Shown here in pieces: positions 1 through 64,000 of a DNA stretch of 64,000 nucleotides. Each line of letters begins with the position of its first letter. Position 1 is the first letter of the stretch. The stretch covers positions 34,306 to 98,305 of the forward strand of contig JAFYZT010000011.1 of the NCBI GenBank assembly GCA_017548605.1, in the 5' to 3' direction. Both the position numbers and the translations under genes were made by a program. This DNA comes from Prevotella sp. (lineage in GTDB: Bacteria; Bacteroidota; Bacteroidia; Bacteroidales; Bacteroidaceae). The notes below the pieces were generated by a model. That model had not been told where the DNA came from. It saw nothing but the letters and a program-made list of their open reading frames with translations, and did no database searches.

Positions 1-513
1 AATATTGATGACATTCACAATAGCTGTCACCACCATGGGATAGACCACCTTATCTACACTGCGAAGGGAGGCAGAAAAAGTGAGGGAAAGCGCTTGGAAG
101 AATGACAATGCTCCAGTCAGCCTCAGATACACCAGTCCGTCGCCCATCAATTCAGGTCGGAGTCCCATCAGGTGTAACAACTCTTCGGCATAGAAAAAAA
201 GCATTGCGCTGACCGCCAAGCCCAACAACAAGTTCACCACCAATGCCATGCCCACCACCTGTACCAGTCGTTTATGCAATCCTGCACCGACATACTGAGC
301 ACAAAGGATGGCGGCTCCCATCGAAAAGAACTGATAGACCAGGAACACCAACGAGATGAGCTGGTTGTCGAGTCCTACCGCCGCCACGCTATTGTCGCTG
401 TAGCGGCTCAGCATCACCGTGTCAACGGCACCCATCATCATGACGAGTGCCATTTCAATGAATACGGGGATGGTGAGAACTTTTAATTGTCGCTTCAGCG
501 AGTTGTCGGGCAT
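1..513 (-). CDS. MATE family efflux transporter, N-terminal part
   Basis: The minus strand is open from an ATG at 513 to the window edge (171 codons), so only the N-terminal part is present. The product is an inner-membrane MATE-type cation or drug antiporter. It starts MPDNSLKRQLKVLTIPVF and continues through hydrophobic helices containing the typical MATE segments 'GAVDTVMLSRYSDNSVAAVG' and 'GAAILCAQYVGAG'. A TACCTTTG promoter element lies on the minus strand at 648-655. Substrate cannot be inferred. The family call rests on recognisable motifs in helices 1-3. Confidence 0.85.
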   Translation of the reverse strand, partial: MPDNSLKRQLKVLTIPVFIEMALVMMMGAVDTVMLSRYSDNSVAAVGLDNQLISLVFLVYQFFSMGAAILCAQYVGAGLHKRLVQVVGMALVVNLLLGLAVSAMLFFYAEELLHLMGLRPELMGDGLVYLRLTGALSFFQALSLTFSASLRSVDKVVYPMVVTAIVNVINI

Positions 514-925
514 GGTTTCCTACAGTTAATTCAACTTCCCCAAACTCCTGTTGTAAGGAGTTACAAGGGATATGGAGAAGTCAGGAGGAGATATAAGATG
601 TTACATTCCTGGCTGATTCATCAAATAGATAGAGTGTAAAATTGGTGCAAAGGTACGCTTTTTTATCGGGTTTGGAATTTATATCCAATAAAAATGCTAA
701 TTACCTGCGATTACTTGATAAAGATTATTGAAGATTAGAAGATTAAAAAAATAAAAAATTAAAAGATTAAAGACAATATGAGGAAGAATAAAGAATTTTA
801 GGTTTGAATTTCGGAAATTCAAAATTATTGACTATATTTGCCAAATATTCCTGCTAATCTCACTATGAAGCACTCCAAAATCTGTCATTTTGAGCCTTGA
901 ATATACCAATCTTAAACAATCATAA
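514..925. other. Divergent intergenic region
   Basis: This 412-bp gap separates the MATE gene (minus) from the GH5 gene (plus). It holds a minus-strand TACCTTTG element (648-655), a GATTAAAA-type low-complexity array (about 721-775) and a plus-strand TATATTTG element (833-840) about 85 bp before the GH5 start. No coding sequence or RNA gene was recognised. Confidence 0.6.
721..775 (+). repeat. GATTAAAA-type low-complexity array
   Basis: Degenerate tandem units of GATTAGAA/GATTAAAA/AAATTAAA. The same family recurs near 2085, 5885, 16752 and 58466, always with the purine-rich strand on +. Confidence 0.7.
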
Positions 926-2074
926 ATGAAAAAAACATTTTTTTATCTGGCACTTTTTGCCACGGCCATGTGGACCATTACGGCCTGCACGAGCAAGACA
1001 GAAACGACTGACGGCGAGAACAATTTCCGCATCCGACGTGGTACTAACGTGAGCCATTGGCTCTCACAATCTGAGGAGCGCGGCGAAGCACGTCGCCAGC
1101 ACATCCATGAGGACGACTTCGAGCGTCTGGAACAACTCGGCTTCGACTTTGTGCGCATACCTATTGACGAGGTGCAGTTCTGGGATGAGGAAGGCAACAA
1201 ACTGCCTGAGGCATGGGAACTACTGGACAGTGCCCTGCAATGGGCTGGCAAGCATCACTTACGTGCCATTGTTGACCTGCACATTATCCGCTCACATTAC
1301 TTCAATGCCGCTAACGAAGGAGACAAGGCTGCCAACACCCTCTTCACTTCGGAGAAGGCACAGCAAGATCTCATCAACCTGTGGTACCAGTTATCAGACG
1401 TGCTGAAAGGTTACAGTACCGACTCTGTGGCCTACGAGTTCATGAACGAGCCGGTGGCAGACGAGCATGAGCAGTGGAACCAGTTGGTGGCCAAGGTACA
1501 CAAAGCCCTTCGTGAGCGCGAGCCCAAACGCACCCTCGTTATCGGTTCCAACCGCTGGCAAGGCTATGAGACAATGAAATACCTGAAAGTGCCCGAGGGC
1601 GATAAGAACATCATCCTCTCCTTCCACTATTACAACCCCATGATACTGACCCACTACGGTGCCTGGTGGACACCTCTCGGCAAGTACAAGGGTAAAGTGA
1701 ACTACCCAGGCGTCCTCGTCTCGAGAGAAGACTATGAGGCTGCTCCCGATTCCATTAAAGAGGCTCTTGAGCCATTCACCACCCAGGAATGGAACATCGA
1801 CAGAATCCGTGCGGACTTCAAAGATGCCATCGACGTGGCCAAGAAATACAATTTGCAGCTGTTCTGCGGCGAATGGGGTGTTTACGAGCCGGTTAACAGG
1901 GATTTGGCTTACAAATGGTATAAGGACATGCTGAGCGTGTTCGACGAGTTCGACATTGCTTGGACCACTTGGTGCTATGATGCCGACTTCGGCTTCTGGG
2001 ATCAGGCAAAGCATGACTATAAGGACAAACCTCTTGTTGACATTCTCATGTCGGGTGAGGGATTGAAGAAATAA
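926..2074 (+). CDS. GH5-family glycoside hydrolase lipoprotein
   Basis: Predicted surface or periplasmic beta-glycanase (382 aa) of glycoside hydrolase family 5. The signal peptide ends at a lipobox with Cys21 (TITAC), so it should be lipid-anchored. The (beta/alpha)8 fold is indicated by 'FVRIPIDEVQFW' near residue 75, the 'FMNEP' motif with the acid/base Glu175, and 'CGEWGVY' with the nucleophile Glu316, followed by a C-terminal Trp-rich strand. The exact substrate (beta-glucan, mannan, xyloglucan) cannot be told from sequence. It is monocistronic, with a strong hairpin terminator at 2192-2238. Confidence 0.88.
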   Translation: MKKTFFYLALFATAMWTITACTSKTETTDGENNFRIRRGTNVSHWLSQSEERGEARRQHIHEDDFERLEQLGFDFVRIPIDEVQFWDEEGNKLPEAWELLDSALQWAGKHHLRAIVDLHIIRSHYFNAANEGDKAANTLFTSEKAQQDLINLWYQLSDVLKGYSTDSVAYEFMNEPVADEHEQWNQLVAKVHKALREREPKRTLVIGSNRWQGYETMKYLKVPEGDKNIILSFHYYNPMILTHYGAWWTPLGKYKGKVNYPGVLVSREDYEAAPDSIKEALEPFTTQEWNIDRIRADFKDAIDVAKKYNLQLFCGEWGVYEPVNRDLAYKWYKDMLSVFDEFDIAWTTWCYDADFGFWDQAKHDYKDKPLVDILMSGEGLKK

Positions 2075-2084
2075 GAACTCGGGA

Positions 2085-2128
2085 AAATTAAAAGATTAAA
2101 TAATTAAAAGATTAAAAAAATAAAAAAG
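2085..2128 (+). repeat. GATTAAAA-type low-complexity array
   Basis: Array of AAATTAAAAGATT units just after the GH5 stop codon. It runs directly into the 31-bp element at 2130-2160. Confidence 0.65.
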
Positions 2129-2129
2129 T

Positions 2130-2160
2130 GAGGGTGGGACATTATTTGACAAACCACCCA
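2130..2160 (+). repeat. GGTGGGACA...AAACCACCC element, copy 1
   Basis: About 30 bp with GGGTGG/CCACCC ends that can pair. A near copy lies at 58502-58531. Both copies sit directly behind a GATTAAAA-type array, so the two behave as one composite dispersed element. Confidence 0.65.
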
Positions 2161-2191
2161 TATTCCTCCATAGCTATCAAGGCTACTATTA

Positions 2192-2238
2192 AGAAAGATT
2201 ATCCCCTGCAAACTGTTTTTGCAGGGGATAATCTTTCT
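2192..2238. terminator. Bidirectional terminator between GH5 and lipoprotein genes
   Basis: Perfect 19-bp inverted repeat (arms 2192-2210 and 2220-2238, AGAAAGATTATCCCC...) with a 9-nt loop, followed by T-rich sequence. It lies between convergent genes. Confidence 0.85.
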
Positions 2239-2292
2239 CCTTTCTCCCTGAAGGGAATATAAGGGGTTATTGGGAATGGGATGTGGATGATA

Positions 2293-3621
2293 TTACTTTT
2301 GCAGTTTTACGGCAGGCCAACCGTAGTCTTGATACATGGTGGCGGAAAGGCCATGCTTTTTCACGTAATCGGAAATAGCCTTTGTCCTAATGCTGTCCTT
2401 TACTTGGTCATTACCGTTGACATAGTGGAAAGCTTCGTAATTTTCACCAAAGATGCGTTTGGCACTTTCCAAGTTGCCTGCGCCATCCTCCACCTGGTCG
2501 AAGGCAATCACCTCAAAGCTGTCCGCTTTTTCTTTCAGGTGCATAAGTCCCGGATGGTTTCCACCAGACACTGTTTTCAGCGTGTCGCCTGCCAGGTTTA
2601 AGTTGAACACCCAGAAATCACCCAATACCAAGAGCTCATCTGGGTTAGTGTTGTCGATATCCACATACGAGCTGACCGGGATGCAAATATCCCCTTGAGT
2701 GTATTGGCTACCGAAAGTATTTACAAGGTACTTATCGATGGCAAGCATACAAGTTGACTTCTTTCTCACATCGATGTCGGAGAGGGTGAGCGCGCCCTTG
2801 TCATCAACCGTGATATTGGCTGAGATTTCAGGCATGTTGTCGTAATGGAGCACCAACCCTGTCACGAACTTCACACCCGGAGTAACGCATACACGGGGTT
2901 GGTTGAGTGGGCTGTGGCTATCCCCACTGTGAGAGTTAGCGGGTGTATCGCAGCAGGGTTGATGGTATGTGAATGTGAGGTCGAAGATTATCTGTTCACC
3001 TATCCATAGTGCATCCTCATCGAAGCCACCCATGTCGGTAACGGTGTTTTTGACCGAGTCTATCAGTTCTTCGTCGAAATAAATCGAGATTTTCTCCCCT
3101 TCAGTGGTATATCCGAGGTGCTTGCAGAAAGCCTGCTGCACATCGTAGGGATTGACGGTATTGGCGATAAAAGCCTGTCCATCTTCTTTGAAACGAATCT
3201 GGTAGAGTCTTTCCACCTGCACCCCTGTACCCTCCATGGCACTGGTAGCAAGCCACAGGTCGCCTGTAGCTTTGTTGTATCTTGCCTTGGGTTGACGCAC
3301 GTTACGTATTTGCGGGAAAGTCGTTGATTGACTCCCTTTTGTCACCATGATGCCGAAGCCCTCCGTAGAGATCTCATCTGCTTGGTCGATGCTCATCACG
3401 CTGACATCGTTGGCCGTATCGCTCATGATTTCATGGGGATGGATTTTCTTGGCATTGTCCATGGCCAGTTTCACCTTTGCTGGTACAGAGTCCTCGGCGA
3501 GGGGGCCATCCAACGTGCCGCATACGTTTTTGATTGATTTACTTCCTGCACAAGCAGCAAAAAGTCCGCAAACAGACAGCACCACCAATGATGCCATCAA
3601 AGAATACATTGTCTTTTTCAT
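2293..3621 (-). CDS. Unknown secreted lipoprotein
   Basis: A 442-aa protein of unknown function. Its signal peptide ends in a lipobox at Cys24 (LFAAC), so it is likely anchored in the outer membrane or periplasm. The mature part is soluble-looking with no transmembrane segment. It has a Cys pair (CC) and a His/Ser-rich patch around residues 215-235, which could bind metal, but I recognise no family. A TATATTTG element on the minus strand at 3679-3686 is a plausible promoter. It stands alone between two plus-strand genes. Confidence 0.8.
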   Translation of the reverse strand: MKKTMYSLMASLVVLSVCGLFAACAGSKSIKNVCGTLDGPLAEDSVPAKVKLAMDNAKKIHPHEIMSDTANDVSVMSIDQADEISTEGFGIMVTKGSQSTTFPQIRNVRQPKARYNKATGDLWLATSAMEGTGVQVERLYQIRFKEDGQAFIANTVNPYDVQQAFCKHLGYTTEGEKISIYFDEELIDSVKNTVTDMGGFDEDALWIGEQIIFDLTFTYHQPCCDTPANSHSGDSHSPLNQPRVCVTPGVKFVTGLVLHYDNMPEISANITVDDKGALTLSDIDVRKKSTCMLAIDKYLVNTFGSQYTQGDICIPVSSYVDIDNTNPDELLVLGDFWVFNLNLAGDTLKTVSGGNHPGLMHLKEKADSFEVIAFDQVEDGAGNLESAKRIFGENYEAFHYVNGNDQVKDSIRTKAISDYVKKHGLSATMYQDYGWPAVKLQK

Positions 3622-3779
3622 TGTCTAGTTTTGTTAATGAATATTCGCTTTGTTGGTAACAATATCAAAATGTGGGTGCAAATATACTTATTCTCATGAT
3701 ACAACAATAATAAATACGTAAAAAATTGATGTAATTGCTAAATAATTGGTATTTTTGTAGAGTTTTAATATTTGGAGAC

Positions 3780-4397
3780 ATGAAAAAGTTTTTGCTATTT
3801 GTCGCAGTGTCATTACTGACCTTGGCAAGCTGTTCCGACAGCAAGAAAGAGACAACAGCATCGGGCGTTTCGTTCGATGAAGTATTAACCACCCGCAGGA
3901 GTGTGCGCAGCTACGATGCCACGAAAAAGATTTCCGAGGCTGAAGTGCGCGACCTGCTCAAGGCCGTACAGGAAGCTCCTTCCTGGGCCAACCAGCAGCC
4001 AACAAAATATTACGTGGCTATGAGTGCGGAGAAACTGGCCGCTGTTCAAGACATGGTAGGCGGTAACAAGGAGCGCATCAAGGATGCCCCTGTACTCATC
4101 GTCTCAACCTATGAAAAAGGCAAGTCGGGCTTTTTCAAAGGCGAACAGAGCAATGAGATTGGCGACGGATGGGGAGCCTACGACAATGGGCTGAGCAACT
4201 GCTATCTCATCCTAAAGGCACGTGCCATGGGTTTCGACACCCTCATCATGGGCATGCGTGAAGCCGATAAGTTACGGGAGTTGTTTTCCATCCCCAGCGA
4301 TGAGACCATCATGGCCGTCATCTCTTTAGGATATCGTGCTGAAGAGCCAAACCGTCCTGAGAGAAGGCCTTTGGATGAAATAGCGAAGTTCTTCTGA
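3780..4397 (+). CDS. Nitroreductase-family lipoprotein
   Basis: FMN-dependent oxidoreductase of the nitroreductase fold, 205 aa. I start it at the ATG at 3780 (MKKFLLFVAV) because this gives a proper lipoprotein signal with lipobox LAS-C at Cys18; an upstream ATG at 3735 would precede the TATTTTTG promoter element at 3750-3757. The 'TTRRSVRSYD' motif binds FMN phosphate, and 'GWGAYDNGLSNCYLILKARAMG' followed by 'GMREADKLRELF' is typical of the family. Lipid anchoring of a nitroreductase is a Bacteroidales habit. It converges on the flavin reductase gene with a 6-bp gap. Confidence 0.86.
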   Translation: MKKFLLFVAVSLLTLASCSDSKKETTASGVSFDEVLTTRRSVRSYDATKKISEAEVRDLLKAVQEAPSWANQQPTKYYVAMSAEKLAAVQDMVGGNKERIKDAPVLIVSTYEKGKSGFFKGEQSNEIGDGWGAYDNGLSNCYLILKARAMGFDTLIMGMREADKLRELFSIPSDETIMAVISLGYRAEEPNRPERRPLDEIAKFF

Positions 4398-4403
4398 TGT
4401 CTG

Positions 4404-5138
4404 TTATCTGATGAAATTCATGAATACGGGCCGTTCCTCACGCTGGGGAGCGGCCTTTCCATTAGCATGAATATTCTCCAACAGCCATGCCATGTTGTTG
4501 GCTAAAGTACGCATGGTCTGCATACCTTCGGTGTCGCGTTTCACCTCCCCTTTTCCCGCTCCGTATGCGATATTCCAATATTGTGAGGTGACTACAGGCA
4601 TGTTCATCATCTCGAACATCATGTTCATGGTCTGAAGTGTAGCCGTCGCTCCACCCCTTCGGCATACTGCCAATGCCGCCGCCGGTTTGTTCTGCACAAG
4701 ATGTCCTGCCGAGAAAAACAGCCGCTGCATCAGCGAAAGGATTCCCCCATTCGGCTGTCCGTAATAAACGGGAGTACCCATGATGAGTGCATCCGACGCT
4801 TCCATTTTCTTGGCTATTACGTTGCAGAGATCGTCGTCGAACACGCAGCCCTCTCCATCCCGGCAACCACCACAGTTAATACACATACGAACGGGGTTCT
4901 GACCAATCTGAACGATTTCCGTTTCCACGCCATGCTTCTGCAACTGTTTCTCTATCTCTTTCAGACAACAAAACGTGTTACCGTCGGCACGTGGACTGCC
5001 GTTAAGCATCAACACTTTGACCTTCTTCTGTACCGTTTCATTTTGTTTGAGCATAGCCGATACGGGCGATGTGATTGCCGCACCTGCCAAACCGGCCGTT
5101 GCCAAGGCAGTCTTTTTTATAAATTTTCTTCTGTCCAT
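4404..5138 (-). CDS. Tat-exported flavodoxin/NADPH-dependent FMN reductase-like protein
   Basis: 244 aa. The N-terminus MDRRKFIKKTALATAGLAGA is a twin-arginine signal, so the protein should be folded with its FMN before export. The body has the FMN-phosphate loop 'LNGSPRADGNT', the 'CINCGGCRDGEGC' cysteine-rich segment common in iron-sulfur-flavoprotein-like reductases, and 'GTPVYYGQPNGG'. It probably reduces flavin or quinone substrates in the periplasm. Its neighbour across the convergent gap is another FMN enzyme, which suggests a shared redox role but does not prove it. Confidence 0.85.
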   Translation of the reverse strand: MDRRKFIKKTALATAGLAGAAITSPVSAMLKQNETVQKKVKVLMLNGSPRADGNTFCCLKEIEKQLQKHGVETEIVQIGQNPVRMCINCGGCRDGEGCVFDDDLCNVIAKKMEASDALIMGTPVYYGQPNGGILSLMQRLFFSAGHLVQNKPAAALAVCRRGGATATLQTMNMMFEMMNMPVVTSQYWNIAYGAGKGEVKRDTEGMQTMRTLANNMAWLLENIHANGKAAPQREERPVFMNFIR

Positions 5139-5161
5139 AATAGTTATAGTAATAAAAATGT

Positions 5162-5626
5162 TTATAGATTGATGCCGTAGTTTTGTTTTATCTCGCTCAT
5201 GACGAAAGTGCTCTCAATGGAGCCCACAGAGTCGATGTCGCCAAGTTTGGTGAGCACGAATTCCTGGTACTGTTTCATGTCGCGTGCCCGTACTTTTAAA
5301 AGGTAGTCGTAGTTGCCAGACGTGTTGTAGCACTCCGTCACCTCGGGAATACGCATGATGCGTCGTGTGAAGGACTCAGCTATCTCTCGGTTTATTTGTT
5401 TGAGCTTCACCTTGCAGAACACGAGCAGTCCCTGATTCAATTTGTCAGGGTCAAGAACAGCTACATATTTTTTGATGTAGCCTTTTTTCTCAAGCCTTTT
5501 CTGTCTTTCGAAAACGGGTGTAGGGGTTAGATGTACCGCGTCGGCCAATTCCTTGGTGGTCAATTTCGCGTTTTTCTGCAGTGTTTTGAGTATCTGCAAG
5601 TCGGTTTCGTCTAATAATTCGGGCAT
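5162..5626 (-). CDS. Lrp/AsnC-family transcriptional regulator
   Basis: 154 aa, DNA-binding regulator of amino acid metabolism. The N-terminal winged helix-turn-helix is 'ETDLQILKTLQKNAKLTTKELADAVHLTPT', followed by the RAM effector domain from about residue 65 ('GLLVFCKVKL...TECYNTSGNYDYLLKVRARDMKQYQEFV'). I place the start at 5626 (MPELLDET); the frame is open further upstream, but that part only translates a GGGAGTTAAA array. The gene is divergent from metY and cysK, and its promoter abuts theirs, so control of these sulfur amino acid genes is likely. The ~190-nt leader contains the array. Confidence 0.9.
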   Translation of the reverse strand: MPELLDETDLQILKTLQKNAKLTTKELADAVHLTPTPVFERQKRLEKKGYIKKYVAVLDPDKLNQGLLVFCKVKLKQINREIAESFTRRIMRIPEVTECYNTSGNYDYLLKVRARDMKQYQEFVLTKLGDIDSVGSIESTFVMSEIKQNYGINL

Positions 5627-5632
5627 GATTTT

Positions 5633-5712
5633 TAAGTGGGAGTTTAAGTGGGAGTAAAAAGGGAAGTTAAAATGGGAGTTAAAGGGGGAGTTAAAGGGGG
5701 AGTTAAAGGGAC
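5633..5712 (+). repeat. GGGAGTTAAA tandem array in the lrp leader
   Basis: About seven degenerate units of GGGAGTTAAA/GGGAAGTTAAA. The same family occurs at 7261, 13060, 15062 and 61287. Here it lies inside the transcribed leader of the regulator gene. Confidence 0.75.
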
Positions 5713-5812
5713 AAAAGCATGTTAATATGTTTATTTGGGGGATATATTGGGGTTTTATTCTGTTTCCGTGGCTTTTTAATGCTTGTTTTGGAAATTTTTT
5801 CTTTAATTGGTG

Positions 5813-5844
5813 CAAATATAGTGATTTTTTCTGAATTCTACAAA
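5813..5844 (-). promoter_or_regulatory. lrp promoter
   Basis: On the minus strand TATATTTG (5813-5820) is preceded, with a 20-bp spacer, by TTTG (5841-5844). This is a full match to the Bacteroidetes -33/-7 consensus. Confidence 0.75.
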
Positions 5845-5847
5845 ATA

Positions 5848-5879
5848 TTTGGAGGATATTTCCAAAGTTCGTACCTTTG
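5848..5879 (+). promoter_or_regulatory. metY promoter
   Basis: TTTG (5848-5851), 20-bp spacer, TACCTTTG (5872-5879). It lies back to back with the lrp promoter, only 3 bp apart, so a regulator bound here could affect both. Confidence 0.78.
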
Positions 5880-5884
5880 CAGCG

Positions 5885-5945
5885 GAAAAATTAAAAGATT
5901 AAAAGATTAGAAAATTAAAAGATTAAAAGATTAGAAAATTAAAAT
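5885..5945 (+). repeat. GATTAAAA-type array in the metY leader
   Basis: Units of AAAATTAAAAGATTAGA between the metY promoter and its start codon, hence transcribed as 5' UTR. Confidence 0.7.
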
Positions 5946-5964
5946 ATAAAGAAAGGAAAAGAAT

Positions 5965-7257
5965 ATGAGTACAAAGAAGAATTATCGTTTTGAGACTTTG
6001 CAGTTGCATGTTGGTCAGGAACAGCCCGATCCCGCTACTGATGCGCGTGCCGTGCCTATTTACCAGACCACCAGTTATGTGTTCCGTAATTCGCAACATG
6101 CTGCTGACCGTTTTGCTTTGCGTGATGCCGGTAATATCTACGGACGATTGACGAACTCCACCCAAGGCGTTTTCGAAGACCGAGTGGCCGCCCTCGAAGG
6201 AGGTGTCGCCGGTCTGGCAGTTGCCAGTGGTGCCGCTGCCGTCACCTATGCATTGCAAAATATCGTGCAACTGGGTGACCATATCGTTGCAGCGAACAAT
6301 CTCTATGGTGGTTCGTTCAACCTCATCACCCACACACTCGACACACAAGGCATCAGCAACACCATCGTGAATGTGAATGACCTTGAGGCCCTTGAAGCCG
6401 CCATACAGCCCAACACAAAAGTAGTATATGCCGAGACCTTCGGCAATCCAAACAGTGAGGTACTCAACTTAGAAGGTGTGGCCGCCGTAGCCCACAAGCA
6501 CGGCATCCCCTTGATTGTGGATAACACCTTCGGTACACCCTACCTTATCCGCCCGTTGGAGCACGGAGCCGATATTGTGGTCCACTCCGCCACCAAATTC
6601 CTTGGTGGTCATGGTACCAGTCTGGGTGGAATCATCATTGATGGTGGCAAATTCGACTGGAAAGCCAACCCCGACAAGTTCCCCACATTGGCGAAACCAG
6701 ACCCATCGTATCATGGTGCGGTGTTTGCCGATGTTGCCGGTGCTGCCGCCTTCGTCACCCGCATCCGTGCCGTCATCCTTCGTGACACAGGAGCCGCCAT
6801 ATCTCCTTTCAACGCCTTTATCCTGTTGCAAGGTGTAGAGACCTTAAGTCTGCGCGTGGAACGACATGTATCGAACGCACTGAAGGTTGTTGATTTTCTC
6901 GCCAACCATCCCAAGGTAACCCATGTGAACCATCCCTCGTTGGAGAGTCATCCCGACCATGCACTGTATAAGAAATATTTCCCCAACGGTGGCGGTTCGA
7001 TTTTCACTTTCGAAATCAAAGGCGGCGAAAAAGAAGCCTGGAAGTTCATCGACTCATTGGAGATTTTCTCACTCTTGGCCAACGTTGCCGACGTGAAGAG
7101 TCTTGTCATCCATCCCTACACCACCACCCACTCGCAGATGACCGACGAAGAGTTGAAGGAGCAGCACATTACGCCCTCTACCATCCGTCTCTCCATCGGC
7201 ACTGAACACATCGACGATATCATCGAAGACCTCAAACAAGCATTTGAGAAAATATGA
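5965..7257 (+). CDS. metY: O-acetylhomoserine sulfhydrylase
   Basis: PLP enzyme (430 aa) that makes homocysteine from O-acetylhomoserine and sulfide in the cytoplasm. It belongs to the Cys/Met metabolism fold-type I family; the PLP lysine is Lys211 in 'HSATKFLGGHG', and 'YGRLTNSTQGVFEDRVAALEGG' is typical of the group. The length of ~430 aa favours O-acetylhomoserine sulfhydrylase over the shorter (~390 aa) cystathionine synthases and lyases. It is followed 93 bp later by cysK on the same strand, and the divergent Lrp-type regulator probably controls both. Confidence 0.9.
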   Translation: MSTKKNYRFETLQLHVGQEQPDPATDARAVPIYQTTSYVFRNSQHAADRFALRDAGNIYGRLTNSTQGVFEDRVAALEGGVAGLAVASGAAAVTYALQNIVQLGDHIVAANNLYGGSFNLITHTLDTQGISNTIVNVNDLEALEAAIQPNTKVVYAETFGNPNSEVLNLEGVAAVAHKHGIPLIVDNTFGTPYLIRPLEHGADIVVHSATKFLGGHGTSLGGIIIDGGKFDWKANPDKFPTLAKPDPSYHGAVFADVAGAAAFVTRIRAVILRDTGAAISPFNAFILLQGVETLSLRVERHVSNALKVVDFLANHPKVTHVNHPSLESHPDHALYKKYFPNGGGSIFTFEIKGGEKEAWKFIDSLEIFSLLANVADVKSLVIHPYTTTHSQMTDEELKEQHITPSTIRLSIGTEHIDDIIEDLKQAFEKI

Positions 7258-7260
7258 GGT

Positions 7261-7331
7261 TTTAAGAGGGAGTTAAAGGAAGGTAGAAGAAGTTAGAAGA
7301 AGATAGAAGGAAGGTAGAAAAGGAAGTTAAA
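7261..7331 (+). repeat. GGAAGTTAAA/GGAAGGTAGAA array between metY and cysK
   Basis: Degenerate purine-rich units fill the metY-cysK spacer (AGGAAGGTAGAAGAAG and similar). Confidence 0.7.
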
Positions 7332-7350
7332 ACATAAAAAATTGAATATT

Positions 7351-8298
7351 ATGGCAAAGATAGCAAAACAGTTGACTGAGCTCATCGGCAACACTCCTCT
7401 ACTTGAGCTCAACAAATATTCACAGGCGAAGGGCATCACCACACCCATTATCGCCAAGGTAGAGTATTTTAACCCCGGTGGCAGTGTTAAGGACCGTATC
7501 GCTCTGGCGATGATTGAAGATGCAGAGAAAAAAGGCATTCTGCAACCAGGTGCTACCATCATCGAACCGACGAGCGGTAATACCGGCGTAGGACTGGCTC
7601 TGGTGTCGGCAGTGAAAGGTTATAAGCTCATTCTCACCATGCCTGAGACGATGAGCGTCGAGCGTCGCAATCTGGTGAAAGCTTATGGCGCCGAGGTACG
7701 CCTCACCCCCGGCAAAGACGGAATGCCCGGTGCTATCCGTGCCGCCGAAGCCCTGCGTGACCAGATTCCAGGCAGCATCATCCTGCAGCAGTTTGAGAAC
7801 CCCGCCAATCCCGCCAAGCATTATGCCACAACGGGTCCCGAGATATGGGAACAGACCGATGGTCAGGTGGACATCTTCATAGGTGGCGTGGGCACCGGTG
7901 GCACCATCAGCGGCGCAGGAAAATACCTTAAGGAGCAGAATCCTCAGGTGAAAGTCATCGCCGTGGAGCCGAAGTCGAGCCCTGTGCTCAATGGAGGTCA
8001 GAGTGGTCCTCACAAGATTCAGGGTATCGGTGCGGGATTTGTACCCAAGACTTATGATGCAGACATCATTGACGAAGTGTTTGACGTAGAAAACGACGAT
8101 GCCATCCGCACTGGTCGTGAGATTGGTCAGCAGGAAGGTCTCTTGGTTGGAATATCATCTGGTGCCGCCCTATTCGCCGCCACTCAGATAGCCCTTCGTC
8201 CAGAGAACCTGGGCAAGAAGATTGTAGTTCTTTTGCCCGATACGGGTGAACGTTACCTGAGTACCATTCTCTATGCTTTCGAGGATTATCCGTTGTAA
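7351..8298 (+). CDS. cysK: Cysteine synthase A (O-acetylserine sulfhydrylase)
   Basis: PLP enzyme, 315 aa, converting O-acetylserine and sulfide to cysteine. I start at the ATG at 7351 (MAKIAKQLTELIGNTPL) rather than the in-frame TTG 9 bp upstream. The PLP lysine is Lys47 in 'NPGGSVKDRIA'; 'EPTSGNTGVGLA' is the substrate loop and 'GVGTGGTISG' the phosphate-binding glycine loop. It probably forms an operon with metY, so both sulfide-fixing steps are together. A strong hairpin terminator follows at 8356-8388. Confidence 0.94.
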   Translation: MAKIAKQLTELIGNTPLLELNKYSQAKGITTPIIAKVEYFNPGGSVKDRIALAMIEDAEKKGILQPGATIIEPTSGNTGVGLALVSAVKGYKLILTMPETMSVERRNLVKAYGAEVRLTPGKDGMPGAIRAAEALRDQIPGSIILQQFENPANPAKHYATTGPEIWEQTDGQVDIFIGGVGTGGTISGAGKYLKEQNPQVKVIAVEPKSSPVLNGGQSGPHKIQGIGAGFVPKTYDADIIDEVFDVENDDAIRTGREIGQQEGLLVGISSGAALFAATQIALRPENLGKKIVVLLPDTGERYLSTILYAFEDYPL

Positions 8299-8355
8299 AG
8301 GAAAATGGTAATAATTTAATGAATAATTGGGAGAAAAAAGAAACAACAGTTTTAA

Positions 8356-8388
8356 AGCAATGTGGGGGCATTTTGCCCCCACATTGCT
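8356..8388. terminator. Bidirectional terminator between cysK and TonB receptor
   Basis: 15-bp perfect stem AGCAATGTGGGGGCA with a 3-nt loop, and a T-run on the + side. It lies between convergent genes. Confidence 0.87.
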
Positions 8389-8413
8389 TTTTATAGTCAA
8401 AAGAATACTGTTG

Positions 8414-10324
8414 TCAGAATTTCAGTGACACACCACCCATGAATGTTGCCCGTGGCATGGGGTATCCGAGGTTGATTTCGTATTCCTGTGCCAGGAGGTT
8501 TTCGCCGCGAACCCACAGACTGACATTAGGTGTGAGAGCATAGGAAGCCGCAAGATTCAGCAGGCAGAAGTTCTCTTTCGTTCCTTCCGAATCCCCTGCT
8601 GGCAATGTCGTGTACAGACCACTGATATATTGCAGTCCCGCATTAACGAGCCATTTACCCTGTCTGAAATCCGCCCCGAGGAATCCCTTGTAGGTGGGTG
8701 CTGCCAACACCTCATGTTCCATGTGTAGGAATGAGTGGTTGGTGTTAACGCTCCAGTGGCGGTCGATGCGCCATGCCGCTTCCAGTTCCAGACCGTAGTT
8801 TTCTATCTCTCCCGTGTTCACGTTACGCGGCTTGCCATCCACCGGCTGTGTCTGAATCATATTGTCGCCATTGATATAGAAGAGGTTCGCACCATAGGTC
8901 AAGTTGTGTATGCCCTGTCCTACACTCACCCGATGTCGCCACGACAGTTCATAGTTCCAGAGGCGTTCAGGTTCCAGTTCCGTGTTTGACGGTGGATAGA
9001 GGAACATCTCACGCATGGTGGGGTTGCGGAAGCCCTTACTCACCATAGCCTTCAATTCACCCTGTGTGATGGGGCGGACAACAACACCCGCCTGCGGTAT
9101 CCATTCCGTTCCTGTGATGGAGTGATAGTCAACGCGCACACCTGCATCGAGGGTCAACCATCCCAGCAGGTCCTGTCGGTAATCGACATATCCTGCAATC
9201 TCATTGCGGTAGGAGCGTCCACTCTGTTTGTTGGGCGTGTCGAGTACCTCACCCGTCGCTTTCGACGTATAGTAGGCACGGCCATAGATATGCTGGTAGT
9301 CGACACCGACGGTCAGTCGTCCTTGGTTAGGCGACAGCATGTCACCGATGACGAACGACTCAAATGCTGATACTCCTGTGAGCGCGTCTTTCGAGCGGAA
9401 ATAGCGTTGTGTGGGATTTTCAGGATTGTCCGTTCCGTCGTCAATCTTATGTCTGCCGAAATTAGAATACACGCTCAAGGCACCGCTCATTCTGTTATAA
9501 TGGTTTTCGAGCGCTGCCGACACCATGCCACGTGTTATCCATTGGTCAGCCGAGAACATCGGCTTTGTGACAGTTCCCGGATATGAAGCGTTGAAATGCG
9601 TGATGTCGGCATCAATATAGGCGTTCCAGTTCGATGAGATATCATATCCGAGTTTCAGGTAACCACCATACTGCTCGAAGCCCATACGCGGCCTGTGATT
9701 GTCCGTCCGTCCGTATTGCGCTGCAACGGTGCTGCTGAACCTGCCGAAGCGTGTCTGATTGGAAGCTTCCGCCTGCACCGTACCATAGCTACCTGCTCCC
9801 AGATTGACATTCGTTGTTACTCCGTTACCGTGCATAGCCCGAGTAACTATATTGAGTACGCCGCCCATGGCATTGCTGCCATAGAGCACCGATGCCGGTC
9901 CACGAAGCACCTCCACGCGGTCGGCCATCAGCGTCTGATAACTGTCGGCAATAGGATGACCGTAGATTCCCTGGTATTGGGGATGTCCGTCGATGAGTAC
10001 CAGTAGCTGACCGGCACCACCTGAGATGCCACGCAGATTGATGCCACCCGCTGCGCCTGTCGAAACGCCGTAGCCCATCATAGAGCGCGATGTGAGGAAG
10101 AGTCCCGGCACCTGTTGCATAGCCGTTGGGAGAACATTCGTCTGGTGTTGTTCTGTGAGTTTATCACGTTGTATGACATTCACCGTCATGGGCAGGTGAC
10201 GTACATCAACAGCATTACGTGTGCCCGTGACCACCACTTCATTCAGATATTGCAGGCTGTCATTCTGCGCCATCACGTTGACGGTTGCAGTTGCTGCAAA
10301 CAACAATAAAAAGATTTTCTTCAT
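8414..10324 (-). CDS. TonB-dependent outer-membrane receptor
   Basis: 636 aa from the chosen start at 10324 (MKKIFLLLFAA); the frame is open upstream without signal-peptide character. Signal peptide ends near VMAQ. The plug domain starts with the TonB box-like 'NEVVVTGTRNAVDVRHLPMTVNVI', has 'LRGISGGAGQLLVLIDG' and 'VEVLRGPASVLYGSNAMGGVLNI', and a 22-strand barrel follows, ending in the aromatic residue Phe (SLKF). It lacks the extra N-terminal carboxypeptidase-like domain of SusC proteins and has no SusD neighbour, so metal chelate or vitamin uptake is more likely than glycan uptake. No riboswitch was seen upstream. Confidence 0.92.
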   Translation of the reverse strand: MKKIFLLLFAATATVNVMAQNDSLQYLNEVVVTGTRNAVDVRHLPMTVNVIQRDKLTEQHQTNVLPTAMQQVPGLFLTSRSMMGYGVSTGAAGGINLRGISGGAGQLLVLIDGHPQYQGIYGHPIADSYQTLMADRVEVLRGPASVLYGSNAMGGVLNIVTRAMHGNGVTTNVNLGAGSYGTVQAEASNQTRFGRFSSTVAAQYGRTDNHRPRMGFEQYGGYLKLGYDISSNWNAYIDADITHFNASYPGTVTKPMFSADQWITRGMVSAALENHYNRMSGALSVYSNFGRHKIDDGTDNPENPTQRYFRSKDALTGVSAFESFVIGDMLSPNQGRLTVGVDYQHIYGRAYYTSKATGEVLDTPNKQSGRSYRNEIAGYVDYRQDLLGWLTLDAGVRVDYHSITGTEWIPQAGVVVRPITQGELKAMVSKGFRNPTMREMFLYPPSNTELEPERLWNYELSWRHRVSVGQGIHNLTYGANLFYINGDNMIQTQPVDGKPRNVNTGEIENYGLELEAAWRIDRHWSVNTNHSFLHMEHEVLAAPTYKGFLGADFRQGKWLVNAGLQYISGLYTTLPAGDSEGTKENFCLLNLAASYALTPNVSLWVRGENLLAQEYEINLGYPMPRATFMGGVSLKF

Positions 10325-10643
10325 CATCAGGTAACTGAGTGTAATTGTATTGAAAAAAGTATTTGCAAAAATAACAAAAAAAAACAGAAGGCAAAAGGAA
10401 AGTTCAATTTTTGGTAAAAAACATACACGAATAACACGAAAAATAACAGGACTACTAATCACAAAGTAGATTTGAATACGTATTTCACGAGTTACACGAA
10501 TAATGTAGAAGAAAGCTACAGGAGCGAGTTAATAGCGAGTTTTTTGTTGAAAGAAAAAGGGAATTGGTTGATTATAATTTGGCAAAACGAACAAAAGCAA
10601 GTATTTTTGCACAAACTTCATTTATATCCAAAAAACAAGCGAT
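10325..10643. other. Divergent intergenic region with ACACGAATAA repeats
   Basis: 319 bp between the receptor (minus) and a small secreted protein (plus). It contains scattered copies of ACACGAATAA-like units (about 10428-10445 and 10486-10503) and the promoter at 10578-10609. No gene was recognised. Confidence 0.55.
10578..10609 (+). promoter_or_regulatory. Promoter of the 10644 gene cluster
   Basis: TTTG (10578-10581), 20-bp spacer, TATTTTTG (10602-10609); the first gene starts 34 bp downstream. Confidence 0.77.
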
Positions 10644-11036
10644 ATGAGAAAAAGACTATTTTTATTGAGTTTGCTTAGCGTGCTGACTTTCGGGATGAAA
10701 GCTGCCGACTATGACTATCTGGTATTCACGCTGACCGACGGCACCACCCAAAGCATTGCCGCCACGGGAACGAGTATCAGTTATTCCGATGGTACGTTGA
10801 CCGCCACCAACGGAACAAGCACCGTCACCATCCCGCTGACAAGTATTGCGAAGATGGCCTTTTCCGATGACCCAGGCACTACCAGTATCGTTTCTATTGA
10901 TGCGGATGCTCTTTCGATGGACACAAGTGCCATTGTGTACGACCTTCAAGGTCGACAAGTACCCAAAGAGCAGTTACATCCAGGTATATATATTGTGAAG
11001 ACCGGCACGAAAGCTTATAAAATTGCAGTAAGATGA
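10644..11036 (+). CDS. Small secreted protein with type IX-like C-terminal tail
   Basis: 130 aa. A signal peptide (MRKRLFLLSLLSVLTFGMKA) is followed by a short beta-rich domain ('YLVFTLTDGTTQSIAATGTSISYSDGTLTATNG'). The end, 'AIVYDLQGRQVPKEQLHPGIYIVKTG', is like the C-terminal sorting domain of type IX secretion cargo in Prevotella. The beta domain resembles residues 20-75 of the next protein (TYQFPATQ...MTYSDGTTLTIMGK), so the two may share a binding fold. Its stop codon overlaps the next start (ATGA), pointing to translational coupling. Function unknown. Confidence 0.82.
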   Translation: MRKRLFLLSLLSVLTFGMKAADYDYLVFTLTDGTTQSIAATGTSISYSDGTLTATNGTSTVTIPLTSIAKMAFSDDPGTTSIVSIDADALSMDTSAIVYDLQGRQVPKEQLHPGIYIVKTGTKAYKIAVR

Positions 11037-13003
11037 AAAAGATATTCATTTCATTCATGGCTCTCGTTTTCACTTCCGTGGCCATGTCTCAGACCCTGAA
11101 TGTGCAGGTAGGTAGCGTGACCTACCAATTTCCCGCCACGCAGACGGGCGATATGACCTATTCCGACGGCACCACGCTGACCATTATGGGTAAGACGTTT
11201 GCCGTGAGCGACATCGACGGCATGACTGTTGATGAAAGCGAGGTGACTGACAACACTGTAAGTGTGAACTACAGTGGTAGCACCGCCTCGGTGGTTATCG
11301 CCGGTAATGTGGCGCAGTATCTCACCCCTGCTGTGAGCGGTGCCCACGTGTCGATAGCCCAGAGCGACGACCTGGCCGAAGAAATCACCTATACATTGAG
11401 CGGCAATAGTAGTGATGGCGAGTTTTACATGTCGGGTAGCTACAAGGCCACCGTAGAGTTGAACGGCCTGACGCTGACCAACAGCAGTCCCGTGTATAGC
11501 GGTGCCGCCGTGCATATCCAAAACGGCAAGCGTATCAAGGTAAAGGTATGCAACGGAACAGAGAACACCCTGACCGATGCCTCCAGCGGTTCGCAAAAAG
11601 GCTGTCTGTATGTGAAGGGCCATGCCGAATTTGCACAGAAGGGCACACTGAACATTACGGGCAAGGTAAAGCACGGTATCAAGACCGGCGAATATATGAC
11701 CTTGAAGAATGCCACGCTGAACATCACGTCGGCCGTTGGTGACGGTATCAACTGCGCTCAGTTTTTCCTGATGGAAAGCGGAACAGTGAACATCAACGGC
11801 ATCAGTGACGACGGTATACAGTGCGACCTTGATGGTAATGCTTCCACCGGCGAGACCTCCGACCATGAGGATGAGGACAGCGGAAATATATACATTCTGG
11901 GAGGCACACTGAACATCGCTGTCACTGCCAATGCCGCCAAGGGCATCAAGGGTGAAGGCGACATGACTATCGGCGGCGGCACCCTCACCGTGACCACCAG
12001 CGGCGGCGGTGTGTGGGACAGCGACAAATCGAAGACCAAGGCCTCAGCCTGCTTAAGTGCTGACGGCAACATGGTGATCAGCGGCGGCACCCTCGATCTG
12101 ACCAGTACGGGAGCAGGGGGCAAGGGCATCAATGTTGACGGCACATTGTCTGCCACAGGTGGCAACGTTACCATCCATACCTACGGCCAGGCTGTAGTGG
12201 CCTCGTCGAGCGGTGTCCTCTCTATCGTTACCAGTTCGCAACAACTGGAACATTACAGCAGCGACTACAAATCATCGCCAAAGGGTATCAAGGTAGATGG
12301 AGCCCTCACCATCAGCGGTGATGCCATTATCAGTGTCACCACCACGGGTGCCGGTGGAGAAGGTATTGAGAGCAAGCACAGCATCACCATCAACGGCGGT
12401 CAGACCACGGTGAACACCTCTGACGACGGTATCAACGCCTCGTACACCACTATAAATGGCACCAAGACCGGTACAGGTGATTTGACTATCAACGGGGGAA
12501 TGGTATATGCCCGTTCGACGGGCAACGACGGCATCGACGCCAACGGCAACTGCTATATCAAGGGCGGTCTGGTGTACGCCATCGGTACCGGTACTCCCGA
12601 AGTGGCCATCGATGCCAACAGCGAAGAGCAGAAGAAACTATACGTGAGTGGAGGTACATTGGTGGCCATAGGCGGTCTGGAGCGCGGTGCCAATCTTTCA
12701 CAAGCATGCTACTCCACCTCATCGTGGTCCAAGAATACCTGGTATGCGATGAGTTACGGTGGTGAGACCTTCGCTTTCAAGACTCCTGCAAGTGGTGGCA
12801 ACACACTTGTCGTTTCGGCCTCGACGCAGCCTACCTTGAAAAAGAATGTAAATGTGAGCGGCGGTACGACCATTTTCGACGGTGTAGGTGTTATTAACGG
12901 AACTATCACCGACACGAGTTCTACCACCACCGTTTCGCTCTCGTCATATACCGGTGAAGGTGGTGGTGGTCCTGGACCTGGTGGCGGTGGATGGCCGTGG
13001 TAA
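11033..13003 (+). CDS. Secreted Cthe_2159-type carbohydrate-binding beta-helix protein
   Basis: 656 aa with signal peptide. After an N-terminal domain like that of the upstream small protein, residues ~85-610 contain many 'L-N-I-T/S-G-G-T-L' turns (for example 'GTLNITGKVKHGIKTGEYMTLKNATLNIT', 'DLTINGGMVYARSTGNDGIDA'). This is the signature of the right-handed beta-helix family first described for the polysaccharide-binding protein Cthe_2159, which binds cellulose and acidic pectins. The tail is Gly/Pro-rich and ends in WPW, which is unusual. No catalytic motif is visible, so I call a polysaccharide-binding surface protein. The two-component system that follows may regulate it. Confidence 0.83.
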   Translation: MKKIFISFMALVFTSVAMSQTLNVQVGSVTYQFPATQTGDMTYSDGTTLTIMGKTFAVSDIDGMTVDESEVTDNTVSVNYSGSTASVVIAGNVAQYLTPAVSGAHVSIAQSDDLAEEITYTLSGNSSDGEFYMSGSYKATVELNGLTLTNSSPVYSGAAVHIQNGKRIKVKVCNGTENTLTDASSGSQKGCLYVKGHAEFAQKGTLNITGKVKHGIKTGEYMTLKNATLNITSAVGDGINCAQFFLMESGTVNINGISDDGIQCDLDGNASTGETSDHEDEDSGNIYILGGTLNIAVTANAAKGIKGEGDMTIGGGTLTVTTSGGGVWDSDKSKTKASACLSADGNMVISGGTLDLTSTGAGGKGINVDGTLSATGGNVTIHTYGQAVVASSSGVLSIVTSSQQLEHYSSDYKSSPKGIKVDGALTISGDAIISVTTTGAGGEGIESKHSITINGGQTTVNTSDDGINASYTTINGTKTGTGDLTINGGMVYARSTGNDGIDANGNCYIKGGLVYAIGTGTPEVAIDANSEEQKKLYVSGGTLVAIGGLERGANLSQACYSTSSWSKNTWYAMSYGGETFAFKTPASGGNTLVVSASTQPTLKKNVNVSGGTTIFDGVGVINGTITDTSSTTTVSLSSYTGEGGGGPGPGGGGWPW

Positions 13004-13072
13004 AAAAGGGTAAAAAGGTAAAAAAGTAAAAGGGTAAAAAGGTGAAGGTGTAAAAGGAGGTAAAAGAGGAAG
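13004..13072 (+). repeat. GGTAAAAA tandem array
   Basis: Units of GGTAAAAA/AGTAAAAGG directly after the beta-helix gene. The same family lies at 15046-15178 and 18606-18682. Confidence 0.7.
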
Positions 13073-13080
13073 TTTAAGAG

Positions 13081-13131
13081 GAAGTTAAAAGGGAAGTTAA
13101 GCACTTCGTGCTGGAAAATAGCTTTGAAGGG
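13081..13131 (+). repeat. 51-bp direct repeat flanking the LytS/LytTR pair, left copy
   Basis: 51 bp that includes GGGAAGTTAAGCACTTCGTG and the hairpin AGCAC-TTCG-TGCT. It is identical to 15091-15141 except for two bases. The two copies bracket the histidine kinase and response regulator genes. Confidence 0.82.
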
Positions 13132-13162
13132 TTAAGAAGTAAAGAAGAAAGGAATAGGAAAT

Positions 13163-14302
13163 ATGCAGTGGATGAAAAATCAGTCTCGTCAGGAGAATGT
13201 GATATACTTGGTAGTTTGGGGTGTGCTTTTTGCTGCCCCGCTACTAAGTCTTTATGTCCGTTCGGTGAGTGACCAGTCCATTCCTTTTGATTGGTCAGAA
13301 GTCTTCATGGTTTGGCGTCGTTTCGCCGTTTTCCTTTTGTTGTTTCTCATCCACAACTTCCTATTGGCTCCCTTGTTGGTACATAAGCACCGGAGGTTGT
13401 TATATTTCTCTTTTGTTGCCGTCATTTTGTCGGCCTTCGTCATATACCAATGCAGCAGCCGTCCTGACCGCAAGGAAATAATGCGTAGGATGCCGCCCTT
13501 TATGGAGCAACGCGACAGTCGTGCAAGCGAGTCAAGTGACAGAGGTCCTACTGCGTCGAGCGAGCGCCCACCATTTGCTTTCCGTCGCCACCTACCGCCA
13601 CCCATCATCGGCGAGCGCGACATTCTGGCCGTCATGATTCTTCTCTTGATGTTTGGTGCCAACCTCGGCATGAAATTTTATTTCCGCAGCCGCAACGACC
13701 GCAAGAAATTGTTGGAGTTGGAGAAGCAGAACCTGGAGCAGCAATTGGTGTATCTGCGTTATCAGATCAACCCCCATTTTTTCATGAACACGCTGAATAA
13801 TATCCACGCCTTGGTGGACATCGACCCTCAGAAAGCCCAAGCTACTATCCTGGAGTTGTCGAAGATGATGCGTTTCGTGCTGTACGAAGGCGATAAGCGT
13901 GACGTGTCGCTTAGCCGCGAGATGGAATTTCTTCGTACCTATATACACCTGATGCAGTTGCGATACACCGACAAGGTGAGTATCAACGTAGACTTGCCCA
14001 CTGAGGTGCCTGACAAGAGCATTCCCCCGTTGCTGCTCATTTCGTTTATCGAGAACGCCTTCAAGCATGGTGTGAGTTATCAGCACGAATCGTTCATCGA
14101 GGTAAAGGCCTCTGTAGAAGATGACCATCTGCTTTTCCACTGCCGCAATTCCAAGGTAGAGAAGTCGAATGAGGAGAAAGGCGGCGTCGGCCTTGCCAAT
14201 GTCAAACAGCGTCTGGATTTGCTATATGACGACCGTTACACGTTGAATATCGACGACGGTCAGGACGAATACAATGTTGAATTAACCCTTCCACTATTAT
14301 GA
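13163..14302 (+). CDS. LytS/YehU-type sensor histidine kinase
   Basis: 379 aa. Four predicted membrane helices (about residues 12-32, 52-72, 79-97 and 153-171) with a Pro/Arg-rich loop between helices 3 and 4, then a His_kinase domain. The phospho-acceptor is His205 in 'YQINPHFFMNTLNNIHALV'; the GHKL ATPase has 'FIENAFKHG' and 'GVGLANVKQRL'. It lacks a periplasmic ligand domain, so it probably senses a membrane or envelope signal. Its stop overlaps the response regulator start by 4 bp, a tight pair. The adjacent secreted beta-helix cluster is a plausible target. Confidence 0.92.
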   Translation: MQWMKNQSRQENVIYLVVWGVLFAAPLLSLYVRSVSDQSIPFDWSEVFMVWRRFAVFLLLFLIHNFLLAPLLVHKHRRLLYFSFVAVILSAFVIYQCSSRPDRKEIMRRMPPFMEQRDSRASESSDRGPTASSERPPFAFRRHLPPPIIGERDILAVMILLLMFGANLGMKFYFRSRNDRKKLLELEKQNLEQQLVYLRYQINPHFFMNTLNNIHALVDIDPQKAQATILELSKMMRFVLYEGDKRDVSLSREMEFLRTYIHLMQLRYTDKVSINVDLPTEVPDKSIPPLLLISFIENAFKHGVSYQHESFIEVKASVEDDHLLFHCRNSKVEKSNEEKGGVGLANVKQRLDLLYDDRYTLNIDDGQDEYNVELTLPLL

Positions 14303-15045
14303 TTAGAGTTCTTGCCATCGATGATGAACCTTTGGCTCTTCAACAGTTAGTTGCCTATATCAACAAGGTGCCCTACCTGACGTTGGTCGGTCAGTGCCAG
14401 AGTGCCCTTGAAGCCCATCGTATTTTGGAGCGTGACACAGTTGATGCCATTTTCTGCGACATTAACATGCCCGACCTGAACGGCATGGACTTTGTGAAGA
14501 CGCTGGCTGCACCACCCCTTGTCGTTTTCACCACCGCCTATTCGGAATATGCCGTGGAAGGTTTTAAGGTGAACGCCGTGGACTACCTATTGAAGCCCTT
14601 CGGCATGCAGGACTTCCAACGTGCCGCCCAAAGATTGAAGGAGCGACTTTCTGCGGTACCATCCGGACAAGAGACTACGTCACAGGATGATAATCTCTTT
14701 ATCAAGACGGATTACCGTATTGTAAAGGTAAGCATCGGCGACATCGTCTATGTGGAGGGCATGAGTGAATACCTGAAGATATGGGTGACGGGGCAGGCTA
14801 AACCCCTTATCACCCTTTTGTCGATGAAGAAGATGGAAGAGCGGTTGCCCGATACGTTCATGCGCATCCACCGTTCTTACATCATCAACCTGACGAAGAT
14901 TCAGGAAGTGAACAAGAACCGTGTGATGTTGCAGCCCGTGGTGACAGATGGTCCTCGCGAGAGCATCAGTCTGCCCATTGGCGATTTGTATAAGGAGGCA
15001 TTCCAAGGGTATATTGAAGGGAAGTTTTTAGGGAAAAAGACTTGA
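14299..15045 (+). CDS. LytTR-family response regulator
   Basis: 248 aa. The receiver domain (1-120) has acidic residues Asp8/Asp9, phospho-acceptor Asp54 in 'IFCDINMPDLNG', Thr in 'VVFTTAYSEYA' and Lys in 'DYLLKPF'. The C-terminal LytTR DNA-binding domain covers ~145-240 ('IVKVSIGDIVYVEGMSEYLKI...FMRIHRSYIINL'). It starts within the kinase stop codon. LytTR regulators usually bind paired direct repeats upstream of target promoters; I did not identify such sites with confidence. Confidence 0.94.
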   Translation: MIRVLAIDDEPLALQQLVAYINKVPYLTLVGQCQSALEAHRILERDTVDAIFCDINMPDLNGMDFVKTLAAPPLVVFTTAYSEYAVEGFKVNAVDYLLKPFGMQDFQRAAQRLKERLSAVPSGQETTSQDDNLFIKTDYRIVKVSIGDIVYVEGMSEYLKIWVTGQAKPLITLLSMKKMEERLPDTFMRIHRSYIINLTKIQEVNKNRVMLQPVVTDGPRESISLPIGDLYKEAFQGYIEGKFLGKKT

Positions 15046-15178
15046 AAGGGTAAAAAGGTATAAAGGGAAGTTAAAAAGGAAGTTAAAGGGGAAGTTAAAA
15101 GGGAAGTTAAGCACTTCGTGCTGGACAATAGCGTTGAAGGGGAAAGGGTAAAAAGGTAAAAGAGTAAAAAGGTAAAGG
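15046..15178 (+). repeat. Mixed GGTAAAAA and GGAAGTTAAA array
   Basis: Downstream of the response regulator a GGTAAAAA block, a GGAAGTTAAA block, the right copy of the 51-bp repeat (15091-15141) and another GGTAAAAA block follow one another up to the terminator. Confidence 0.7.
15091..15141 (+). repeat. 51-bp direct repeat flanking the LytS/LytTR pair, right copy
   Basis: Two mismatches to 13081-13131, same orientation; contains the AGCACTTCGTGCT hairpin. Confidence 0.82.
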
Positions 15179-15200
15179 GGCTGCATGCGCAGCCCCTTTA
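15173..15200. terminator. Terminator between response regulator and uronate isomerase genes
   Basis: 12-bp perfect stem TAAAGGGGCTGC with an ATGC loop, between convergent genes. Confidence 0.8.
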
Positions 15201-15291
15201 CTTATTGTTATTTCATCAGCTTCCATATAGAAAGATTTATCTTCATTATTGGTGTTCCGACGTAGGGAAGCTTCGTTCCTGTTCACATACT

Positions 15292-16695
15292 TTAGTAGAA
15301 CTTGAAGTAGCGACGGGCGTTATTGTAGGAGATGTCTTCGACCATACGGGCGAGAGATTCCATGTCGTCGGGTAGCAGTCCACGCTCCACATCATTGCCA
15401 AGGAGGTTACAGAGCAGACGGCGGAAATACTCATGGCGCGGGTAGCTGAGGAAGGAACGCGAGTCGGTGAGCATACCTACAAAGCGGCTGAGCAGTCCGA
15501 GGACGGAGAGCGCATTCATCTGTCGTGTCATGCCGTCGAGCTGGTCGTTAAACCACCATCCCGAGCCGAACTGAATCTTACCGGGGCACGAGCCGTCCTG
15601 GAAATTGCCGAGCATGGTAGCGATGACCTCGTTGGCACAGGGGTTGAGCGTATATATGATGGTACGGGTGAGTTTTCCCTCCGCATTCAGGTGGTTGAGG
15701 AAATGACTCATGGCCTGTGCCGTGTTGAATTCGCCGATGGAGTCGAAACCCGTGTCCGGGCCGAGACGGTCGAACATCAGGCTGTTGTTATCGCGTATGG
15801 CTCCATAGTGGAACTGCTGCGTCCAGTCGGAAGCATGGTCCATCTCCGCCATGATGGTGAGGAAGCAGTGTTTATACTGACGTGTCTCATCCACGGACAA
15901 GCATTGTCCGCGCATGGCTTTCTCGAAGATGGTCTCTATCTGTGAGTCGGTGTACGGCTCATCGTAAAACTCCTCTATACCATGATCGGAGAGACGGCAA
16001 CCGTTCTTCTGAAAGAAATCGTGGCGTTTCTGCAGCGCATCGACCATATCCTTGAACTTGACGATATCAACGCCCGACACCTCTGCCAGTTGCCTTACAT
16101 AGTCAGCAAAATCGGGTTTTTCGATATTCATCGCCTTGTCGGGACGCCAAGCCGGAATCATCTTCACCTCGAAACCGCTCTCACGTGTCATCTTATGGTA
16201 GCGCAGGTCATCAACAGGGTCGTCGGTGGTACACACACATTCCACATTGTAACGACGCATGAATCCACGTGCCGTATATTCCGGCAGTTGCAGTTTCTCG
16301 TTGCACTCATCAAAGATTTCGCGAGCCGTTTTCGGCGACAGCAGTTTATTGATGCCGAAGGCCGTCTTCAGTTCAAGGTGTGTCCAATGGTAAAGCGGGT
16401 TGCGGAAGGTGTATGGCACCGTCTCCGCCCATTTCTCAAATTTCTCCCAATCGGAAGTGTCTTTTCCCGTGCAGTAACGCTCATCGACACCATTGGTGCG
16501 CATGGCACGCCACTTGTAATGGTCGCCGCCGAGCCACACCTCTGTGATGCTCTTGAACTTGTGGTCATCAGCCACCATCTGCGGTATGAGGTGGCAGTGG
16601 TAGTCGATAATGGGCATTTTAGCCGCATGGTTGTGGAACAGTTCCTGCGACGTTTTTGTTTCGAGCAGGAAATTTTCGTCCATAAATTTTTTCAT
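15292..16695 (-). CDS. uxaC: Glucuronate/galacturonate isomerase
   Basis: 467 aa metal-dependent isomerase that turns D-glucuronate into fructuronate (and galacturonate into tagaturonate), the first step of hexuronate breakdown in the cytoplasm. The N-terminal 'PIIDYHCHL' carries the HxH metal ligands of the amidohydrolase superfamily; 'PLYHWTHLELKTAFGI' and 'CTTDDPVDDLRYH' are typical of UxaC. Full family length. No other uronate pathway gene is next to it. A TACCTTTG element on the minus strand at 16734-16741 is its likely -7 promoter box. Confidence 0.95.
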   Translation of the reverse strand: MKKFMDENFLLETKTSQELFHNHAAKMPIIDYHCHLIPQMVADDHKFKSITEVWLGGDHYKWRAMRTNGVDERYCTGKDTSDWEKFEKWAETVPYTFRNPLYHWTHLELKTAFGINKLLSPKTAREIFDECNEKLQLPEYTARGFMRRYNVECVCTTDDPVDDLRYHKMTRESGFEVKMIPAWRPDKAMNIEKPDFADYVRQLAEVSGVDIVKFKDMVDALQKRHDFFQKNGCRLSDHGIEEFYDEPYTDSQIETIFEKAMRGQCLSVDETRQYKHCFLTIMAEMDHASDWTQQFHYGAIRDNNSLMFDRLGPDTGFDSIGEFNTAQAMSHFLNHLNAEGKLTRTIIYTLNPCANEVIATMLGNFQDGSCPGKIQFGSGWWFNDQLDGMTRQMNALSVLGLLSRFVGMLTDSRSFLSYPRHEYFRRLLCNLLGNDVERGLLPDDMESLARMVEDISYNNARRYFKFY

Positions 16696-16751
16696 GATTT
16701 GTTGTTTTAATAGATTTGTTGAATAAGTTTTTGCAAAGGTAAGGAAAAAAT

Positions 16752-16820
16752 GTAAGATTAGAAAATTAAAAAATTAAAAGATTAGAAAATTAAAAGAATA
16801 GAGGATTAAAAGAATAAAAA
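16752..16820 (+). repeat. GATTAAAA-type array between uxaC and asparaginase genes
   Basis: Units of GATTAGAAAATTAAAA in the divergent spacer, just upstream of the uxaC promoter box. Confidence 0.7.
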
Positions 16821-16842
16821 CGGTGGTATTGGGTTTGATTAT

Positions 16843-16873
16843 TTTGCAATTAGAAAAAAATGGATTATATTTG
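16843..16873 (+). promoter_or_regulatory. ansA promoter
   Basis: TTTG (16843-16846), 19-bp spacer, TATATTTG (16866-16873), about 30 bp before the start codon. Confidence 0.78.
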
Positions 16874-16902
16874 CAAAAATATAAGGGAAGATAAAAGGAT
16901 AT

Positions 16903-17979
16903 ATGAGTGATTCCATGAACAAGAATAACGCAAAGAGTATCCCACCCCGCCGGACAGGGAAGGTGCTGCTGATATATACCGGCGGTACGATAGGCATGGG
17001 CTGCAATCCCCAGACTGGAGCCTTAGAGCCTTTAGACTTTGCCCATCTTGCCCAGCGCATGTACGAATTCCGTTATTTGCATGTAGGGTTCGACACCTAT
17101 CAGTTCTCGCCCCCTCTGGACTCCTCCGATGTCCGTCCGCTTGAGTGGGCCCATTTGGTGGATATCATCTCACGCCGCTATGACGAGTATGATGGTTTTG
17201 TCATATTGCACGGCACAGACACCATGGCCTATACAGCCTCCGCCTTGTCGTATATGTTGGAGAACCTGACAAAGCCCGTCATCCTGACTGGTTCGCAGTT
17301 GCCGATAGGACAGTTGCGCACCGACGGCAAGGAAAATCTGCTGACAAGCATCGAGCTGGCTGCCACCGTTGGCGAAGACGGTTATCCGAAAGTACCCGAG
17401 GTATGTATCTATTTCGGAGGCAAGCTGTTGCGCGGTAACCGTTCCACGAAACGCTCCGCCGACGGTTTTAACGCCTTCGACACCTTCAACTATCCACACT
17501 TGTGTGATGCCGGTGTAGACTTCACTTTTCACGACCATCATATCCTGCGACCTGACTACCAACGCGCCATGGTGCCACACATGGTGATGGACACGAACGT
17601 TATTGTCTTTTCACTTTTCCCAGGCATAGAAGAGCACCTGTTCCGTCATATTCTGGATGCTCCTGAGTTGCGCAGCATCGTCATGCGCACCTTCGGTAGC
17701 GGCAATGCACCCCAGGCACCCTGGCTCATGCGCTTGTTTGAGTCCGCCGCCCGTCGTGGGGTAATCATCGTAAACATCAGCCAATGTGTGACCGGTCGTG
17801 TGTCCATGTCGCGCTACGACACCGGTTACCAGTTGCAGAATGCCGGTGTAGTGAGTGGCCACGACAGTACTGTGGAGGCTGCCGTAACGAAGCTGATGCA
17901 TCTGCAAGGCCGTTATGAGGATCCTGACACCATCCGTGCGATGATGAACAGAAGTTTGTGTGGAGAAATAAGCGTGTAG
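16903..17979 (+). CDS. ansA: Type I L-asparaginase
   Basis: 358 aa cytoplasmic amidohydrolase, asparagine to aspartate plus ammonia. The first catalytic Thr lies in '[10 protein letters not shown]' and the second in '[15 protein letters not shown]'; Lys in '[12 protein letters not shown]' completes the site. It has no signal peptide, consistent with type I. It is somewhat longer than E. coli AnsA because of an extra N-terminus ([11 protein letters not shown]); a start at the internal Met5 is possible. A CCCTCC/GGGAGG palindrome follows the stop. Confidence 0.93.
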
Positions 17980-17980
17980 A

Positions 17981-18011
17981 CCTCCCCCTTTCCCCCTCCC
18001 AAGGAGGGGGG
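17981..18011. repeat. CCCCCTCC-CAA-GGAGGGGG palindrome
   Basis: Immediately after the ansA stop codon. A near-identical element (GACCTCCCC...CCCTCCCAAGGAGGG) follows the prs stop at 57231. It could act as a terminator for ansA although no T-run follows. Confidence 0.7.
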
Positions 18012-18065
18012 CTGACTGAGGGGATATTAACTGAGATTTATTCATTCATAAAATACAGAAGCATT

Positions 18066-18605
18066 ATGAAAGCATTGAAAGGAACAAAGACAGAGAAAAA
18101 CCTGCAGGAAGCCTTTGCAGGTGAGAGCATGGCTCGCAACAAGTACACCTATTGGGCATCAAAAGCCAAGAAAGACGGCTATGTGCAGATAAGCGCCATT
18201 TTCGAGGAGACGGCTGCCAACGAAAAAGAACATGCTAAGATGTGGTTCAAGCTGTTGGAAGGCGGCATCAAATCGACTCCCGAAAACCTTAAGGCAGCTG
18301 CTGAGGGTGAGAATTTCGAGTGGACCGACATGTATGACCGCATGGCCAAAGAAGCCGAAGAGGAAGGCTTTACTGAGATTGCCGAGAAATTCCGCGGCGT
18401 CGCAGCTATTGAGAAGCACCATGAGGAGCGCTACCGCAAGTTATTGAAGAACATCGAAGACAAGATTGTCTTTTCACGTGATGGCGACGCCATTTGGCAG
18501 TGCCGTAACTGCGGCCATGTGGTAGTGGGCAAGAATGCCCCCGAAATTTGCCCTGTGTGCGACCATCCGCAGAGTTTCTTCGAGCTGAAGGCGGAGAACT
18601 ATTGA
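18066..18605 (+). CDS. rbr: Rubrerythrin
   Basis: 179 aa peroxide-reducing di-iron protein for oxidative stress defence in anaerobes. The ferritin-like domain has the Glu ligands in '[12 protein letters not shown]', '[12 protein letters not shown]' and '[10 protein letters not shown]'; the C-terminal rubredoxin domain has 'CRNCG' and 'CPVCDHP' (four Cys). I use the ATG at 18066 ([13 protein letters not shown]), the family start; the frame is open upstream through the palindrome at 17981 but that part has no homologous character. Monocistronic. Confidence 0.96.
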
Positions 18606-18682
18606 AAGGTAAAAAGGTAAAAGGGTAAAAAGGTAAAAGGGTAAAAAGGTAAAAAGGTAAAAGGGTAAAAAGGTAAAAAAGT
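18606..18682 (+). repeat. GGTAAAAA/GGTAAAAGG tandem array
   Basis: About nine 8-9-bp units directly after the rubrerythrin stop codon, one of the cleanest arrays in the window. Confidence 0.8.
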
Positions 18683-18698
18683 GAAGTGGTAATGGGGG

Positions 18699-18800
18699 GG
18701 GTAGCTTTAGTGGCTATGGGGCTATTGTGGCTAGTAGCTATAGAGGTCATAGGAGTTATAGGGGCTATAGAGATTATAGTAGCTATAGAGGCTATAGATA
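18699..18800 (+). repeat. GGCTATAGA tandem array
   Basis: About ten degenerate 9-bp units of GCTATAGAG/GTTATAGGG. A second array of this family lies at 63720-63786 beside the 5S rRNA gene. Each unit contains CTATAG, a palindrome. Confidence 0.8.
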
Positions 18801-18831
18801 AAAAAGGATAGCGGGAATCGCTATCCTTTTT
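18801..18831. terminator. Terminator between rbr and nth
   Basis: 13-bp perfect stem AAAAAGGATAGCG with a 5-nt loop, ending in T5 on the + side and, on the minus strand, also preceded by A5. Bidirectional between convergent genes. Confidence 0.85.
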
Positions 18832-19519
18832 CGTTATTGGATTTAGATGTTGAGGTATTTGTTGATGAGGATTTTGTTGATGAAGCTTTTGTTGATGAGG
18901 GGCAGATGGTTGAGAAGTCACAGTTGGTGCATTTGGGGTTGCGACTGGTGCAGGTGTAACGTCCGTGAAGGAGAAGCCAGTGGTGTGCCCGTGAGATATA
19001 TTGCTCGGGAATGTTTTTCACCAATTCGTGTTCGACTTTTTCCGGTGTATTGGCCGTTTTCGGCACCAATGCGAGTCGGTGACTGACACGATAGACATGA
19101 GTATCAACGGCCATTGTCGGTTGTTGAAATGCTACTGAGAGCACTACATTGGCCGTCTTACGCCCCACCCCACTGAGAGATGTCAGTTGTTTGATGTTAT
19201 CAGGGACTACGCCGTCGAAGTCATCGACCAGTTGTTTCGCCATCGTTACCAAGTGTTTCGCCTTAGCATTCGGATATGACACGCTTTTGATGTAGGCGAA
19301 TATGTCCGCTTCAGTAGCTGAGGCCATGGTTGCGGCATCGGGATAACGCTGGAAGAGCGAAGGGGTGACCATGTTAATTCGTTTGTCGGTGCATTGGGCA
19401 CTGAGCATGGTGGCCACAAGCAATTGGAAGGGACTGTCAAAAAGCAGTTCAGTCGTCACATCGGGTTGTCGCTGGCGGAAATAATCGACGACAAAGGCAT
19501 AGCGGTCTTTTCTGTTCAT
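18821..19519 (-). CDS. nth: Endonuclease III with a low-complexity C-terminal tail
   Basis: 232 aa base-excision repair glycosylase/AP lyase for oxidised pyrimidines. The HhH motif 'LTSLSGVGRKTANVV' has the catalytic Lys121; the catalytic Asp139 is in 'AVDTHVYR'. The 4Fe-4S cluster ligands are C-x6-C-x2-C-x5-C in 'CTSRNPKCTNCDFSTIC'. Enzymes of this family normally end soon after the last Cys; here a further ~25 residues rich in Ser/Thr/Lys are translated from a GTTGATGAG-like array. The stop codon lies inside the terminator hairpin. Confidence 0.95.
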   Translation of the reverse strand: MNRKDRYAFVVDYFRQRQPDVTTELLFDSPFQLLVATMLSAQCTDKRINMVTPSLFQRYPDAATMASATEADIFAYIKSVSYPNAKAKHLVTMAKQLVDDFDGVVPDNIKQLTSLSGVGRKTANVVLSVAFQQPTMAVDTHVYRVSHRLALVPKTANTPEKVEHELVKNIPEQYISRAHHWLLLHGRYTCTSRNPKCTNCDFSTICPSSTKASSTKSSSTNTSTSKSNNEKG

Positions 19520-19533
19520 GGGGAGGTGAATAA

Positions 19534-19553
19534 AGGCGGGCCAAAGCCCGCCT
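19534..19553. terminator. Terminator behind the OmpH-like gene
   Basis: 8-bp GC-only-rich stem AGGCGGGC with a 4-nt loop, positioned between the OmpH-like gene and nth, both on the minus strand. Confidence 0.7.
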
Positions 19554-19650
19554 AAAGATTATTTTAAGAAATAATAGGAAATTCTATGAAATCCTCATGA
19601 AAGAGAGATTATTTCTTGGCTGTAGAGTCAGCCTTTTCTTCTTTTTTCTC

Positions 19651-20250
19651 CTATTTCTTTTCTTCTTTCTTTCCCGGCTTGTATGCTTTATTCAGACCGG
19701 CAACCACATCTTCGGTGATGTCGTAGGCATTGTCAGCATAAAGAATGTTGTCGCCCAATTGTTTGGTAAGGATAAAGGCATATTTCTTGTCCTTGTTGTA
19801 GTCAGCGAGGAAATGTTGGAGGCTGTCGATGAGCGCCTGCTGGAACTTCGCCGTTTCATTTTGGAATTCCGCAGAGAGGCGTTGCTGTGCCGCCACATAC
19901 TGTTGCTGTTGGCGTTCGATAGCAGCCTGCTGGTTTTCTGCTTCCTGTCGGCTCGAGAAGCCATTATTTTGCAGTTTGCTCTGGAAGTTCTGCACAGCAG
20001 CCTGCAAATTCTGTTCCTGTCCCTTAAGAGCATTGTCAATGTTTTGTCCTTTTGACTCGAGCTGTGCTTTCATCTCCTTGCAGAAATCATACTGGCTCAT
20101 GATGGAATCTACCTCCACGAAAGCGATGAGTTGTGAAGAATTTCCTGCAGCGGCAGGTGACTTGGCATCAGACTTAGCATTGTCGGAGCACGAGAAGGTA
20201 AGTGCGGCCACGGCAGCCATAGCCATTACTTTAAAAAGATTCTTTTTCAT
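19651..20250 (-). CDS. OmpH/Skp-like periplasmic lipoprotein
   Basis: 199 aa. Lipobox at Cys21 (LTFSC), then an OmpH domain: a short beta strand 'LIAFVEVDSIMSQYDF', a long Gln/Glu/Lys-rich coiled coil (~65-140), and 'YAFILTKQLGDNILYADNAYDIT', the typical OmpH C-terminal strand. Skp proteins hold unfolded outer-membrane proteins in the periplasm; a lipid-anchored form is common in Bacteroidales. The frame stops at TAG (19651-19653) in a Lys/Glu-rich tail, but remains open for 13 more codons to TAA at 19609, which continue the same composition, so the tail may be shortened by a nonsense mutation. Confidence 0.88.
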   Translation of the reverse strand: MKKNLFKVMAMAAVAALTFSCSDNAKSDAKSPAAAGNSSQLIAFVEVDSIMSQYDFCKEMKAQLESKGQNIDNALKGQEQNLQAAVQNFQSKLQNNGFSSRQEAENQQAAIERQQQQYVAAQQRLSAEFQNETAKFQQALIDSLQHFLADYNKDKKYAFILTKQLGDNILYADNAYDITEDVVAGLNKAYKPGKKEEKK

Positions 20251-20274
20251 TATTAAATGGTATTGTTTAAATTA

Positions 20275-20481
20275 TTATCTATGTTCTTTCACCGCGTTTT
20301 CCTGTTCCCTCATCTCCCTATCCTGTTCGATGACGCAGTGTATGCCTTTTTCCTTGAGTGCCTGATTGTCATGGATATGCTGTGACGAAAAGCGACCATT
20401 CTTGCGGATGAGCACTTTTACACACAGCAGGGTCATGGCTATGGCGACAAGTATTACGGCAATAAGGATATTTGTCAACAT
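20275..20481 (-). CDS. Small conserved membrane protein
   Basis: 68 aa. One N-terminal transmembrane helix (MLTNILIAVILVAIAMTLLCVKVLI) followed by a short charged cytoplasmic tail with 'KKNGRF'-like and 'GIHCV' segments. I recognise this as a conserved Bacteroidales small protein of unknown function. It has a perfect minus-strand promoter (20545-20575) and is followed 24 bp later by the OmpH-like gene, so the two probably share a transcript. Confidence 0.8.
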   Translation of the reverse strand: MLTNILIAVILVAIAMTLLCVKVLIRKNGRFSSQHIHDNQALKEKGIHCVIEQDREMREQENAVKEHR

Positions 20482-20486
20482 TTTAT

Positions 20487-20517
20487 TTTGTTTTCCGATG
20501 GATTTCTATTACCTTTG
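20487..20517 (+). promoter_or_regulatory. pepD promoter
   Basis: TTTG (20487-20490), 19-bp spacer, TACCTTTG (20510-20517). It gives a leader of roughly 100 nt. Confidence 0.7.
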
Positions 20518-20544
20518 CATAGTTTTAGGTACATAAAATCCGTG

Positions 20545-20575
20545 CAAAGGTAATGTAAAAAAGGGGAAACACAAA
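20545..20575 (-). promoter_or_regulatory. Promoter of the small membrane protein/OmpH unit
   Basis: On the minus strand TTTG (20572-20575), 19-bp spacer, TACCTTTG (20545-20552). It converges on the pepD promoter, so the two start regions overlap and transcripts would run into each other's leader. Confidence 0.72.
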
Positions 20576-20621
20576 ATTAGCGTGAAAGAATTTGCATAAT
20601 CAACCATAAAAATAATACGAC

Positions 20622-22076
20622 ATGATGAACAAGAACGATTTGACACCACGTAGCGTGTTTGAGCAGTTTGCCCGTATCAACGAGATTCCACGTCCTTCGA
20701 AACGGGAGGAGAAGATGATAGCCTATTTGATGGACTTTGGGCAGTCGCGCGGTTTGCCTACGAAGTGTGATGCTGTGGGCAACGTGTTAATCAGCAAGGG
20801 TGCCACCCCCGGTTACGAAGACCGTCAGACATTGATTTTGCAGAGCCATATGGACATGGTATGCGAAAAACTGGTTGATGTGGATTTTGACTTCGACAAA
20901 GACGCCATTCAGACCTATATTGACGGCGAGTGGCTGAAAGCCAAGGGCACCACATTAGGAGCCGACGACGGTATCGGTTGCGCCATGGAATTGGCCCTGC
21001 TCGACAGCAACGATATTGAGCACGGTCCGATAGAATGTGTGTTCACACGCGACGAGGAGACCGGACTGACCGGTGCTTTCGGCATGGAAGCCGATTTCAT
21101 GACAGGCAAGATGCTCATCAATCTCGACTCCGAAGACGAGGGACAAATCTTCGTGTCGTGTGCCGGTGGCAAGACCACTACTGCCACGTTCTCCTTCGAC
21201 CGCGAGGATGCCCCCAAAAGCTATTTCTTCATGGAGGCCAGTCTGAAAGGATTGAACGGCGGCCATTCCGGTGATGACATCAACAAGAAACGTGCCAATG
21301 CCATTAAGATACTCTCCCGTTTCCTCTACAAGGAGATGCAGAAGATGACAGTGTTGCTGGTCAGTTTCGACAGTGGCCGCATGCACAATGCCATCCCCCG
21401 CGATGGCAAGGTTTGTTTTGCTGTACCCTCCAAGGAGAAAGAGACGGTTAAGGCCGACTGGAATATCTTTGCTGCCGAGGTGGCCGACGAGTTCCATGTG
21501 ACCGAGACGACGATGGACTTCCAGCTATCGAGTGCCGAAGCCCGTAAAGTCATCACCAAACCTACAGGCCAGAATATCATCCGTGCCTTGCAAGCCGTAG
21601 ATAATGGCGTGTATGCCATGTGCCAGGACGAAGCGGTGGCATGGCTGGTGGAGACCTCAAGTAATGTGGCCAGTGTGACGACTACGGACAAAAAGGTGGT
21701 GGTGGTTGCCTCTCAGCGCAGCAATGTGATGAGCAATCTGGAAAACCAGGGCAACACGGTGAAAGCCCTGTTTGAGCTGGCTGGAGCCAAGGTGGAGCAA
21801 GGTGACGGCTATCCCGCATGGAAGATGCGTGCCGACAGTGCCTTGACCCGTCTGGCTGTGGACTGTTATAAGGAATTGTTCCACAAAGACCCTCAGGTGT
21901 TGGGCATTCATGCCGGTCTGGAGTGTGGCCTGTTCAGTGAGCGTTATCCCGACCTCGATATGGTATCATTCGGTCCGACGCTTCGAGGTGTACACTCCCC
22001 TGATGAGCGCCTGCATATCCCCACGGTGCAGATGGTGTGGGATCACCTGTTGTTGATGTTAAAGAGGATTCCTTGA
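20622..22076 (+). CDS. pepD: Aminoacyl-histidine dipeptidase (beta-Ala-His/Xaa-His dipeptidase)
   Basis: 484 aa cytoplasmic M20C metallopeptidase that splits Xaa-His and other dipeptides. Metal ligands are visible as His76/Asp78 in 'LQSHMDMV', the Asp pair at 115-116 in 'GADDGIG', Glu145/146 in 'RDEETGLTGA', Asp in 'INLDSEDEG' and the C-terminal His in 'LRGVHSPDERL'. The lid domain insertion between residues ~190 and 400 is present. The length matches E. coli PepD. A lipoprotein gene follows closely. Confidence 0.95.
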   Translation: MMNKNDLTPRSVFEQFARINEIPRPSKREEKMIAYLMDFGQSRGLPTKCDAVGNVLISKGATPGYEDRQTLILQSHMDMVCEKLVDVDFDFDKDAIQTYIDGEWLKAKGTTLGADDGIGCAMELALLDSNDIEHGPIECVFTRDEETGLTGAFGMEADFMTGKMLINLDSEDEGQIFVSCAGGKTTTATFSFDREDAPKSYFFMEASLKGLNGGHSGDDINKKRANAIKILSRFLYKEMQKMTVLLVSFDSGRMHNAIPRDGKVCFAVPSKEKETVKADWNIFAAEVADEFHVTETTMDFQLSSAEARKVITKPTGQNIIRALQAVDNGVYAMCQDEAVAWLVETSSNVASVTTTDKKVVVVASQRSNVMSNLENQGNTVKALFELAGAKVEQGDGYPAWKMRADSALTRLAVDCYKELFHKDPQVLGIHAGLECGLFSERYPDLDMVSFGPTLRGVHSPDERLHIPTVQMVWDHLLLMLKRIP

Positions 22077-22104
22077 TGTTTGAAGTATGAGATTTGCAGT
22101 TTCG

Positions 22105-22494
22105 ATGAAAAGACAAAACTATTTAATCATTTCTATGTTGTTTCTCGCCGTGCTATTGGTGAGTTGTGGCGAGGAACACCGCAGTCGTTCGTTAGTGAAG
22201 GACTTTTTGAAAGAGAACCTGACGATTGACGACTACAGTGTGGACCGTTGGGAGAAATATGACTCCACCTATCGGGTGAGCGCACAGGCCATTGCTTCGT
22301 TGCACAGTAATGTCACCCACATCGGCCCATTCAAGTCGGGCATCCGCTACCAGCCCTACAAGGCAGGCGACAAGTTATATTTTGTCCGCTTAAAATACGA
22401 GGTAGATTTAGGAGGCGACAGTCTGACAAAAATGACTCACACGTTTTACATCGACAAGGACCTCACAGGTGTTGTGGCAGTAAAAGAGAATTGA
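22105..22494 (+). CDS. Small lipoprotein of unknown function
   Basis: 129 aa from the ATG at 22105 (MKRQNYLIISMLFLAVLLVSC), chosen because it gives a compact lipoprotein signal; the in-frame ATG at 22087 would add six residues. Lipid-anchored Cys21 is followed by a small alpha/beta domain ('SLVKDFLKENLTIDDYSVDRWEKYDST'). No family recognised with certainty. It is 28 bp behind pepD and may be co-transcribed. A hairpin terminator follows. Confidence 0.75.
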   Translation: MKRQNYLIISMLFLAVLLVSCGEEHRSRSLVKDFLKENLTIDDYSVDRWEKYDSTYRVSAQAIASLHSNVTHIGPFKSGIRYQPYKAGDKLYFVRLKYEVDLGGDSLTKMTHTFYIDKDLTGVVAVKEN

Positions 22495-22510
22495 GCCAGA
22501 GATATTCCTA

Positions 22511-22539
22511 AAAAGGAGGGTGTGCCACACCCTCCTTTT
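22511..22539. terminator. Bidirectional terminator
   Basis: AAAAGGAGGGTG-TGCCA-CACCCTCCTTTT stem-loop between the convergent lipoprotein and DUF4465 genes. Confidence 0.85.
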
Positions 22540-22561
22540 ATATGCTCATTCATCAAAAGAA

Positions 22562-24148
22562 TCACTTCACCATTACCTTGCGAACAGAGCCATCAGACAT
22601 GCGGACGATGTTAACACCCTTCTGCAGTTTATCCATCTTCCGTCCATTCAGGTCATAAATCTGAACGGTAACTGTGGACTGGTAGGGAGAAACGACTGCG
22701 GTGGCATCATCCAAATCAACATTCTTGTCGGGCAGCACTTCCTCGCCCTCAGCACCGAAGTTATCGAAGCAGAAATAAGCAGGAGTGTTCATGCCCCAAT
22801 CGCCAGTGTCAGTGCTTGAGAGTGTAAAGCCGATCTTTTTCACGGCACCCAGACCGCTCAAATCGACATAACGCCAATCATCGATGATATAAGCTGTAGC
22901 GGCATCACGCAGGTCGGCGAGATAGAACTCCTTCGTACCCGTTACCTCACCATTAGCATCGTATCCTGTGATGGTAAGCAGGAACCAGTCACCCAGACCA
23001 AACTTCTTGGCACCCGAACCATCCTTCATGGCAACATACGCCCAACTGTTGTTGGTGATATAGAAGCCGGGGACGACCGTGGGTTCATCGTTCAGCACGG
23101 TGGCATAGCAGGGTCCCATGAAATCGGCAACGTAGGCAACACCATAGTTGGCAGAGCCATCATATCCGCCACCCACGATATTGTTCCACTGGTCGTCGAG
23201 GCTCTCATACTTAGTATCGGTTCTGTTGGCATAGCCAAACCAATACCAGAAGCCCATATCACTCATACAACCCGATGCGAACTCGAAGCTACCGCTGACA
23301 AATTCTGTGCGCTCATCATCGTCCTCGGTGTCAATGCCCATGTGGCCGTTGGCAGGGACAACGATATCTTCGAAGGTGGCAATTTCAAGTGAAGCCCCAG
23401 CGGGTGCCTCACCATTGAAGTCGTCCATACAGAAGTAGGTGGGAGTGGTAAGTCCCCAGTCGTTTTTGCGTGAGCCATCCATCGCAAAGGAAATCTCCTT
23501 TATGTCGCCAAGGCTGCTCAGGTCCACCCATGTCCAGTCATTGATGTAGGTGTGTGCCGTTTCATCCTCCGAGGTGAAGTCAGCAAGAAAAACTTCCACT
23601 GTCTTCTGCTCATCGTTGCTGTTCGTACCAGTTATTATCAGTTTCAGATAGTCACCCGTCGTAAAGGCACCACCATAGCCATCACCCGCTAAAATGGCTT
23701 CCATCACCCATGCGGTGTTCGTGATATAGAAACCCGTCACGGGCAGGTCGTTTGTTGTGCCCACGCTGATTTTCTGAGGAGGCATCATGCTACCAGCATC
23801 ATAATAGACGGCATATCGTGCAGAACCGTTCACACCGTGCCCCACACAACTGTTGAATTGGTCGGGTGTAGTCGTGATGAATGTTGTTTGGGTGCGGGCA
23901 GAAATAGAAAAGCCGCAAAAGAAATCCCAGTCCTCCAAACAATAATTGTCAAAAACAAAGTCTCCATTCGGAGAGGAAAACATGCCAACACCCATGTCTT
24001 CATCAAAGAAGTTCTGCTGGAAGTTGTCGGCGTTAAGGACCGCATTCCCGCCTTCGAGGGTGACAACGTCTTCGAAAGTTACGACGTCGGTCGCATGCAT
24101 GGTATTTGCCATGCATAATGTAATCACTAAGTAAAAATACTTTTTCAT
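22562..24148 (-). CDS. Secreted protein with two DUF4465 domains, under cobalamin riboswitch
   Basis: 528 aa with a signal peptide (MKKYFYLVITLCMANTMHA) and no lipobox. Two tandem DUF4465 domains are seen (about residues 20-255 and 260-480), each starting with 'FEDIV/FEDVV' and ending with 'WGMNTPAYFCFDNF' or 'WGLTTPTYFCMDDF'. The C-terminus 'VTVQIYDLNGRKMDKLQKGVNIVRMSDG' is a type IX-like sorting tail. DUF4465 proteins are frequent in vitamin B12-regulated loci of gut Bacteroidales and some B12-locus proteins there bind cobamides at the cell surface. Together with the upstream riboswitch this makes a B12 or cobamide-capture role likely, but binding is inference. No btuB gene is adjacent. Confidence 0.88.
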   Translation of the reverse strand: MKKYFYLVITLCMANTMHATDVVTFEDVVTLEGGNAVLNADNFQQNFFDEDMGVGMFSSPNGDFVFDNYCLEDWDFFCGFSISARTQTTFITTTPDQFNSCVGHGVNGSARYAVYYDAGSMMPPQKISVGTTNDLPVTGFYITNTAWVMEAILAGDGYGGAFTTGDYLKLIITGTNSNDEQKTVEVFLADFTSEDETAHTYINDWTWVDLSSLGDIKEISFAMDGSRKNDWGLTTPTYFCMDDFNGEAPAGASLEIATFEDIVVPANGHMGIDTEDDDERTEFVSGSFEFASGCMSDMGFWYWFGYANRTDTKYESLDDQWNNIVGGGYDGSANYGVAYVADFMGPCYATVLNDEPTVVPGFYITNNSWAYVAMKDGSGAKKFGLGDWFLLTITGYDANGEVTGTKEFYLADLRDAATAYIIDDWRYVDLSGLGAVKKIGFTLSSTDTGDWGMNTPAYFCFDNFGAEGEEVLPDKNVDLDDATAVVSPYQSTVTVQIYDLNGRKMDKLQKGVNIVRMSDGSVRKVMVK

Positions 24149-24413
24149 ACGCGTTTATTATTTAAGGAATAAAATCTGTTTCTTTCCTCTCATCCGTCCA
24201 TCAGGAAAGTGCTTGACACCGATAGCAGGAACAGGGCCACGATAACATGGCAACTGCCTACGCGAGCACTCCGGGCATGACGAAGAAACGCAGTATCAAT
24301 GCCTTGATCATGCATCTTAGCTGCGCTTCGCGAAATGCGAAAAGTTAAATAATTAACTATGCTTTATGAACTGACTCGGCACCTAACCCCAGAGGTACAC
24401 CGAACCAAACATA
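24149..24413 (-). other. Long leader between cobalamin riboswitch and DUF4465 gene
   Basis: About 265 nt of transcribed, non-coding leader lie between the aptamer and the start codon. A small hairpin near 24325 (CTTCGCGAAATGCGAAAAG) is visible; no coding sequence was recognised. Such length leaves room for an expression platform. Confidence 0.5.
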
Positions 24414-24660
24414 TCGTGGCAGGTCTTCTGACTTATCGCTCGATACGCAAGCGTCTTCCCGAAAATCTCAGTGACATTGTGCTTGCGCCGTGAAAAGGGC
24501 GACTCACAGCTGCGGGACAGTCGGGGTTTCACACCCCGTTCCCATTTTAATCGGTCGTCGAACCACGAATATTGTTCTTGTGGAACTGGCAGGATTATCC
24601 TGCGTCCACACAGGGAAACCATACGGCGGACACTTCCAGCCTCGGTCTCTGTTACGGGTA
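24414..24660 (-). promoter_or_regulatory. Cobalamin riboswitch
   Basis: Read on the minus strand, the core contains 'AACGGGGTGTGAAACCCCGA', 'CTGTCCCGCAGCTGTGA' and ends with the B12 box 'AAGTCAGAAGACCTGCCACG' at 24415-24434. These are the diagnostic conserved blocks of the AdoCbl-type aptamer. A TATCTTTG promoter element sits just upstream at 24661-24668. It should repress the DUF4465 gene when cobalamin is plentiful. Confidence 0.95.
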
Positions 24661-24780
24661 CAAAGATAAGAAAAAGTCGGTCAAGTGAGTACAAAAGAAG
24701 CATATTTCTTTTGCCGGACGTGATAATTTTATCAAAAAGTAAAGAAAAAGTCAATTTTTGAAGCAGAGAAGGACAATCAT

Positions 24781-25296
24781 TTATGCCAACATGCGTCGCA
24801 TGTATTTTCTCACCTGCTTGCGTGCCGTACCCAGATGGTTTTCCACAGATTTGTAATTGATTTGTAAGGTGTCGGAAATTTCCGATACTTTCAAACCACC
24901 ATATACATTCATTCTATATATGACTTGTTGGTTGTTGCTCAATCGGGCCACGCCCCGTTCCATGATTTCGAGCATTTCACGAGCCGAATATACAGACTGG
25001 GCATCATAAGAACCATCAGAGTTGGCCGTCTTGATATAATGTTCGTATTGTTCCACCGCATGTTGATGCCTCCACTGGTCACGGATGATATTCATCGCAA
25101 TAGTATAGACCAAATTGGGCAGTGTTACCGGTGTTATAAGTTGATTGGATTGTAACAGTCGCAGGAACACATCCTGCACGATATCCTCAGCCACAAAAGC
25201 ATTGCCGAGCCTTGCTGTGGCGAATTGTAGCAATTCGCTGCGATAGGCTTGGTAAAAGTCGGCAATGAGAGAATAGTTGTCAGCAGGAGGACACAT
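24781..25296 (-). CDS. ECF-type RNA polymerase sigma factor
   Basis: 171 aa. Region 2 is seen as 'LLQFATARLGNAFVAEDIVQDVFLRLLQ' with 'LVYTIAMNIIRDQWR', and region 4 as 'RLSNNQQVIYRMNVYGGLKVSEISDTLQINYKSVENHLGTARKQVR'. No anti-sigma (FecR-type) gene is next to it, so its signal is unknown. A TATCTTTG element on the minus strand (25322-25329) is a likely promoter. It ends about 110 bp before the riboswitch promoter and has no obvious own terminator. Confidence 0.92.
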   Translation of the reverse strand: MCPPADNYSLIADFYQAYRSELLQFATARLGNAFVAEDIVQDVFLRLLQSNQLITPVTLPNLVYTIAMNIIRDQWRHQHAVEQYEHYIKTANSDGSYDAQSVYSAREMLEIMERGVARLSNNQQVIYRMNVYGGLKVSEISDTLQINYKSVENHLGTARKQVRKYMRRMLA

Positions 25297-25533
25297 GTTT
25301 GCTAAATATCAATAGATATGGCAAAGATACATGTTTTTTCGCTTACTTCGTTAAAAAAACGCTTAAAAAAAGTAAATGCGCCAAAAAGAAGGGAAAATGA
25401 CGGACGAATGATGATGAACGAACGATGAATGAGAATTTCAAGGTTTCAAAGGAGAAATTGGCACGAAATTTGTATATGGGAAGAGGTAAGACGATTTTAA
25501 ACAACATAATAAACATATAAATAAAGAAGAACC

Positions 25534-27585
25534 ATGTCAAAAGGAAACATTGGAGTGACAACGGAGAACATATTCCCCGTCATCAAGAAGTTTTTGTATT
25601 CAGACCATGAGATTTTTCTGCGCGAAATGGTGTCGAATGCAGTCGATGCCACGCAGAAGATGAAGACCTTAGCCGAGCGCGGTGATTTCAAGGGCGAAAT
25701 GGGCGACCTGACTGTACGCATAGCTATCGACAGCGAGAAAGGCACATTGACCTTCAGCGACCGTGGCATCGGCATGACTGCCGAAGAGATTGACAAGTAC
25801 ATCAACCAAATAGCTTTCTCCGGCGTGAATGATTTCTTGGACAAATACAAGGACAACGCCAACGCCATCATCGGCCATTTCGGTCTTGGTTTCTACAGTG
25901 CCTTCATGGTGAGCAAGAAGGTGGAGATTGTGACGAAGAGTTACCAGGACGGCGCACAAGCCGTAAAATGGAGTTGCGACGGCAGTCCAGAATATGAAAT
26001 TGAGGAGGTGGAGAAAACTGACCGAGGCAGCGACATCATCCTCTATATTGACGATGATTGCAAGGAATTCCTTGATAAGACAAAAATAGAGGAATTGCTG
26101 AACAAATACTGCAAGTTCATGAGCGTTCCCATCGCTTTCGGCAAGAAGACGGAGTGGAAAGACGGCAAGCAGGTGGATACCGACGAAGATCATATCATCA
26201 ATGCCGTGGAACCCCTTTGGACGAAAGCCCCGAGCAGTCTGAAAGACGAGGATTATCAGTCGTTCTACCGCACGCTCTACCCCATGCAGGACGAGCCGCT
26301 GTTCTGGATACACCTTAACGTGGATTTCCCGTTTAACCTCACCGGTATTTTGTATTTCCCCCGTATCAAGTCGAACATCGAGTTGCAACGCAACAAGATA
26401 CAATTGTATTGCAACCAAGTGTTCGTAACCGACCAGGTGGAAGGTATCGTTCCCGAGTTCCTCACCTTGCTGCATGGTGTGATCGATTCACCCGACATCC
26501 CATTGAACGTGAGCCGCAGCTACCTGCAGAGCGATGCCAACGTGAAGAAGATCTCTACCTATATCACCAAGAAGGTGGCCGACCGGTTGAACAGCATCTT
26601 CAAAGATGACCGCAAGGACTACGAAGCGAAGTGGAACGACCTGAAGATTTTCATTCACTACGGTATGTTGTCGCAAGAAGATTTCTACGACCGCGCCAAA
26701 GACTTCGCCCTGCTTCGTGATACCGACGACAAATATTTCACATACGATGAATACAAGACCCTCATCAAGGATGAACAGACCGATAAAGACGGTCAGTTGG
26801 TTTACCTGTATGCCACAGACAAAGAAGAGCAATACAGCTATATCGAAGCTGCCAAGGGCAAAGGTTACAGCGTACTGATGATGGATGGTGACCTTGACGT
26901 ACCCATCGCCTCAATGCTGGAGCAGAAATTTGAGAAGAGCCGTTTCATCCGTGTCGACGGCGATATCGTCGAGCGTCTGATTGTGAAGGACGATGCCCCG
27001 AAGAACGAAGTAGACAAGGAGGTGAGCGATAACCTGTCGGAAGCCTTCCGCAGTCAGCTGCCCAAATTGGAGAAAGCCGAGTTCCATGTCGAGGTAGAAA
27101 GTCTTGGCACCAGTGGTCAGCCTGTAGTGATTACACAAAGTGAGTATATGCGCAGGATGAAAGACATGAGCCGATTCCAGAGCGGCATGGCTTTCTATGC
27201 CCAGATGCCCGACATGTACAGTATGGTGCTGAACAGCGACCACCCGCTTATTCAACGCATCATCGATGGAGAAAAGACATCGTGTGCCGACGCCTTGAAA
27301 CCCATCGAGAGCGAGATTAAGGGTCAAGAGGCCCGTCTGGCCGTCCTTCGTCAGGAACGCGACAAGAAAAAAGCCGACGAGGTGACACAGGAAGAGAAAG
27401 ATGACATCGCCGCTACGGAGAAAGCCATCAATGAGCAACGCGATAAGAAGAAAGAGGTGATTGCCGGCTATGCCAAAGACAATACCGTGATTCACCAGCT
27501 CATTGACCTGGCTTTGCTTCGCAATGGCATGCTCAAAGGAGCTGCATTGGATGCTTTCCTGAAGCGGTCGTTAGAGTTGATCTAA
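25534..27585 (+). CDS. htpG: Molecular chaperone HtpG (Hsp90)
   Basis: 683 aa ATP-dependent cytoplasmic chaperone. The GHKL ATP-binding domain (1-220) shows 'FLREMVSNAVDATQK', 'DRGIGMTAEEI' and 'GHFGLGFYSAFMVS'; the middle domain has 'VDFPFNLTGILYFPR' and the catalytic Arg region 'LNVSRSYLQSD'; the C-terminal part contains a Lys/Glu-rich helix (~600-645). Length is in the bacterial range. It stands alone and is followed by tandem hairpins. Confidence 0.96.
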   Translation: MSKGNIGVTTENIFPVIKKFLYSDHEIFLREMVSNAVDATQKMKTLAERGDFKGEMGDLTVRIAIDSEKGTLTFSDRGIGMTAEEIDKYINQIAFSGVNDFLDKYKDNANAIIGHFGLGFYSAFMVSKKVEIVTKSYQDGAQAVKWSCDGSPEYEIEEVEKTDRGSDIILYIDDDCKEFLDKTKIEELLNKYCKFMSVPIAFGKKTEWKDGKQVDTDEDHIINAVEPLWTKAPSSLKDEDYQSFYRTLYPMQDEPLFWIHLNVDFPFNLTGILYFPRIKSNIELQRNKIQLYCNQVFVTDQVEGIVPEFLTLLHGVIDSPDIPLNVSRSYLQSDANVKKISTYITKKVADRLNSIFKDDRKDYEAKWNDLKIFIHYGMLSQEDFYDRAKDFALLRDTDDKYFTYDEYKTLIKDEQTDKDGQLVYLYATDKEEQYSYIEAAKGKGYSVLMMDGDLDVPIASMLEQKFEKSRFIRVDGDIVERLIVKDDAPKNEVDKEVSDNLSEAFRSQLPKLEKAEFHVEVESLGTSGQPVVITQSEYMRRMKDMSRFQSGMAFYAQMPDMYSMVLNSDHPLIQRIIDGEKTSCADALKPIESEIKGQEARLAVLRQERDKKKADEVTQEEKDDIAATEKAINEQRDKKKEVIAGYAKDNTVIHQLIDLALLRNGMLKGAALDAFLKRSLELI

Positions 27586-27592
27586 ATAGGTA

Positions 27593-27830
27593 GCCCCTCC
27601 TTGCTTAAGGAGGGGTTGCTTTTTCACAACCACCCGCCCCTCCTGCATTAGGAGGGGTTGCTTTTTCCTCCTTTATCTAGCTTCACAACCACCTCGTTGT
27701 GGACTCTCACAACCATCACGTTGTGGACTCTCACAACCATCACGTTGTGGACTTTCACAACCACCCCGCCCCCTCCTTGCCTAAGGAGGGGTACCTACCC
27801 TCCCCAAGCCCCTCCCGACATCGGGAGGGG
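27593..27830. repeat. Array of GC-rich hairpins and a 24-bp hairpin tandem repeat
   Basis: After htpG come two CCCCTCC(T)/GGAGGGG stem-loops each followed by TTGCTTTTT (27593-27625 and 27637-27666). Three 24-bp tandem units then follow (27684-27755), each containing CACAAC-N6-GTTGTG, and two more GGAGGGG palindromes (27770-27791 and 27809-27830). The first hairpin probably terminates htpG. There are no spacers between the 24-bp units, so this is not a CRISPR array. Confidence 0.8.
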
Positions 27831-28125
27831 ATGTAACCGCTCCTACCCGTCGCTCATACACTAAGGTACTGCTCCCTTTTTCTGCCGGTCGCAGTATTGT
27901 TTGACGCAACAGAGTTGCGATTGTTTGACAGCGCCCCCTTTCTGAGTATTTCCGTGATATCTGTGAGAGGATTAGGTTAGGATTTTTTTGCTCCCTGCTT
28001 GAAGATTTTGTCCGCTTAAGGAGGAGGTTTGCTTTGGAAAAGGAGGGTAAAAGTTACCTTTTGAAGGATAAAGAGGGGGAAAGGAGGGGAAAAATCGGGT
28101 ATATATCAAAAAAAATGGGGAAATG
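27831..28125. other. Non-coding stretch before tRNA-Lys
   Basis: No gene recognised. Purine-rich low-complexity sequence (about 28018-28095, GGAGGGTAAAAG-like) precedes the tRNA promoter. Confidence 0.5.
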
Positions 28126-28157
28126 TTTGGTCATATTGGAAAAAAGGAGTACTTTTG
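28126..28157 (+). promoter_or_regulatory. tRNA-Lys promoter
   Basis: TTTG (28126-28129), 20-bp spacer, TACTTTTG (28150-28157), about 33 bp before the mature tRNA. Confidence 0.78.
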
Positions 28158-28190
28158 CATCCGCAATTCGGAAACGACAGCACTAAAGAT

Positions 28191-28263
28191 GCGCTTGTAG
28201 CTCAGTTGGTAGAGCACCTGACTCTTAATCAGGGTGTCCAGGGTTCGAGCCCCTGCAGGCGTA
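28191..28263 (+). tRNA. tRNA-Lys (CTT anticodon)
   Basis: 73 nt cloverleaf: acceptor GCGCTTG/CAGGCGT, D arm TAGCTCAGTTGGTAGAGC, anticodon loop CTCTTAA giving anticodon CTT, T arm with GGTTCGAGCC. CCA is not encoded. A terminator hairpin follows directly. Confidence 0.96.
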
Positions 28264-28268
28264 CTGAG

Positions 28269-28301
28269 GCGGGGAAAGACAAAATCTTTCCCCGCTTTTT
28301 T
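28269..28301 (+). terminator. tRNA-Lys terminator
   Basis: GCGGGGAAAGA stem with a 5-nt loop followed by T6. Confidence 0.9.
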
Positions 28302-28438
28302 GGCTCTCTTTACTCTGAGTTCGCTGACAGATAAAGTCATGAATGATGTTGAGGGATTTGTGAACGTGTACATCAGTTCAGCAGCAAAAGAGAATTAGAA
28401 AACATCTTGAAGTAATAACATCATAACAAATTTGTTTT

Positions 28439-29056
28439 ATGAACAAAATAAAACTAACCTTTTTCTTAATGTTGGTGATTGTTACTGTTATCACATGCAT
28501 CAACCCTATATATCCACATGAACAATTTCTACAACACGTTGGAACTATACTACTGATTATTCCGCTATTATACGATGTTTTCAAAGATAAGTTACCATTG
28601 TCAGCATTTGTGGGAATACTTCTCTTCACTATCCTTCATGTAATCGGAGCCCGTTATCTATATTCGTACGTTCCTTATAAAGAATGGGCAGTTTCGTTAG
28701 GTATAGTTGATGCTGATTTTTTCCAAGATACTCGAAATCACTATGACCGTTTTGTACACTTATCTTTTGGTGTGTTATTGTTCCCATATTTTGTATATGT
28801 TTGTAAGAAGTGGCTCAAACAACAAAGGCTTGTCGCAATTCTTATGGCATGGCTGATGATTCAAACCGGGAGCATGATATATGAACTATTTGAATGGTTC
28901 CTTACGATTATTATGACCTCTGAAGAAGCTGACTACTATAATGGTCAGCAAGGTGACATTTGGGACGCTCAAAAAGACATGGCATTGGCAATGATAGGAT
29001 CTACAGTTATGGCCTTCTTATTTACACTCAAAAGTATAAGAAAAAATAAATCATAA
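28439..29056 (+). CDS. DUF2238 (YjdF-like) integral membrane protein
   Basis: 205 aa with about five to six membrane helices. Family motifs visible are 'HVIGARYLYSYVPY', 'TRNHYDRFVHLSFG', 'MIYELFEW' and 'GDIWDAQKDMALAMIGS', all characteristic of DUF2238. The molecular function is not known. The gene is clearly more AT-rich than its neighbours (codons such as ATA, TTA and AAT are common) and is flanked by AT-rich non-coding DNA, so recent transfer is possible. A hairpin terminator lies at 29118-29148. Confidence 0.85.
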   Translation: MNKIKLTFFLMLVIVTVITCINPIYPHEQFLQHVGTILLIIPLLYDVFKDKLPLSAFVGILLFTILHVIGARYLYSYVPYKEWAVSLGIVDADFFQDTRNHYDRFVHLSFGVLLFPYFVYVCKKWLKQQRLVAILMAWLMIQTGSMIYELFEWFLTIIMTSEEADYYNGQQGDIWDAQKDMALAMIGSTVMAFLFTLKSIRKNKS

Positions 29057-29117
29057 CAATATGAGATTCAAGTCATACTGACACACTATTCCACCATATC
29101 AAAATTGGCATAAAAAG

Positions 29118-29148
29118 AGGGCATGTCTCTCGACACGCCCTACTTTTT
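29118..29148 (+). terminator. Terminator of the DUF2238 gene
   Basis: AGGGCATGTC-TCTC-GACACGCCCT stem-loop followed by ACTTTTTC. Confidence 0.8.
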
Positions 29149-29423
29149 CATACTTACTAAAACTAAATTAACCACTAAAAAAACTAATCTTACTTGTTTC
29201 GTTTGCAAAAATATATCATATTCTGAACTTTTGCAAGAAAGATAGATGAAAAATGCCGTTTTTATACTTTTTTTGCTTTTATGGGGAAGGAAAGATTGCG
29301 ACAATTGAAGCGGTTTCCTCTCTTTGATGATGGAACATTAAAAGTAATACCCAGAATACGACAACATACATCCTACCTTATGCTTACGAGATATTACTAT
29401 GTGTAAATAAGAACGAATTACCC

Positions 29424-29446
29424 CCTCCGGCAGGGAGGGGGTAATT
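29424..29446. repeat. CCCTCC/GGGAGG palindrome
   Basis: TTACCCCCTCC-GGCA-GGGAGGGGGTAA inverted repeat downstream of the OMPP1 gene; same dispersed family as 17981 and 57231. Confidence 0.7.
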
Positions 29447-29484
29447 GATTGGAAAAATATTGATAAACTCTTCAAGTGATATAT

Positions 29485-31101
29485 TTAGAAGTGGTATCCC
29501 AGGGTGAGAATGAGTTGATGACGTTTGAAATCCACCTGTTGGGGCTTGACGAAAATATTATCTGACATCACCTCGTAATCTGAACGGTCGTAGTTGCCGA
29601 ATTTACCTGTGGCCGAATCATACTCCATGAACGGTTTGAAGTCACCCTTGGCACATGTGTACTGATAAGCCAGGTCAAGGCTCAATTTATCGATGTTATA
29701 GCCGAATCCAGCTGTGATATGGTTGGTGGCCTTCCAGTTGGTGTAATCAGTTGCAGAAGAATAATACGAAGCAGGTGAGTCAAGTGTTCCATCCTTGAAC
29801 CCCTTTTTATCGTACATCGCCGTGGAGACATTGTATCCCAGACGGAAAGCCATCTCAGGAGTCGGCTTCACCTCAGCACCCACCTTGAAGGTACATACGC
29901 CTTTGAGGGAACGCTCTGTATTGCTGTTGGCCTCAACGTCTTCAGAACTGGTATTGTAATAGCTGTCATTGTACCAATCGTAGTATCCTCCGTCGATAAC
30001 ACGGTTGTCGATGGTGGAATAGTCGGCATAGTCAAATCCTGCACCTATGGCCACCATGGTACCGATGGTATGTCCAAGGCTCAATCCAAATTTCCAAGGT
30101 GTGAACATCTTGAAGTCGTATGCTTCACCACAGCTGGCATAGTTTCCAAAGTTATCTTTTATAGTGAGCGAATTCGAAGTAGTGAGGTTATACCATGTAG
30201 GTGTGGAAACCGACAAACCGACACGGAAAGGTGAGGTTTCAACCGGTCGGAAGATGACACCAGCCTTGACATCGAATCCAGAACCCGTTATTCGACGATC
30301 GTCATAGACCGAAAGAGACGTAATTTCCTCGGGATTGGCTACTATGTTCTCCGAATACACTCCGCTGTGTTTATAGTGAACATCATGAATGCCAGCAGTG
30401 AGTCCCAAGAAAACACGATTGTTGAAGTTGCCACTGAAGTTGATGTCGTACTCACCGATATATCCTTTGTGCCCACGTGTGAGGTTGTAGTCGTGCGCAT
30501 TATAGTAGTGTGCGTCTTCCTCACCTGAAGCATAGAAAAGGTTATTGGCATACAAATCGTCGAGTTGGTTGCAAGAGCGGTACGAATGGTCCCAATCAGG
30601 ACTGTAGGGCTGACCTTCGCCAGAAGCACTCGGATAGAGGTACCCCTCTTTCATCTTCATATACGACAATTTGTTTTGCGATTGCCCATTGAGTGCACCT
30701 TCCGCGGCGAGTATGTAGTCGAAGTTGCGGCTTTTGTGGTAGCTGAATCCCACGTTGAAGAACGAGTTTTCCTTTGTCTGTTTGGAATAGACAAATCCCA
30801 CCTGGTCGAAACTCATGTTTGTGGCATCAACGAAGTCCGACTTCGCAGCATCCCCCTGCGACACCATGCCGAATGATGCCGACACCATGGAATGGCGGAA
30901 GAGGCCAATACCTGCCGGGTTGGTGCGAATGGTGGAGATGTCGGCTCCAAGCGCATCGAGCGCCCCACCCATCGACACGAAGCGTGCTGTACCGTTGAGG
31001 TCTTCGGTAGCAATCTTCGCTGACTCGTATGTTTCCTGTGCCATGACATTGGCAGTGAAGCCCAGAGCAATGGCAAGTATGGATAATTTAATTGTTTTCA
31101 T
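29485..31101 (-). CDS. OMPP1/FadL/TodX-family outer membrane protein
   Basis: 538 aa with signal peptide (ending NVMAQ). The N-terminus has the family hallmark 'TARFVSMGGALDALGADISTIRTNPAGIGLFR', i.e. the plug with NPAG(I), then a 14-strand barrel ending in 'LTLGYHF' with terminal Phe. FadL-type proteins let hydrophobic compounds diffuse across the outer membrane; Bacteroidales members are often labelled hemin receptors on weak evidence. The substrate is unknown. The Gly/Ser-rich protein gene lies 55 bp upstream on the same strand. Confidence 0.9.
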   Translation of the reverse strand: MKTIKLSILAIALGFTANVMAQETYESAKIATEDLNGTARFVSMGGALDALGADISTIRTNPAGIGLFRHSMVSASFGMVSQGDAAKSDFVDATNMSFDQVGFVYSKQTKENSFFNVGFSYHKSRNFDYILAAEGALNGQSQNKLSYMKMKEGYLYPSASGEGQPYSPDWDHSYRSCNQLDDLYANNLFYASGEEDAHYYNAHDYNLTRGHKGYIGEYDINFSGNFNNRVFLGLTAGIHDVHYKHSGVYSENIVANPEEITSLSVYDDRRITGSGFDVKAGVIFRPVETSPFRVGLSVSTPTWYNLTTSNSLTIKDNFGNYASCGEAYDFKMFTPWKFGLSLGHTIGTMVAIGAGFDYADYSTIDNRVIDGGYYDWYNDSYYNTSSEDVEANSNTERSLKGVCTFKVGAEVKPTPEMAFRLGYNVSTAMYDKKGFKDGTLDSPASYYSSATDYTNWKATNHITAGFGYNIDKLSLDLAYQYTCAKGDFKPFMEYDSATGKFGNYDRSDYEVMSDNIFVKPQQVDFKRHQLILTLGYHF

Positions 31102-31156
31102 TTTGAGCGTATGTATGTTTGTGAATTATGAGTTTGCAAGTTTGTGAGGTTGTAAG

Positions 31157-32299
31157 TTACCTGTGACGTCCACCGCCGCCGAAGCCACCACCGCCACGGC
31201 TGCCGCCACCGCCGCCACCGCCGCTGAAGCTTCCTCCACTGCGACTGCCGCCACCGCTTCCGAAGCCACCACTGCTGCTACTGCTGCTATGGCTACTTCC
31301 ACTGTAACTACTGGAACGGCTTCCGCTGTCGTAAGAACGTGACGAGGACTGTGTTGCCGAACGAGACGAGCTGCCACTGCTGTAGGAACGCGAACCCGTG
31401 CTGCTCGACGAACGTGTACCGGAACCGCTAACGACACCCGTAGAGCCGGAAGAGCCACCACTGCGTGAGCCACCAAATCCTGTGCGCGGCCTTGAGCTGT
31501 CTGTTCCTTGTCGAACACCCGAGCTGCCCCTTGAGCCACTGCTTCCCCTATTGCCGAAGCCACCGGAAGAACGTGAACCGCCGAAACCACCAGAAGAAGC
31601 TGTAGTGCCAGAGCTTCTACCTCCACCACGAGTCATCGTACCATGGTTTTGTGTGCCGGTAATGCCCCGGTGTGCTATGCCGCCGTGGCCATAATAATGC
31701 GGTCCGTACCATCCGTAGTAGTAATCACGATACCACCATGGATAATAACCACCATAGAACCATGGGTCATAAAAACCATAGTAGCCCCCCCAATAGCCAT
31801 AGTACCAGGGATCATAGTAACGCCAGCGCGCATAAGGCCAATAGCCGTATCCCCAATCCCAATAGCCATAAGCATGGAAGAACGGGTCATACCCATAGAA
31901 GAAGGGGTCGTACCAGCCATAGAAGCCGTCGAAACGTCCCATTCTACGGCTGAATCGGTATTCATCCTCCGGGTCTTCATCATAGACTGCCAGCGAATCG
32001 ACAGTTACCGAATCGGTAGGATAGCCTGACCCTAAGGAGAACTCAATGATATCGTTTCCCAAGGAATCAGTACCCACCACCTGGAAGCTGCTGCGCAGAC
32101 GCGGATGGTTGTACTCATCCACATCGCGGTCGCTTCCCGAATAATACGCGGGTGTCTCCTCCGGTACAGCAACGTCGACCGTCGACTGCGTGGTGGTCGT
32201 CGCACTTTTCTTGGAAGGAGAGAAATACATGTCATCCTGTGCCATGGCACCAAGATGAACAGCTCCCATCAATAAGGAAAAGATAAATAGTTTTTTCAT
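31157..32299 (-). CDS. Secreted Tyr/Trp- then Gly/Ser-rich low-complexity protein
   Basis: 380 aa with signal peptide (ends GAMAQ). Three parts are visible: an acidic, Thr-rich N-terminal region to ~105; an aromatic stretch (~120-205) made almost only of Tyr, Trp, Gly, Phe, Pro and Asp ('YGYWDWGYGYWPYARW'); and a long Ser/Gly/Arg tail with RSSG, GFGGSRS and GGGG runs to the C-terminus (GGGGRHR). No enzymatic motif. It is probably intrinsically disordered, and could be a matrix or adhesive protein; that is inference from composition. It is followed by the OMPP1 gene. A TATTTTTG box at 32339-32346 is a plausible promoter. Confidence 0.82.
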   Translation of the reverse strand: MKKLFIFSLLMGAVHLGAMAQDDMYFSPSKKSATTTTQSTVDVAVPEETPAYYSGSDRDVDEYNHPRLRSSFQVVGTDSLGNDIIEFSLGSGYPTDSVTVDSLAVYDEDPEDEYRFSRRMGRFDGFYGWYDPFFYGYDPFFHAYGYWDWGYGYWPYARWRYYDPWYYGYWGGYYGFYDPWFYGGYYPWWYRDYYYGWYGPHYYGHGGIAHRGITGTQNHGTMTRGGGRSSGTTASSGGFGGSRSSGGFGNRGSSGSRGSSGVRQGTDSSRPRTGFGGSRSGGSSGSTGVVSGSGTRSSSSTGSRSYSSGSSSRSATQSSSRSYDSGSRSSSYSGSSHSSSSSSGGFGSGGGSRSGGSFSGGGGGGGSRGGGGFGGGGRHR

Positions 32300-32438
32300 T
32301 TTTATGCCTGTTTTGATTATTTCACAGTTTCACGCTACAAAAATAGCCCCACTTTCTCCACAAAAATACGGAAAAACCCTAAAGGGTGATAGGTTTTTCC
32401 CTATTTTTTTTAATTTTGCATCAAATTTTAACATTCCC

Positions 32439-33317
32439 ATGAAATACAAGTCAGTAAAGTTATCCATCAACATCCCTCCCACTCTATCAGAGGCATCGTT
32501 GCAGACCTGTCGTGATTTGTCGGCGGCCCTGTTGGGTGACATAGGTTTCGAATCGTTTGAAGACACAGAAGACGGTTTAATCGGATATATACCCGGCGAT
32601 ATTTTCGATACAGTTAAGTTGGAAGAGGCCCTTTCGTTTTTCCCCCTCCCCGACGTGTCGGTAACTTATGTCGTTGATGACGTGGAAGACCGCGATTGGA
32701 ATGTTGTCTGGGAAGAAGAAGGTTTTCCGCCCATTATCATCGGGCATGACTGTGTGATACACGACAACAAGCACCTTCCGTCCGAGCATTACCCCATTGA
32801 CATCACCATAGAAGCCAGTCAATCATTCGGCACCGGCACTCACGCCACCACACGTATGATTGTCAGTGAATTATTACATGAAGACTTGTCGGGCAAGCGT
32901 GTGTTGGACTGTGGCTGTGGCACCGGCATTCTATCGCTGTTGGCCAAAAAAGCAGGTGCTGAGGATGTTGTGGCCTATGACATTGACGAGTGGAGTGTAC
33001 GTAATACCCGTCATAACATGGAAATCAATGGTATTGAAGGTATCGACGTGTTATTAGGCGACAGCAGCGTGCTATCGCATGTGAGCGGTCTTTTTGATTA
33101 TGTATTGGCCAATATCAACCGTAATGTCTTATTGGAAGACATGCCTCATTTCAAAGAAGTGCTCAAAACGGGCGGGCAGTTGATTTTGAGTGGTTTTTAC
33201 GAACAGGACGCGCCAATGCTCATTCAGTCGGCCTCAAGCATCGGGTTAAGGCTGTCGCGTTCCGTGCTGTCCGGTGACTGGTGTATGTTGGTGTTTTCCA
33301 ATTCTTCTTCAGTCTGA
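32439..33317 (+). CDS. prmA: Ribosomal protein L11 methyltransferase
   Basis: 292 aa. The start at 32439 (MKYKSVKLSINI) follows the TAATTTTG promoter element at 32411-32418; an earlier ATG at 32304 lies before that element. The N-terminal substrate-recognition domain is followed by the SAM-binding Rossmann domain with 'TGTHATTRMI', 'VLDCGCGTGILSLLAKKAGA' and 'VLANINRNVLLEDM' (NPPY-like loop NIN). It trimethylates L11 in the cytoplasm. Its last 94 bp overlap the end of the convergent GH25 gene. Confidence 0.93.
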   Translation: MKYKSVKLSINIPPTLSEASLQTCRDLSAALLGDIGFESFEDTEDGLIGYIPGDIFDTVKLEEALSFFPLPDVSVTYVVDDVEDRDWNVVWEEEGFPPIIIGHDCVIHDNKHLPSEHYPIDITIEASQSFGTGTHATTRMIVSELLHEDLSGKRVLDCGCGTGILSLLAKKAGAEDVVAYDIDEWSVRNTRHNMEINGIEGIDVLLGDSSVLSHVSGLFDYVLANINRNVLLEDMPHFKEVLKTGGQLILSGFYEQDAPMLIQSASSIGLRLSRSVLSGDWCMLVFSNSSSV

Positions 33318-34126
33318 CGCGGAGGGATGGTCAGTTTCTGCAAATCGTAGTAGCTACCGTTGTAGATATCCAGGTCGACATATCCTTTTATTCCCGGCAA
33401 TTTACCGACATCGGTATGTTGCCAGAACTTCCATTTTCCTTTATACTCCACCTGTTTGACGTAGTAATGCGCTATCCAGTAGGGATAGTCATCGAACCGT
33501 TCATCGCTAAGAAACTCCTCCTTGAATTTATAATAGGTATAGATAATCGGTTTTACATGATACCTGTCTTCCACGATATGCAGCCACGTGAGGATATCAC
33601 GTTGAAAGTCCTCAGTGGACACATCATCCGGTTTGTTCTCCACATCGAGCACCGGCGGCAGGTCACCCTCTTCGAGCGGAACTTTTTCGAGAAAGAAATA
33701 TGCCTGCTCCCGGGCCCCGTTTTTATTTGACCAGAAATGATATGCACCTCGCATGAACCCATGTTCACGCGCCTCGTGGAAATTCACTTCAAAGTTTTCG
33801 TCAAGGAAATCGCCCCCTTCCGTTGCCTTGATCATGACGAAACGCACCGGGCTGCGGTCTATCATTGCATTACGCAGTCGGTCCCAATTAATTTCCCCCT
33901 GGTGGTGGCTGATGTCGATACCATGGATATCAAATCCTTTGGGATAGTCGGGGTCGCCGAACACCGCCCTCCACCGAAATCCCGACGGTTCGACCAACGA
34001 TGTGTAGAAAATCCACGCGTAGGTCATCATCGCCAAGATAGCCAATATCCACCAAAATGTCTTTGGAATACGCTTGAGCATATTCCAAAAGGATTTTTGT
34101 GGGCTGTCAGTCTGGATGGAGGACAT
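33224..34126 (-). CDS. Membrane-anchored GH25 lysozyme-like muramidase
   Basis: 300 aa from the ATG at 34126 (MSSIQTDSPQ); the frame is open upstream but crosses the pfp terminator. One N-terminal transmembrane helix (~25-45) is followed by a GH25 catalytic domain: 'GIDISHHQGEINW' with the first catalytic Asp, 'FVMIKATEGGDFLDENF', 'GAYHFW' and 'PVLDVENK' with the Asp/Glu pair. It should cut peptidoglycan between MurNAc and GlcNAc on the periplasmic side. The last residues ('TEEELENTNIHQSPDSTERD') are encoded opposite the end of prmA. Confidence 0.9.
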   Translation of the reverse strand: MSSIQTDSPQKSFWNMLKRIPKTFWWILAILAMMTYAWIFYTSLVEPSGFRWRAVFGDPDYPKGFDIHGIDISHHQGEINWDRLRNAMIDRSPVRFVMIKATEGGDFLDENFEVNFHEAREHGFMRGAYHFWSNKNGAREQAYFFLEKVPLEEGDLPPVLDVENKPDDVSTEDFQRDILTWLHIVEDRYHVKPIIYTYYKFKEEFLSDERFDDYPYWIAHYYVKQVEYKGKWKFWQHTDVGKLPGIKGYVDLDIYNGSYYDLQKLTIPPRQTEEELENTNIHQSPDSTERDSLNPMLEAD

Positions 34127-34130
34127 ATTT

Positions 34131-34170
34131 ATGGAAAAAAGAAAGGGAACGGGTCGAGACCCATTCCCTT
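34131..34170 (-). terminator. pfp terminator
   Basis: AAGGGAATGGGTC-(TC)-GACCCGTTCCCTT stem on the minus strand followed by a T-rich run, between pfp and the GH25 gene. Confidence 0.82.
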
Positions 34171-34179
34171 GATGACAGT

Positions 34180-35820
34180 TTATTGTTTTTCGTAAATCAA
34201 TGTTTGGGTCGGTTTGTCGCACACCTCCGTTGGACCCCAATACTGGATGGGACCCGGATAAACGTAGCATGTCTCCCTTGCCCATTTGTCACGCATAGCG
34301 ACAAATGCTTTGAACGGTTTTCCATCGAGTTCAACGAGAGCCTTGCGAATAACGGGTTTCATCTCACCATTACGTTTTTCCATGTTCATCATCATCGTGA
34401 TGGGCACACCACCGGCAATCCACTGGTCAGCAGGTGCTGTAGTATTTTTGACGATAGCCATGTAACCTGTCTTTCCCGAGGCAATGAGCTGTGCGGCACT
34501 GGCACCCAGGGCATAGCAGTAGTCGGCGTCGTAGTTGGAAGGAGCGGCACAACGTCCTTCATATCCGAAGAAATGGTGGAGTGAAGCGAACTTGCCCACA
34601 TATTTTCCTTCTTTCTTCCATTCGGCGAGTCTGGCTTCGCACATGTCGGAGAGCAGTTTTTCCGTTTCGATGAGCGACACCTGCACATTTCCGTGCGGGT
34701 CACGGTCGAGTGACAGCTGACGTGCCACACCTGTAGGCAGTGTCTCAAAAGTAGCCGCGTTTTCCTTGGACAGGTGTTTGATGATATAGTCGCGCTGTGC
34801 ATTCTTGTCAAGATCTTTGTATTCTGCACCGTGCTCAGCGAGAAGGTCGTTGAGTTCCTGGATGAGTCGTCCGATGGCCGGGATAAACTCGATGAGTCCT
34901 TCGGGAACGATAACTGTACCGAAGTTCTTTCCATCCTGTGCCCTTACGGCGATGGCCTCGCACAGTTTGTCAACCACCTCGTTCAGTGTCATGTCTTTCT
35001 CCTGCACCTCTTCAGAGATGATGCACACGTTGGGCTGGCACTGCAGTGCACATTCGAGGGCGATATGGCTGGCTGAGCGTCCCATGACCTTGATGAAATG
35101 CCAGTATTTACGAGCCGAGTTACAGTCGCGTTCGATGTTACCGATAAGTTCGGCGTACGTTTTCGTGGCTGTATCGAATCCGAAGGACGTTTCAATCTGG
35201 TCGTTTTTAAGGTCGCCGTCGATGGTTTTCGGGCATCCTATCACCTGAACGCCTGTGTTTTGTGCAGCATAGTATTCAGCGAGCACACAAGCATTGGTAT
35301 TGGAATCGTCGCCACCGATGATAACCAGCGCGTTGATATTGAGTTCGCGAATGATTTCCAAGCCTTTTTCAAACTGGTCCACCTTCTCGAGTTTGGTACG
35401 TCCCGAGCCTATCATGTCGAAGCCGCCCGTGTTTCTGTACTCATCGACGATTTCCTTCGTCAGTTCCATATAGTGATGGTCAACGAGTCCACCAGGTCCG
35501 AGGATGAAGCCATAGAGTTTGTTTTCGGGATTCAGTTTTTTCACGGTATCGAAAAGACCCGTAATGACGTTGTGTCCGCCCGGAGCCTGTCCGCCACTGA
35601 GGATGACGCCCACGTTGACTCGTTTGTCAATTGCGCTATCGCCAGGAACGAATTCCACCAATGGCATGCCATAGGTGTGGGGGAACAACTTTTTGATTTC
35701 TTCCTGATTGTCAACACTTTGCGTAGGTTGACCTTCTTTTACCTTCACAGCACCGAGGAGAGCCTTTGGCAGTTTTGGCTGGTAATTGGCTCTTGCCTGT
35801 TGCAATGCACTTTTCTTCAT
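34180..35820 (-). CDS. pfp: PPi-dependent 6-phosphofructokinase
   Basis: 546 aa cytoplasmic glycolysis/gluconeogenesis enzyme that uses pyrophosphate to make fructose 1,6-bisphosphate reversibly. The 'GGDDSNT' motif (Asp in place of the ATP-PFK Gly) marks PPi use, followed by 'PKTIDGDLKND' with catalytic Lys/Asp and 'GRSASHIALECALQ'. The long (~550 aa) PfpB-like form is usual in Bacteroidales. A TAATTTTG box on the minus strand at 35903-35910 is a likely promoter element. Monocistronic. Confidence 0.95.
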   Translation of the reverse strand: MKKSALQQARANYQPKLPKALLGAVKVKEGQPTQSVDNQEEIKKLFPHTYGMPLVEFVPGDSAIDKRVNVGVILSGGQAPGGHNVITGLFDTVKKLNPENKLYGFILGPGGLVDHHYMELTKEIVDEYRNTGGFDMIGSGRTKLEKVDQFEKGLEIIRELNINALVIIGGDDSNTNACVLAEYYAAQNTGVQVIGCPKTIDGDLKNDQIETSFGFDTATKTYAELIGNIERDCNSARKYWHFIKVMGRSASHIALECALQCQPNVCIISEEVQEKDMTLNEVVDKLCEAIAVRAQDGKNFGTVIVPEGLIEFIPAIGRLIQELNDLLAEHGAEYKDLDKNAQRDYIIKHLSKENAATFETLPTGVARQLSLDRDPHGNVQVSLIETEKLLSDMCEARLAEWKKEGKYVGKFASLHHFFGYEGRCAAPSNYDADYCYALGASAAQLIASGKTGYMAIVKNTTAPADQWIAGGVPITMMMNMEKRNGEMKPVIRKALVELDGKPFKAFVAMRDKWARETCYVYPGPIQYWGPTEVCDKPTQTLIYEKQ

Positions 35821-36066
35821 GTTATTCTATTTTTTTATTGTTGAGTGTGAATATTTGAGGTAAGGGGTGAGAGTAATGTCTGGGGTATTTATAATGTGTG
35901 TGCAAAATTACTCATTTTGCATGAGACAAATGAAAGAAAATGAACAAAAATCATTTTTGAGTTACTTTTTTTTCAATAATCACTTGTCAATCCCGATTTT
36001 TTGTTTAATTTTGTGGTGCGTAGTGAATCCTCGCATAACACCCCTAACAAAAACAAAGAATCAGAC

Positions 36067-36342
36067 ATGCCAAACAAGAAAGACCTCAAAAAGACCATCA
36101 ACAACATTTGCAACGACGTATTGTCGGAGTGTGTGGCCGCCTCGTTATACAGTGGTAATGCCGACCCCTCTAATGTTGAGGCGTTGGTCACTTCGATAAT
36201 CATCACGCGCAACGATTTTGTCAACCGCATTTCCCATCCCGAGCCTGGCATGAAGCCGAAGTTATACTACGACAAGTTAGCTACTGACTTCAGTAAGCAG
36301 ATGTCCGAGATATTAGACCAGATTAACGCTTTGATAGAATGA
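36067..36342 (+). CDS. Small conserved protein of unknown function
   Basis: 91 aa, start at 36067 (MPNKKDLKKTINNICNDVLSE) behind a TAATTTTG element (36006-36013). Mostly helical, charged, without signal peptide or membrane segment; Cys15 and Cys22 are the only cysteines. It looks like a conserved Bacteroidales cytoplasmic protein, but I know no function. The acyltransferase gene starts 16 bp downstream, so both are probably in one operon with the large amidase-like gene. Confidence 0.75.
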   Translation: MPNKKDLKKTINNICNDVLSECVAASLYSGNADPSNVEALVTSIIITRNDFVNRISHPEPGMKPKLYYDKLATDFSKQMSEILDQINALIE

Positions 36343-36357
36343 TAATCCCGTCAAGCG

Positions 36358-36909
36358 ATGTGGAAGAGATTTTGCCGTTGGCTTTTGTATAAGCGTATGG
36401 GTTGGACGAAGGAGGTGACCGTTGCCCATCCCAAGAAATACATTATCTGTTTAGCCCCCCACACGAGCAACTGGGATTTTGTCTTGGGACAGTTGTATTC
36501 CGGTGCCGAAGGTTGGAGAATCCAGTTCCTGATGAAGAAGGAATGGTTTTTCTGGCCTTTAGGTTTATTATTTCGCCGTCTGGGTGGCATCCCTGTTTTC
36601 CGAGACAAACGTACGAGCATGACTGATTCTTTGGCCGACACTGCCCTTCATTCTGATGAGTTTCACCTGACGATAACCCCTGAGGGTACACGTTCGGCGA
36701 ACCCGGAATGGAAGAAAGGTTTTTACATCATCGCTATGAAGGCCCACCTTCCCATTTTATTGTATGGTGTGGATTACAAGAAGAAACTCATCCAATGTAC
36801 AGAGAGCGTTGTCCCTTCTGGCGACATGGACAGCGACATGAAAACTATTAAACACTATTTCAAGAATTTCCGTGGCAAGCACCCGGAGAATTTCACGATT
36901 GGAGAATAA
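36358..36909 (+). CDS. 1-acylglycerol-3-phosphate acyltransferase-like protein
   Basis: 183 aa, short PlsC-type acyltransferase. The catalytic HX4D is 'PHTSNWDF', the substrate motif is 'TPEGTRSANPEWKKGFYIIA' and the fourth motif 'LPILLYGVDYKKK'. It lacks the N-terminal membrane helices of full-length PlsC, so it may acylate another substrate (ornithine lipid or lysophospholipid). It sits between two unknown genes with 16-bp and 2-bp spacings, indicating an operon. Confidence 0.88.
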   Translation: MWKRFCRWLLYKRMGWTKEVTVAHPKKYIICLAPHTSNWDFVLGQLYSGAEGWRIQFLMKKEWFFWPLGLLFRRLGGIPVFRDKRTSMTDSLADTALHSDEFHLTITPEGTRSANPEWKKGFYIIAMKAHLPILLYGVDYKKKLIQCTESVVPSGDMDSDMKTIKHYFKNFRGKHPENFTIGE

Positions 36910-36911
36910 TC

Positions 36912-39839
36912 ATGACTTTATTTCGCATCAAAACCAGCATCATCACCCTTCTTTTGTTATCGGTTGTCAGTCAACGACTTTACAGTCAGAGCAGCGAGCA
37001 ACGCGATGTGATACAGAAACGGCTTGAGACTTTTTTCGCCGATTACCAAGCCAGGAACACCAATTATCAACTGAAGTCGAAGATGACCAGTTTCCGTGTT
37101 GATGAAGAAGAAAGCACCCTCATCATCAATGCCGATGCAAAATTTTCAGAGCAGGAGTTGACTCCCGCCATTGTCGATGACATCTACGACCAGATTCGTC
37201 ATTCCCTACCCTCACCTTATAACCGCTATCGTGTTCGCGTGATGACTAACGGGCACGAACTAAGCACCTTTATACCCAACCGTTTGGCAGAACGCAGGGA
37301 CCGCAGCCGCACCTGGGGCAGTCTGGACTACGAAGGCCGTCCCTGGGTGACCAACGTCTCCCACCCGCATGAGGTGACCGAGGGTCTGGAAGGGCGCCAT
37401 CTGTCCATCGGTGCCAGCCATGGCAAGTATTACGACAAGAACAAAGGGCAGTGGAAATGGCAGCGTCCGAACCTGTTCTGCACCACTGAGGACCTGTTTA
37501 CACAGACCATCGTCGTCCCCTATCTGATGCCGATGTTGGAGAACGCAGGTGCCATAGTCTTCTCTCCCCGGGAGCGCGACTGGCAACGCAGGGAAGTGAT
37601 CGTCGACAACGACGGCAGCACGTCGGGGCGCTACGACGAACGCAACGGAGCCTATGCTTGGACGACCACGGAGCAGAGCGGTTTCGCTCGTCATGGCGGC
37701 ACCTACCGTGATGGTGAGAACCCCTTTGTTGCCGGCAGTGCCCGCATGGTGGAGAGCACCGGCAAGAAAGACGTGAGCAGCATCTCTTACCAGCCCGATA
37801 TACCTGAGAGCGGTCGTTATGCCGTGTATGTGAGTTACCAAACACTTCCCAACAGTATCGACGACGCCCATTATATCGTCTGGCACAAAGGTCAGGCTAC
37901 CCATTTCCGAGTGAATCAACGCATGGGCGGCAGCACCTGGGTATATTTAGGCACCTTTGATTTTGACAAGGGCATGAGTGCCGGCAACCGTGTGGAGTTA
38001 GTCAATGACAGCGAGGGTCACGGCGTTGTCAGTGCTGATGCCGTCCGTTTTGGTGGTGGCATGGGCAATATCACCCGTGGCGGGAGCACCAGTGGTGTTC
38101 CTCGTTGTCTGGAAGGTTCCCGTTATTTTGCCCAGTGGGCAGGTGCCCCGTATAGTGTATATAGTTCGAAGGAGGGCAAGGACGACTATGGTGACGACAT
38201 CAATGTCCGTTCGCTGTTCAGCAACTGGATAGGCGGCGGCAGCGTGTTTATCCCCGGTCAGAGTGGTAAGAAAGTGCCCATCGAGTTGGAGTTGGCAGTC
38301 CACAGTGATGCCGGTTACGACCGTACCGGCGGCAATGAGTTCATCGGGACCTTGGCTATCTGCACCACCCAGTACAACGAAGGCCGTTTAGATGCCGGTA
38401 TTTCCCGCCTTGCATCCCGCGACTTCGCCGATGCCCTGTTGGAAGGAGCATATAGAGACCTGCGTTACCGTTACAAGAAATGGTACAAACGAGTTATTTA
38501 CGACCGCAACTATTCCGAGAGTCGTCTGCCCGCCGTTCCCTCTGCCATCATCGAGACCATGTCGCACCAGAATTTCGGTGACATGCGTTATGGTCTGGAC
38601 CCCAATTTCCGTTTCACCCTGGCCCGTTCGATCTATAAGACCATCCTCCGTTTCGTGAACGAGATGCATGGCACCAGCTATACCGTTCAGCCCTTACAGC
38701 CCAACAGTTTCCAAATTGAATTCAGTGGCAAAGACAAGGTGAAGCTCAGTTGGAGCGGCACCCGTGACCCTCAGGAACCCACCGCCGATGCCAGTTCATT
38801 TAATGTGTACTGTGCTGTGGACGATGGTGGTTTCGACAATGGCACCAATGTGAAAGGCACCAGTTGTCTCATTGACTTGGAGCAGGGAAGGCTTTATCAT
38901 TTCCGCGTTACCGCCGTCAATAAAGGCGGTGAGAGTTTCCCCAGCGAGGTGCTCTCTGCGTGCAGTCAACCCGGAGCAAGCCAGACGGTGCTTATCGTGA
39001 ACGGTTTCCATCGTCTCACCTCCCCTGCCATCATTGACACCGGCGACCGCAAAGGTTTCGATTTGGATGCCGACCCTGGTATCACCTACGGTCCTACGGC
39101 CGGATGGAATGGTCGTCAGACCATTTTCGACAACAGTCAACGCGGCAAGGAAGGACCTGGGTCACTGGGGTACGGTGGTGACGAGTTGGTAGGCCGTTTC
39201 ATTGCCGGCAACGATTTTAATTATGTGAAAACCCATGCTGAGGCCATCCATTCCGCCTTGAGTTACAATATTGTCAGTTGTTCGAGCGAGTCGGTGGAGA
39301 GTGGCAAAATAAAGCTGGGCAATTACGACTGTGTGGACCTTGTCCTTGGTCTGGAGCGCAACGACGGTCGTTCATTGGTGTTGTACCAAGCCTTCAGCAG
39401 CACCATGCAACAGAAGTTGTCACAATATGCGAAGCAGCATGGCAGCCTGTTGGTGAGCGGCTCGTTTGTCGGTTCCGATATGACGGAGAAGAAAGAGCAG
39501 CAATTCCTCTCTAATGTATTGAAGGTGCATTTTGGTGGCAGCGATCGTGGCACACATGGCAGTCAGGTGCAGGGTCTCGGTGGTACTTTCTCTTTCTACA
39601 GCAGGATGAACGAGGAACATTACGCTGCGCCTACGCCCGACATACTTCAACCTATGCAGCCCGGCATCTGCGCCATGCTGTATGGTGATGGCCGTTCCGC
39701 CGCCGTGGCCTACAGCGGTAATGATTACCGTTGTTTCACCATGGGATTCCCCTTTGAGTGCTTGCAGTCGAAGCAGGACCAGGGGCACGTGATGCGAGGC
39801 ATTATGAGCTACTTGTTGAAAGGGAAGAAAAAGAAGTGA
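36912..39839 (+). CDS. Large secreted protein: divergent Amidase_3 fold with inserted golvesin-like domain and fibronectin III domain
   Basis: 975 aa with signal peptide (ends LYSQ). Residues ~160-575 contain all four zinc/catalytic positions of N-acetylmuramoyl-L-alanine amidases in order: His170 ('SIGASHGKYYD'), Glu193 ('TTEDLFTQTIVVPYLMPML'), His464 ('ELAVHSDAGY') and Glu548 ('SAIIETMSHQNFGDM'). Between ~235 and ~400 a domain like the golvesin C-terminal/xanthan-lyase carbohydrate-binding module is inserted ('GRYAVYVSYQTLPNSIDDAHYIVWHKGQ', cut by me). A fibronectin III domain (~610-695) and a C-terminal 'DYVLG..R' domain follow. Bacteroidales homologues are often named xanthan lyase, probably wrongly. 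Role in wall or surface glycan processing is inference. Confidence 0.78.
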   Translation: MTLFRIKTSIITLLLLSVVSQRLYSQSSEQRDVIQKRLETFFADYQARNTNYQLKSKMTSFRVDEEESTLIINADAKFSEQELTPAIVDDIYDQIRHSLPSPYNRYRVRVMTNGHELSTFIPNRLAERRDRSRTWGSLDYEGRPWVTNVSHPHEVTEGLEGRHLSIGASHGKYYDKNKGQWKWQRPNLFCTTEDLFTQTIVVPYLMPMLENAGAIVFSPRERDWQRREVIVDNDGSTSGRYDERNGAYAWTTTEQSGFARHGGTYRDGENPFVAGSARMVESTGKKDVSSISYQPDIPESGRYAVYVSYQTLPNSIDDAHYIVWHKGQATHFRVNQRMGGSTWVYLGTFDFDKGMSAGNRVELVNDSEGHGVVSADAVRFGGGMGNITRGGSTSGVPRCLEGSRYFAQWAGAPYSVYSSKEGKDDYGDDINVRSLFSNWIGGGSVFIPGQSGKKVPIELELAVHSDAGYDRTGGNEFIGTLAICTTQYNEGRLDAGISRLASRDFADALLEGAYRDLRYRYKKWYKRVIYDRNYSESRLPAVPSAIIETMSHQNFGDMRYGLDPNFRFTLARSIYKTILRFVNEMHGTSYTVQPLQPNSFQIEFSGKDKVKLSWSGTRDPQEPTADASSFNVYCAVDDGGFDNGTNVKGTSCLIDLEQGRLYHFRVTAVNKGGESFPSEVLSACSQPGASQTVLIVNGFHRLTSPAIIDTGDRKGFDLDADPGITYGPTAGWNGRQTIFDNSQRGKEGPGSLGYGGDELVGRFIAGNDFNYVKTHAEAIHSALSYNIVSCSSESVESGKIKLGNYDCVDLVLGLERNDGRSLVLYQAFSSTMQQKLSQYAKQHGSLLVSGSFVGSDMTEKKEQQFLSNVLKVHFGGSDRGTHGSQVQGLGGTFSFYSRMNEEHYAAPTPDILQPMQPGICAMLYGDGRSAAVAYSGNDYRCFTMGFPFECLQSKQDQGHVMRGIMSYLLKGKKKK

Positions 39840-39864
39840 GAGGTGAGAAGTGAGGGGTGAGAGA
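39838..39864 (+). repeat. GTGAGAGG-type short array
   Basis: GAGAGGTGAGAAGTGAGGGGTGAG-like units directly after the preceding stop codon. The same unit type lies inside nspC at 54446-54480. Confidence 0.65.
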
Positions 39865-39906
39865 TTACCCTAAACAACTATATTTAAAATTCAAACATTC
39901 ATAAAT

Positions 39907-40236
39907 ATGACACACAAGATACAAGCCAATGCTTCGGGTACACGGAGCATAGAAGTGAGTGACCTCCATTTGCAAACCCTCCGTCGTTACCGGCTGTTGG
40001 ATCAGTTGGTTGGCAGCGACGGTATTATTGACGAAACCGTCGTCGATAAGTTGAAGATGACCGTCCGTTCGTTGCTCAGCGGTGCTTTTGGCAGCGACAA
40101 AGACCTTTTGGACCTTTGTCTGGATGTGATTTACAATAAGCATATGAAATCAATCGGTCTGACTAATCTGCTGGCTTTATACAAGGAGTGGGAGGAGAAA
40201 GAAGAAAAGGAAGAGGAAGAGAAGGAGGAGGTATAG
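39907..40236 (+). CDS. Small unknown protein with Glu/Lys-rich tail
   Basis: 109 aa, cytoplasmic-looking, helical ('EVSDLHLQTLRRYRLLDQLVGSDG', cut here). No known domain. The last 18 residues are Lys/Glu only apart from one Trp and the final Val (EWEEKEEKEEEEKEEV) and are encoded by an uninterrupted GAA/GAG purine run (40189-40235) like the intergenic arrays, so this tail may be a repeat expansion into the gene rather than a functional domain. It precedes ygiQ by 27 bp. Confidence 0.7.
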   Translation: MTHKIQANASGTRSIEVSDLHLQTLRRYRLLDQLVGSDGIIDETVVDKLKMTVRSLLSGAFGSDKDLLDLCLDVIYNKHMKSIGLTNLLALYKEWEEKEEKEEEEKEEV

Positions 40237-40263
40237 AAGTAAGAATGAAAGGAGTGAAGACAA

Positions 40264-42234
40264 ATGCTTAAGGGGGAACGGCAGGCATCGTCACTGCAGC
40301 TGTCCGACTGGTTACCAACAACTAAGAAGGAGGTTGAGATACGCGGATGGGAAGAGTTAGACGTGATACTTTTCTCAGGTGATGCTTATGTGGACCATCC
40401 CTCTTTTGGCGCTGCCGTCATCGGTCGTTGTCTGGAGGCCGCCGGCTACAAGGTAGCCATCGTTCCCCAACCTGACTGGCACGGTGATTTCCGTGATTTT
40501 AAGAAGTTGGGACGTCCCCGTTTGTTTTTCGGCATCTCTCCCGGCTGCATGGACTCGATGGTAAATAAATACACCGCCAACCGTCGTCTGCGCAGTGAAG
40601 ACGCTTATAGTCCCGATGGTCGGCACGACTGTCGTCCCGAATACCCCACTATTGTTTACACACAGATTTTAAAACGTCTGTACCCCGACGTTCCTGTGGT
40701 GTTGGGCGGCATAGAAGCCAGCATGCGGCGTCTGACGCATTATGACTACTGGCAGGACCGTCTGCGCCCCAGTATTCTTCACGATTCCGGTGCTGACATG
40801 ATTATCTACGGTATGGGCGAGCACGCCATCGTGGAGCTCTGTCGTCAACTGTCCGACGGTGTGCCGATGACCAGTCTGCACAGTCTGCCTCAGACCGTGT
40901 TTCTATGCAGGGAGGGTGACATACCCGGCGGCATCAACGACAAAGATATCCTATTGAACAGCCATGAAACCTGCTTGCGTGACAAACGTGCCGAAGCAGC
41001 CAACTACCGCCATATAGAAGAAGAGTCGAACAAAATCCATGCTCAACGGCTGTTGCAAAAGACCGGTGAGTGGTACACGGTGGTCAACCCACCCTATCCT
41101 CCGATGAGCACAGCTGACCTTGATGCCGTTTACGACCTGCCTTACACCCGTCTGCCCCACCCCAAATACAAGGGCAAGCGCATTCCCGCTTACGATATGA
41201 TTAAGCACTCGGTGAATATCCACCGTGGCTGTTTTGGCGGCTGTGCCTTCTGTACCATCAGTGCACATCAAGGCAAGTTCATCGTCTGCCGCAGCAAGGA
41301 GAATATCCTTCGTGAGGTGCAAAAGATTTCCCTATTGGATGATTTTCGTGGTTACTTAAGCGATTTGGGTGGTCCCTCCGCTAACATGTACGGTATGGGC
41401 GGGCGAAACAAAAAAGCCTGTGAGGCATGTAAGCGTCCCTCGTGCATCCATCCCGCTATTTGTCCGAATCTGAATACCGACCACAGCGCCCTCTTAGACG
41501 TCTATCATGCTGTGGACGCATTACCCTACATCAAGAAAAGTTTCATTGGCAGCGGCGTTCGTTACGACCTGCTGCTACACCATAGTGCTGACGAGAAAAC
41601 CAATGCTGCCGCCCGCGCCTACACCCGTGAGTTAATCTGCCATCATGTGAGCGGCAGACTGAAGGTGGCTCCCGAGCATACCAGCGACCGTGTGCTTCAT
41701 CTGATGCGCAAACCCTCGTTCCAGCAGTTTAAGGCATTCAAACAGGTGTTCGACCAGTTGAACGAACACGAGCACCTGCGCCAACAGCTCATCCCCTATT
41801 TCATCAGCAGCCATCCAGGATGCCAAGCCGTTGACATGGCAGAGTTGGCCGCCATCACCAAACGGCTGGACTTCCATTTGGAACAGGTTCAAGACTTCAC
41901 GCCCACCCCCATGACCATCAGCACAGAGATGTGGTATACAGGTTACGACCCCTATACGCTGGAAGAGGTGTATTCCGCCCGTGGTCCCCAAGAGAAGTTG
42001 GCACAACGACAGTTTTTCTTCTGGTATCAACCGTCGGAACGTCCAAAGATAGAGCGCGAGTTACGAAAGCTTGGACGTGCAGACCTCCTCCGCCAATTAT
42101 ATGACACCCATTCCCGACCCATCCCTATGGGAAGGGAGGCCAAACGATCCAACGACCATGACCATCATAGAAAGCCTCAGCAGGGGGAAAAACCCCGCCG
42201 CGATGTCGGAAGACGCCATCGTGGTCACCGCTGA
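40264..42234 (+). CDS. ygiQ: YgiQ-family radical SAM protein
   Basis: 656 aa. The N-terminal B12-binding-like domain ('LFSGDAYVDHPSFGAAVIGRCLEAAGY') is followed by the radical SAM core with Cys323, Cys327 and Cys330 in 'RGCFGGCAFCTISAHQG', and a Cys-rich 'CEACKRPSCIHPAICPN' insert that may bind a second cluster. Substrate unknown. The family core ends near residue 613 ('ADLLRQLYD'); the remaining ~43 residues are basic, begin at a CCCATCCCTATGGGAAGGG palindrome and are read in a frame overlapping the next gene by 77 bp, so they are probably a spurious extension. Confidence 0.9.
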   Translation: MLKGERQASSLQLSDWLPTTKKEVEIRGWEELDVILFSGDAYVDHPSFGAAVIGRCLEAAGYKVAIVPQPDWHGDFRDFKKLGRPRLFFGISPGCMDSMVNKYTANRRLRSEDAYSPDGRHDCRPEYPTIVYTQILKRLYPDVPVVLGGIEASMRRLTHYDYWQDRLRPSILHDSGADMIIYGMGEHAIVELCRQLSDGVPMTSLHSLPQTVFLCREGDIPGGINDKDILLNSHETCLRDKRAEAANYRHIEEESNKIHAQRLLQKTGEWYTVVNPPYPPMSTADLDAVYDLPYTRLPHPKYKGKRIPAYDMIKHSVNIHRGCFGGCAFCTISAHQGKFIVCRSKENILREVQKISLLDDFRGYLSDLGGPSANMYGMGGRNKKACEACKRPSCIHPAICPNLNTDHSALLDVYHAVDALPYIKKSFIGSGVRYDLLLHHSADEKTNAAARAYTRELICHHVSGRLKVAPEHTSDRVLHLMRKPSFQQFKAFKQVFDQLNEHEHLRQQLIPYFISSHPGCQAVDMAELAAITKRLDFHLEQVQDFTPTPMTISTEMWYTGYDPYTLEEVYSARGPQEKLAQRQFFFWYQPSERPKIERELRKLGRADLLRQLYDTHSRPIPMGREAKRSNDHDHHRKPQQGEKPRRDVGRRHRGHR

Positions 42235-42970
42235 TTTCGTGGCTGTCATCGACGGCAGCACAAGCAAGACAGACCGTTGTTTGTGCGAGAGAATGACCAA
42301 TGGCCAATTGGCCTCTACCACCATAGCACGATTTATCGAGACCATGCCATCCGACTGGGACTGTGAGCAGTTCTGCCATGAGGTAACACGTCATATCCAA
42401 CGGAAATACCATACATACAACATTGACGCCAGCACCTTGTCGTGCTGCCCTGAAAAGCGCATGACAGCCAGTGCCATCATCTACAGTGTTGCACGCCAAG
42501 AGATATGGATGGTGGGCGACTGTCAATGTCTGGTGAACGGACAGATGTTCACCAATGAGAAACCCTCCGAGCATGCCAATGCCGAGCGACGCGCAGCCTA
42601 TCTCCATCAGGTTTTGGAAGAAGGTAGTGTCACCGTCGACGAGCTTCGCCATAACGACATCGGCAGAGCTGCCATCCATAGCGACCTCATCGCCTCCTGC
42701 CGCAGACAGAACAAAGACTTTGCCGTGATTGACGGTTTTCCCATCGCTATGGAACATGTACGAGTACTTCTTGTTCCTGAGGTCGAAGAGTTGGTTTTGG
42801 CCAGCGACGGCTATCCTAAGTTATTCTGTGATTTAGCTTCAACCGAAGCCTATTTGTCGCAAGTGATTCGTGAAGACCCATTGTTCATCCGCCTCCATCC
42901 TGCCACGAAAGGAGTGATGGCTGGCAACGAATCGTTCGATGACCGTTCCTATATCCGTTTCAGGGTTTGA
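42158..42970 (+). CDS. PP2C-like phosphatase fold protein
   Basis: 270 aa from the ATG at 42158 (MTIIESLSRGKNP). Three PP2C-type metal motifs are visible in the right order: 'FVAVIDGST' (Asp32-Gly), 'IWMVGDCQCL' (GD) and 'LVLASDGYP' (SDG). The usual DGMGGH is shortened, so it may be a divergent phosphatase or a sensor-like homologue; the substrate is unknown. Its start lies within the overlong end of ygiQ. It converges with the phytase-like gene with an 11-bp overlap. Confidence 0.75.
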   Translation: MTIIESLSRGKNPAAMSEDAIVVTADFVAVIDGSTSKTDRCLCERMTNGQLASTTIARFIETMPSDWDCEQFCHEVTRHIQRKYHTYNIDASTLSCCPEKRMTASAIIYSVARQEIWMVGDCQCLVNGQMFTNEKPSEHANAERRAAYLHQVLEEGSVTVDELRHNDIGRAAIHSDLIASCRRQNKDFAVIDGFPIAMEHVRVLLVPEVEELVLASDGYPKLFCDLASTEAYLSQVIREDPLFIRLHPATKGVMAGNESFDDRSYIRFRV

Positions 42971-44012
42971 TGACGATAGTCCTGAACCAGTCTTTCATCA
43001 CTCCGGCATACTGGTGTTCCGAGTCAGATAGCAGCACGAGTACCATACTGCCATCATCAAGAGTCGGGCCGAGGCACATACCCTCGTAGTTAGCAAAAGA
43101 ACGGTTGAGCAGCGTCATCGTCGTGCGCCACTCGCAAAGCAATGATTTCCGTAACAGTACTGCCTGTGACAAAGGCTTTTCCACATCCACGGGAATGGCC
43201 TCGTCGGTGTTGACACAGTATATTTTACAGTTAGTGTATGCGCCCAGTTTTCCTTTCGGTACGTGCAATTCCCTCTCGAGGACCAGCAACCTTCCATCCG
43301 GCAGAGCCGTCATGGCACTTACTCCCATAGCGAAAGAAAACGCCGGTTTTTCGGCTATAGCCTTATCCATTACATATAGGTATTGTCCTTGCGGCATGAG
43401 GTCCGGTCCAAATGCCTGTATGCGCAGATGGTTGGCTACTCCATTCATGGCTGTCGCCTGTTCACCGTCGCCCACTATCGTGCTCTCGCTGGTAATCCAG
43501 AAGCGTCCTGTTTCCGGTTGATATGCCAACGCCTCTAATCCGCTGTTCCTCCCCGCCTTTTTGAACACTTCAGGCACATGTAGTTTCCTGCCTGTGGCAA
43601 TGCCTAAACTATTGTATTCCAATACTTGGTTATCTGACTCACAGCAGATGAAGAAAGAGCTGTCTTTCCTGACAAAAACGATGTCCTCAGGATCACGTCT
43701 TTTCACCGTCAGTGGTTGACGACCGACGTATTCCACGTTATTAATTTTCCCCGTAGCTGTTTCGATGTCGATATGAAAGCGCAAGAAAGCATCGTCAGTT
43801 TTATTGCACACCACTGCATACTCATTGCCGCCCAACCATGTCAGGCCGCTGTAATCCCCTGGCGGCACCGTCTTGGCGAACGACTGTTGTTTGTTCATAC
43901 TGACCACCGTCGGTGACTGGGCCCAAGAAGACAGGCACATTCCGACAAAAGCCGCCACCATGATGCAACACTTTGTTTTATGAAGAATACACCAAGACAT
44001 AGTCGTTTTCAA
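42960..44012 (-). CDS. Secreted phytase-like esterase domain protein
   Basis: 350 aa. The N-terminus (Lys-containing start, then MVAAFVGMCLSSWAQ) is a signal peptide; the start at 44012 overlaps the upstream gene's end by 35 bp, and a start at 44000 is equally possible. The body matches the 'esterase-like activity of phytase' beta-propeller family: 'DYSGLTWLGGNEYAVVCNK', 'DPEDIVFVRKDSSFFICCESDNQVLEYN', 'NSGLEALAYQPETGRFWITSE' and 'NYEGMCLGPTLDDGSMVLVLLSD'. It is periplasmic or surface-exposed; the substrate is unknown. It is the last gene of the tRNA-ssb-gldE unit. Confidence 0.85.
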   Translation of the reverse strand: MKTTMSWCILHKTKCCIMVAAFVGMCLSSWAQSPTVVSMNKQQSFAKTVPPGDYSGLTWLGGNEYAVVCNKTDDAFLRFHIDIETATGKINNVEYVGRQPLTVKRRDPEDIVFVRKDSSFFICCESDNQVLEYNSLGIATGRKLHVPEVFKKAGRNSGLEALAYQPETGRFWITSESTIVGDGEQATAMNGVANHLRIQAFGPDLMPQGQYLYVMDKAIAEKPAFSFAMGVSAMTALPDGRLLVLERELHVPKGKLGAYTNCKIYCVNTDEAIPVDVEKPLSQAVLLRKSLLCEWRTTMTLLNRSFANYEGMCLGPTLDDGSMVLVLLSDSEHQYAGVMKDWFRTIVIKP

Positions 44013-44598
44013 AGCGGTAATTAAGATGAACTGATTGTTGGCGCAACAAGTTGGTGAGTTGGAGAATATGGTCGTTCGGTCTCCCCTCCCTTTCCACCTT
44101 CATTTGTTGGAAAGTCAGTTTATCGCTGCTGAACAATTTATAAGCAGCTTCTTTGGCGCACCATATTACCAGTTGTTCATCAATGTCCTCGGTGGTCTCA
44201 TCGTCACGAAGGAACATGTGTGCTATTTTTGCCACCCTGTCGCTGCGGTATTCGATGTCAACCCCCACGGGATGGTCCTCAGAAAGCATCAACGCCACAT
44301 ACCCTTTGGTATGGCTGATACTGATATACCGTCCGTCGTCGAGATATGGGCATCCTGAGGCTTGGTGTTGAATGACGGGCAACTTCTCGTCCGGCGACAG
44401 GCCGTCCATCTTCATCAGCAGTGCATGTGCCGCCAATTTCTCAACGATACGTATCGTGCTACGGTACATCGTTTTCCATCGGTCATACAACACTTTTAAA
44501 GAAGGATGCAATTCGGCCAAGGTTTGTGGTTCTTCCTCGAAGCGCCACAAACCCAGCATCGAGCCATCGGCCAACTGTTCCACGGAAACAACAGGCAT
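43978..44598 (-). CDS. 4'-phosphopantetheinyl transferase superfamily protein
   Basis: 206 aa Sfp-type enzyme that transfers the phosphopantetheine arm of CoA to carrier proteins. The magnesium and CoA motifs 'SISHTKGYVALMLS', 'GVDIEY' and 'WCAKEAAYKLF' are intact. It follows gldE by 10 bp; this gene order is common in Bacteroidota and may provide holo-ACP for lipid or secondary metabolite synthesis. No carrier protein gene is near. Confidence 0.9.
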   Translation of the reverse strand: MPVVSVEQLADGSMLGLWRFEEEPQTLAELHPSLKVLYDRWKTMYRSTIRIVEKLAAHALLMKMDGLSPDEKLPVIQHQASGCPYLDDGRYISISHTKGYVALMLSEDHPVGVDIEYRSDRVAKIAHMFLRDDETTEDIDEQLVIWCAKEAAYKLFSSDKLTFQQMKVEREGRPNDHILQLTNLLRQQSVHLNYRFENDYVLVYSS

Positions 44599-44608
44599 GA
44601 TTTCCTCC

Positions 44609-45976
44609 TTATTCTTTCTCAGTGTTTTTCTCTTTCTCGCGTATCACCACTTTCACCTTTGCGATACGTCGTTCCTCCACAGAAAGCACCTCGAAGAGGA
44701 ACCTATCGTATTCAATGGTGTCGTGAACCTTTGGGAAGTCGCCGTTTATCTCGAGAATAAGTCCTGCGAGTGAGTCGGCATCCCCCTCCACCTCGTCGAA
44801 TGTCTCATCGTTGATGTCAAGGATGCGGCAGAAATCGCCTATCGTGGTTTTCCCCTCGAAAATAAACGTGTTTTTATTCAGTCGTGTGAAAGTTTTCTCT
44901 TCTTCGTCGTATTCATCATTGATTTCCCCGACAATTTCCTCAAGCACATCCTCCAAAGTGATGAGTCCAGAAGTGCCTCCGAATTCATCTACCACAATAG
45001 CCATATGAACCTTGTTGTGTTGGAAATCCTTGAGGAGGTCATCGACTTTTTTCGTTTCCGGCACGAAGAAGGGTGGCCGGATAAGTTTTTGCCACCGGAA
45101 CGTCGGTGATTTATCGATATGTGGCAGCAAGTCCTTGATATACAGAACTCCCTTGATGTTATCAGTATTATCCTGATAAACCGGTATTCGGCTGTAGTTG
45201 TTCTCAAGCACGCAGTCCATCACCTCTTTGAAAGAGCTGTTGATGTCGAGGTCGACAATGTCGCGCCGGCTTGTCATCACCTCTTTCACCGTCTCATCGC
45301 CGAAGCGTATGATGCCCCTGAGCATGCTCTGTTCATCGCGTATCTCCTCTTCGTCGGTCAGTTCAAGAGCCTGTTCGAGGTCGTCCACACTGAGCACGTG
45401 GTTTTCTCTCTGCACCACCTTTTCAGCAAGCACCCCGCTTCTGAGGAGCACCCATTCTATAGGCCAGAAGATTTTCCGCAGCACCATGATGGCCCCCACT
45501 GCCCTTCTGCAAAATTTGAGCGGGTTTTGTCTTCCATACACTTTCGGCATGATTTCACCGAAGAGCAGGAGCAGGAACGTAAGTAGAATGGTGATACAGA
45601 TAAACTGGAGTACCACAGCGTTGCCGAAATCCACCACCTTGGCGAAGACATAATTGCAGAGCATGATAATGGTGACATTGACCAAGTTGTTGGTTATCAA
45701 GATGGTGGCCAATGTACGTTCACTGTCTTCGCGCAGGATTTGAATTTTTTTGTCGGCGGGGTTTTTCTCCGGATCCAGTTCATTGAGGTCATTGGGTGAG
45801 AGACTGAAGAACGCTATCTCCGAACCGCTGGCGAATCCCGAGAACAAAAGCAACAAAGCAGCCAATGCGGCTGCTATACATACGCCTGTTGTTGGAGCCA
45901 ACAGATGTACTTCAGAGAATGACTCAACAATGGAATTGAGGTTTAACGTCAAGACACCGAGCGTTGTCATGTTCAC
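44609..45976 (-). CDS. gldE: GldE-like CNNM/CBS-domain membrane protein
   Basis: 455 aa. The N-terminal DUF21/CNNM transmembrane domain (~residues 30-185, 'GSEIAFFSLSPNDL') is followed by a CBS pair ('VMTSRRDIVDLDI...RIPVYQDNTDNIKGVLYIKDLL' and 'VDEFGGTSGLITLEDVLEEIVGEI') and a C-terminal CorC/HlyC domain (~370-450). Related proteins move Mg2+/Co2+; in gliding Bacteroidota GldE supports GldD and type IX secretion. Its start overlaps the ssb stop by 4 bp. Here gldD is missing and a phosphopantetheinyl transferase follows. Confidence 0.9.
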   Translation of the reverse strand: MNMTTLGVLTLNLNSIVESFSEVHLLAPTTGVCIAAALAALLLLFSGFASGSEIAFFSLSPNDLNELDPEKNPADKKIQILREDSERTLATILITNNLVNVTIIMLCNYVFAKVVDFGNAVVLQFICITILLTFLLLLFGEIMPKVYGRQNPLKFCRRAVGAIMVLRKIFWPIEWVLLRSGVLAEKVVQRENHVLSVDDLEQALELTDEEEIRDEQSMLRGIIRFGDETVKEVMTSRRDIVDLDINSSFKEVMDCVLENNYSRIPVYQDNTDNIKGVLYIKDLLPHIDKSPTFRWQKLIRPPFFVPETKKVDDLLKDFQHNKVHMAIVVDEFGGTSGLITLEDVLEEIVGEINDEYDEEEKTFTRLNKNTFIFEGKTTIGDFCRILDINDETFDEVEGDADSLAGLILEINGDFPKVHDTIEYDRFLFEVLSVEERRIAKVKVVIREKEKNTEKE

Positions 45977-46323
45977 TTTTCGGTGTTATCTTGAGGTTTT
46001 GGCGACAACAGTTCCATGTTTTCGCCATATATTTCGGTGACAAATCGTTTTTGTCCCCTTTGGTCATCGTAGGTCCTATATTTTATTCTCCCTTCGATAT
46101 ACAACTTGTCACCTTTATGTACATATTTCTCGGCAATCTTCGCCAAGCTCTTGAAGAGAACGATATTGTGCCAATCCGTTCTTTCAGGAACCTGTGTGCC
46201 ATTTTGCAGGGTGTATCCCCTTTCCGTTGTAGCAAGCGGGAAAGTAGCCATGGCCTGGTCAGTATCATAATACCTGACCTCGGGTTCTTTTCCCACGTTT
46301 CCTATCAGCATTACTTTATTCAT
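45973..46323 (-). CDS. ssb: Single-stranded DNA-binding protein
   Basis: 116 aa OB-fold protein, short for an SSB (E. coli 178) and ending in 'SPKPQDNTEK' without the acidic DDDIPF-type tip. OB motif 'MNKVMLIGNVGKEPEVRYYD', and 'KGDKLYIEGRIKYRTYDD' are typical. A short tail-less SSB next to gldE is common in Bacteroidales and is often a second SSB. Overlaps gldE by 4 bp. Confidence 0.92.
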   Translation of the reverse strand: MNKVMLIGNVGKEPEVRYYDTDQAMATFPLATTERGYTLQNGTQVPERTDWHNIVLFKSLAKIAEKYVHKGDKLYIEGRIKYRTYDDQRGQKRFVTEIYGENMELLSPKPQDNTEK

Positions 46324-46348
46324 ATTAGGGTAGTAGTTTTATCGGGAA

Positions 46349-46891
46349 TTATTTCCACATTCCCAGATATTTGAATTTAAAGTTTTTTCCTTTTGCCGAC
46401 GGGAATTGACTTCTGTGGTCAACGCGCGCACTGAGATGTTCAACGATTCTGTTATAACAGTCAAGACCCGAGAGAGCCTTACATTGAGCTACAAACCGAG
46501 TATCGCGGTATTCATGTTTTCCCGTAGAGGGTACGAGTACCACCCGTTTAAAGTCAAGAATCCCTTCATACCATCCAGCCTTTTCCTCGTTGAGTCGTGA
46601 CATAGCTGTCGGTGTATCGCGCCGTTCGGTGTTATTATTGTTTGACCGCAGTGCTTTCTTCTGTTTGAAGTCGAGCATGGTAGCAGCTTCCGTCTTGATA
46701 ACAATGAAATAGACGCGTGGTCTTACTTTGTAACGTTTGGGGTAATATACGTCGCTTTCAGCGTATTCACGGATGTCCTGCTCAAGATCCGGGTTCATTC
46801 CAATCTCGGGTATGGAGCACAAGAAATCGATAGCCTCATCGGCGGAATACACCAAAGTTTCCCTGTCGAAGTATCTGAGATATAAGTTCAT
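46349..46891 (-). CDS. Conserved protein of unknown function downstream of tRNAs
   Basis: 180 aa from the ATG at 46891 (MNLYLRYFDRETLVYSADEAID), chosen because the frame further upstream only reads through tRNA-Gly. Soluble, basic C-terminal half ('AKGKNFKFKYLGMWK'). I recognise it as a conserved Bacteroidales protein of unknown function. It starts 34 bp after the mature tRNA-Gly and ends 25 bp before ssb, so it is most likely transcribed with both. Confidence 0.75.
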   Translation of the reverse strand: MNLYLRYFDRETLVYSADEAIDFLCSIPEIGMNPDLEQDIREYAESDVYYPKRYKVRPRVYFIVIKTEAATMLDFKQKKALRSNNNNTERRDTPTAMSRLNEEKAGWYEGILDFKRVVLVPSTGKHEYRDTRFVAQCKALSGLDCYNRIVEHLSARVDHRSQFPSAKGKNFKFKYLGMWK

Positions 46892-46925
46892 TAAATGGAA
46901 GATTTGTGTTTTTATCCTAAAACAG

Positions 46926-46998
<73 letters not shown>

Positions 46999-47056
46999 AA
47001 CGAAATGTAATATTGAGAACAGCAACAACGGTGGTTGTTCTCGACAATTGTTTTTG

Positions 47057-47140
47057 TGAAGAGGAGGAGACTCGAACTCCCACGTCGCAATTGACACTAC
47101 CCCCTCAAAGTAGCGCGTCTACCAATTCCGCCACCTCTCC
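47057..47140 (-). tRNA. tRNA-Leu (GAG anticodon)
   Basis: 84 nt class II tRNA with long variable arm. Minus strand GGAGAGGTGGCGGAATTGGT..., anticodon stem CTACT/GGTAG, loop TTGAGGG, so anticodon GAG. Confidence 0.94.
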
Positions 47141-47165
47141 AACAAAAACCATTCTAAATAAAAAG

Positions 47166-47247
47166 TGCCCAGAACAGGACTCGAACCTGCACACCTCTCG
47201 GCACACGCACCTGAAACGTGCGCGTCTACCAATTCCGCCACCTGGGC
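47166..47247 (-). tRNA. tRNA-Leu (CAG anticodon)
   Basis: 82 nt class II tRNA. Minus strand GCCCAGGTGGCGGAATTGGT..., anticodon stem CACGT/GCGTG, loop TTCAGGT, so anticodon CAG. Confidence 0.93.
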
Positions 47248-47283
47248 CAGTCATAAAGACGTTGGTATTTATTCAGAATGTTG

Positions 47284-47356
<73 letters not shown>

Positions 47357-47397
47357 AAAAAACCCTTTTTGAGGGTGCGTTTCTCTAAACGCGGTTG

Positions 47398-47428
47398 CAA
47401 AGGTAACGCTTTTTTTGGAACTGACAAA
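47398..47428 (-). promoter_or_regulatory. Promoter of the tRNA cluster
   Basis: On the minus strand TTTG (47425-47428), 19-bp spacer, TACCTTTG (47398-47405), about 42 bp before the first tRNA. It may also drive the downstream protein genes to 42960. Confidence 0.8.
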
Positions 47429-47587
47429 CTTTTGTGGGATTTTTTTGAAAAAAATGTTTGGGGGTATGATATTCTATTTTTGACATAGGAACTCTAAGTT
47501 TGCTGCGTCTAAGAATAATATGTTTTTTTGCTTGGTAAGGCTCGATTCCCCTAAGAATAATAAGGAGGGATGAGTGACGAATGGATT

Positions 47588-47669
47588 CCCATCCCATCCC
47601 AGGGGAGGAGGCAGGGGTGGGGTCAGTGATGAGCGATCCCGTGCGGGCGGATTTGCAATCCGACCGCAC
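47588..47669. repeat. Palindromic repeat inside the truncated gpG gene
   Basis: Contains ATCCCAGGGGAGGAGGCAG and the inverted repeat GTGCGG-gc-GGATTTGCAATCC-ga-CCGCAC (47641-47669). It replaces the expected end of the gpG reading frame. Confidence 0.7.
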
Positions 47670-48049
47670 CCCTTTCCTCCGTCCGAAGTTTCCTGCAGCC
47701 TCGTATGCCTTTGCGCGGAAGAATCGTTTCATGCGTTGTGTGACGACGATTTCGCCACCCTCATTATGTATGGCCGCGTAGGGTTCTGTAGAGAAGAACT
47801 CAATGTGCGCGTCAGCCACTCGCGATTGTATGCTACGCCGCAGCCTTCCCGTATCGGTGAGTATGGCCCTTCCCTCGTTCCTCACCGGCGACTTCCGCCG
47901 CTGCCAAGCCTCGGAGAAGAAGGCCTGTCGCTCGAAGTTCCGGTCGAACTCGTCGGTGAGCTCTACCTGAATGTCGCGTAGGATGGTTTTGATGATCGGC
48001 TGGATATTTTCAGTCATTTTGTTGTATTTTTGCAGTAAAAAAATCAGTT

Positions 48050-48484
48050 ATGACTATTATATCCAACTCCGAAGACAGCAAAACAACATTTCTCGAGCTA
48101 ATAAATCAGAGAAGAGCTTTGAACAACGAACTGTCAGTTGTGCTTCGCCATTACACAGGCATATCGTCCACTCTACTTGCTCTATTGGCTGTGTTTGGTG
48201 ATATAGCTTCGTTTTCCCTTCCAGTAAGGATTCTGATTTCAGCGAGTATGACGTGTTTACTTTCATCTGTTCTGTCGGGAGTGTGGTGCTGTATGGCAGT
48301 TTATCTAACACGCGAAAGAGCCATGGGAAGAGTTCTCGAACAGCTGAGGACGAAAGCCGGAAATGCTCAAGGGTCAGTATCTCCCCCTTTCGGATTCTCC
48401 TTTTTTGTGCGATTCTGCCCCACCATGTTGTGCTTGGGCGTTCTATTCTTATGGCTGAGCGCCATGTTTTTGTTGTTTTTTTAA
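48050..48484 (+). CDS. Small membrane protein inserted in prophage, opposite orientation
   Basis: 144 aa. Two membrane-helix hairpins are predicted (about 36-80 and 117-144) around a basic loop ('YLTRERAMGRVLEQLRTKAG'). It starts 18 bp after a TATTTTTG promoter box (48025-48032) and is transcribed against gpF and gpG, between which it lies. No family recognised. Position and orientation are those of a phage moron; an immunity role for the neighbouring gpF C-terminal domain is possible but unproven. Its stop codon is inside the 71-bp repeat. A minus-strand frame over the same DNA lacks protein-like features. Confidence 0.65.
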   Translation: MTIISNSEDSKTTFLELINQRRALNNELSVVLRHYTGISSTLLALLAVFGDIASFSLPVRILISASMTCLLSSVLSGVWCCMAVYLTRERAMGRVLEQLRTKAGNAQGSVSPPFGFSFFVRFCPTMLCLGVLFLWLSAMFLLFF

Positions 48485-48546
48485 TGCTTTCTTCCATTTT
48501 TATGTGTTTTTTATTTGGAAGTTAAAATATTTTGTTTATCTTTGCA
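48477..48546 (+). repeat. 71-bp promoter-bearing repeat, copy 1
   Basis: Begins TTTTTTAATGCTTTCTTCCA and ends GTTTATCTTTGCAG. Near-identical to 51323-51393. It lies 82 bp beyond the stop codon of the first gpF-fusion gene. Confidence 0.88.
48514..48544 (+). promoter_or_regulatory. Promoter facing into the 3' end of the first gpF-fusion gene
   Basis: TTTG (48514-48517), 19-bp spacer, TATCTTTG (48537-48544). A transcript from about 48551 would run antisense into the toxin-like end of the gene at 48628-49854. No good coding sequence follows. Confidence 0.7.
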
Positions 48547-48627
48547 GACAAATAAAGGCGTTTTTCAAGTTATCCCACGTCCATGCTTAGCATGAGACAC
48601 ACTGGGGAGGTGACGGAAATAACGCTT

Positions 48628-49854
48628 TTATTTTTTATATATTCTTATAATGTGCATGAAATTGCCATCCCTGTTGCATCTGACCTTCATTTCCACCCGA
48701 TAGCAGTCGTCTATATATTCATAAACCCTGAATATTTGTCCAGGATGGTCTGAGGTCGGTTCGTTTGGATTTGTCAGTTCCGCATCAACGATTAACTCGT
48801 GGGCTTTTTTTGCATAGGCCAATTTCAAAGAATAAAGAATATCCTCTTGATGCTTGTTTATAGTCTCATCATAAAAATTTCTATTGATAATTACCCTTAT
48901 CCCATCTTTCGTATCTCTTTCAAAACGTCTCGCAGGGAACTTTCCATCCATAACGTGCGGCAGTTCCTGTTTATACCAGTTTGTCAAATCCCTTTGAGCT
49001 CTCCTTACTTGTGAACGTGTGCTCGGCGATGGTTCTTTATCCTTTTCCATTTGATGGATTAGACGACATGCAGCACATAGTTCATTGTCTGGGATGAATG
49101 TGCGTGATAGGCTTAATGGGCTTTCTGAACCGTTTCCTTTTGCGATGTCACAGTCCCGGCAGCGCTTGATGGTGTAGGGGTTGTAGTCCGGCATCGTCTT
49201 TTGTTCTATGCCAGGATTGAAATGGAAGATGGAAGCCCCCGCAGGGGAGGTGCCAAGTGCCTCTTCTCCGAGTGCCATTGCCTCGTCGTGGGGTGTCTCT
49301 GGGTACTTTGACTTGCGAACCTGGACCACCGTGCATCGGCAGTTCCATCCGTTGGGCGGGTAGTAGTCTGCCCAGAACGTGTCCGACGGCGGCAGCGTTA
49401 TGCCGTGGAGCGCGGCGTGTTCCTCGCGCACGCGGTCGTCCTGTGCCGTGCGGTACTGGAGGTTGTATCGGTCGCCGTCTTTCTGGAACTCCTCCCACTT
49501 GGCGGCCATGGCGGCCGATGCCTGCACGAAGTTGTACTCTGCCCGGAGGTAGTTCTGGTTGTAGGTGCGGTCAATCTTTTGAACGTCCTTCAAAAACTGT
49601 TCGAACGGCTTTCTATTGCCGTTCTCGTCGATGAGCGAGGGGAACGCCTCGTTGAGTTCGTGGAACGTCTTGATGCCGGAGAAGATGTAGTCGGAGCGTT
49701 GCAGCCGCTGGCGCATGCTGTCGGACATGGTGACCTGCCGGAATCCGGAATCAAGTGCTGCAGCATGTGCGTTGATGAAGTCCTGAGCCGGCTGTTCTGT
49801 GATGATGCCGATACGCAGGTGGGACCCTTCCTCCTGGTAGAGTGCGCTCATCAT
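48628..49854 (-). CDS. Phage minor head protein (Mu gpF-like) with nuclease/toxin-like C-terminal domain
   Basis: 408 aa from the ATG at 49854; homology-like sequence (SPSDYLGLHERYAQ) extends upstream to about 49975 without an ATG, so the true start is probably lost or non-ATG. Residues ~140-215 are the gpF core ('REEHAALHGITLPPSDTFW', 'YYPPNGWNCRCTV'). A Cys motif (CRDCD...NELCAACR, ~220-260) links to a C-terminal domain (~285-408) ending 'VEMKVRCNRDGNFMHIIRIYKK' (cut to motif CNRDGNFMHIIRIYK). That end resembles the phage Barnase/EndoU/ColicinE5/RelE-like (PBECR) nuclease domains known to be fused to gpF proteins; the match is by eye. Confidence 0.75.
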   Translation of the reverse strand: MMSALYQEEGSHLRIGIITEQPAQDFINAHAAALDSGFRQVTMSDSMRQRLQRSDYIFSGIKTFHELNEAFPSLIDENGNRKPFEQFLKDVQKIDRTYNQNYLRAEYNFVQASAAMAAKWEEFQKDGDRYNLQYRTAQDDRVREEHAALHGITLPPSDTFWADYYPPNGWNCRCTVVQVRKSKYPETPHDEAMALGEEALGTSPAGASIFHFNPGIEQKTMPDYNPYTIKRCRDCDIAKGNGSESPLSLSRTFIPDNELCAACRLIHQMEKDKEPSPSTRSQVRRAQRDLTNWYKQELPHVMDGKFPARRFERDTKDGIRVIINRNFYDETINKHQEDILYSLKLAYAKKAHELIVDAELTNPNEPTSDHPGQIFRVYEYIDDCYRVEMKVRCNRDGNFMHIIRIYKK

Positions 49855-49979
49855 TCCGTTGAAGAGCCGTGACAGTTCCTGGCGTATCTCGTCTTCACGG
49901 CTGAAGGTGACGACGGGGAAACCGCTGTCCGCGAGAATTTGGGCATATCGTTCGTGGAGCCCCAGGTAGTCACTGGGGC

Positions 49980-50813
49980 TCAGTCGAAAAAAGGGTGTTG
50001 GTCGTTTGGGAGTCTGGGCTCCCTCCCTTGGGGAGGGCCGGGGTGGGTTCTTTCACTCCCTCCCTTTGGGAGGGCAGGGGGTGGGTTTCCCCTACGCTCC
50101 CCTACCGGCATGTTGTATTTCTCCTCGAAGTAGGCGGGGTCCACCTCGTAGTTGTTCAGCACCATCTGCTCGTAGGCCACCTGCTGCTCCGGCGTGTAGT
50201 CCGTGGAGTAGTCCCAGTCGAAGCGTATGCCTTGGAGCGGGAAGCCGTGACGGATCATGCGCGGGATGAGCTGGTTGTTCACCATGTCGCGCAGCATGTC
50301 GCAGTCGGCCTCTACGATGTTCTGGAACACCTCGAGGTGGGTTTGTGACTGTGAGAGGCTGGAGCCGTCCTCGAGTGTCATGGTCTGCCCGATGATGAGT
50401 TTGGAGAGTTCCGAGTTGGCCCGTTCGATGCGTCGGTCATATACGTTGAAAGCATCGCCTTTTGAAGACTCGACAACCTCTATTTCCGTACCTTGCTGGA
50501 AGATGCCCCAGCCCTCGGTACCCATGTCGTTCATCATCTTCTCCATCTTCGCCAGTTCCTTGTCATCGCGTGAGGTTGTCCTGGCTATGCGCATGGGCAT
50601 TCCGAAGATTTCGGCGAAGGTGTCCCAGAAGGCGAGTGCGTTTTTCTTGGGAATGGTCTGTGTGGCCGCTTTCAGGTAAAGACCGAGGCTGTCGGGCTGC
50701 CCCACCTCGATGAGCCAGTCAGAGAACGGGGGCTCATGGTAGTCGATGCCGGAGTGCCAGTCCTGGCCCAGGTCGGTGATGACACGGTGATATTCCGGAA
50801 TGACATGCTTACG
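49980..50813 (-). pseudogene. Phage portal protein (Mu gp29-like, DUF935), both ends damaged
   Basis: Portal homology starts abruptly at 'PRKHVIPEYHRVITDLGQDW' (50813) and runs through 'LAFWDTFAEIFGMPMRI', 'SSKGDAFNVYDRRIERANSELSK' (cut), 'TMTLEDGSSLSQSQTHLEVF' to 'EEKYNMPVGE'. The N-terminal half is missing: the DNA upstream belongs to another head gene. The end ('NPPPALPKGGSERTHPGPPQ') is translated from two CCCTCCC/GGGAGGG palindromes at 50022-50098. The portal normally feeds DNA into the capsid; this copy cannot be functional. Confidence 0.82.
50022..50098. repeat. Double CCCTCCC/GGGAGGG palindrome at the portal/gpF junction
   Basis: Two copies of CTCCCTCCCTTGGGGAGGG / CTCCCTCCCTTTGGGAGGG separated by a GGGTGGGTT linker. 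They lie where the portal frame ends and the gpF frame should begin. Confidence 0.78.
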
Positions 50814-51172
50814 GGGTATGCGTTGGCGATATAGGGGTGTGAGTCGGCGAAGAGCTTTGCGTCGATGCCTGGGTTGCTGTCGAGTCCGGGCTGTGGTTGT
50901 GACCCGACGGTGGAACCGCTGGGCACACTCGTTGGCGGTTCGTCGGTGGATCGGAGGTCGCACTTGCAGTTCCATCGGTCGCCTGGCCGGTGTTGGTTCC
51001 AGAAGTCGTGCGCTATAGGTAGGATGGTGTTCCAGAAGGGCTGGTGATCAGCTCTCGCGTCTGCTTGTCTTGGTTGGTGCCGTCAGCGGAGTTGTTGCCG
51101 CTGTGGCCAGTCTTTTGTCTCTCCTGCTTTAGAAGTTCGTTGAAAGTGATGGAAAATGTGTGTAGTTGCCAT
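50814..51172 (-). pseudogene. Fragment of a second type of phage minor head protein
   Basis: The minus strand encodes 'FSITFNELLKQERQKTG' and 'TRELITSP', then after a one-base frame loss at about 51035-51042 'FWNTILPIAHDFWNQHRPGD', 'RWNCKCDLRSTDEPPT' and 'GLDSNPGIDAKLFADSHPYI', stopping at 50814 where portal sequence begins. The WNCKC motif marks a gpF-type head protein, but of a different subfamily from the two gpF cores nearby (NGWNCRC). It is thus a frameshifted, truncated gene fused to the portal fragment. Confidence 0.7.
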
Positions 51173-51207
51173 TTTCTGAATTTTTTCTGTTTTTTTCTTT
51201 CATTTTG

Positions 51208-51238
51208 TTTGGAGGTTAGGGATTTTTTTGTATCTTTG
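51208..51238 (+). promoter_or_regulatory. Promoter of candidate small RNA
   Basis: TTTG (51208-51211), 19-bp spacer, TATCTTTG (51231-51238). The core (TTTGGAGGTTAGGG...TATCTTTGCAG) resembles the promoters in the 71-bp repeats. Confidence 0.72.
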
Positions 51239-51243
51239 CAGTG

Positions 51244-51327
51244 TCCTTTGTGACTACCCGCTGAGTATGCGTGGGGGTTATGAACCTTATCGTCACGCCC
51301 CAGAAGCCATCTTTCGATGGCTTTTTT
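51244..51327 (+). ncRNA. Candidate small RNA in the prophage
   Basis: Downstream of a full promoter lie about 85 nt without a convincing reading frame, able to form a GCGTG/CACGC stem, ending in the intrinsic terminator GCCATC-TTTC-GATGGC-TTTTTT (51307-51327). It lies between phage gene fragments and directly before the second 71-bp repeat. Function unknown. Confidence 0.5.
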
Positions 51328-51393
51328 AATGCTTTCTTCCATTTTTTTTGTGTTTTTTATTTGGAAGTTAAAATATTTTGTTTATCTTTGCAG
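51323..51393 (+). repeat. 71-bp promoter-bearing repeat, copy 2
   Basis: Near-identical to 48477-48546 (differences confined to a T/A run). It lies 59 bp beyond the stop codon of the second gpF-fusion gene, the same relative position as copy 1. Confidence 0.88.
51360..51390 (+). promoter_or_regulatory. Promoter facing into the 3' end of the second gpF-fusion gene
   Basis: TTTG (51360-51363), 19-bp spacer, TATCTTTG (51383-51390). It reads antisense into the toxin-like end of the gene at 51452-52228. Confidence 0.7.
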
Positions 51394-51451
51394 TTGGAAT
51401 AGCATCAGGGTTGAGCCTTGGATTGTAACTCCAGGTAGTTCTTCCTTTTTG

Positions 51452-52228
51452 CTATTTCTTTTTTATGTATTTCTTTATTTCTTCTGGATTGTCAGAAATG
51501 GAATGGAGGACGTATTCTCCCCAATCCCACTCCCAAACAATTATACATTGTTCATCCCCTTTTACCTTAGTGGAGAAAATATGACTTTGCTTTAATTTTG
51601 GCTTTTGGTTATGAGGCGGAAGTGTCGATGGTCCCAGGTATTCACACTCTTTTTCTTCAAACACTTCATTTATACGTAGTAGCATCTTGTTTTTTTCTTG
51701 ATAGTGTTTGTTGGGTTGGTTGGTCCATTCTGTTATTGATGCTCTTGATATATTTATAGGATGGGGAAATTTCGATGTGTTGATAGAAGTCCCCTGTAGT
51801 GGTTTGGCTTGTTTCCTTGTCTGCTTGGCATCAGCATTTGCTAATGATCTGACAATCCGGCACGCAGCACACAGTTCATTCTCCGGCACAAACGCCAGCG
51901 ATAACTTCCCCTTTGCCAGGTCGCAGTCGCGGCACCGTTTGATGGTGTAGGGGTTGTAGTCGGGGAAAGTCTTTTGTTCTATTCCAGGATTGAAATGAAA
52001 GATGCCCTTTGTGTCCTTTCCTGTTGCGAGTTCTCCGAGTTGCATGGCCTCGTCGTGCGGGGTCACGGGATACTTCGACTTCCTCACCTGTACCACCGTG
52101 CATCGGCAGTTCCATCCGTTGGGCGGGTAATAGTCGGCCCAGAACGTGTCCGACGGCGGCAGCGTCACGCCGTGGAGCGCGGCGTGTTCCTCGCGCACGC
52201 GGTCGTCCTGTGCCGTGCGGTACAGGCC
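51452..52228 (-). pseudogene. Second gpF-like head gene with a different toxin-like C-terminal domain, 5' truncated
   Basis: The gpF core is intact from 'LYRTAQDDRVREEHAALHG' onwards and nearly the same as in the gene at 48628-49854 (PPSDTFWADYYPPNGWNCRC, HFNPGIEQKT, CRDCDLAKG...NELCAACR). Directly after the last Cys motif the sequences diverge: this copy ends in a ~120-residue domain with 'LKQSHIFSTKVKGDEQCIIV' and 'WGEYVLHSISDNPEEIKKYI', unrelated to the first by eye. The N-terminal ~140 residues are missing; plus-strand tail genes begin at about 52227. An internal GTG at 52198 leaves 248 codons open. Confidence 0.78.
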
Positions 52229-52449
52229 GTGAGGTGACGAGCCTCAAGGGTGACGAGCTGTCGCTTCTTGCCGTGTGGCTGTGGTGCTGCATCGCCAGCG
52301 CGTCGAAGCACGACGGTGTGGAGTTCACACTTTCGGTGGAGGATTTCGCCGACAGCGTCACACCCGAGGTGCTCCAGTCCTGGCAGAAGGCCGTGGAAGC
52401 GGAAAACCCTACGACGGTGCCTCCGGGGGCACCACAGAACTTGGCCTGA
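52227..52449 (+). pseudogene. Phage tail assembly chaperone (first of pair), 5' truncated
   Basis: The frame encodes 'EVTSLKGDELSLLAVWLWCC' and 'VEFTLSVEDFADSVTPEVLQ', typical of tail-tube assembly chaperones of Bacteroidales phages. Its start is replaced by the head-gene fragment. It overlaps the next frame (-1), with a G5 run at 52425-52429 where a G/GT-style -1 frameshift could occur. Confidence 0.65.
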
Positions 52450-52460
52450 CCATCGAGGAG

Positions 52461-52793
52461 ATGCTCGGTCATGCCCTGGGCGTGGCGGGCATCTCCTTTT
52501 CCGACTTCTGCATCCTCACTCCTGGCGAGTTTGCTCAGGTGTGCCGCCGCCACCGTGAGCATGAGGAGGAACTGGAGCGTGCGCGGTGGGAACGGATGCG
52601 GCTGCTTGCCGCCATCACCGTGCAGCCGCACTGCAAGAAAAAGATTACTCCGGAAAAGCTGCTTCCTCTTCCCTGGGATAAGGGGCGGGGAAGAGAAAAA
52701 GAAAAGATGAAAATCTTAAAGGAGAGCAGCCGTGAAAGGATGATGGAAGTGGCGAGGCGGAGTGCTACCCGTCGTACCGACCATGATCAATAA
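52461..52793 (+). CDS. Phage tail assembly chaperone (second of pair)
   Basis: 110 aa from ATG 52461 (MLGHALGVAGISFSDFCILTP), or reached by -1 frameshift from the preceding frame, which continues as 'GTTELGLTIEE'. 'EFAQVCRRHREHEEE' and 'WERMRLLAAITVQPHCKKK' with 'LLPLPWDK' are typical of tail chaperone T-type proteins. The end (RSATRRTDHDQ) is translated from the flank of the small membrane gene cassette, so the true C-terminus may be altered. Confidence 0.68.
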   Translation: MLGHALGVAGISFSDFCILTPGEFAQVCRRHREHEEELERARWERMRLLAAITVQPHCKKKITPEKLLPLPWDKGRGREKEKMKILKESSRERMMEVARRSATRRTDHDQ

Positions 52794-52806
52794 GGCCCTT
52801 GTCTTC
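52738..52806. repeat. ~69-bp duplicated segment, copy 1
   Basis: GGATGATGGAAGTGGCGAGG... through the last codons of the small membrane gene. Nearly the same as 53521-53589. Confidence 0.85.
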
Positions 52807-52989
52807 GTCGTCAGGAATCACCGCCCACAAAAATAGGATGAAGGTAACTCCAAAGATCAAACCGGAAATAAAACCGACCCTCAGTGAAGTGGGTGTTTGT
52901 AAACACAAAGCAAACACCATCACCGAAAAGGAGATGGAAACCGTTGCCCACAGCAACATGAACAGGAAATTCTTTATCTTTTTCAGCAT
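52765..52989 (-). CDS. Small two-helix membrane protein, cassette 1
   Basis: 74 aa (MLKKIKNFLFMLLWATVSIS...). Two hydrophobic helices and a conserved acidic end 'PDDEDKGLIDHGRYDG'. It has its own full promoter at 53010-53041 and is transcribed against the phage tail genes. A paralogue with the same end lies at 53548-53760. Unknown function; phage moron, superinfection exclusion or immunity are possibilities, none shown by sequence. Confidence 0.7.
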   Translation of the reverse strand: MLKKIKNFLFMLLWATVSISFSVMVFALCLQTPTSLRVGFISGLIFGVTFILFLWAVIPDDEDKGLIDHGRYDG

Positions 52990-53009
52990 GTCGTGATGTT
53001 TACCTGCTG

Positions 53010-53041
53010 CAAATATATTCAATATTAACCGATAATCCAAA
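53010..53041 (-). promoter_or_regulatory. Promoter of small membrane gene cassette 1
   Basis: On the minus strand TTTG (53038-53041), 20-bp spacer, TATATTTG (53010-53017), 21 bp before the ATG. Confidence 0.76.
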
Positions 53042-53056
53042 TTTTCCTCCAAAAAA

Positions 53057-53545
53057 ATGGCAAAGGAAGTAAAATTCACCATCAAACTGAACGTTGACGG
53101 CAAAGAGCAAGTGGTCGATGCCACTACCGACGTGCAGAAACTCTCCGAGGAATTAGGCTTCGCCAAGACCCGTTCCGATGAGATGCGCAACTCGTTGCTC
53201 AAGATGAACAACGTGACGCAGACTCTTCAGAACGTGTTTGCCGGCTTGCAGCAGATTACGGGACAGCTGCAGGAGTACTTAGGTGCCTACTCCATACAGT
53301 CAGAGGCCGAGACGAAACTGGCCAACAACATGCGCAACACCATGGATGCCCGCGAGGAGGACATCCAGAGCATCAAGGACCTGTGTTCAGCCCAGCAGGA
53401 TCTCGGAGTCATCGGCGACGAGGTGCAACTGTCCGGGGCTCAGGAACTGGCCACTTATCTGGAGAAAAAATCCAGTCTGGAAAAGCTCATCCCGGTGATG
53501 AACGACATGGCCGCCGCGCAGGATGATGGAAGTGTGGCGGCGTAG
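53057..53545 (+). pseudogene. Phage tail tape-measure protein, N-terminal fragment 1
   Basis: 162 codons. 'MAKEVKFTIKLNVDGKEQVVDATTDVQKL' (cut: VKFTIKLNVDGKEQ) is the usual start of Bacteroidales phage tape-measure proteins, followed by helical 'MNNVTQTLQNVFAGLQQITG'. Tape-measure proteins exceed 700 aa, but here homology stops at 'VMNDMAAAQ' (about 53520), where the duplicated 69-bp segment begins and closes the frame after seven codons. Confidence 0.8.
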
Positions 53546-53589
53546 TGCTACCCGTCGTACCGACCATGATCAATAAGGCCCTTGTCTTC
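53521..53589. repeat. ~69-bp duplicated segment, copy 2
   Basis: Same sequence as 52738-52806 with a few differences; cuts the tape-measure frame and contains the last codons of cassette 2. Confidence 0.85.
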
Positions 53590-53760
53590 ATCATTGGGAA
53601 TCAACACGCAAAGCAAGATGACAAACGAAAGACCAAAAACGATTCCGGCAAGAAAACTTTCCACGGTCATTTTAGTGAAAAAGCCGTAGATCATCCAGAC
53701 AAAAGAGACGATGACCGTCGCTAATAACATGAGAAATAAGAAGTTTTTCAACGTTTCCAT
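53548..53760 (-). CDS. Small two-helix membrane protein, cassette 2
   Basis: 70 aa (METLKNFLFLMLLATVIVSF...), paralogue of the protein at 52765-52989: same layout, diverged helices, but an almost identical end 'PNDEDKGLIDHGRYDG'. Upstream only a weak CATCTTTG promoter-like box is seen. Opposite to the tail genes. Confidence 0.66.
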   Translation of the reverse strand: METLKNFLFLMLLATVIVSFVWMIYGFFTKMTVESFLAGIVFGLSFVILLCVLIPNDEDKGLIDHGRYDG

Positions 53761-53796
53761 GGATGTACCGGTTGATTGTCCGCCCCAAAGATGACG

Positions 53797-54072
53797 CTAT
53801 CGCTGCCATTTCTTCTCTTCTTCATACTCTTTGTCGCCCGGCTCGTATTCGAACAGTGTGTCCGGTCCTTGCCTATCCAAGAGACCGTATTTGTCGGAAA
53901 AGGCTCTCAAATATATGCCGATGCTCCAGACTACGGAGAAAACGAGGATGATGAGGCTGACGGCACAGACATCATACGAAGCTGTGTACCATGAGAGGGC
54001 TGCCAGCATGAAGGAGAGCAGTGCCACGAAGATGCAGGCGAAGAGTTTCTTACCTCGTTTTTTGAGTTTCAT
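53797..54072 (-). CDS. Small two-helix membrane protein, cassette 3
   Basis: 91 aa (MKLKKRGKKLFACIFVALLS...). Two hydrophobic helices and a hydrophilic end 'DKYGLLDRQGPDTLFEYEPG', faintly like the DKGLIDHGRYDG end of the other two. A TATATTTG box at 54086-54093 is 14 bp before the ATG, so the mRNA would be almost leaderless. Unknown function. Confidence 0.66.
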   Translation of the reverse strand: MKLKKRGKKLFACIFVALLSFMLAALSWYTASYDVCAVSLIILVFSVVWSIGIYLRAFSDKYGLLDRQGPDTLFEYEPGDKEYEEEKKWQR

Positions 54073-54113
54073 ATCTATTTTTTTGCAAATATAAGAAAAA
54101 AAAACGATAAAGC

Positions 54114-54233
54114 ATGCCTAATCCCGTAACTTTTAAGATAAAAATCCTGGTTGACGGCAGAGAAAGGGTTGTCGAGGCGACTACGGATGTCGCGACCTTT
54201 GCCGTCAGTCGTCAGTCCATGCGGTGGAGATAA
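54114..54233 (+). pseudogene. Phage tail tape-measure protein, N-terminal fragment 2
   Basis: Only ~32 phage codons remain: 'MPNPVTFKIKILVDGRERVV' then 'EATTDVATFAV', clearly parallel to the first fragment (VKFTIKLNVDGKEQVVDATTDV). Phage similarity ends at about 54204 where the nspC region begins; the frame then stops inside nspC antisense. This marks the right end of the prophage island. Confidence 0.72.
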
Positions 54234-55351
54234 TCTTCGAAGGAGTATTCGCGGAGAAGTTCGACGGTGCCGTCAGCATGGCGAATGGCGATGGAAGGAT
54301 GCTGGATGCCATTGAACATGTTGGTCTTAACCGTGGTGTAATGAATCATGTCCTCGAAAATGAGTTCCTCACCAATCTGCAGTTCATGGTCGAAACGCCA
54401 ATAACCCATAAAGTCGCCGGAGAGGCAACTGTTGCCGCCTAACCGATAGAGGTGAGTGGTGAGAGGTGAGGGATGAGGAGTATCGAGGATTTCCGCACCG
54501 CGAACTTCGGGCGTATAGGGCATTTCGAGACAGTCAGGCATGTGACATGTGAAGCTCACGTCGAGGATAGCAGTTCGTATGTTTTTGTTTTCCACAATAT
54601 CAACTACGTGTGCCACCAATTCGCCTGTCTGCCAGGCGAAAGCACTTCCTGGTTCGAGTATTATCTTTAAATGCGGATAGCGGCTGTGGAAGTCATTGAG
54701 CAGTTGTTTAAGCAAAGGGATGTCGTAATCGGAACGTGTCATAAGATGACCACCGCCGAAATTGATCCATTTAATTTGTGGGAACCACCGCGAGAAATGA
54801 CGTTCTATATGTTGAAGCGTGCGTTGAAACACATCCGAACCACTCTCACAATGGCAATGGCAGTGGAAGCCCTCGACAAGAGCAGGTAGTTGGTCAGGTA
54901 GTTGGTCGTCAGTGACGCCGAACCGTGTTCCCGGGGCACATGGGTTATAGATATCTGTTCCCACCTCGGAATACTCCGGATTGACGCGCAGTCCGAAACT
55001 CAGTTGCCGGTTTGCCTGCTTTGCCCGTTCCGCCAGTCGTGAGAACTGTGACAACGAGTTGAACGTGAGGTGTGAGGAACAGCGTGCTATGTCCTCGATT
55101 TCATGGTCAGTATAAGCAGGTGAATAGGTGTGGCACGGACTACCAAAGTACTCATAACCCATTCGTGCCTCGTTGAGCGAACTGGCTGTGGTGGCGTGGA
55201 TATACTCGCGGAAAATGGGAAATGTCTTCCACAGAGCAAAAGCCTTGAAAGCCAGGATAATTTCCACGTCTGTTTCTTTCGCTACCGTGGTGATGAGTTG
55301 TAGATTTCGACGGAGTTTGTTCTCATCTATGATGTAATAGGGAGTTTTCAT
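54212..55351 (-). CDS. nspC: Carboxynorspermidine decarboxylase
   Basis: 379 aa PLP enzyme of fold type III, last step of sym-norspermidine/spermidine synthesis by the carboxy-route. PLP lysine Lys36 in 'IILAFKAFALW'; 'FHCHCHCESGSDVF', 'NFGGGHLMTRSDYD', 'EPGSAFAWQTG' and 'GNSCLSGDFMG' (substrate Cys) are all present. Between 'VRGAEIL' and 'YRLGGNSC' an extra 'DTPHPSPLTTHL' is encoded by a GTGAGAGG-type array (54446-54480), which looks like an in-frame repeat insertion. No carboxynorspermidine synthase gene is in the window. Confidence 0.93.
   Translation of the reverse strand: MKTPYYIIDENKLRRNLQLITTVAKETDVEIILAFKAFALWKTFPIFREYIHATTASSLNEARMGYEYFGSPCHTYSPAYTDHEIEDIARCSSHLTFNSLSQFSRLAERAKQANRQLSFGLRVNPEYSEVGTDIYNPCAPGTRFGVTDDQLPDQLPALVEGFHCHCHCESGSDVFQRTLQHIERHFSRWFPQIKWINFGGGHLMTRSDYDIPLLKQLLNDFHSRYPHLKIILEPGSAFAWQTGELVAHVVDIVENKNIRTAILDVSFTCHMPDCLEMPYTPEVRGAEILDTPHPSPLTTHLYRLGGNSCLSGDFMGYWRFDHELQIGEELIFEDMIHYTTVKTNMFNGIQHPSIAIRHADGTVELLREYSFEDYLHRMD
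54446..54480 (+). repeat. GTGAGAGG-type array inside nspC
   Basis: GAGGTGAGTGGTGAGAGGTG-like units on the + strand, antisense to nspC and in frame with it. Confidence 0.7.
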
Positions 55352-55470
55352 GAGTGATGAGTGATGAGTGATGAGTGACGAGTTACGAGTGATGAGTTAC
55401 GAGAGATGGGTGATGAGTTACGAGTAATGAGTTACGAGAGATGGGTGATGAGTTACGAGTAATAAGTGAT
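55352..55470 (+). repeat. GAGTGATGAGTTACGA tandem array upstream of nspC
   Basis: About 120 bp of GAGTGATGAGT/GAGTTACGAGT/GAGAGATGGGT units between the nspC start and its likely promoter (TATTTTTG on the minus strand at 55487-55494), hence in the nspC 5' UTR. Related units recur at 57317-57333. Confidence 0.85.
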
Positions 55471-55573
55471 GGAAAGTTTATATTGGCAAAAATACAAAAA
55501 ATACGAAAATGCCCCAATTTTATCTGGATAAAATTTGGGTGTTAAGGTATATTTTAATAATTTTGCAAGTGGT

Positions 55574-56182
55574 ATGAAACTTGTTGTGATGACCCGTCCC
55601 ACATTTTTTGTGGAGGAAGACAAGATATTAGCAGCACTCTTCAACGAGGGCATGGATGACCTGCACCTTTTCAAGCCAGACTCATCCCCCATCTTTCTTG
55701 AGCGTCTGCTATCATTGTTGCCAGATGATTATTATCGCAAGATAACGGTCCACAACCATTTCTACCTGAAGACGGAGTTTGGCCTTGGCGGCATCCATTT
55801 GGATAGTCCCGAGCAAGAAAAGCCCGACAGCTATAAGGGTAACATCAGTCGTTCTTGCAGCGACCTTTCGATGCTGAAACTGGCAAAGAAAAATTCCAAA
55901 TACGTATTCTTGCACAACATCTTCGACAGTCTGTCGGATAAGCATCTTCATGCCTCTTTCTCTCCTGAGGATTTACAGGAAGCCTCCAATCAGCGCCTGA
56001 TAGACAAGCACGTTTATGCCCTAGGGGGCATGTCGATAGATAACATACGCATAGCCAAGGACTTGGGCTTTGGTGGTGTGGTGGTTTGCGGTGACTTATG
56101 GAACCGTTTTGACATCCATCATGGAACGGACTACAAAGAGGTGATACAACACTTTGCCAAACTGCGGTCAGCAGCGGGATGA
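55574..56182 (+). CDS. Thiamine phosphate synthase/TenI-like protein
   Basis: 202 aa TIM-barrel protein. Start at 55574 (MKLVVMTRPTFF), 9 bp after a TAATTTTG promoter box (55558-55565), so the leader is very short. Motifs 'LHLFKPDSS', 'ITVHNHFYLKTEFGLGGIHL', 'SRSCSDLSMLKLAKKNSKYV' and 'GGMSIDNIRIAKDLGFGGVVV' match the ThiE/TenI family. The usual ThiE phosphate and pyrimidine residues (e.g. SxHs, GPxfpTxtK) are changed, so a TenI-like or novel role is as likely as thiamine synthesis. No TPP riboswitch or other thi genes are near. Confidence 0.8.
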   Translation: MKLVVMTRPTFFVEEDKILAALFNEGMDDLHLFKPDSSPIFLERLLSLLPDDYYRKITVHNHFYLKTEFGLGGIHLDSPEQEKPDSYKGNISRSCSDLSMLKLAKKNSKYVFLHNIFDSLSDKHLHASFSPEDLQEASNQRLIDKHVYALGGMSIDNIRIAKDLGFGGVVVCGDLWNRFDIHHGTDYKEVIQHFAKLRSAAG

Positions 56183-56220
56183 AAGACGTTGAACGTTGAA
56201 CATTGAACGTTGAACGTTAA
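56183..56220 (+). repeat. GTTGAACGTTGAACATT array
   Basis: Four units of GAACGTT/GAACATT directly behind the ThiE-like gene. Confidence 0.7.
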
Positions 56221-56289
56221 GAGATGTTGGAACAGGGTTTTGAAAAAGAGGGGAAAAGAAACTGATAAACTCATAAACTAAATATAACA

Positions 56290-57228
56290 ATGGTCGAGAA
56301 AGAATCGTTCATGGTATTTTCCGGTACAGCCACGCGGTACCTTGCTGAAAAGATTTGTCAAAGTTTGGGCTGTCCGTTAGGTAAGTTGCAGTACACCAAA
56401 TTTTCTGATGGAGAGTTTGCCGTGTCGTATGAAGAGAGCATCCGTGGTCGTGATGTGTTCCTCGTTCAGAGCACCTTCCCCAACAGCGACAACTTGATGG
56501 AATTGTTGTTGATGATTGACGCAGCGAAGCGTGCTTCCGCGCGTTGCATCAATGCTGTCATTCCCTATTTCGGTTGGGCCCGTCAGGACCGCAAGGACAA
56601 GCCACGCGTGAGTATCGGTGCCAAATTGGTGGCAGACCTGTTGAGTGCCGCCGGTATCAACCGCGTGATTACCATGGACCTTCATGCCGACCAGATACAA
56701 GGATTCTTCAATGTACCTGTTGACCATCTGTATGCATCCGGTGTTATCCTCCCCTATATACAGAGTCTGGGTATAGACGATATTTGCATCGCCTCTCCCG
56801 ATGTCGGCGGTTCGAAACGTGCCAACACCTATGCCAAGTATCTCGGTTGTCCGTTGGTATTGTGCAATAAGACACGCGCCCGCGCGAATGTTGTCGAGAG
56901 CATGCAGATCATTGGCGAGGTGGAAGGTAAGAACGTGATTATCGTCGACGACATGGTAGATACCGCCGGCACCATCACCAAGGCTGCCGACATCATGAAA
57001 GCCGCTGGAGCCAAGAGTGTTCGTGCCTGCGCATCACACTGCGTGATGAGCGGCCCGGCAAGTGAACGTGTTCAGAACTCCGCATTGGAAGAGATTGTGT
57101 TTACCGACTCTATACCTTATTCACACCGTTGCGCGAAGGTGAAACAATTGTCCGTGGCCGAAATGTTTGCTGAGACCATCCGTCGTGTGGTGGACAACGA
57201 GAGCATCAGTTCACAGTATATTATTTAG
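56290..57228 (+). CDS. prs: Ribose-phosphate pyrophosphokinase (PRPP synthetase)
   Basis: 312 aa, makes PRPP from ribose 5-phosphate and ATP for nucleotide, His and Trp synthesis. 'SDGEFAVSYEESIRGRDVFL' (cut), 'MDLHADQIQGFF' (pyrophosphate/ATP), catalytic 'KTRARANV' flexible loop and PRPP-binding 'VIIVDDMVDTAGTITKAA' are intact. A start at the internal Met8 is possible. Monocistronic; a CCCTCC/GGGAGG palindrome follows the stop. Confidence 0.96.
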   Translation: MVEKESFMVFSGTATRYLAEKICQSLGCPLGKLQYTKFSDGEFAVSYEESIRGRDVFLVQSTFPNSDNLMELLLMIDAAKRASARCINAVIPYFGWARQDRKDKPRVSIGAKLVADLLSAAGINRVITMDLHADQIQGFFNVPVDHLYASGVILPYIQSLGIDDICIASPDVGGSKRANTYAKYLGCPLVLCNKTRARANVVESMQIIGEVEGKNVIIVDDMVDTAGTITKAADIMKAAGAKSVRACASHCVMSGPASERVQNSALEEIVFTDSIPYSHRCAKVKQLSVAEMFAETIRRVVDNESISSQYII

Positions 57229-57230
57229 GA

Positions 57231-57257
57231 CCTCCCCTATCCCCTCCCAAGGAGGGG
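57231..57257. repeat. CCCCTCC-CAA-GGAGGGG palindrome behind prs
   Basis: Same element as 17981-18011, again immediately after a TAG stop codon. Confidence 0.72.
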
Positions 57258-57366
57258 GAAAAGATAGAGGGGGAAACTACGGTAAAACTGACGCATACGG
57301 AGGAGGGGGAAGATACAAGTGACGAGTGATGAGTTAGTTAGGGACGTTGAAGGTTGACTATAAAAA

Positions 57367-58461
57367 ATGAGGAAATGTATTGTTGTTGCCATTGTATCGT
57401 TGTTTGGGTTGCTGTTCAGTTGTCAGCCTAAGCAGGGGAGCAATTATACCCTTTCCGGCACAGTGGCCGACATGGCCGACGGCGACACGCTCTACCTTCT
57501 TTCCGGTTTGTCGGAAAGCACCCGTTTCGACACACTCCTTGTCCGACAAGGGCGTTTCCACGCCGAAGGATTTGTTGATGAGCCTTCGCTTTGTTTCCTT
57601 TATAACGCCCGTAGCCAAGCTATCATTTCGCCTTTCTTCCTGGAGCCCGGCGTCATCGATATCAACTTTTCATCATCGGGCGATGGCAGCGTGTCGGGCA
57701 CCGTCATGAACGATGCGCTTCAGGCATTGAACGATTCGGTGTTGGGGTACGGCAACCAGATGAGTGCCGTCATGACCTCGATGTATGGCGAATCGCCCAC
57801 GAAGTCGGAGCAACAGTCAGCCCTTTCCCGTCTCGACACCCTCACTTTGCGAAAGAACCAATATCTCTACCTTGCTGCCGAGCAGAACATCACCAACGAG
57901 TTGGGCTATGCCATCCTGACCTATTTCGACGATGACTCGTTCAGTCGCGAACAGCGCCAATCGCTCATCAGTCAGTTGCCTGCATCGATGCGCTCACGGC
58001 CTCGCATCCAAGAGATGGAACAGGCTCTGACCGAGCCCGAGGGGGTAACCACCCTTCCCGACCTCCGTCTGTCCACCTCACGTGGCAGCAATGTTTCATT
58101 GATGGAAGAAGTAGGTAAGTCTTCATACACCATCATTGATTTCTGGGCCAGCTGGTGCGCCCCAGGTCTTCGCGAGATGCCTAAACTGTCACGTCTGTAC
58201 CACCGTTACCGTGACCATGGTGTCGAGTTAATCGGCATCTCTTTGGACTTGGATTCCAACGAGTGGCATCGCACGATTGAGCGAACAGGGCAGACATGGC
58301 TTCAGTTGTCCGACCTTAAGGGTTGGGAGGGAGGAATTGCCGAGTCGCTGCATATTCAAGCTATTCCCCACACTCTGTTGGTTGACAGTAGCGGCAAAGT
58401 GTTGGCATCCGGGCTTTCAGCAGAGGAACTAGAGGTTTATCTGGAACAGGTGATGTTCTAG
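57367..58461 (+). CDS. TlpA/ResA-like thioredoxin-fold lipoprotein with CxxG active site
   Basis: 364 aa. Lipobox Cys19 (LLFSC) anchors it. The N-terminal DUF4369-like domain (~25-130, 'YTLSGTVADMADGDTLYLLS') is followed by a helical linker and a C-terminal AhpC/TSA-thioredoxin domain (~230-364) with 'IIDFWASWCAPGLREMPKL' and cis-Pro 'IQAIPHTLLVD'. The usual WCxPC is WCAPG here: Cys264 is kept, the second Cys is Gly267. It therefore cannot form the normal active-site disulfide. Envelope redox role inferred. Confidence 0.88.
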   Translation: MRKCIVVAIVSLFGLLFSCQPKQGSNYTLSGTVADMADGDTLYLLSGLSESTRFDTLLVRQGRFHAEGFVDEPSLCFLYNARSQAIISPFFLEPGVIDINFSSSGDGSVSGTVMNDALQALNDSVLGYGNQMSAVMTSMYGESPTKSEQQSALSRLDTLTLRKNQYLYLAAEQNITNELGYAILTYFDDDSFSREQRQSLISQLPASMRSRPRIQEMEQALTEPEGVTTLPDLRLSTSRGSNVSLMEEVGKSSYTIIDFWASWCAPGLREMPKLSRLYHRYRDHGVELIGISLDLDSNEWHRTIERTGQTWLQLSDLKGWEGGIAESLHIQAIPHTLLVDSSGKVLASGLSAEELEVYLEQVMF

Positions 58462-58465
58462 GGAA

Positions 58466-58495
58466 ATTATAAGATTAAAAAATTAAAAGATTATA
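58466..58495 (+). repeat. GATTAAAA-type array
   Basis: AAGATTAAAAAATTAAAAGATT block after the TlpA-like gene; repeated again at 58540-58556. It leads into the GGTTGGGACA element. Confidence 0.65.
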
Positions 58496-58501
58496 ATAAT
58501 A

Positions 58502-58531
58502 GAGGTTGGGACAATATTTAACAAACCACCC
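58502..58531 (+). repeat. GGTTGGGACA...AAACCACCC element, copy 2
   Basis: Near copy of 2130-2160; a third, partial copy (GAGGTTAGGACA) starts at 58562. Confidence 0.65.
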
Positions 58532-58647
58532 CCATGGAAGATTAAAAGATTAGATAAAAATAGAGGTTAGGACACTCCTCCATTGGAAAAGGAGGGGAAT
58601 GTTATAGAGAAAAAGAGTTAGATTGTTATAAGAAGACTGTTATAAAT

Positions 58648-58679
58648 CAAAAGCGAGGTGCAATTGCACCTCGCTTTTG
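58648..58679. terminator. Bidirectional terminator, perfect palindrome
   Basis: CAAAAGCGAGGTGCAA and its exact complement, between convergent genes. Confidence 0.85.
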
Positions 58680-58711
58680 ATTATTGAGTGTTGTAATTAT
58701 ATTATGATATT

Positions 58712-61267
58712 TTATAACCAGCGGACATAACAGAAGTCCTGACGGTGAGGCAGTTTGTCGTTCTTGGGGAACATACGCGCTGCAATCTTGTAGGTACCAG
58801 CTGTATCCGGCTCGTCGGTCATCTCGAAAGTATAGAGATTGGCCTCTTTCTTCACCAATTTGAATGGTATCACCTTCGCCACATGTTCGGCACCGTTATT
58901 GTCAGTAGCAACTACCACCAATTCAAGTCCGATGGCATCGTCGAGTCCTTGTTCGTCAATTACATACTTAACGTGGAAAGGTACGCCTGTTTCCAATCCC
59001 GTCTCCACCGTCGTTGCTTCTGCGGAAACTACACTGATGGCATCCCAACGTTCTGCCACCGTCTCTTTCCAAGCTGCTATTTCCTTGGCAAGCATGTTAC
59101 CATTGGCCTGCAGTTTGGCGGAACGTTTTGCCAACTTGTTATAGAACTTCGAATAGTAGTCGTCAAGCTGTCGCTTCATGGTGTAATGCGGAGCGATGGT
59201 AGCGATGGAGTTCTTGATGGTCTTCACCCAACCTGTGCTATAACCCTTCTTGTTCTTGTCGTAATAGAGAGGAATGATCTCGTTTTCGAGCAGTCCATAG
59301 ATAGTGGCTGCGTCGAGTTGGTCTTGATAGGCTTGGTTCTCGTAGGTACGTTTCTCCGTGAGAGCCCAACCGGCACCCTCGCGGTAACCTTCAAGCCACC
59401 ATCCATCGAGCACGGAGAGGTTGACCACACCATTCATCTCAGCCTTTTCACCAGATGTTCCCGATGCCTCAAGCGGACGGGTAGGCGTATTCATCCAGAT
59501 ATCGACACCCGACACCAGTCGGCGTGCGAGTTGGAAGTCATAATCCTCGAGGAAGATGATTTTGCCCAAGAACTCTGGCCGTTGGCTAATTTCATATATT
59601 TTCTTGATAAGGCCTTGACCGGCACCATCGGCGGGGTGTGCCTTACCCGAGAAGATGAACTGTACCGGATGCTCGGGATCATTGACGATTTTTGCAAGAC
59701 GGTCGAGGTCGGTGAAGAGCAGGTGAGCCCTCTTATATGTGGCAAAGCGTCGGCAGAAGCCAATCATCAGCGCATTGGAATTGATTTTCTGCAGCAGAGA
59801 AACGACGCGTGAGGGGTCGCCTTGGTTCTTGAGCCATGTCTCACGGAACTTGTCACGTATATATTTGACAAGTTTCTCCTTGAGTGCCATCCTCGTTTTC
59901 CAAATCTCCTCGTCGGGCACATCATAAATGGCATGCCAAATCTGCTCGTTAGACTGGTCGCTCATGAACGACTCGTCGAAATATTTGGCATAGAGTTTTC
60001 TCCATTCCGTGGCAGCCCATGACGGGAAGTGAACACCATTGGTAACATATCCCACATGGTTTTCCTCGGGATAATAGCCTTGCCAGATAGGAGCGAACAT
60101 TTTCTGGCTCACCCATCCGTGAAGTTTACTCACACCGTTCACCTCCTGACAGGTATTACAAGCGAAGGTGGACATGCTGAATTTCTCAGAGTGGTCGTTG
60201 GGGTTCTGTCGTCCCATGCCGATGAACTCATCCCAAGAGATGCCAAGCATGGCAGGATAGCCACTCATGTATTTTCCGAACAATCCTTCGTCGAAATAGT
60301 CGTGTCCGGCAGGCACCGGTGTGTGGCAGGTGTAAAGGCCCGAAGCACGCACCAGTTCCATAGCCTGGTTGAATGACAAGCCTTCTTGTACATAGTCGCA
60401 CAGTCTTTGCAGGTTGCATAGAGCGGCATGTCCTTCATTGCAATGATATATCTGTTTCTTTATACCCAGTTTTTTCAGTGTCAACATACCACCGATACCC
60501 AGGAGGATTTCCTGTTTGAGACGGTTCTCCCAGTCGCCGCCATAGAGCGAGTGAGTAATCGGTTTGTCAAACTCCGAGTTCATCTCATTGTCGGTATCGA
60601 GCAGGTAGAGCGAGATGCGTCCTACATTTACTCTCCATACGTAGGCGTGCACCTGATAATTCATATAAGGTACATCGACGACGAGAGGATTACCCTCAGC
60701 GTCGAGCTGCCTTTCTATGGGCAGAGAATTGAAGTTCTGCGCCTCGTAGTTGGCTATCTGCTGTCCTTCCATGTTCAGTGACTGACGGAAGTACCCAAAG
60801 CGATAAAGGAATCCCACGGCACACATGTCCACATTGCTGTCGGAAGCCTCCTTGAGGTAATCGCCGGCCAACATACCGAGACCGCCGGAATATATCTTGA
60901 GGACTTGGTTAAGACCGTATTCCATGCTGAAATATGCCACGGAAGGTCTCTTGGTGTCCGGTTTAACATCCATATATTTGCGGAACAGGTCGTAAACCTC
61001 TTTGACCTTTTTCATGATGGCCTTGTCTTTCACCAGTTCCTCTTTTCTATCGTAGCTGAGACGTTCCAGTAACATTACGGGGTTGTGTCCCACCTCTTCA
61101 TACAAATCTTCATCCAAGCTTTTCCAGAGATTTCTGGCCTGATAGTTCCAAGCCCACCACATGTTATGTGCCATTTCATCGAGGCACTGTAATTGTTGTG
61201 GCAGACGCGATTTCACCGCAACCTCCTTCCATTGAGGAGTATTCACGTAATCTGCTTTGATTTTCAT
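58712..61267 (-). CDS. glgP: Alpha-glucan (glycogen/starch) phosphorylase
   Basis: 851 aa GT35 enzyme releasing glucose 1-phosphate from glycogen. The N-terminal DUF3417-like segment ('[20 protein letters not shown]') marks the shorter AgpA-type phosphorylase group; '[30 protein letters not shown]' (cut: [18 protein letters not shown]) and the PLP-lysine segment '[15 protein letters not shown]' are typical. The last ~100 residues form an added beta domain. It follows the glycogen synthase gene on the same strand by 46 bp, so synthesis and breakdown enzymes are encoded together. Confidence 0.94.
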
Positions 61268-61286
61268 ATATGTTATTTTTAATTGG

Positions 61287-61312
61287 GAGTTAAAATGGAA
61301 GTTAAATTTGTA
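61287..61312 (+). repeat. GGGAGTTAAAA units between glycogen genes
   Basis: Two units (GGGAGTTAAAATGGAAGTTA) in the glycogen synthase-phosphorylase spacer. Confidence 0.55.
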
Positions 61313-61313
61313 G

Positions 61314-62981
61314 TTATAGTTGTTGGTTCATTCTTTGTTGTGCCTTTCGCAGTGCGATGTCGTAAGCTTCATAATAGTAAGTTATGAAATGGCTCCAAAG
61401 GGCTTTCTCCGACAGTTTCTCAGCATTACTTCTGGCTTTTCTCACCTGATAATCACTGAATTTGGAAAATTCAACGACAGTGTCTTTGATAGCATCGGCC
61501 ACTTCAGAATAATTATAGTCTGTGCGATGTATTACCTTCACGCCATCGATGATATTGTTTTTCTGTTTGTTCTCGTTGAGGGCCCACAGTCCGAATCCTG
61601 CCAGGTCGGTTGTGACACATGGCACTTTGAAAGCCACGGCCTCGAGTGGTGTATATCCCCACGGCTCATAATAAGAAGGATAAATGCACAGGTCTTTGCC
61701 GAGCACAAGGTCATAGTAAGACATATTCAGTATGCCATCGTCGCCAGTGAGGTAACATGGAAGGAAGATGAGTTTCACCTTGTCTTCCTTTCTATTCCAC
61801 ATATTCAGGAACTTCAGCATACCGAGTACGTTATCATGACTCATGTTGTGCAACCAGTGGGTCACGAGGGGTACTTCAAGTGGTGTGTCGTATCGTTTGT
61901 TGGTATTGAGTCGTTCCACGAGGTCTTTTCTCGGTTCTCCCACCCATCCCGGCACCTCGATAAACGCCAGTACCGTCTTTTCGAGCTCGTTCACCCTGAG
62001 CAGTCTGTTCATCGCCTCGATGTACACATCGACCCCTTTGTTGCGGAATTCGTATCTTCCACTGGTGGAAACGATGAGTACGTTATCGTCGAGGGCTGTT
62101 CCCATCAGGGCGTTGGCCATGTCGATAAGCTTCTTACGCGCTGCTTTCCTTTTCTTGGTGAATGCCGCCCCTTTTGGCACGAAATTATTTTCGAACCCAT
62201 TCGGGAGGATAACATCGACCGGTTTGTCGAGCAGTTCCTTGCATTCATTTGCCGTTATCTCACTAACAGTCGTGAAGCAGTCGACATGATGAGCCGTTTG
62301 TTTCTCGATGGAGTGCTTGCTCTGCATATTGAGTTCACCGGCCATTTGGTCGCCATTGTAGGCAAACAGGTAGTCATACAGCGGTTTATTATTTCCCGCA
62401 ATACTTCTTCCTATGCTTGTAGCATGGGTAGTGAAAAGCGTGGCTATCTGCGGTAGTTCATGCTGTATATACAGCAGTCCCAATCCGGTCATCCATTCAT
62501 TGCCGTGGAACACCACTTTCTTTGTTTCGTCGAGGTTGTTCTTATAGAAGCTCTCCACGACTTTTGCAGCAGCATAGGAGAACATAGACGCCTCGTCGTA
62601 GTCACCATAAGCATGGAGACTGTCCACCTGATAGCATTCCCACAAATGTCCATAGATAGCATCTTTCATCTGGTAGAAAGGCGTAAAGTCGACAAGTATG
62701 GCCACGGGCAGCCCGGGCACGTCCCATCTACCCACCTTTACACGAAGGCCTTCTTCTTCCGCCTTTTCTTTCCATTGTGCGAAAAGGTTTTTGTCCTCTT
62801 TGAAATAAGGGCTGTTTTTTTCTTTCCAACAATCGGGTCCTATAAAGACTATTCTGTCTTCCATTGCTTCTTGCAATGTCTTGGCCCTTGTTGAAAGGAC
62901 AGTATAAATTCCTCCTACCTTATTACAAACTTCCCAACTTGCTTCAAAAATATAATCGGGAAATAAAAGATTTTTTGCCAT
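61314..62981 (-). CDS. Glycogen synthase, GT3-like (eukaryote-type)
   Basis: 555 aa. '[22 protein letters not shown]' at the N-terminus (KVGGI nucleotide-sugar loop), '[20 protein letters not shown]' (cut), '[16 protein letters not shown]' and the C-terminal '[15 protein letters not shown]' E-x7-E motif place it with the GT3/glycogen synthase family typical of Bacteroidota rather than bacterial GlgA. It transfers glucose from UDP- or ADP-glucose to glycogen. Likely first gene of an operon with glgP; a TATCTTTG box on the minus strand is at 63011-63018. Confidence 0.92.
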
Positions 62982-63283
62982 TCAAAAGTCATGTACTACA
63001 ATAACCGCTGCAAAGATACTTAAAAAATAGTAAAAAGTAACATATCAATGCTTTATTTTTCGCAATGTACCTCATTTCTTGATTTATAATATTTCAATTT
63101 TCTAAAGAGAGACGGCACCTCAACCATCCATCATTAACCCCATCATTTTTGGAATATCTTTGTTTTAGTTAAAATTCTATCGCCCGAAAAAGTAAATTCA
63201 TTCACATTTCCCTCGCATAATCGAAATTTTGCACTATCTTTGCGGCGTTGAACTAACATTGTAGCACAAAAACCGAACATCAC
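62982..63283. other. Divergent intergenic region
   Basis: 302 bp, AT-rich. Contains TATCTTTG boxes on the minus strand (63011-63018) and plus strand (63155-63162 and 63235-63242). No gene recognised. Confidence 0.5.
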
Positions 63284-63718
63284 ATGCGAAAAACGTTCAT
63301 ATACACTTTGCTGGTGAGTCTTTTCCTCATTGTCAGCCAGTCGATGCGGGCACAGGATAATGTCCGTCCGTTTGAGGGAAAGTATTACAACGAAGAATAT
63401 CAGGTTTATCTTCATTTGAACTTTTATGACAAAGACATGGAGGTAAGCGGACAAGAGTATTTAGGTCCTCTGCCCGGCTATTTCAGTGCCAAGCGTGATA
63501 CTCGTCTGTGGATGATTGTAGAAGCAGAGTTAATCAATGAAAGCAAAGCTCACACCACATTCATCAATGACTTTGGCAGTGAAGATTTTGAGGCGGATTT
63601 AACCATAGGCAAAGATGGCAGCTTAACTTTGAAGCGCCTCGAAGGTTCAACACTGAAGATTGTTGTTAACAATAAGTATGTGAAATTGCCCAAGGAAGTG
63701 GTATTTAAGAGGGAATAG
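63284..63718 (+). CDS. Small secreted protein of unknown function
   Basis: 144 aa with signal peptide (MRKTFIYTLLVSLFLIVSQSMRAQ). The mature part is a beta-rich ~120-residue domain ('FEGKYYNEEYQVYLHLNFYD', 'SGQEYLGPLPGYFSAKRDTR', 'DGSLTLKRLEGSTLKIV'), probably a lipocalin-like or jelly-roll fold; I recognise no named family. A TATCTTTG box at 63235-63242 is a likely promoter. It lies next to the rrn operon end. Confidence 0.78.
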   Translation: MRKTFIYTLLVSLFLIVSQSMRAQDNVRPFEGKYYNEEYQVYLHLNFYDKDMEVSGQEYLGPLPGYFSAKRDTRLWMIVEAELINESKAHTTFINDFGSEDFEADLTIGKDGSLTLKRLEGSTLKIVVNNKYVKLPKEVVFKRE

Positions 63719-63719
63719 T

Positions 63720-63786
63720 GGAGGTATAGTGGCTATAGATACTATAGATGCTATAGAAGCTATAGATGCTATAGATGCTATAGAGA
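63720..63786 (+). repeat. GCTATAGAT tandem array near 5S rRNA
   Basis: Seven to eight 9-bp units (GCTATAGAT, ACTATAGAT, GCTATAGAA). Same family as 18699-18800. Confidence 0.82.
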
Positions 63787-63818
63787 ACTGTAGCAGCCTC
63801 AGCCAGGAGGAAAACCCC

Positions 63819-63857
63819 AAAAAACGAAGGAAGCGCACCCGTGAAGGATGCGCTTCC
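63819..63857 (-). terminator. rrn operon terminator
   Basis: On the minus strand GGAAGCGCA-N11-TGCGCTTCC followed by TTCGTTTTTT, just behind the 5S gene. Confidence 0.88.
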
Positions 63858-63869
63858 CGTATGAAAAAG

Positions 63870-63982
63870 GGGGCGGCTACCTACTCTCCCGCATTGCATT
63901 GCAGTACCATCGGCGCAAGCGGGCTTAACTTCTCTGTTCGGGATGGGAAGAGGTGGGACCCCGCCGCGATAACCACCCGGTA
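63870..63982 (-). rRNA. rrf: 5S ribosomal RNA
   Basis: Minus strand contains the conserved 5S core CCCATCCCGAACAGAGAAG and AAGCCCGC, GATGGTACTGC, GGGAGAGTAGGTAGCCGCC. It is the last gene of an rrn operon whose 23S gene should lie beyond 64000. Ends are approximate. Confidence 0.95.
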
Positions 63983-64000
63983 TGGGGGACACGTCGCGAG

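Follow-up and report, generated by a model that had tools for sequence, protein, structure and literature searches.

To our knowledge, immunity to polymorphic toxins is known as protein only. RNA antitoxins are known from the type III toxin-antitoxin systems (ToxIN, CptIN, TenpIN), in which the RNA binds the RNase toxin directly; there the repeat RNA, usually a series of tandem repeats, lies upstream in the toxin operon, and the toxin has a ToxN/AbiQ-like fold. In CDI and Rhs loci C-terminal cassettes are exchanged and orphan immunity genes stand in arrays.

For the MuF polymorphic toxins of phages a small ORF was reported behind 89.4% of 191 genes (Jamet et al., 2017; PMC5576092), and small immunity ORFs are reported for glutamine-deaminase MuF toxins (PMC11699363). 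Fusion of PBECR to MuF has already been described among polyvalent phage proteins (PMC5512222), and in AbiF-RCd22 a prophage-borne toxic protein is neutralised by a structured RNA in a type III-like manner (PMC12373285). Among the literature matches listed (open-licence PMC articles, preprints excluded) none describes RNA immunity for polymorphic toxins.

Here we analyse a stretch of 64,000 nucleotides from a Prevotella sp. contig (the window). On sequence grounds we consider it highly likely that MuF (gpF) polymorphic toxins have left remnants in this locus and, jointly with this, that they belong to a system with a structured small RNA as immunity element. Each of the two gpF genes has beside it a tiny gene for a predicted folded RNA of matching toxin type, which suggests that these phages protect themselves from their own RNA-cutting toxins by RNA and not by the usual protein.

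gpF genes, promoters and predicted folded RNAs in the window

Both gpF genes lie on the minus strand and both contain the N-terminal MuF head domain. gpF1 (48628..49854; Phage_Mu_F E 1.6e-17), a MuF-domain minor head protein, has 408 aa from the first ATG; its frame stays open upstream of this ATG and counts 474 aa. gpF2 (51452..52228; Phage_Mu_F 6.6e-12) is 5'-truncated, a fragment whose N-terminal part is gone. On the same strand we find what is left of a third gpF core, a distant one without toxin end (50822..51109; E 1.9e-5 and 4.2e-20; one TGA), a Mu-type portal gene lacking its N-terminal part (49980..50819; Portal_Mu 3.9e-60, covering positions 85-335 of the 336 in the profile) and a gpG/Phage_tail_S gene whose 3' part has no match (47385..48017; PF05069 6e-9, residues 10-91 of 210).

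The preliminary description had the two proteins nearly identical from REEHAALHG to NELCAACR and then switching to unrelated ends. The common core and the switch behind it are there; "nearly identical" is an overstatement, since the core shares only 84% of its DNA over 327 nt and 81% of its protein sequence, and "unrelated" is probably wrong for this pair. The C-terminal domain B of gpF2 (51455..51859, minus strand) matches LPD3 (PF18798) with 41.7 bits at a curated cut-off of 27 (E 1.5e-10). The C-terminal domain A of gpF1 (48631..49065, minus strand) is weakly LPD3-like by the profile matches of its family: the gpF1 end itself gave no LPD3 match in the Pfam profile search, four of the 18 family members did (best E 6.7e-5, under the curated cut-off judging from the bits), and one of the 18 also matched AbiGii_2 at 0.018. 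Because LPD3 is matched in both families and hhalign aligns them with a probability of 33% (E 4.5e-4), ends A and B are probably distant LPD3 relatives. A PDB sequence search with both ends gave no credible match.

Behind each gpF gene lies a copy of a 71-bp repeat, and the two copies are 97% identical. Its 35-nt 3' half is present two times in the window and in none of 100 shuffles, therefore the repeat does not stand there by chance. The assembly contains only these two full-length copies, with a third match of just 29 nt, and the full-length repeat is absent from 99 further genomes, where the best match reaches 83% over 53 nt. A mobile element or general repeat was rejected, as the exact 71 bp do not recur elsewhere; what recurs behind the gpF genes of relatives is the convergent promoter and not the exact 71 bp. 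By its motif, TTTG-N19-TATCTTTG, the repeat is a Bacteroidota promoter that faces back at the gpF stop. Copy 1 (48477..48547, plus strand, motif at 48514-48544) is the predicted promoter of RNA-A and copy 2 (51323..51393 with approximate start, plus strand, motif at 51360-51390) that of RNA-B. As promoter of a putative RNA, the repeat is therefore more than a mere recombination arm. The opposite-strand promoter, the structured stretch after each copy and a third unit at 51208-51323 had been overlooked before.

RNA-A (48548..48636, plus strand; fold z -4.97, predicted start and end) is convergent to gpF1 and ends at the gpF1 stop; relatives were found behind the gpF genes of L034, L055 and L250. 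RNA-B (51394..51463, plus strand; fold z -4.97, predicted start and end), convergent to gpF2, shows covariation in its family and has a hairpin with the 7-nt loop UUGUAAC. RNA-D (51240..51323, plus strand), a folded orphan RNA in tandem with RNA-B, has its own predicted promoter at 51208..51238 on the plus strand (motif plus following C at 51208-51239) and, judged by eye, a terminator-like hairpin with a T run. Its relatives elsewhere occur behind CdiA_C-type gpF ends (L044, L207). The earlier term "orphan cassette" holds for gpF2, which is fragmentary and lies in a decayed prophage; it is a better fit for RNA-D. Rfam 15 yielded at E<=1 only tRNAs in positions 47000-54000 of the window, and in 20 of the 297 loci two tRNAs and one RT-3 RNA, the latter at another place. 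A known Rfam RNA was rejected as identity, as no family matched the RNAs above its gathering score in this part of the window or in these 20 loci.

Promoter and predicted RNA behind related gpF genes

The survey covered the nearest relatives of gpF from genomes and viral contigs (the best 80 of 590, 80 of 543 and 80 of 535), giving 217 distinct gpF proteins for class counts and 277 gpF stops for promoter positions. Across these relatives a conserved gpF core carries exchangeable toxin-like C-termini, which form 21 clusters: nine with at least three members and 12 singles, some of them without an intact end. The Pfam domains among the ends are CdiA_C, LPD3, PBECR2 (cluster 8) and Gln_amidase.

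A convergent TAnnTTTG stands 20-200 bp behind 235 of the 277 gpF stops versus 71 of 1696 other ORF ends of the same loci, where these control ends include non-genes; on the same strand it is found behind 25/277. The full motif TTTG-N17-23-TAnnTTTG occurs at 164/277 gpF stops versus 16/1696 control ends and at 1/277 on the same strand. The distance from promoter to gpF stop is mostly 46-150 nt. Among the 217 distinct proteins the promoter is present behind 173/178 nuclease-like ends, 2/31 deamidase/peptidase-like ends and 0/8 absent or broken ends; for clusters 4, 5 and 13 the label "nuclease" is a weak or inferred one. Grouping at 50% identity leaves the same contrast (65/68 vs 2/14 groups). 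The toxin classes were set after the first RNAs had been seen; the per-cluster counts need no label. By its motif, a sigma-ABfr-type promoter is facing the gpF stop behind nearly every nuclease-like gpF of the relatives sampled.

Seven loci are exceptions to the class rule. On inspection by eye L064, L070 and L203 seem to be truncated or to carry a frameshift; the motif of L082 deviates by one base, and in L052 the promoter is farther away. L216 combines a gpF of the deamidase class with an RNA from RNA cluster 3, which is otherwise paired with toxin cluster 0, and the seventh exception is L236. Of the cultured phages, Hankyphage p00 and BKO1-TP4 have a papain/deamidase-like end by our own reading; their TAnnTTTG lies some 250 bp away, and the slot is occupied by a small convergent ORF. 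FPSV-S1 has neither a gpF end nor such a promoter. The Flavobacteriia phage Peternella_1 carries an extended gpF end, nuclease-like by eye, lacks such a promoter in the nearest 300 bp, and does not fit the predicted RNA immunity unless its immunity gene lies elsewhere.

In 23/30 deamidase/peptidase loci this slot is taken by an ORF of at least 40 aa directly after a promoter of the same kind; two of the 23 (L151, L216) look doubtful. In nuclease loci a promoter-led convergent ORF of this size is found in just 24/173, so that it was rejected as general immunity gene of these classes; when the promoter is not required, any convergent ORF of at least 40 aa near the stop is found in 102/173. An ATG ORF of at least 10 codons lies inside 20/174 RNAs. 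Among the convergent slot ORFs, no gene for an immunity protein adjoining the toxin emerged as a feature of the nuclease classes.

Similar RNAs pair almost exclusively within one toxin cluster (478/481 pairs). Where cores are below 45% and toxin ends at least 45% identical, the RNA is similar in 31/94 pairs, the promoter in 3/94 and flank and core DNA in 0/94 each. With cores at least 90% identical and unrelated toxin ends, the RNA is similar in 0/157, the promoter in 85/157, the flank in 47/157 and the core DNA in 157/157; at 75-90% core identity and unrelated ends the promoter stretch is similar in just 314/3245 pairs. For toxin ends of at least 45% identity, the RNA is similar in 31/94, 141/214, 195/290 and 34/39 pairs by rising core identity. 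RNAs of some same-class toxins have no detectable similarity to each other. In these comparisons the predicted RNA tracks the toxin type and not the head protein; with deamidase- or peptidase-like ends it is missing or gives way to a small ORF. Judging from these pairs, toxin end and RNA move as one, and the phage keeps its core and, in close phages, its promoter as well. The best reading is that the exchanged cassette would consist of toxin end plus RNA, with gpF core and promoter as the arms. Cassette exchange between two arms, as proposed initially, is thus supported among close phages; the repeat as a mere arm did not survive.

The RNAs also lead back to the toxins. When viral contigs were searched with one 19-nt RNA loop, 30 of 34 matches had the stop of a cognate-ended gpF at a distance of 24-40 nt; several matches are on contigs already in the set or come from near-identical phages. 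The RNA-B pattern gave five matches in 398 genomes, two away from any gpF end and three cognate; two of the cognate matches are one stretch present on two contigs of a single genome. For RNAs in arrays 30 rows were listed, all 30 in cognate orientation; removal of 8 duplicate and 10 other rows leaves 12 foreign-class RNAs in 10 loci. L036 and L071 contain two units, L182, L211 and L264 a second copy of their own class, L274 a tandem foreign-class RNA and L336 a stand-alone RNA copy. Such other-class RNAs without toxin resemble orphan immunity genes, their role in immunity being putative.

RNA structure and competing explanations

The RNA strand of the nuclease loci folds with a mean z of -2.67 versus -1.80 for the antisense and is the more stable one in 143/173 loci; the same slot in 31 deamidase/peptidase loci has a mean z of -0.45. 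In the upper stem of RNA-B, which alone was counted because MAFFT misaligned the lower stem, 4/6 pairs have compensatory changes. Compared with 500 shuffles its covariation score was reached in 0/500, its pair count in 2/500 and its pair types in 210/500. In two further cases 7/16 and 11/15 pairs have compensatory changes. UGUA is in a loop in 17/22 class-3 RNAs, in 15 of them in a 7-nt loop; L142, L174, L176, L177 and L211 deviate from this pattern. The stem of RNA-B and its 7-nt loop with U-G-U-A may imitate the anticodon arm of tRNAs with GUN anticodons. A comparison for rRNA mimicry was negative: conserved RNA words had only scattered 8-mers in common with the 16S and the 4.2-kb stretch behind it (meant as 23S) of one relative.

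Since the RNA lies on the opposite strand, borders on the gpF stop or overlaps it in the loci inspected and would be complementary to a longer gpF mRNA, it could be a type I-like cis-antisense RNA, one that reduces toxin synthesis by base-pairing at the 3' end of the gpF mRNA. However, a pure antisense RNA needs neither the conserved loops nor the compensatory pairs, and the sense strand folds better with more G-U pairs (0.134 vs 0.076). Copies of a foreign class occur at places with no visible matching mRNA, gpF is required for the virion, and gpF genes without a nuclease-like end carry the promoter in just 2/39. We regard this explanation as improbable. Somewhat less probable still is an RNA that is no antitoxin but a partner of gpF in the virion, be it a packaged, a structural or a guide RNA. 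The strict co-occurrence with the gpF end would fit this too, but not the foreign-class and orphan RNAs without matching gpF, nor the small ORF of the deamidase class in the same slot, an immunity protein according to PMC11699363.

Hairpins near the gpF stop and a T run of at least four around it in 139/173 loci are what a two-way terminator between convergent late genes would have, the promoter serving something else. However, the sequence is class-specific and tracks the toxin, the antisense promoter follows the class, orphan RNAs stand alone with a promoter of their own and the control class has little structure, which leaves very little room for a terminator. The initial version, with gpF core and 71-bp repeat as arms and no RNA, accounts for both full copies behind gpF and for the promoter stretch common to unrelated toxins of close phages, but we give it practically no weight, as the 71 bp contain a complete promoter and the exact repeat is missing from the 99 other genomes while promoter and structured stretch are general.

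The many dissimilar structured RNAs are, in our estimate, fairly likely to be specific antitoxins, each for one RNase class that enters cells on a phage head protein, exchanged with the end, retained in arrays as orphan immunity genes and, at least in some cases, mimicking tRNA anticodon arms. The lysogen would make the RNA from its own promoter. gpF would travel in the phage head and enter the cell along with the DNA; there its RNase end would cleave RNA of the host. By binding the toxin end that it matches, possibly by imitating a substrate, the RNA would shield the lysogen and the producing cell. RNA-D and other orphan RNAs would guard against toxins of other phages, and the 71-bp repeat would be the promoter arm of the exchange system.

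If the RNAs are the immunity genes, surveys of small ORFs miss a large part of the Bacteroidales phage toxins, and the end classes LPD3, CdiA_C and PBECR2 gain a testable partner. From the RNA loops one could guess which RNA each toxin cuts, many small, toxin-specific RNA inhibitors would become available for structural study, and the delivery of RNases by phage head proteins becomes testable.

Comparison with known systems

Like the MuF toxins of Jamet et al. (2017), the system described here combines a MuF head domain, a variable C-terminal toxin, a temperate phage and an immunity element, putative here, directly behind. However, in PMC5576092, whose main text has no occurrence of the word stem Bacteroid-, immunity is inferred as a small protein, whereas the nuclease classes here have a convergent, structured putative RNA. 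The Bxa family (Alexei et al., 2024; PMC11699363) likewise comprises Bacteroidales MuF toxins, including glutamine deaminases (cluster 2 here), with a small element behind the toxin; there immunity is by proteins, and the passages on the family contain no nuclease ends with RNA. The LPD3/PBECR proteins of PMC5512222 correspond to the gpF2 end (LPD3) and to cluster 8 (PBECR2), but an RNA partner goes unmentioned in the passages considered. AbiF-RCd22 differs in its Abi_2/AbiD/F protein, apparently no virion protein, and the account in PMC12373285 makes no mention of an exchange of toxin ends.

Type III systems share with this one an RNA antitoxin, putative here, which in our case would likewise bind an RNase toxin directly. 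Their arrangement, with the RNA upstream in one operon with the toxin, is not that of the gpF loci.

Here the RNA lies downstream and convergent with its own predicted promoter, and the LPD3, CdiA_C and PBECR2 ends are fused to a head protein. With CDI and Rhs loci the system has in common the exchange of cassettes and the arrays of other-class immunity elements without toxin, these being putative RNAs here; in contrast to them, immunity would be provided by RNA and delivery by the phage head.

The gpF genes and the 71-bp repeat

Two minor head protein genes with a MuF core lie on the minus strand of the window, gpF1 (48628-49854) and the 5'-truncated gpF2 (51452-52228), together with a third gpF remnant at 50822-51109. 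The preliminary description had called the two cores near-identical. A shared core is present: its DNA is 84% identical over 327 nt, and across the core the two proteins are 81% identical. A 71-bp repeat behind both gpF stops was confirmed, with one copy each and 97% identity. These are the only full copies in the assembly, and no further full copy was found in the 100 genomes searched (the own genome and 99 others); matches of some kind (E<=0.001) occur in 32 of the 100, the best outside the own genome with 83% over 53 nt. The toxin-like ends A (gpF1) and B (gpF2) had been described as unrelated. This is probably wrong, as LPD3 matches occur in the families of both and hhalign gives a probability of 33% for A against B, 87% for B against toxin cluster 1 and 13% for A against cluster 1, so that the two are probably distant relatives.

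The surroundings look like a decayed Mu-like prophage. The portal gene at the gpF locus lacks its N-terminus, the Phage_tail_S gene is matched on its first half only and adjoins a tRNA cluster, and we read the fragments above 52230 as phage-tail-like. The tRNA cluster (Gly-Leu-Leu-Gly, 46925-47356, minus strand) lies directly beside the tail_S gene, both tRNA-Gly copies being identical over 76 nt, and possibly marks the edge of an old integration or deletion. A 144-aa ORF with hydrophobic stretches (48050-48484, plus strand) separates the tail_S gene from RNA-A, the putative RNA convergent to gpF1, and gave no Pfam or PHROG match at E<=1; the equivalent place in locus L034 is occupied by a different small ORF, hydrophobic at one end. 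A 138-nt stretch carrying small minus-strand ORFs is present in two copies (52737-52874 and 53520-53657, 79%) flanking the fragment 53057-53545, which may be a tape-measure gene. At 55350-55475, 7-base tandem repeats (e.g., ATGAGTG, ACGAGTT) lie just upstream of the minus-strand ORF 54212-55351.

At its 3' end each repeat copy reads TTTG-N19-TATCTTTG-CAG on the plus strand. The consensus of sigma-ABfr is -7 TAnnTTTG and -33 TTTG (PMC7366714), and from its sequence the repeat is a predicted promoter of this consensus, reading towards the gpF stop. A third promoter of the same kind lies at 51208, near RNA-D (51240..51323, plus strand), a putative orphan RNA in tandem with RNA-B, the putative RNA convergent to gpF2. 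The fold z-scores of RNA-A, RNA-B and RNA-D are -4.97, -4.97 and -3.18, those of their complements -3.80, -2.30 and -2.84; for all three the energy is lower in the RNA strand.

The convergent promoter and the class of toxin end

For comparison 297 gpF loci (L033-L329) were collected from 100 genomes, 398 genomes of the genus (57 matched; 30 loci used), viral contigs (the best 80 of 590 and the best 80 of 543 matches, plus one further set) and genome contigs (the best 80 of 535). As only the best-listed contigs were taken, the sample represents the nearest relatives. Promoters were counted at the 277 loci in which the gpF stop was present and followed by 200 bp or more of sequence, leaving out 20. 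Among these nearest relatives 235/277 gpF genes have a convergent TAnnTTTG at a distance of 20-200 bp past the stop, compared to 71/1696 ends of other long ORFs from these loci, and the two-part promoter occurs at 164/277 compared to 16/1696. On the same strand the respective values at gpF stops were 25/277 and 1/277.

Removal of equal last 60 residues left 217 gpF, for which the promoter was scored as present at 35-150 bp behind the stop. It accompanies 173 of 178 nuclease-like ends, namely clusters 0 (CdiA_C, 81/84), 1 (LPD3, weak, 28/28), 3 (LPD3, including gpF2, 22/22), 4 (including gpF1, 18/18), 5 (12/13), 6 (CdiA_C, weak, 9/9), 8 (PBECR2, 2/3) and 13 (1/1). Among deamidase/peptidase-like ends it was found in 2/31, i.e., cluster 2 (Gln_amidase, 2/24), cluster 7 (HExxH by eye, 0/4) and three apparently peptidase-like singletons (0/3), and in none of the 8 gpF without an intact end. 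The Pfam label of each cluster comes from 1-3 members and clusters 4, 5 and 13 are putative nucleases, the per-cluster counts being independent of the label. Counted by 50%-identity groups, the promoter is present in 65/68 nuclease-like and 2/14 other groups. In the Flavobacteriia phage Peternella_1 the gpF end is extended and no promoter of this kind was found within 300 bp, thus the rule may fail outside Bacteroidales.

RNAs that travel with the toxin end

Similar RNAs share a toxin cluster in 478/481 pairs, compared to 4189/15931 among all pairs. L274, whose tandem RNAs resemble its own class and class 4, respectively, accounts for two of the three exceptions; the remaining pair is L213-L216, in which the deamidase-type L216 bears an RNA of RNA cluster 3. 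At core identity <45% and toxin identity >=45%, the RNA is similar in 31/94 pairs, the promoter in 3/94, and flank and core DNA in 0/94 each. At core identity >=90% with unrelated toxins, the RNA is similar in 0/157, the promoter in 85/157, the flank in 47/157 and the core DNA in 157/157. By these comparisons the toxin-RNA association is strong, and RNA similarity does not follow the head protein. At 75-90% core identity with unrelated toxins the promoter stretch is similar in only 314/3245 pairs, therefore the promoter arm is common to close phages only. The two-arm cassette exchange of the preliminary description retains its core and downstream arm; the downstream arm is identified as the predicted promoter, and the unit exchanged, bordered by gpF core and promoter, comprises toxin end and RNA. 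The original gpF observation is real and has a wider meaning than proposed: the repeat is the predicted promoter of a toxin-associated RNA.

When the 19-nt loop of the cluster-0 RNAs alone was searched against viral contigs, 30 of 34 matches had a convergent gpF bearing the cognate end whose stop was 24-40 nt away, many of these 30 being on contigs already in the sample or from near-identical phages; one match lay at a contig end and three elsewhere. Two of these three (L346, L367) lie behind a Phage_tail_S gene in phages whose gpF, by ORF reading, has an LPD3 end. The place directly behind this gene is a second recurring site of orphan RNAs. The RNA-D motif was matched 7 times in the 398 genomes and twice in viral contigs. 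Five of these matches accompany a cognate CdiA_C end and another is the window's own copy, which forms a tandem with RNA-B; of the rest, L336 stands alone, L334 has no toxin match and L335 adjoins an apparently broken toxin end. The RNA-B pattern yielded 5 matches in the 398 genomes, 3 cognate (a single stretch, present on two contigs from the same genome, accounts for two of them) and 2 unrelated; it misses the window's own RNA-B because the loop there differs by one base. When a stretch of up to 2.5 kb beyond the cognate RNA was scanned in the 277 loci, 30 rows with an additional RNA resulted, all 30 in cognate orientation. After leaving out 8 rows from duplicate loci, 4 own-class copies, 3 rows from loci with a broken own end and 3 from gpF without an end, 12 foreign-class RNAs in 10 loci, including the window (L049), remain as candidate orphans. 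In an IMG/VR phage an RT-3 RNA (RF03068, 153.5 bits; L059:2442-2590) is situated roughly 500 bp past the gpF stop.

RNA structure and the content of the slot

The mean fold z of 173 RNAs is -2.67 in sense and -1.80 in antisense, the sense strand being more stable in 143; at the equivalent place of 31 deamidase/peptidase loci it is -0.45. G-U pairs make up 13.4% of sense and 7.6% of antisense folds. In the upper stem of the RNA-B family (14 sequences) 97.6% of pairs are kept, with both-side changes in 4/6 pairs. Paired share and covariation score were reached by 0/500 shuffles, the pair count by 2/500 and the number of pair types by 210/500. Kept double changes occur in 7/16 pairs of one cluster-0 RNA family and in 11/15 pairs of the cluster-1 family, there with a slightly unfavourable covariation term (+0.15).

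We infer that the RNAs are transcribed and neutralise the toxins. If the family names hold, the LPD3, CdiA_C and PBECR2 ends are RNases acting on RNA, and the RNA could thus inhibit the RNase end as a substrate mimic. A 7-nt hairpin loop UUGUANU or UUGUAAC is found in 14/14 members of RNA-B's RNA cluster (13/14 with a shorter stretch folded), and UGUA lies in the loop in 17/22 of the whole toxin class, 15 of these with a 7-nt loop. In sequence the RNA-B loop resembles the anticodon loops that tRNA-His (UUGUGGU) and tRNA-Tyr (CUGUAAA) have in a relative. Colicin E5 cuts GUN tRNAs. Mimicry of a tRNA anticodon arm by RNA-B is a lead only; in a comparison with the 16S of one relative and the 4.2 kb behind it, meant to cover 23S, rRNA mimicry was found for none of the RNA classes.

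The slot, i.e., the convergent place behind the gpF stop, was also searched for ORFs of at least 40 aa starting within 110 bp behind the promoter and ending near the gpF stop. Such ORFs are present in 23/30 deamidase/peptidase-type loci (L151 and L216 being doubtful) vs 24/173 nuclease-type loci, and without the promoter condition in 28/30 and 102/173, respectively. Hankyphage p00 has an equal layout with a promoter-led small convergent ORF at the gpF stop. This 'hypothetical protein' of Bacteroides phage p00 (L378, 3752-4051), whose gene follows the Mu F-like one, makes a good immunity-protein candidate for that phage. PMC11699363 describes small ORFs for immunity that follow MuF toxins of the glutamine-deaminase kind, together with models of the complexes. 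Together with the slot ORFs this suggests that the slot holds an immunity protein in deamidase/peptidase loci and would hold an immunity RNA in nuclease loci.

The fusion of PBECR to MuF has been described (PMC5512222), and an RNA is reported to neutralise a prophage AbiF toxin by direct interaction (PMC12373285). Among the matches listed from open-licence PMC papers none reports RNA immunity for polymorphic toxins. For the known MuF toxins the immunity encoded behind them was inferred to be a protein (Jamet 2017, PMC5576092), whereas for the nuclease-type ends described here it would be an RNA.
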